A DNA stretch of 6,770 bases, from positions 1 to 6,770 of the forward strand of contig CACYEJ010000425.1 of assembly GCA_902773395.1 (NCBI GenBank), written 5' to 3'. Origin of the DNA: an uncultured Ruminococcus sp. (lineage in GTDB: Bacteria; Bacillota_A; Clostridia; Oscillospirales; Acutalibacteraceae). Of this stretch, positions 1 to 6,770 are shown piece by piece. Numbering within the stretch: the first letter of the stretch is position 1; the number at the start of each line of letters is the position of its first letter. Made by a program: the position numbers and the translations under genes. The notes below the pieces were generated by a model, which worked only from the letters and a program-made list of their open reading frames with translations, made no database searches and had not been told where the DNA came from.

Positions 1-60
1 CCTATTTTGAAGTTCTGTCAGCTTTTCAGGCAAAACCACACTTTTAAGAGATTTATAGTA
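1..60 (-). pseudogene. Possible fragment of a BspA-like leucine-rich-repeat protein
   Basis: The minus-strand frame from 60 to the window edge reads YYKSLKSVVLPEKLTELQNR. This resembles the repeat unit of BspA-type leucine-rich-repeat surface proteins (aromatic or Cys, then SLKSVxLPxxLTEL). The frame is closed by TGA at 79-81, inside the MITE-like element. Between that stop and this stretch the only possible start is a GTG at 45-47 without a recognisable ribosome binding site. If real, it is a 5'-truncated remnant cut by the element. Twenty residues is very little evidence. Confidence 0.25.
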
Positions 61-155
61 AGCTACATAAGTATTTGCTCAAAGCTCAAAGCTCGAAGCT
101 GTTGCACACTGCACATTGCTCATTGCACATTCATATTGTTTTGTCGTTTACTATA
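54..155 (+). repeat. MITE-like element, left copy
   Basis: This 102-base element is bounded by imperfect terminal inverted repeats. TATAGTAAGCTACA at the left faces TATAGTAAACGACA (reverse complement) at the right, with 12 of 14 matches. TA dinucleotides sit at both ends, as in elements mobilised by IS630/Tc1-mariner-type transposases. The interior holds two tandem heptamer tracts, GCTCAAA-type (77-97) and TGCACAT-type (103-130). I see no coding capacity. A second copy lies inverted at 3573-3671. The two share an 18-base identical block, TATTTGCTCAAAGCTCAA, and a 17-of-18 block, GTTTTGTCGTTT(A/G)CTATA. Assignment to a transposase family is inferred from the ends only. Confidence 0.75.
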
Positions 156-182
156 ATATTTATTTCAAGCAAATATCCCCCC

Positions 183-237
183 AAAAAAACAAGACCTGCC
201 CTTATTTGTGTATCACTGCACAAACAAGAGCGGTCTT
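183..237 (-). terminator. Strong intrinsic terminator downstream of the dockerin pullulanase
   Basis: Read on the minus strand, arms 237-219 and 210-191 form a 19-pair stem starting AAGACC/GGTCTT. The stem has two G-U pairs, one bulged base (197) and an eight-base loop. It is followed by G and seven T (189-183). It begins 75 bases beyond the gene 1 stop codon. On the plus strand only TTATTATTAA follows the stem, so termination of rightward transcription would be weak. Confidence 0.93.
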
Positions 238-247
238 ATTATTAACC

Positions 248-275
248 GTTTAGTTATATTTTCGCTTCACTAAAC
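248..275. other. Small stem-loop between the gene 1 stop and its terminator
   Basis: GTTTAGT (248-254) and ACTAAAC (269-275) can form a perfect seven-pair stem around a 14-base loop. No T tract follows on the minus strand, so it is not a terminator by itself. It could stabilise the 3' end of the transcript or be chance in AT-rich DNA. Confidence 0.3.
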
Positions 276-312
276 AGCATATTAAAAATTCATTCTGTCA
301 ACAATACATCGA

Positions 313-3300
313 TTAATCCTTATCGGGATTAGAATAGTAAACTTTAACATTATCCTTATTCTGGAGATCACCGCCGCTGATTACAACCCAAACATCGCCT
401 GCTGCAGCTCTGTCGGAAGTCTTAGAACCGCCGTTGTTGTTTACAATCCAGTTGTATACATAGTAGCTCTTGAAGTTAACTGTGTACCAGCCGTCATCGC
501 CCAATTCCATAACAGTACCAGGCCAGCCCGGTCTGTCCGGAAGAGCAGCTTCTGTATCCCAAAGGTGCAGACAAGGTGTGAAGTCGCCCTCAACACTGTC
601 AAGAACCTTTACATGGAACGCTGTATCCACAAGCTCTGCGCTTCTGTCAGGCTTGCTGAACTTATATGTGTAAACAACCTCAACGCCGTCCTTAGCGAAC
701 TTGCCGGAAGCGTTGTCAGGAGTCTTTGTAAGCTTATACCAGCTGTCGCTCAAATCCAAAGCCTGTGTTGTGTACTCTGTGCCAACTCTGCCCTTTGAAG
801 TTACAGAATCAGCAACTGCCTTGCCGTTCTCGTCAACATATTTAACAGTCATAGTTCCAACGCCGCCAGCATAAAGGTTATAGTAGTAATTAACCTCTGT
901 AACGCCCTCGGTCATCTTGCCTGTTGTATTGCCGCTGTCGGAATCGAAATCATATTCAAGTACAATATCGTTATCCTTCTGAGTTGTATAAGCCTGACCT
1001 GCGGTACCCTTAATGGTTACTTGCTTGATAACCTCATTTGTAGCCTTATCAATGTGCTTTACAACAACCTTTGCATTCTCGCTGTCAGAAGCTCCTACCT
1101 TATCATAGCTGTCCTTAGGAACAACAATAAGAGCTGCTGTCGGCTGAACCTTAACGTTGCCGGAAACAGTATCAATTGCGGAAAGACCGGCTGTCTGATC
1201 ATCAGCGATTACAACGTATTCCTTGCTCTTTCCTGGCTCTACCTTTTCGAGTCCAACGCTTGCTCTGAGTGTAAAGAGAGCGTCTGCGGAAGTAAACTTG
1301 CCGTCCTTATCAAGATCTGCGAGCTTATCCTGCTCAGCTGTAAATGTTTCCAAACCAACTGATCTTCTCAAAATGAACAATGCGTCTGCCGATGTAACCT
1401 CATTGTCAAAGTCAACATCGCCCATGCCAAACTCTGTGCCTGGCAAAGTAACAACTGCTGCGTCGGAAAGGCTTGCATTAAAGTAAACAACTGCTTCGCT
1501 CCACTGATTCTGAGCTGTGCTGAGGTTCGGGATCTTGTAACCGATAACACCGGCTGGAACTTCCAATTTTTCCATAGCGTCACCGGATGTTGTTGAACCG
1601 TCGCTGAATGCGTCAAAGTTATTTCTAATCTGAATCATGCCCTTATAATAAGAAACGATATCAGCATAATCTGCGCTTCTCTGCCAATCAAGCTTATTGA
1701 TCTCAGGAGAAGACTTATAACTGTTATGATCGCCGAGCTTAGTTCTTGCGAACTCCTCGCCTGCGAGCATAAACGGAACACCCTGAGATGTAAGAGTAAT
1801 AGCAGCGCTAAGCTTGTTGCTTGCGGCAAACTGCTCATTTCTCTGTGTAAACTGCTCATTTGTAGCTGAAACACCGTACTCCGAAGCAACAAGTCTGTCC
1901 CACAAAGTCTGATTATCATGGCAGCAAGCATAAACTATATTCTGAGTAGGCGCAGTTGCTTTCCAAGAAAGACCGCTGCCTCTCTGACCAAGAATGCTGT
2001 AATAGAGAGAACCTGCAAATGTAGCAGCGCCCGAAACATAACCTCTTGATGTAAGGTCATTGAAAGCCTTACCCTTTATGGCATCACGGAACGAATCGTT
2101 AAAGAAGCCAATTCTGCTGTCAGCCAAAGGCGCAAGTGACTGCTTGCAAAGCTTAGTCTTATTGCCTGCCCAGTTTGTCTTGTCGGTAGTAGTACCCAAG
2201 TTCCAGCCCTCACCATATGTGATAATTCTGCTGTCGATATTGTCAAGCTGTCTGCGGATCTCGTTCATTGTGTCCATATCATGAAGACCCATGAGGTCAA
2301 AGCGGAAACCGTCAATATGGTACTCATTTGCCCAATAAGTTACAGACTCAACCATAAACTTCTTGAACATCTCACGTTCGGAAGCAGTATCATTTCCGCA
2401 GCCCGAACCGTTAGACCAGCTGCCGTCAGCATTAATTCTGTAATAGTAGTTAGGAACTGTAAGGTTAAACCATGAATCTGTCGAAGCGTAAGTATGGTTA
2501 TAAACAACGTCCATGATAATACCGATACCGTTATCATGAAGAGCCTTAATCATCTGCTTCATCTCGTTAATTCTTACGTTGCCGTCCTTAGGATTAGAGG
2601 AATAAGAACCCTCTGGAACGTTGTAGTTTTTCGGATCATAACCCCAGTTAAACTGAGTATCCGGACCGTTCTCATCGACCGAACCGAAATCATACATCGG
2701 GTTAATCTGAACATACTTTATACCAAGATCTTTAAGGTAATTCATACAAGTCTTATAATCGCCTGCATTGTTAAGTGTTGTCTGAAGCTCGGTGAAAGCC
2801 ATATACTTACCGCGGTTAGCCTCTGATACGCCCGAAGCCGGATCATAAGAGAAGTCCTTAACATGAATTTCCCAAACATTAGCGTCTGTCGATTCTGCAG
2901 CTCTTTCAAAGCTGTCGTTTTCCCAACCCTCTGGATTTGTGGAAGCGAGGTCAACAACCATTGCGCGGTTGCCGTTAACGCCTGCTGCTTTTGCATAAAT
3001 GTCACAAACCTCTATACCCTCAGGATTTAGAGCATTAACAACCTTATATGTGTAATAAGTATTCTTAATATCGCCGTCTACCTTTACACTCCAAACACCG
3101 GTAGCCTTATCGAGAGTCATCTGTGTTTCGCTGATAAGACCTGCGCCCTCCTCAGCATCGCTGCCCGTCTTATAAAGCTCAAGCTTTACATCACTTGATG
3201 ACGGCGCCCAAACCTTAAACGTAGTAGACTCAGGCGTATAAACAGCGCCGAGATCATCTCCGCTGTATGTCGGGTAAGTAGAGTAGTCACCTACTGCCAT

Positions 3301-3414
3301 AGTATCCACGCTCTTAGGTGTATCTGTTTCGGAAGCGCTTGCTCCCAATGCGCAGAAAGTCGAGGTGAGCATTGCAGCAGCAATAATGACAGACATAGTT
3401 CTTCTGAATTTCAT
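313..3414 (-). CDS. Secreted dockerin-bearing type I pullulanase (GH13 with CBM48, MucBP-like and CBM26-like domains)
   Basis: This 1033-residue extracellular enzyme is predicted to hydrolyse alpha-1,6 branch points in starch, amylopectin or pullulan. Residues 1-27 form a signal peptide: basic MKFRR, a hydrophobic core and an ASA cleavage site. CBM48 spans about 50-165. The GH13 barrel (about 175-630) has the type I pullulanase signature FNWGYDP (255-261), DVVYNHT (302-308), nucleophile Asp373 in GFRFDLMG, acid/base Glu402 in YGEGW, and His499-Asp500 in CCHDN. A C-terminal beta domain (about 638-766) is interrupted by a type I dockerin at 665-723. Two MucBP-like repeats follow (about 782-848 and 854-919), then a CBM26-like starch-binding module (about 931-1028, motif GWPGTVM and several Trp/Tyr). 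The ATG is fixed by the signal peptide and by AGGAGG eight bases upstream. The dockerin implies docking on a cohesin scaffold, as in R. bromii amylosomes. All catalytic residues are present. The family call is strong; the exact substrate is inferred. Confidence 0.96.
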   Translation of the reverse strand: MKFRRTMSVIIAAAMLTSTFCALGASASETDTPKSVDTMAVGDYSTYPTYSGDDLGAVYTPESTTFKVWAPSSSDVKLELYKTGSDAEEGAGLISETQMTLDKATGVWSVKVDGDIKNTYYTYKVVNALNPEGIEVCDIYAKAAGVNGNRAMVVDLASTNPEGWENDSFERAAESTDANVWEIHVKDFSYDPASGVSEANRGKYMAFTELQTTLNNAGDYKTCMNYLKDLGIKYVQINPMYDFGSVDENGPDTQFNWGYDPKNYNVPEGSYSSNPKDGNVRINEMKQMIKALHDNGIGIIMDVVYNHTYASTDSWFNLTVPNYYYRINADGSWSNGSGCGNDTASEREMFKKFMVESVTYWANEYHIDGFRFDLMGLHDMDTMNEIRRQLDNIDSRIITYGEGWNLGTTTDKTNWAGNKTKLCKQSLAPLADSRIGFFNDSFRDAIKGKAFNDLTSRGYVSGAATFAGSLYYSILGQRGSGLSWKATAPTQNIVYACCHDNQTLWDRLVASEYGVSATNEQFTQRNEQFAASNKLSAAITLTSQGVPFMLAGEEFARTKLGDHNSYKSSPEINKLDWQRSADYADIVSYYKGMIQIRNNFDAFSDGSTTSGDAMEKLEVPAGVIGYKIPNLSTAQNQWSEAVVYFNASLSDAAVVTLPGTEFGMGDVDFDNEVTSADALFILRRSVGLETFTAEQDKLADLDKDGKFTSADALFTLRASVGLEKVEPGKSKEYVVIADDQTAGLSAIDTVSGNVKVQPTAALIVVPKDSYDKVGASDSENAKVVVKHIDKATNEVIKQVTIKGTAGQAYTTQKDNDIVLEYDFDSDSGNTTGKMTEGVTEVNYYYNLYAGGVGTMTVKYVDENGKAVADSVTSKGRVGTEYTTQALDLSDSWYKLTKTPDNASGKFAKDGVEVVYTYKFSKPDRSAELVDTAFHVKVLDSVEGDFTPCLHLWDTEAALPDRPGWPGTVMELGDDGWYTVNFKSYYVYNWIVNNNGGSKTSDRAAAGDVWVVISGGDLQNKDNVKVYYSNPDKD
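1246..1422 (-). other. Type I dockerin domain encoded within the pullulanase gene
   Basis: Residues 665-723 hold two duplicated EF-hand-like calcium-binding segments. The first has Asp at 666, 668, 670 and 677, which are loop positions 1, 3, 5 and 12. The second has Asp at 700, 702, 704 and 711. Each loop runs into a nearly identical helix, TSADALFILRRSVGLE and TSADALFTLRASVGLE. Dockerins bind cohesins and place enzymes on scaffolds. Ser-Ala occupies loop positions 10 and 11, the usual recognition positions, in both halves, so the partner surface is twofold symmetric. The first loop is atypical, with Phe at position 4 and Asn where Gly is usual at position 6. The domain lies between strands of the enzyme's C-terminal beta domain, not at a terminus. 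No cohesin gene is visible in the window. Confidence 0.93.
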
Positions 3415-3422
3415 TTTACTTT

Positions 3423-3428
3423 CCTCCT
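3423..3428 (-). promoter_or_regulatory. Shine-Dalgarno site of the dockerin pullulanase
   Basis: The minus strand reads AGGAGG followed by an eight-base spacer (AAAGTAAA) and ATG. This is a full-consensus ribosome binding site and fixes the start at 3414. Confidence 0.93.
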
Positions 3429-3518
3429 AATTGTATTTGATGTTAATTTATTTTTAACGGAACACAAGACCTATCATTTCCGTTTAAAATACAAAAACTA
3501 CTTTAAAAACAGTTTGAA

Positions 3519-3546
3519 ATATTAAACAATTGCGCTAAAATACCAA
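3519..3546 (-). promoter_or_regulatory. Weak sigma-A-type promoter candidate for the dockerin pullulanase
   Basis: On the minus strand, TTGGTA (3546-3541) and TAATAT (3524-3519) are separated by 16 bases. Each hexamer matches the consensus at 4 of 6 positions. Transcription from here would leave a leader of roughly 100 bases before the ATG. The surrounding DNA is very AT-rich, so chance matches are likely. It is the best pair I found between the repeat at 3573-3671 and the gene. Confidence 0.25.
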
Positions 3547-3572
3547 TTGAATCAGAAACGGCGAAAGTGACA

Positions 3573-3671
3573 TATAGCAAACGACAAAACCATTGGTATA
3601 GTATGGGAATGCGTAATGTGTAATGTGCAGCGGTATTGAGCTTTGAGCAAATAATTATATCGATTACTATA
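3573..3671 (-). repeat. MITE-like element, right copy (inverted)
   Basis: This 99-base element matches the left copy when read on the minus strand. It has the end TATAGTAATCGATA, the core TATTTGCTCAAAGCTCAA (3653-3636), a degenerate run of TGCACAT-type heptamers (about 3629-3602), and the end GTTTTGTCGTTTGCTATA (3590-3573). Its own terminal repeats match at 11 of 14 positions. It starts 16 bases past the stop codon of gene 2 and sits in the gap before gene 1. As RNA its ends could pair, so it may act as a processing or attenuation structure between the two genes. Confidence 0.75.
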
Positions 3672-3687
3672 ACTCAAAACAATATGC

Positions 3688-6600
3688 TTAAACAGTCTTC
3701 TTACTTTTCAATACAAATGCCGCTATTCCTCCGGCAAGAACCGCTACTCCGCCTGACGCAAGCCAGACAATCAGACTTTTGCCATAGTTAGGCTTGTAAT
3801 TAAATATTACATTAATTTCTTCTGCCGTATAATTGCCAACAACATTATTTGCATTTTCCACTAATTCATATCCAAAGAAATCTTTCGGAACAACATCATA
3901 TCCTGCGCCTATCTGACCCGTATAAACATCTTTATCAATAACAGCGCCCGAATAATCTATATAAATAACGTTAACTCTGCCCGAGGTAACAACTTCCCTT
4001 TCGTTTTTATCTGCAATGACACCGTTATTTATCCATACTTCACCGGAAACAGCATAACCCTCATGACCGGCATGCGGATCCTGAGCATTTCCGTCCGCAA
4101 AGACGACTTTCACACCGCTGACGCCGCTGAGAATACTTGACGGAATTGTATAAGACCACCAGCCGTCACCATCATTTTTCATTGACGCCCCAGGCCATCC
4201 GCCTAATATCTGCTTTGTACCGTCACCGCTGCGCATACCGTTGCCGTAAGCATACAAAGTAATGTTTTGCCAATTCTTACTGTTATAATAATGCACCGTA
4301 ATAGTTTCATTCTTTATCGGGGAATACCTGTAGCAAACCTCGGTATTGCCGCCGGAGAATTTTCCTGCGCCGTTGTTCGGCAAACTCGTCAAATCAAGCG
4401 CATAACCTTTAATTGTGGGGATTTCCGCCGTATAATAACGTTCTCCCGTTCTGCCTGTCTGCGTAACAGATGAAGTAAGCTCTCTTCCTGTTTCGCTGTC
4501 TGTAAATCTAATTGTTACAGTACCATAAGTACCGGAGTATTTTGAATATATCAGAGTAACCTCGGCGCCCTCTTCGGAAAATTTCCCACTAGTATTTCCG
4601 ACTGCTTTTTTGAAAGTATACCTCGTAGACAAAGCTTCATCGGCTTTAATCGAGTAGCTTTTTCCGATTGTACCCGTAATTGTCTGCTTTTTTATAAGAT
4701 CTCCCGTATCTGCGTCAATATGCTTTACTGTGATAATACCCTTATCGGATTCGAGTTTTGCAGCGTCAAAGCTTTCCTTATCTATGAGCATAAGAGCGGT
4801 ACCGGCTTTAACGGAAACTCTGTTTTCCTTAACAACGGCAAGCCCGCCCAGACCGGCGCTGTCGCCATTCACAACAACAACCCATTCCTCGGAAAGTCCC
4901 TGCGGCAGTTCAACATCAACATCATTAGTCGACGCATTGAACAACACGGCTACTTCTTTCCACTCATTGCTGTTCAACTCGTTTTTCAAAGTATAAGCAA
5001 TAACTCCTTTTGGAAGATTATCAATAAATATAATATTATTTACCGAATTAACTGTAGGATCGGTAAACGGTGAGAAATTTTTTCTTATCTCAATAAGCCC
5101 GGAATAATACCGAACAAGATCGCTGTAATCGCTGCGTCTTTGCCAATCAAGCCTGTTAACGGCAGAAGACGATCTATAGGAATTCTCATCGCCGAATTTT
5201 GTTCGGGCAAACTCCTCGCCGGCATGAATAAAATTGATTCCCTGCGACATAAGAGAGATAGCGGCGGCAAGCTTATTCATACCCAACAGCTTCTCGTTTC
5301 TTGATTTGTAATCATCAGCGGAGCCGTCTGTAGCAACAAGCTTATCCCACAACGTATAATTATCATGACAGGAATTATAAGTAACCGTCTGAGTAGGCAG
5401 CTTAGCCCAATTTCCTGTTTCTGCCGTAATACCGGATTTAACTTTCAGCTGTTCTTCGCAGCCCTGAATGTAGCCGCCCTCTTTTGCTTCAAAATTACTG
5501 CCTTTAATTCCATCGCGAATTCCATCATTAAAAGCTCCGATTCTGTCTGACAGCAATTTCATATTTGGCTGAGAAGCCATTATTGTTCCCGGCTCGGCGC
5601 TCGTACCTATTGACCATGCCTCACCGTACATCAAGATTTTTTCGCCGCCCTCAAGCTCATCAAGAGCGTCACGGATCGCATTCATGGTATCCACATCGTG
5701 CAGACCCATCAAATCAAATCTAAAACCGTCTATATGGTATTCTTTTGCCCAGTACACGACAGAATCCACCATGTACTTTCTGAACATAAGGTGTTCGGAA
5801 GCAGTATCGTTGCCGCAGCCGGAACCGTTAGACCAGCTTCCGTCCTGATTTAATCTATAATAATAATCAGGCACCGTGATATTGAACCACGAATCAGCAC
5901 TAACATAAGTATGATTGAACACAACGTCCATAACCACGCCCAGTCCATTGCTGTGAATAGCCTGTATCATCTGTTTTACTTCGTTAATTCTAACATTGCC
6001 GTCATAAGGATTTGAAGAATAAGAACCCTCGGGCACGTTATAATTTTTCGGGTCATAACCCCAATTAAATTGATCCTCGTCTGAAGACTCGTCAACCGAA
6101 CCAAAATCAAAAATAGGAAGCAGCTGAATGTAATTGACTCCCAACTCTTTTATATAGTCAATCCCGGTTGTGGAAATTCCGGATGAATTAACCGTTGTGC
6201 CGTTTTCTGTAAACGCAAGATATTTTCCCCGATTTTTGGCGCTGATGCCTGACGCCGGGTCATTTGAAAAATCCTTTACATTGACCTCCCAAACAATTGC
6301 TTTTGACTGATCCTCCACCGAAACATGGCGGTCATTTTCCCAATTTACAGGATCAGTAGCTCTCAAATCAACAACCATACCTCTGTTGCCGTTTACGCCG
6401 GCAGCTTTGGCATAGATATCAACAGTTTCTCTACCCTTTTTTCCTTGATAAATATTATAAGTGTAATACTTATTAACTAAATCTCCCGAAACAACAGCGC
6501 TCCATACTCCGTTAGTATCATCATATTCCATCTCAGTTGCGGAGATATACTTACTTCCCTCTTCCTCATCGCTGCCTGTAGCGTATATAAGTACCTGAAC

Positions 6601-6711
6601 ACGCTCTGAAGTAGGCGACCAAACTTTAAAAGTAGTAGCCTCTTTAGTATAAACGGCACCAAGATCATCTCCGCTGTATGCCAATCTGTCCAATTCTGCT
6701 ACTGAACTCAC
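3688..6711 (-). CDS. Surface-anchored type I pullulanase (GH13 with CBM48, MucBP-like and CBM26 domains); 5' end uncertain
   Basis: This 1007-residue paralogue of gene 1 is predicted to debranch starch at alpha-1,6 linkages. CBM48 spans about 13-125. The GH13 barrel (about 135-575) carries FNWGYDP (215-221), DVVFNHT (262-268), nucleophile Asp333 in GFRFDLMG, acid/base Glu364 in YGEAW, and His449-Asp450 in SCHDN. An uninterrupted C-terminal beta domain (about 582-646) follows, with no dockerin. Then come MucBP-like repeats (about 659-723 and 730-797), a CBM26 module (about 803-905, motif GGWPGASM with WW), a third MucBP-like repeat (about 912-972), a transmembrane segment (979-1001) and a KSKKTV tail. 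The anchor and binding modules require export, yet the annotated GTG start gives no signal peptide. In-frame sequence upstream looks coding but for one TAA at 6727-6729, so the gene may be N-terminally broken. No intrinsic terminator follows, only the MITE-like repeat. Confidence 0.92.
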   Translation of the reverse strand: MSSVAELDRLAYSGDDLGAVYTKEATTFKVWSPTSERVQVLIYATGSDEEEGSKYISATEMEYDDTNGVWSAVVSGDLVNKYYTYNIYQGKKGRETVDIYAKAAGVNGNRGMVVDLRATDPVNWENDRHVSVEDQSKAIVWEVNVKDFSNDPASGISAKNRGKYLAFTENGTTVNSSGISTTGIDYIKELGVNYIQLLPIFDFGSVDESSDEDQFNWGYDPKNYNVPEGSYSSNPYDGNVRINEVKQMIQAIHSNGLGVVMDVVFNHTYVSADSWFNITVPDYYYRLNQDGSWSNGSGCGNDTASEHLMFRKYMVDSVVYWAKEYHIDGFRFDLMGLHDVDTMNAIRDALDELEGGEKILMYGEAWSIGTSAEPGTIMASQPNMKLLSDRIGAFNDGIRDGIKGSNFEAKEGGYIQGCEEQLKVKSGITAETGNWAKLPTQTVTYNSCHDNYTLWDKLVATDGSADDYKSRNEKLLGMNKLAAAISLMSQGINFIHAGEEFARTKFGDENSYRSSSAVNRLDWQRRSDYSDLVRYYSGLIEIRKNFSPFTDPTVNSVNNIIFIDNLPKGVIAYTLKNELNSNEWKEVAVLFNASTNDVDVELPQGLSEEWVVVVNGDSAGLGGLAVVKENRVSVKAGTALMLIDKESFDAAKLESDKGIITVKHIDADTGDLIKKQTITGTIGKSYSIKADEALSTRYTFKKAVGNTSGKFSEEGAEVTLIYSKYSGTYGTVTIRFTDSETGRELTSSVTQTGRTGERYYTAEIPTIKGYALDLTSLPNNGAGKFSGGNTEVCYRYSPIKNETITVHYYNSKNWQNITLYAYGNGMRSGDGTKQILGGWPGASMKNDGDGWWSYTIPSSILSGVSGVKVVFADGNAQDPHAGHEGYAVSGEVWINNGVIADKNEREVVTSGRVNVIYIDYSGAVIDKDVYTGQIGAGYDVVPKDFFGYELVENANNVVGNYTAEEINVIFNYKPNYGKSLIVWLASGGVAVLAGGIAAFVLKSKKTV

Positions 6712-6770
6712 TGAATTCTCCCCCGATTAATAATTCTCCAATTTATCGGCACGATAATCACCGCTGACAG
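6712..6770 (-). other. In-phase, coding-like upstream extension of gene 2 with one TAA
   Basis: In the same phase as gene 2, the minus strand reads VSGDYRADKLENY, then TAA (6727-6729), then SGENS, and runs into the GTG start. The stretch is hydrophilic and purine-first in codon pattern, like the linker expected between a signal peptide and CBM48. A second frame (stop TGA overlapping the GTG as GTGA) is also open to the window edge and reads LSAVIIVPINW before a basic tail. It could instead be the end of an upstream gene. The window edge prevents a decision. Confidence 0.4.
6718..6724 (-). promoter_or_regulatory. Possible ribosome binding site for the GTG start of gene 2
   Basis: The minus strand reads GGGGGAG, then six bases (AATTCA; counted from the final G of GGAG), then GTG at 6711-6709. 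It is purine-rich but departs from AGGAGG. In the phase of gene 2 these bases read Gly-Glu, so the site could also be ordinary coding sequence of a longer protein. Confidence 0.4.

Follow-up and report, generated by a model that had tools for sequence, protein, structure and literature searches.

Docking modules are usually pictured as beads on a string. According to the accessible part of the report on the Ruminococcus bromii amylosome, dockerin-bearing pullulanases bind the cohesins of scaffoldins; Amy12 and Amy10 are reported as pullulanases, and the dockerin of Amy12 bound the Sca5 cohesin strongly (PMC5814915). The layout of Amy12 is given there as SP CBM48 GH13 MucBP Doc MucBP CBM26 and that of Amy10 as SP CBM48 GH13 MucBP MucBP CBM26 MucBP Doc CBM26, with the dockerin listed between modules in both. 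Dockerins within a chain have also been described in R. flavefaciens and in Cel5C-CE2 of C. thermocellum, where they sit mid-chain or between modules, and the available portions of those papers do not mention the splitting of a domain (PMC5301203, PMC2661963). In the same partial source, R. flavefaciens dockerins at internal positions matched terminal ones in activity (PMC5301203). Insertion of one domain into another (A1-B-A2), in which a small domain with close termini sits in a host domain, is reported in 20% of multidomain proteins, and the word 'dockerin' is absent from the main text of that paper (PMC13114784).

Domain insertion (which is common), internal dockerins and amylosome pullulanases all have precedents. 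In a literature search whose coverage mostly stopped short of subscription journals, we recognised no folded domain split by a dockerin, an arrangement seen here at three different sites within one enzyme clade. The pullulanase described here resembles the A1-B-A2 proteins in hosting a small inserted domain, and the internal dockerins above in carrying its dockerin mid-chain, but here the dockerin lies inside a module and splits it. Our account as a whole, in which a secreted type I pullulanase bears a truly nested dockerin that is derived, conserved in its clade, used for amylosome docking and subject to repeated loop insertion or exchange, is in our judgement very probable.

A tandem pair of type I pullulanase genes

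The window, that is, the whole stretch of 6,770 nucleotides that was analysed, carries two type I pullulanase genes in tandem on the minus strand, with gene 2 upstream and gene 1 downstream (Table 1). By its full-length match to the family profile TIGR02104 (667.2 bits, cut-off 504.5), gene 1 is a type I pullulanase, and it is predicted to cleave the alpha-1,6 linkages of pullulan. D373, E402 and D500, which we take to be its catalytic positions, are invariant in 63 aligned sequences (alignment positions 326, 355 and 453 of the first row). The product is predicted to be secreted and probably comes from a gut (rumen) Ruminococcus. Gene 1 shares CBM48, GH13, MucBP, dockerin and CBM26 modules with Amy12 (7LSA, 9QFA) and Amy10 (9QF8), and is 48% identical to the solved R. 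bromii core 7LSU over 661 aligned residues. Its layout differs from that of Amy12 in that the dockerin stands ahead of both MucBP repeats and the beta domain is split. The nearest locus in a genome scan, among the best 80 of 187 loci, is L001, with 75% identity over residues 1-1031.

Table 1. Features of the window, with window coordinates and gene 1 residue numbers.
Feature	Coordinates	Strand	Basis
Gene 2, dockerin-less type I pullulanase paralogue with intact beta domain and C-terminal hydrophobic stretch	3688..6711	(-)	ORF, Pfam, TIGR02104, alignment, tail comparison
Gene 1, type I pullulanase, 1033 aa	313..3414	(-)	ORF; TIGR02104; Pfam domains
Gene 1 order: signal peptide, CBM48, GH13, dockerin-split beta domain, MucBP, MucBP, CBM26	313..3414	(-)	Pfam; signal peptide by reading of the sequence alone
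CBM48, residues 55-129	3028..3252	(-)	PF02922, 40.2 bits (cut-off 22.4)
GH13 catalytic domain, about residues 180-605, approximate ends	1600..2877	(-)	PF00128 and TIGR02104
C-terminal beta domain part 1, residues 614-659	1438..1575	(-)	PF21653 positions 5-49, below cut-off; model strands 623-629, 640-646, 653-656
Nested type I dockerin, residues 665-722	1249..1422	(-)	PF00404; in-house dockerin profile, 83.8 bits; three helices in model
Beta domain part 2, residues 731-766	1117..1224	(-)	Aligns to the Amy12 stretch directly following; model strands 733-737, 748-750, 753-756, 760-766
Two MucBP repeats, about residues 783-845 and 856-918	661..1068	(-)	PF06458, two stretches, best 856-918; ends of first repeat estimated from alignment to gene 2
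CBM26 starch-binding module, residues 946-1001	412..579	(-)	PF16738, 35.0 bits (cut-off 28.1)

The dockerin lies in a loop of the beta domain

The original prediction had assigned 1222-1446 (-), which corresponds to residues 657-731 of the ORF at 313-3414 (-), to a dockerin set in a loop of the C-terminal beta domain rather than at the end of the chain or in a linker. By profile and calcium loops the insert is a type I dockerin, with cohesin binding as its predicted function. Dockerin_1 (PF00404) matches residues 665-713 with 33.7 bits (cut-off 22.9), and the sequence reads as two EF-hand-like repeats, each with a complete calcium loop (ligands 1, 3, 5, 9 and 12), presumably the pattern of type I dockerins. 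No repeats flanking the dockerin on both sides, as a trace of insertion, were found in window 1150-1520, and the GC content of the dockerin stretch is in line with the neighbouring DNA.

The beta-domain profile PF21653 (60 positions) covers gene 2 almost entirely (residues 559-617, positions 4-59, 49.8 bits), confirming that the strands are contiguous there. In gene 1 it matches positions 5-49 only (residues 614-660, 16.3 bits, under the cut-off of 26.7) and stops at the start of the insert. The alignment of gene 1 to Amy12 likewise breaks at residue 660 and picks up at 732, and over that gap the Amy12 chain runs from 655 to 659 (9QFA) or from 674 to 678 (7LSA), with three residues between. 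The break in PF21653 and the three residues of Amy12 at this site indicate that the dockerin interrupts a single domain.

An AlphaFold2 model of residues 48-790 is confident (pLDDT 92.6). Its superposition on solved pullulanases without a dockerin extends as far as the last beta strand, spans the dockerin site from either side and includes the second part of the beta domain. The catalytic and beta domains of Paenibacillus barengoltzii 6JFJ and Bacillus acidopullulyticus 2WAN, which we take to be type I pullulanases without a dockerin, superpose on the model with rmsd 1.9 and 1.7; the alignment range of 6JFJ is too tight for a dockerin. The two flanks of the insert are thus parts of a single domain whose chain runs uninterrupted in relatives, as had been claimed for the flanking strands; sequence, solved relatives and a high-confidence model all support a dockerin nested in a loop of this beta domain, which closes the GH13 unit. 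Because the dockerin sits in a loop between its strands, the beta domain is built from two stretches of chain. A dockerin rigidly fixed beside the catalytic barrel, as the original prediction also proposed, is no more than a possibility, given that the linkers on either side of the dockerin vary visibly in length within the clade.

The original prediction had also relied on the termini of type I dockerins being close together, and the accessible literature bears this out: head and tail are held by a clasp, so insertion into a loop should be easy (PMC4728124). The Pfam matches agree that both MucBP repeats and the CBM26 lie downstream of the dockerin; that these modules are left free is something we infer.

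The insertion is derived and conserved within one clade

To place the insert among its relatives, we collected proteins P0001-P0163 by protein searches (one of which contributed the best 120 of 7978 matches) and added the loci of the genome scan. In the resulting set, 232 proteins match the enzyme core, 127 with and 105 without a dockerin by our own profile; near-duplicates are included and the window's own protein is counted twice (g1 and P0001). The dockerin lies in the beta-domain loop in 46 of the 127, between MucBP1 and MucBP2 in 73, near or at the C-terminus in 7 and in the catalytic domain in 1, frequencies that are biased because the set was gathered with dockerin-bearing queries and with best-N lists (120 of 7978, 80 of 187). 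By eye, the flanks show that two of the 73 are misfiled, P0082 having its dockerin within MucBP2 and P0149 another layout, which leaves 71. All 46 beta-loop proteins (the window's own counted twice) carry the insert in the same loop with the same kind of flanks, which argues that it did not arise by chance.

Trees were built from the 230 of 232 proteins that cover enough of the core, reduced to 208, including 37 of the beta class, by removal at core identity of at least 98%. FastTree placed all 37 in one clade of 40 with support 1.0, the remaining three being P0010, P0082 and P0143; the last of these is a fragment and stops short of the loop. In an IQ-TREE analysis of 65 sequences (39 of the beta-loop clade, with P0143 omitted, 20 MucBP-linker proteins taken as every third, and 6 without dockerin), the 39 group together with support 100/100 and the full set of 59 dockerin carriers with 98.3/100; the backbone inside the beta-loop clade is weak (one node 6/44). 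No deep-branching pullulanase with a dockerin in the beta loop was found among the 232 proteins. The beta-loop insert is derived, and the dockerin-less state is ancestral.

Probable docking partners and a tandem partner

Cohesin domains above the family cut-off occur in each of the 11 genomes behind L001-L011, whose loci all encode beta-loop proteins, compared with 1 of 14 control genomes. The cohesins in these relatives make amylosome docking likely, and gene 1 is likely to be an amylosome-type debranching enzyme that would dock via its beta domain. In such an enzyme the dockerin would fold independently, its head and tail clasped, and leave the beta sandwich intact; it would plug the enzyme into a cohesin scaffold, that is, an amylosome, and the MucBP and CBM26 modules downstream would remain for contacts with starch and the surface. 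A clade-conserved dockerin inside a folded domain would bring the attachment point near the active-site domain, and nesting could protect linkers from proteases. Loop sites of this kind would offer natural positions for dockerin placement, to be copied in designer-cellulosome or amylosome work.

CBM48, GH13, MucBP repeats and CBM26 are common to genes 1 and 2, the dockerin being in gene 1 only, and 388 of 823 columns aligned by BLASTP are identical (47%). A dockerin-less pullulanase lies directly upstream in 26 of 29 dockerin-pullulanase loci (10 of 11 beta-loop and 16 of 18 MucBP-linker loci); at L003, L012 and L021, which make up the rest, no more than 640 bases separate the gene start from a contig end, too little to judge. 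At all ten loci with tails compared (L001, L002 and L004-L011 are among those carrying the pair), the upstream paralogue has a C-terminal hydrophobic stretch like that of gene 2. From the tandem order and these tails, a pullulanase that is probably cell-anchored and one that is scaffold-docked seem to be encoded together.

At window 6652-6770, gene 2 starts with GTG and lacks a signal peptide; an in-frame stop stands just upstream, with 59 bases left there. Its paralogues in ten relatives extend further upstream with, by eye, a hydrophobic leader. Either a disrupted 5' end or an error in the sequence may explain this start of gene 2.

Alternative readings of the nested dockerin

An ordinary linker dockerin, with unrelated strands on either side of it, would be in keeping with the known internal dockerins and with the MucBP1-MucBP2 linker as the commonest site in the pullulanase family studied. 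The two sides are, however, contiguous in one domain of gene 2 and of Amy12, and the superposition runs across both; we reject this reading on the Amy12 alignment and the superposition and give it hardly any credence. That the insert is ancestral and was lost by gene 2 and the other dockerin-less enzymes is supported to the extent that P0010 and P0082 lie inside the beta-loop clade and have no dockerin in its loop, which shows that loss can happen. On the other side, the outgroups and deep branches are dockerin-less, the carriers form one nested clade, and the site is spanned by the alignments to solved pullulanases of Bacillus, Paenibacillus and barley. With the carriers in one clade and dockerin-less relatives as outgroups, the FastTree and IQ-TREE topologies rule out a deletion in gene 2, in line with the original prediction, and an ancestral insert appears extremely improbable. 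Finally, the nested dockerin might be decayed or neutral, with no docking function, as the large variation of dockerins between close relatives could suggest. We consider this improbable, given the complete calcium-loop ligands read in both gene 1 repeats, the in-frame dockerin in 46 proteins and the cohesins in the genomes of all 11 relatives.

Proposed dockerin exchange among close relatives

Two members of the beta-loop clade carry their dockerins at other sites. P0010 (residues 334-391; representing five clustered sequences from five contigs) has it within the GH13 catalytic domain, where the inserted dockerin is modelled poorly (pLDDT blocks 39-62), and P0082 (residues 797-855; one sequence on one contig) within the second MucBP repeat. 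Enzyme cores and dockerins do not always diverge in step. Between P0082 and its sister P0008, whose dockerins are at different sites, identity is 97.0% for the core, 88.9% for the beta/MucBP1 segment that follows it and 49.1% for the dockerin; for P0073 and P0075, both beta-loop proteins, the values are 88.4, 80.6 and 36.8%. The dockerin keeps pace in P0012 and P0013 (core 88.0%, segment 81.6%, dockerin 87.9%) and in P0003 and L002 (97.2, 92.9 and 94.8%). Over the 72 pairs with core identity of at least 80%, dockerin identity has a median of 55.2% and segment identity one of 74.6%. These values fit a history in which recombination has replaced the dockerin in some lineages; fast divergence could also lower dockerin identity.

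Relocation of one dockerin from loop to loop within a gene, rather than loss and replacement, was at first favoured from the dockerin tree, which groups P0010 with P0003/P0004 (0.55; 0.73 with P0002) and P0082 with P0008 (0.85), at modest support, as their enzymes group. It was downgraded when set against the 49% dockerin identity of P0082 and P0008, at different sites in nearly identical cores, which points to exchange rather than simple movement. Simple movement is also disfavoured for P0010, whose dockerin is closer to that of the L119 alpha-amylase (69.0%) than to that of its sister P0004 (62.1%) or of P0065, its best beta-class match (66.1%). Relocation therefore strikes us as unlikely. 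With exchange as the preferred reading, loops of gene 1-type pullulanases would have received dockerins more than once, and recombination would have exchanged them. A more far-reaching version, which we put forward tentatively as possible rather than probable, is that dockerins of gut Ruminococcus pullulanases are exchangeable cassettes that insert into structured loops (the beta-domain hairpin, a GH13 catalytic-domain loop and the MucBP2 hairpin) and are swapped via short recombination tracts, leaving host domains unbroken and resetting cohesin specificity and attachment geometry within a lineage. P0008 and P0082, near-identical enzymes with different dockerins in different loops, amount to a natural experiment in the rewiring of scaffold specificity.

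No close donor of the P0082 dockerin appeared among the matches listed (66 of 200 family genomes match; best listed 52.9 bits, 49% identity), and the five proteins from the P0082 search held no second one with a dockerin in MucBP2. The L119 dockerin, the closest to that of P0010 among those compared, belongs to an alpha-amylase-like protein (2780-5449 (-); judged by eye and by likeness to P0037) in which an internal dockerin is followed by a further stretch. A peptide joining the P0010 dockerin to its catalytic flank found no second protein of this layout among the matches listed from 22 genomes in the genus of G001; three listed matches that cover long stretches of the query were inspected and the others judged from the match table. 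One of the three (query 13-122) proved to be a different protein whose dockerin is N-terminal; in the remaining two the aligned part is the dockerin, extended at most by a tail of chance similarity. Each genome yielded 13 to 71 matches in this search, and those listed fall mostly in the dockerin part, an indication that genomes of this genus encode a great many dockerin proteins.
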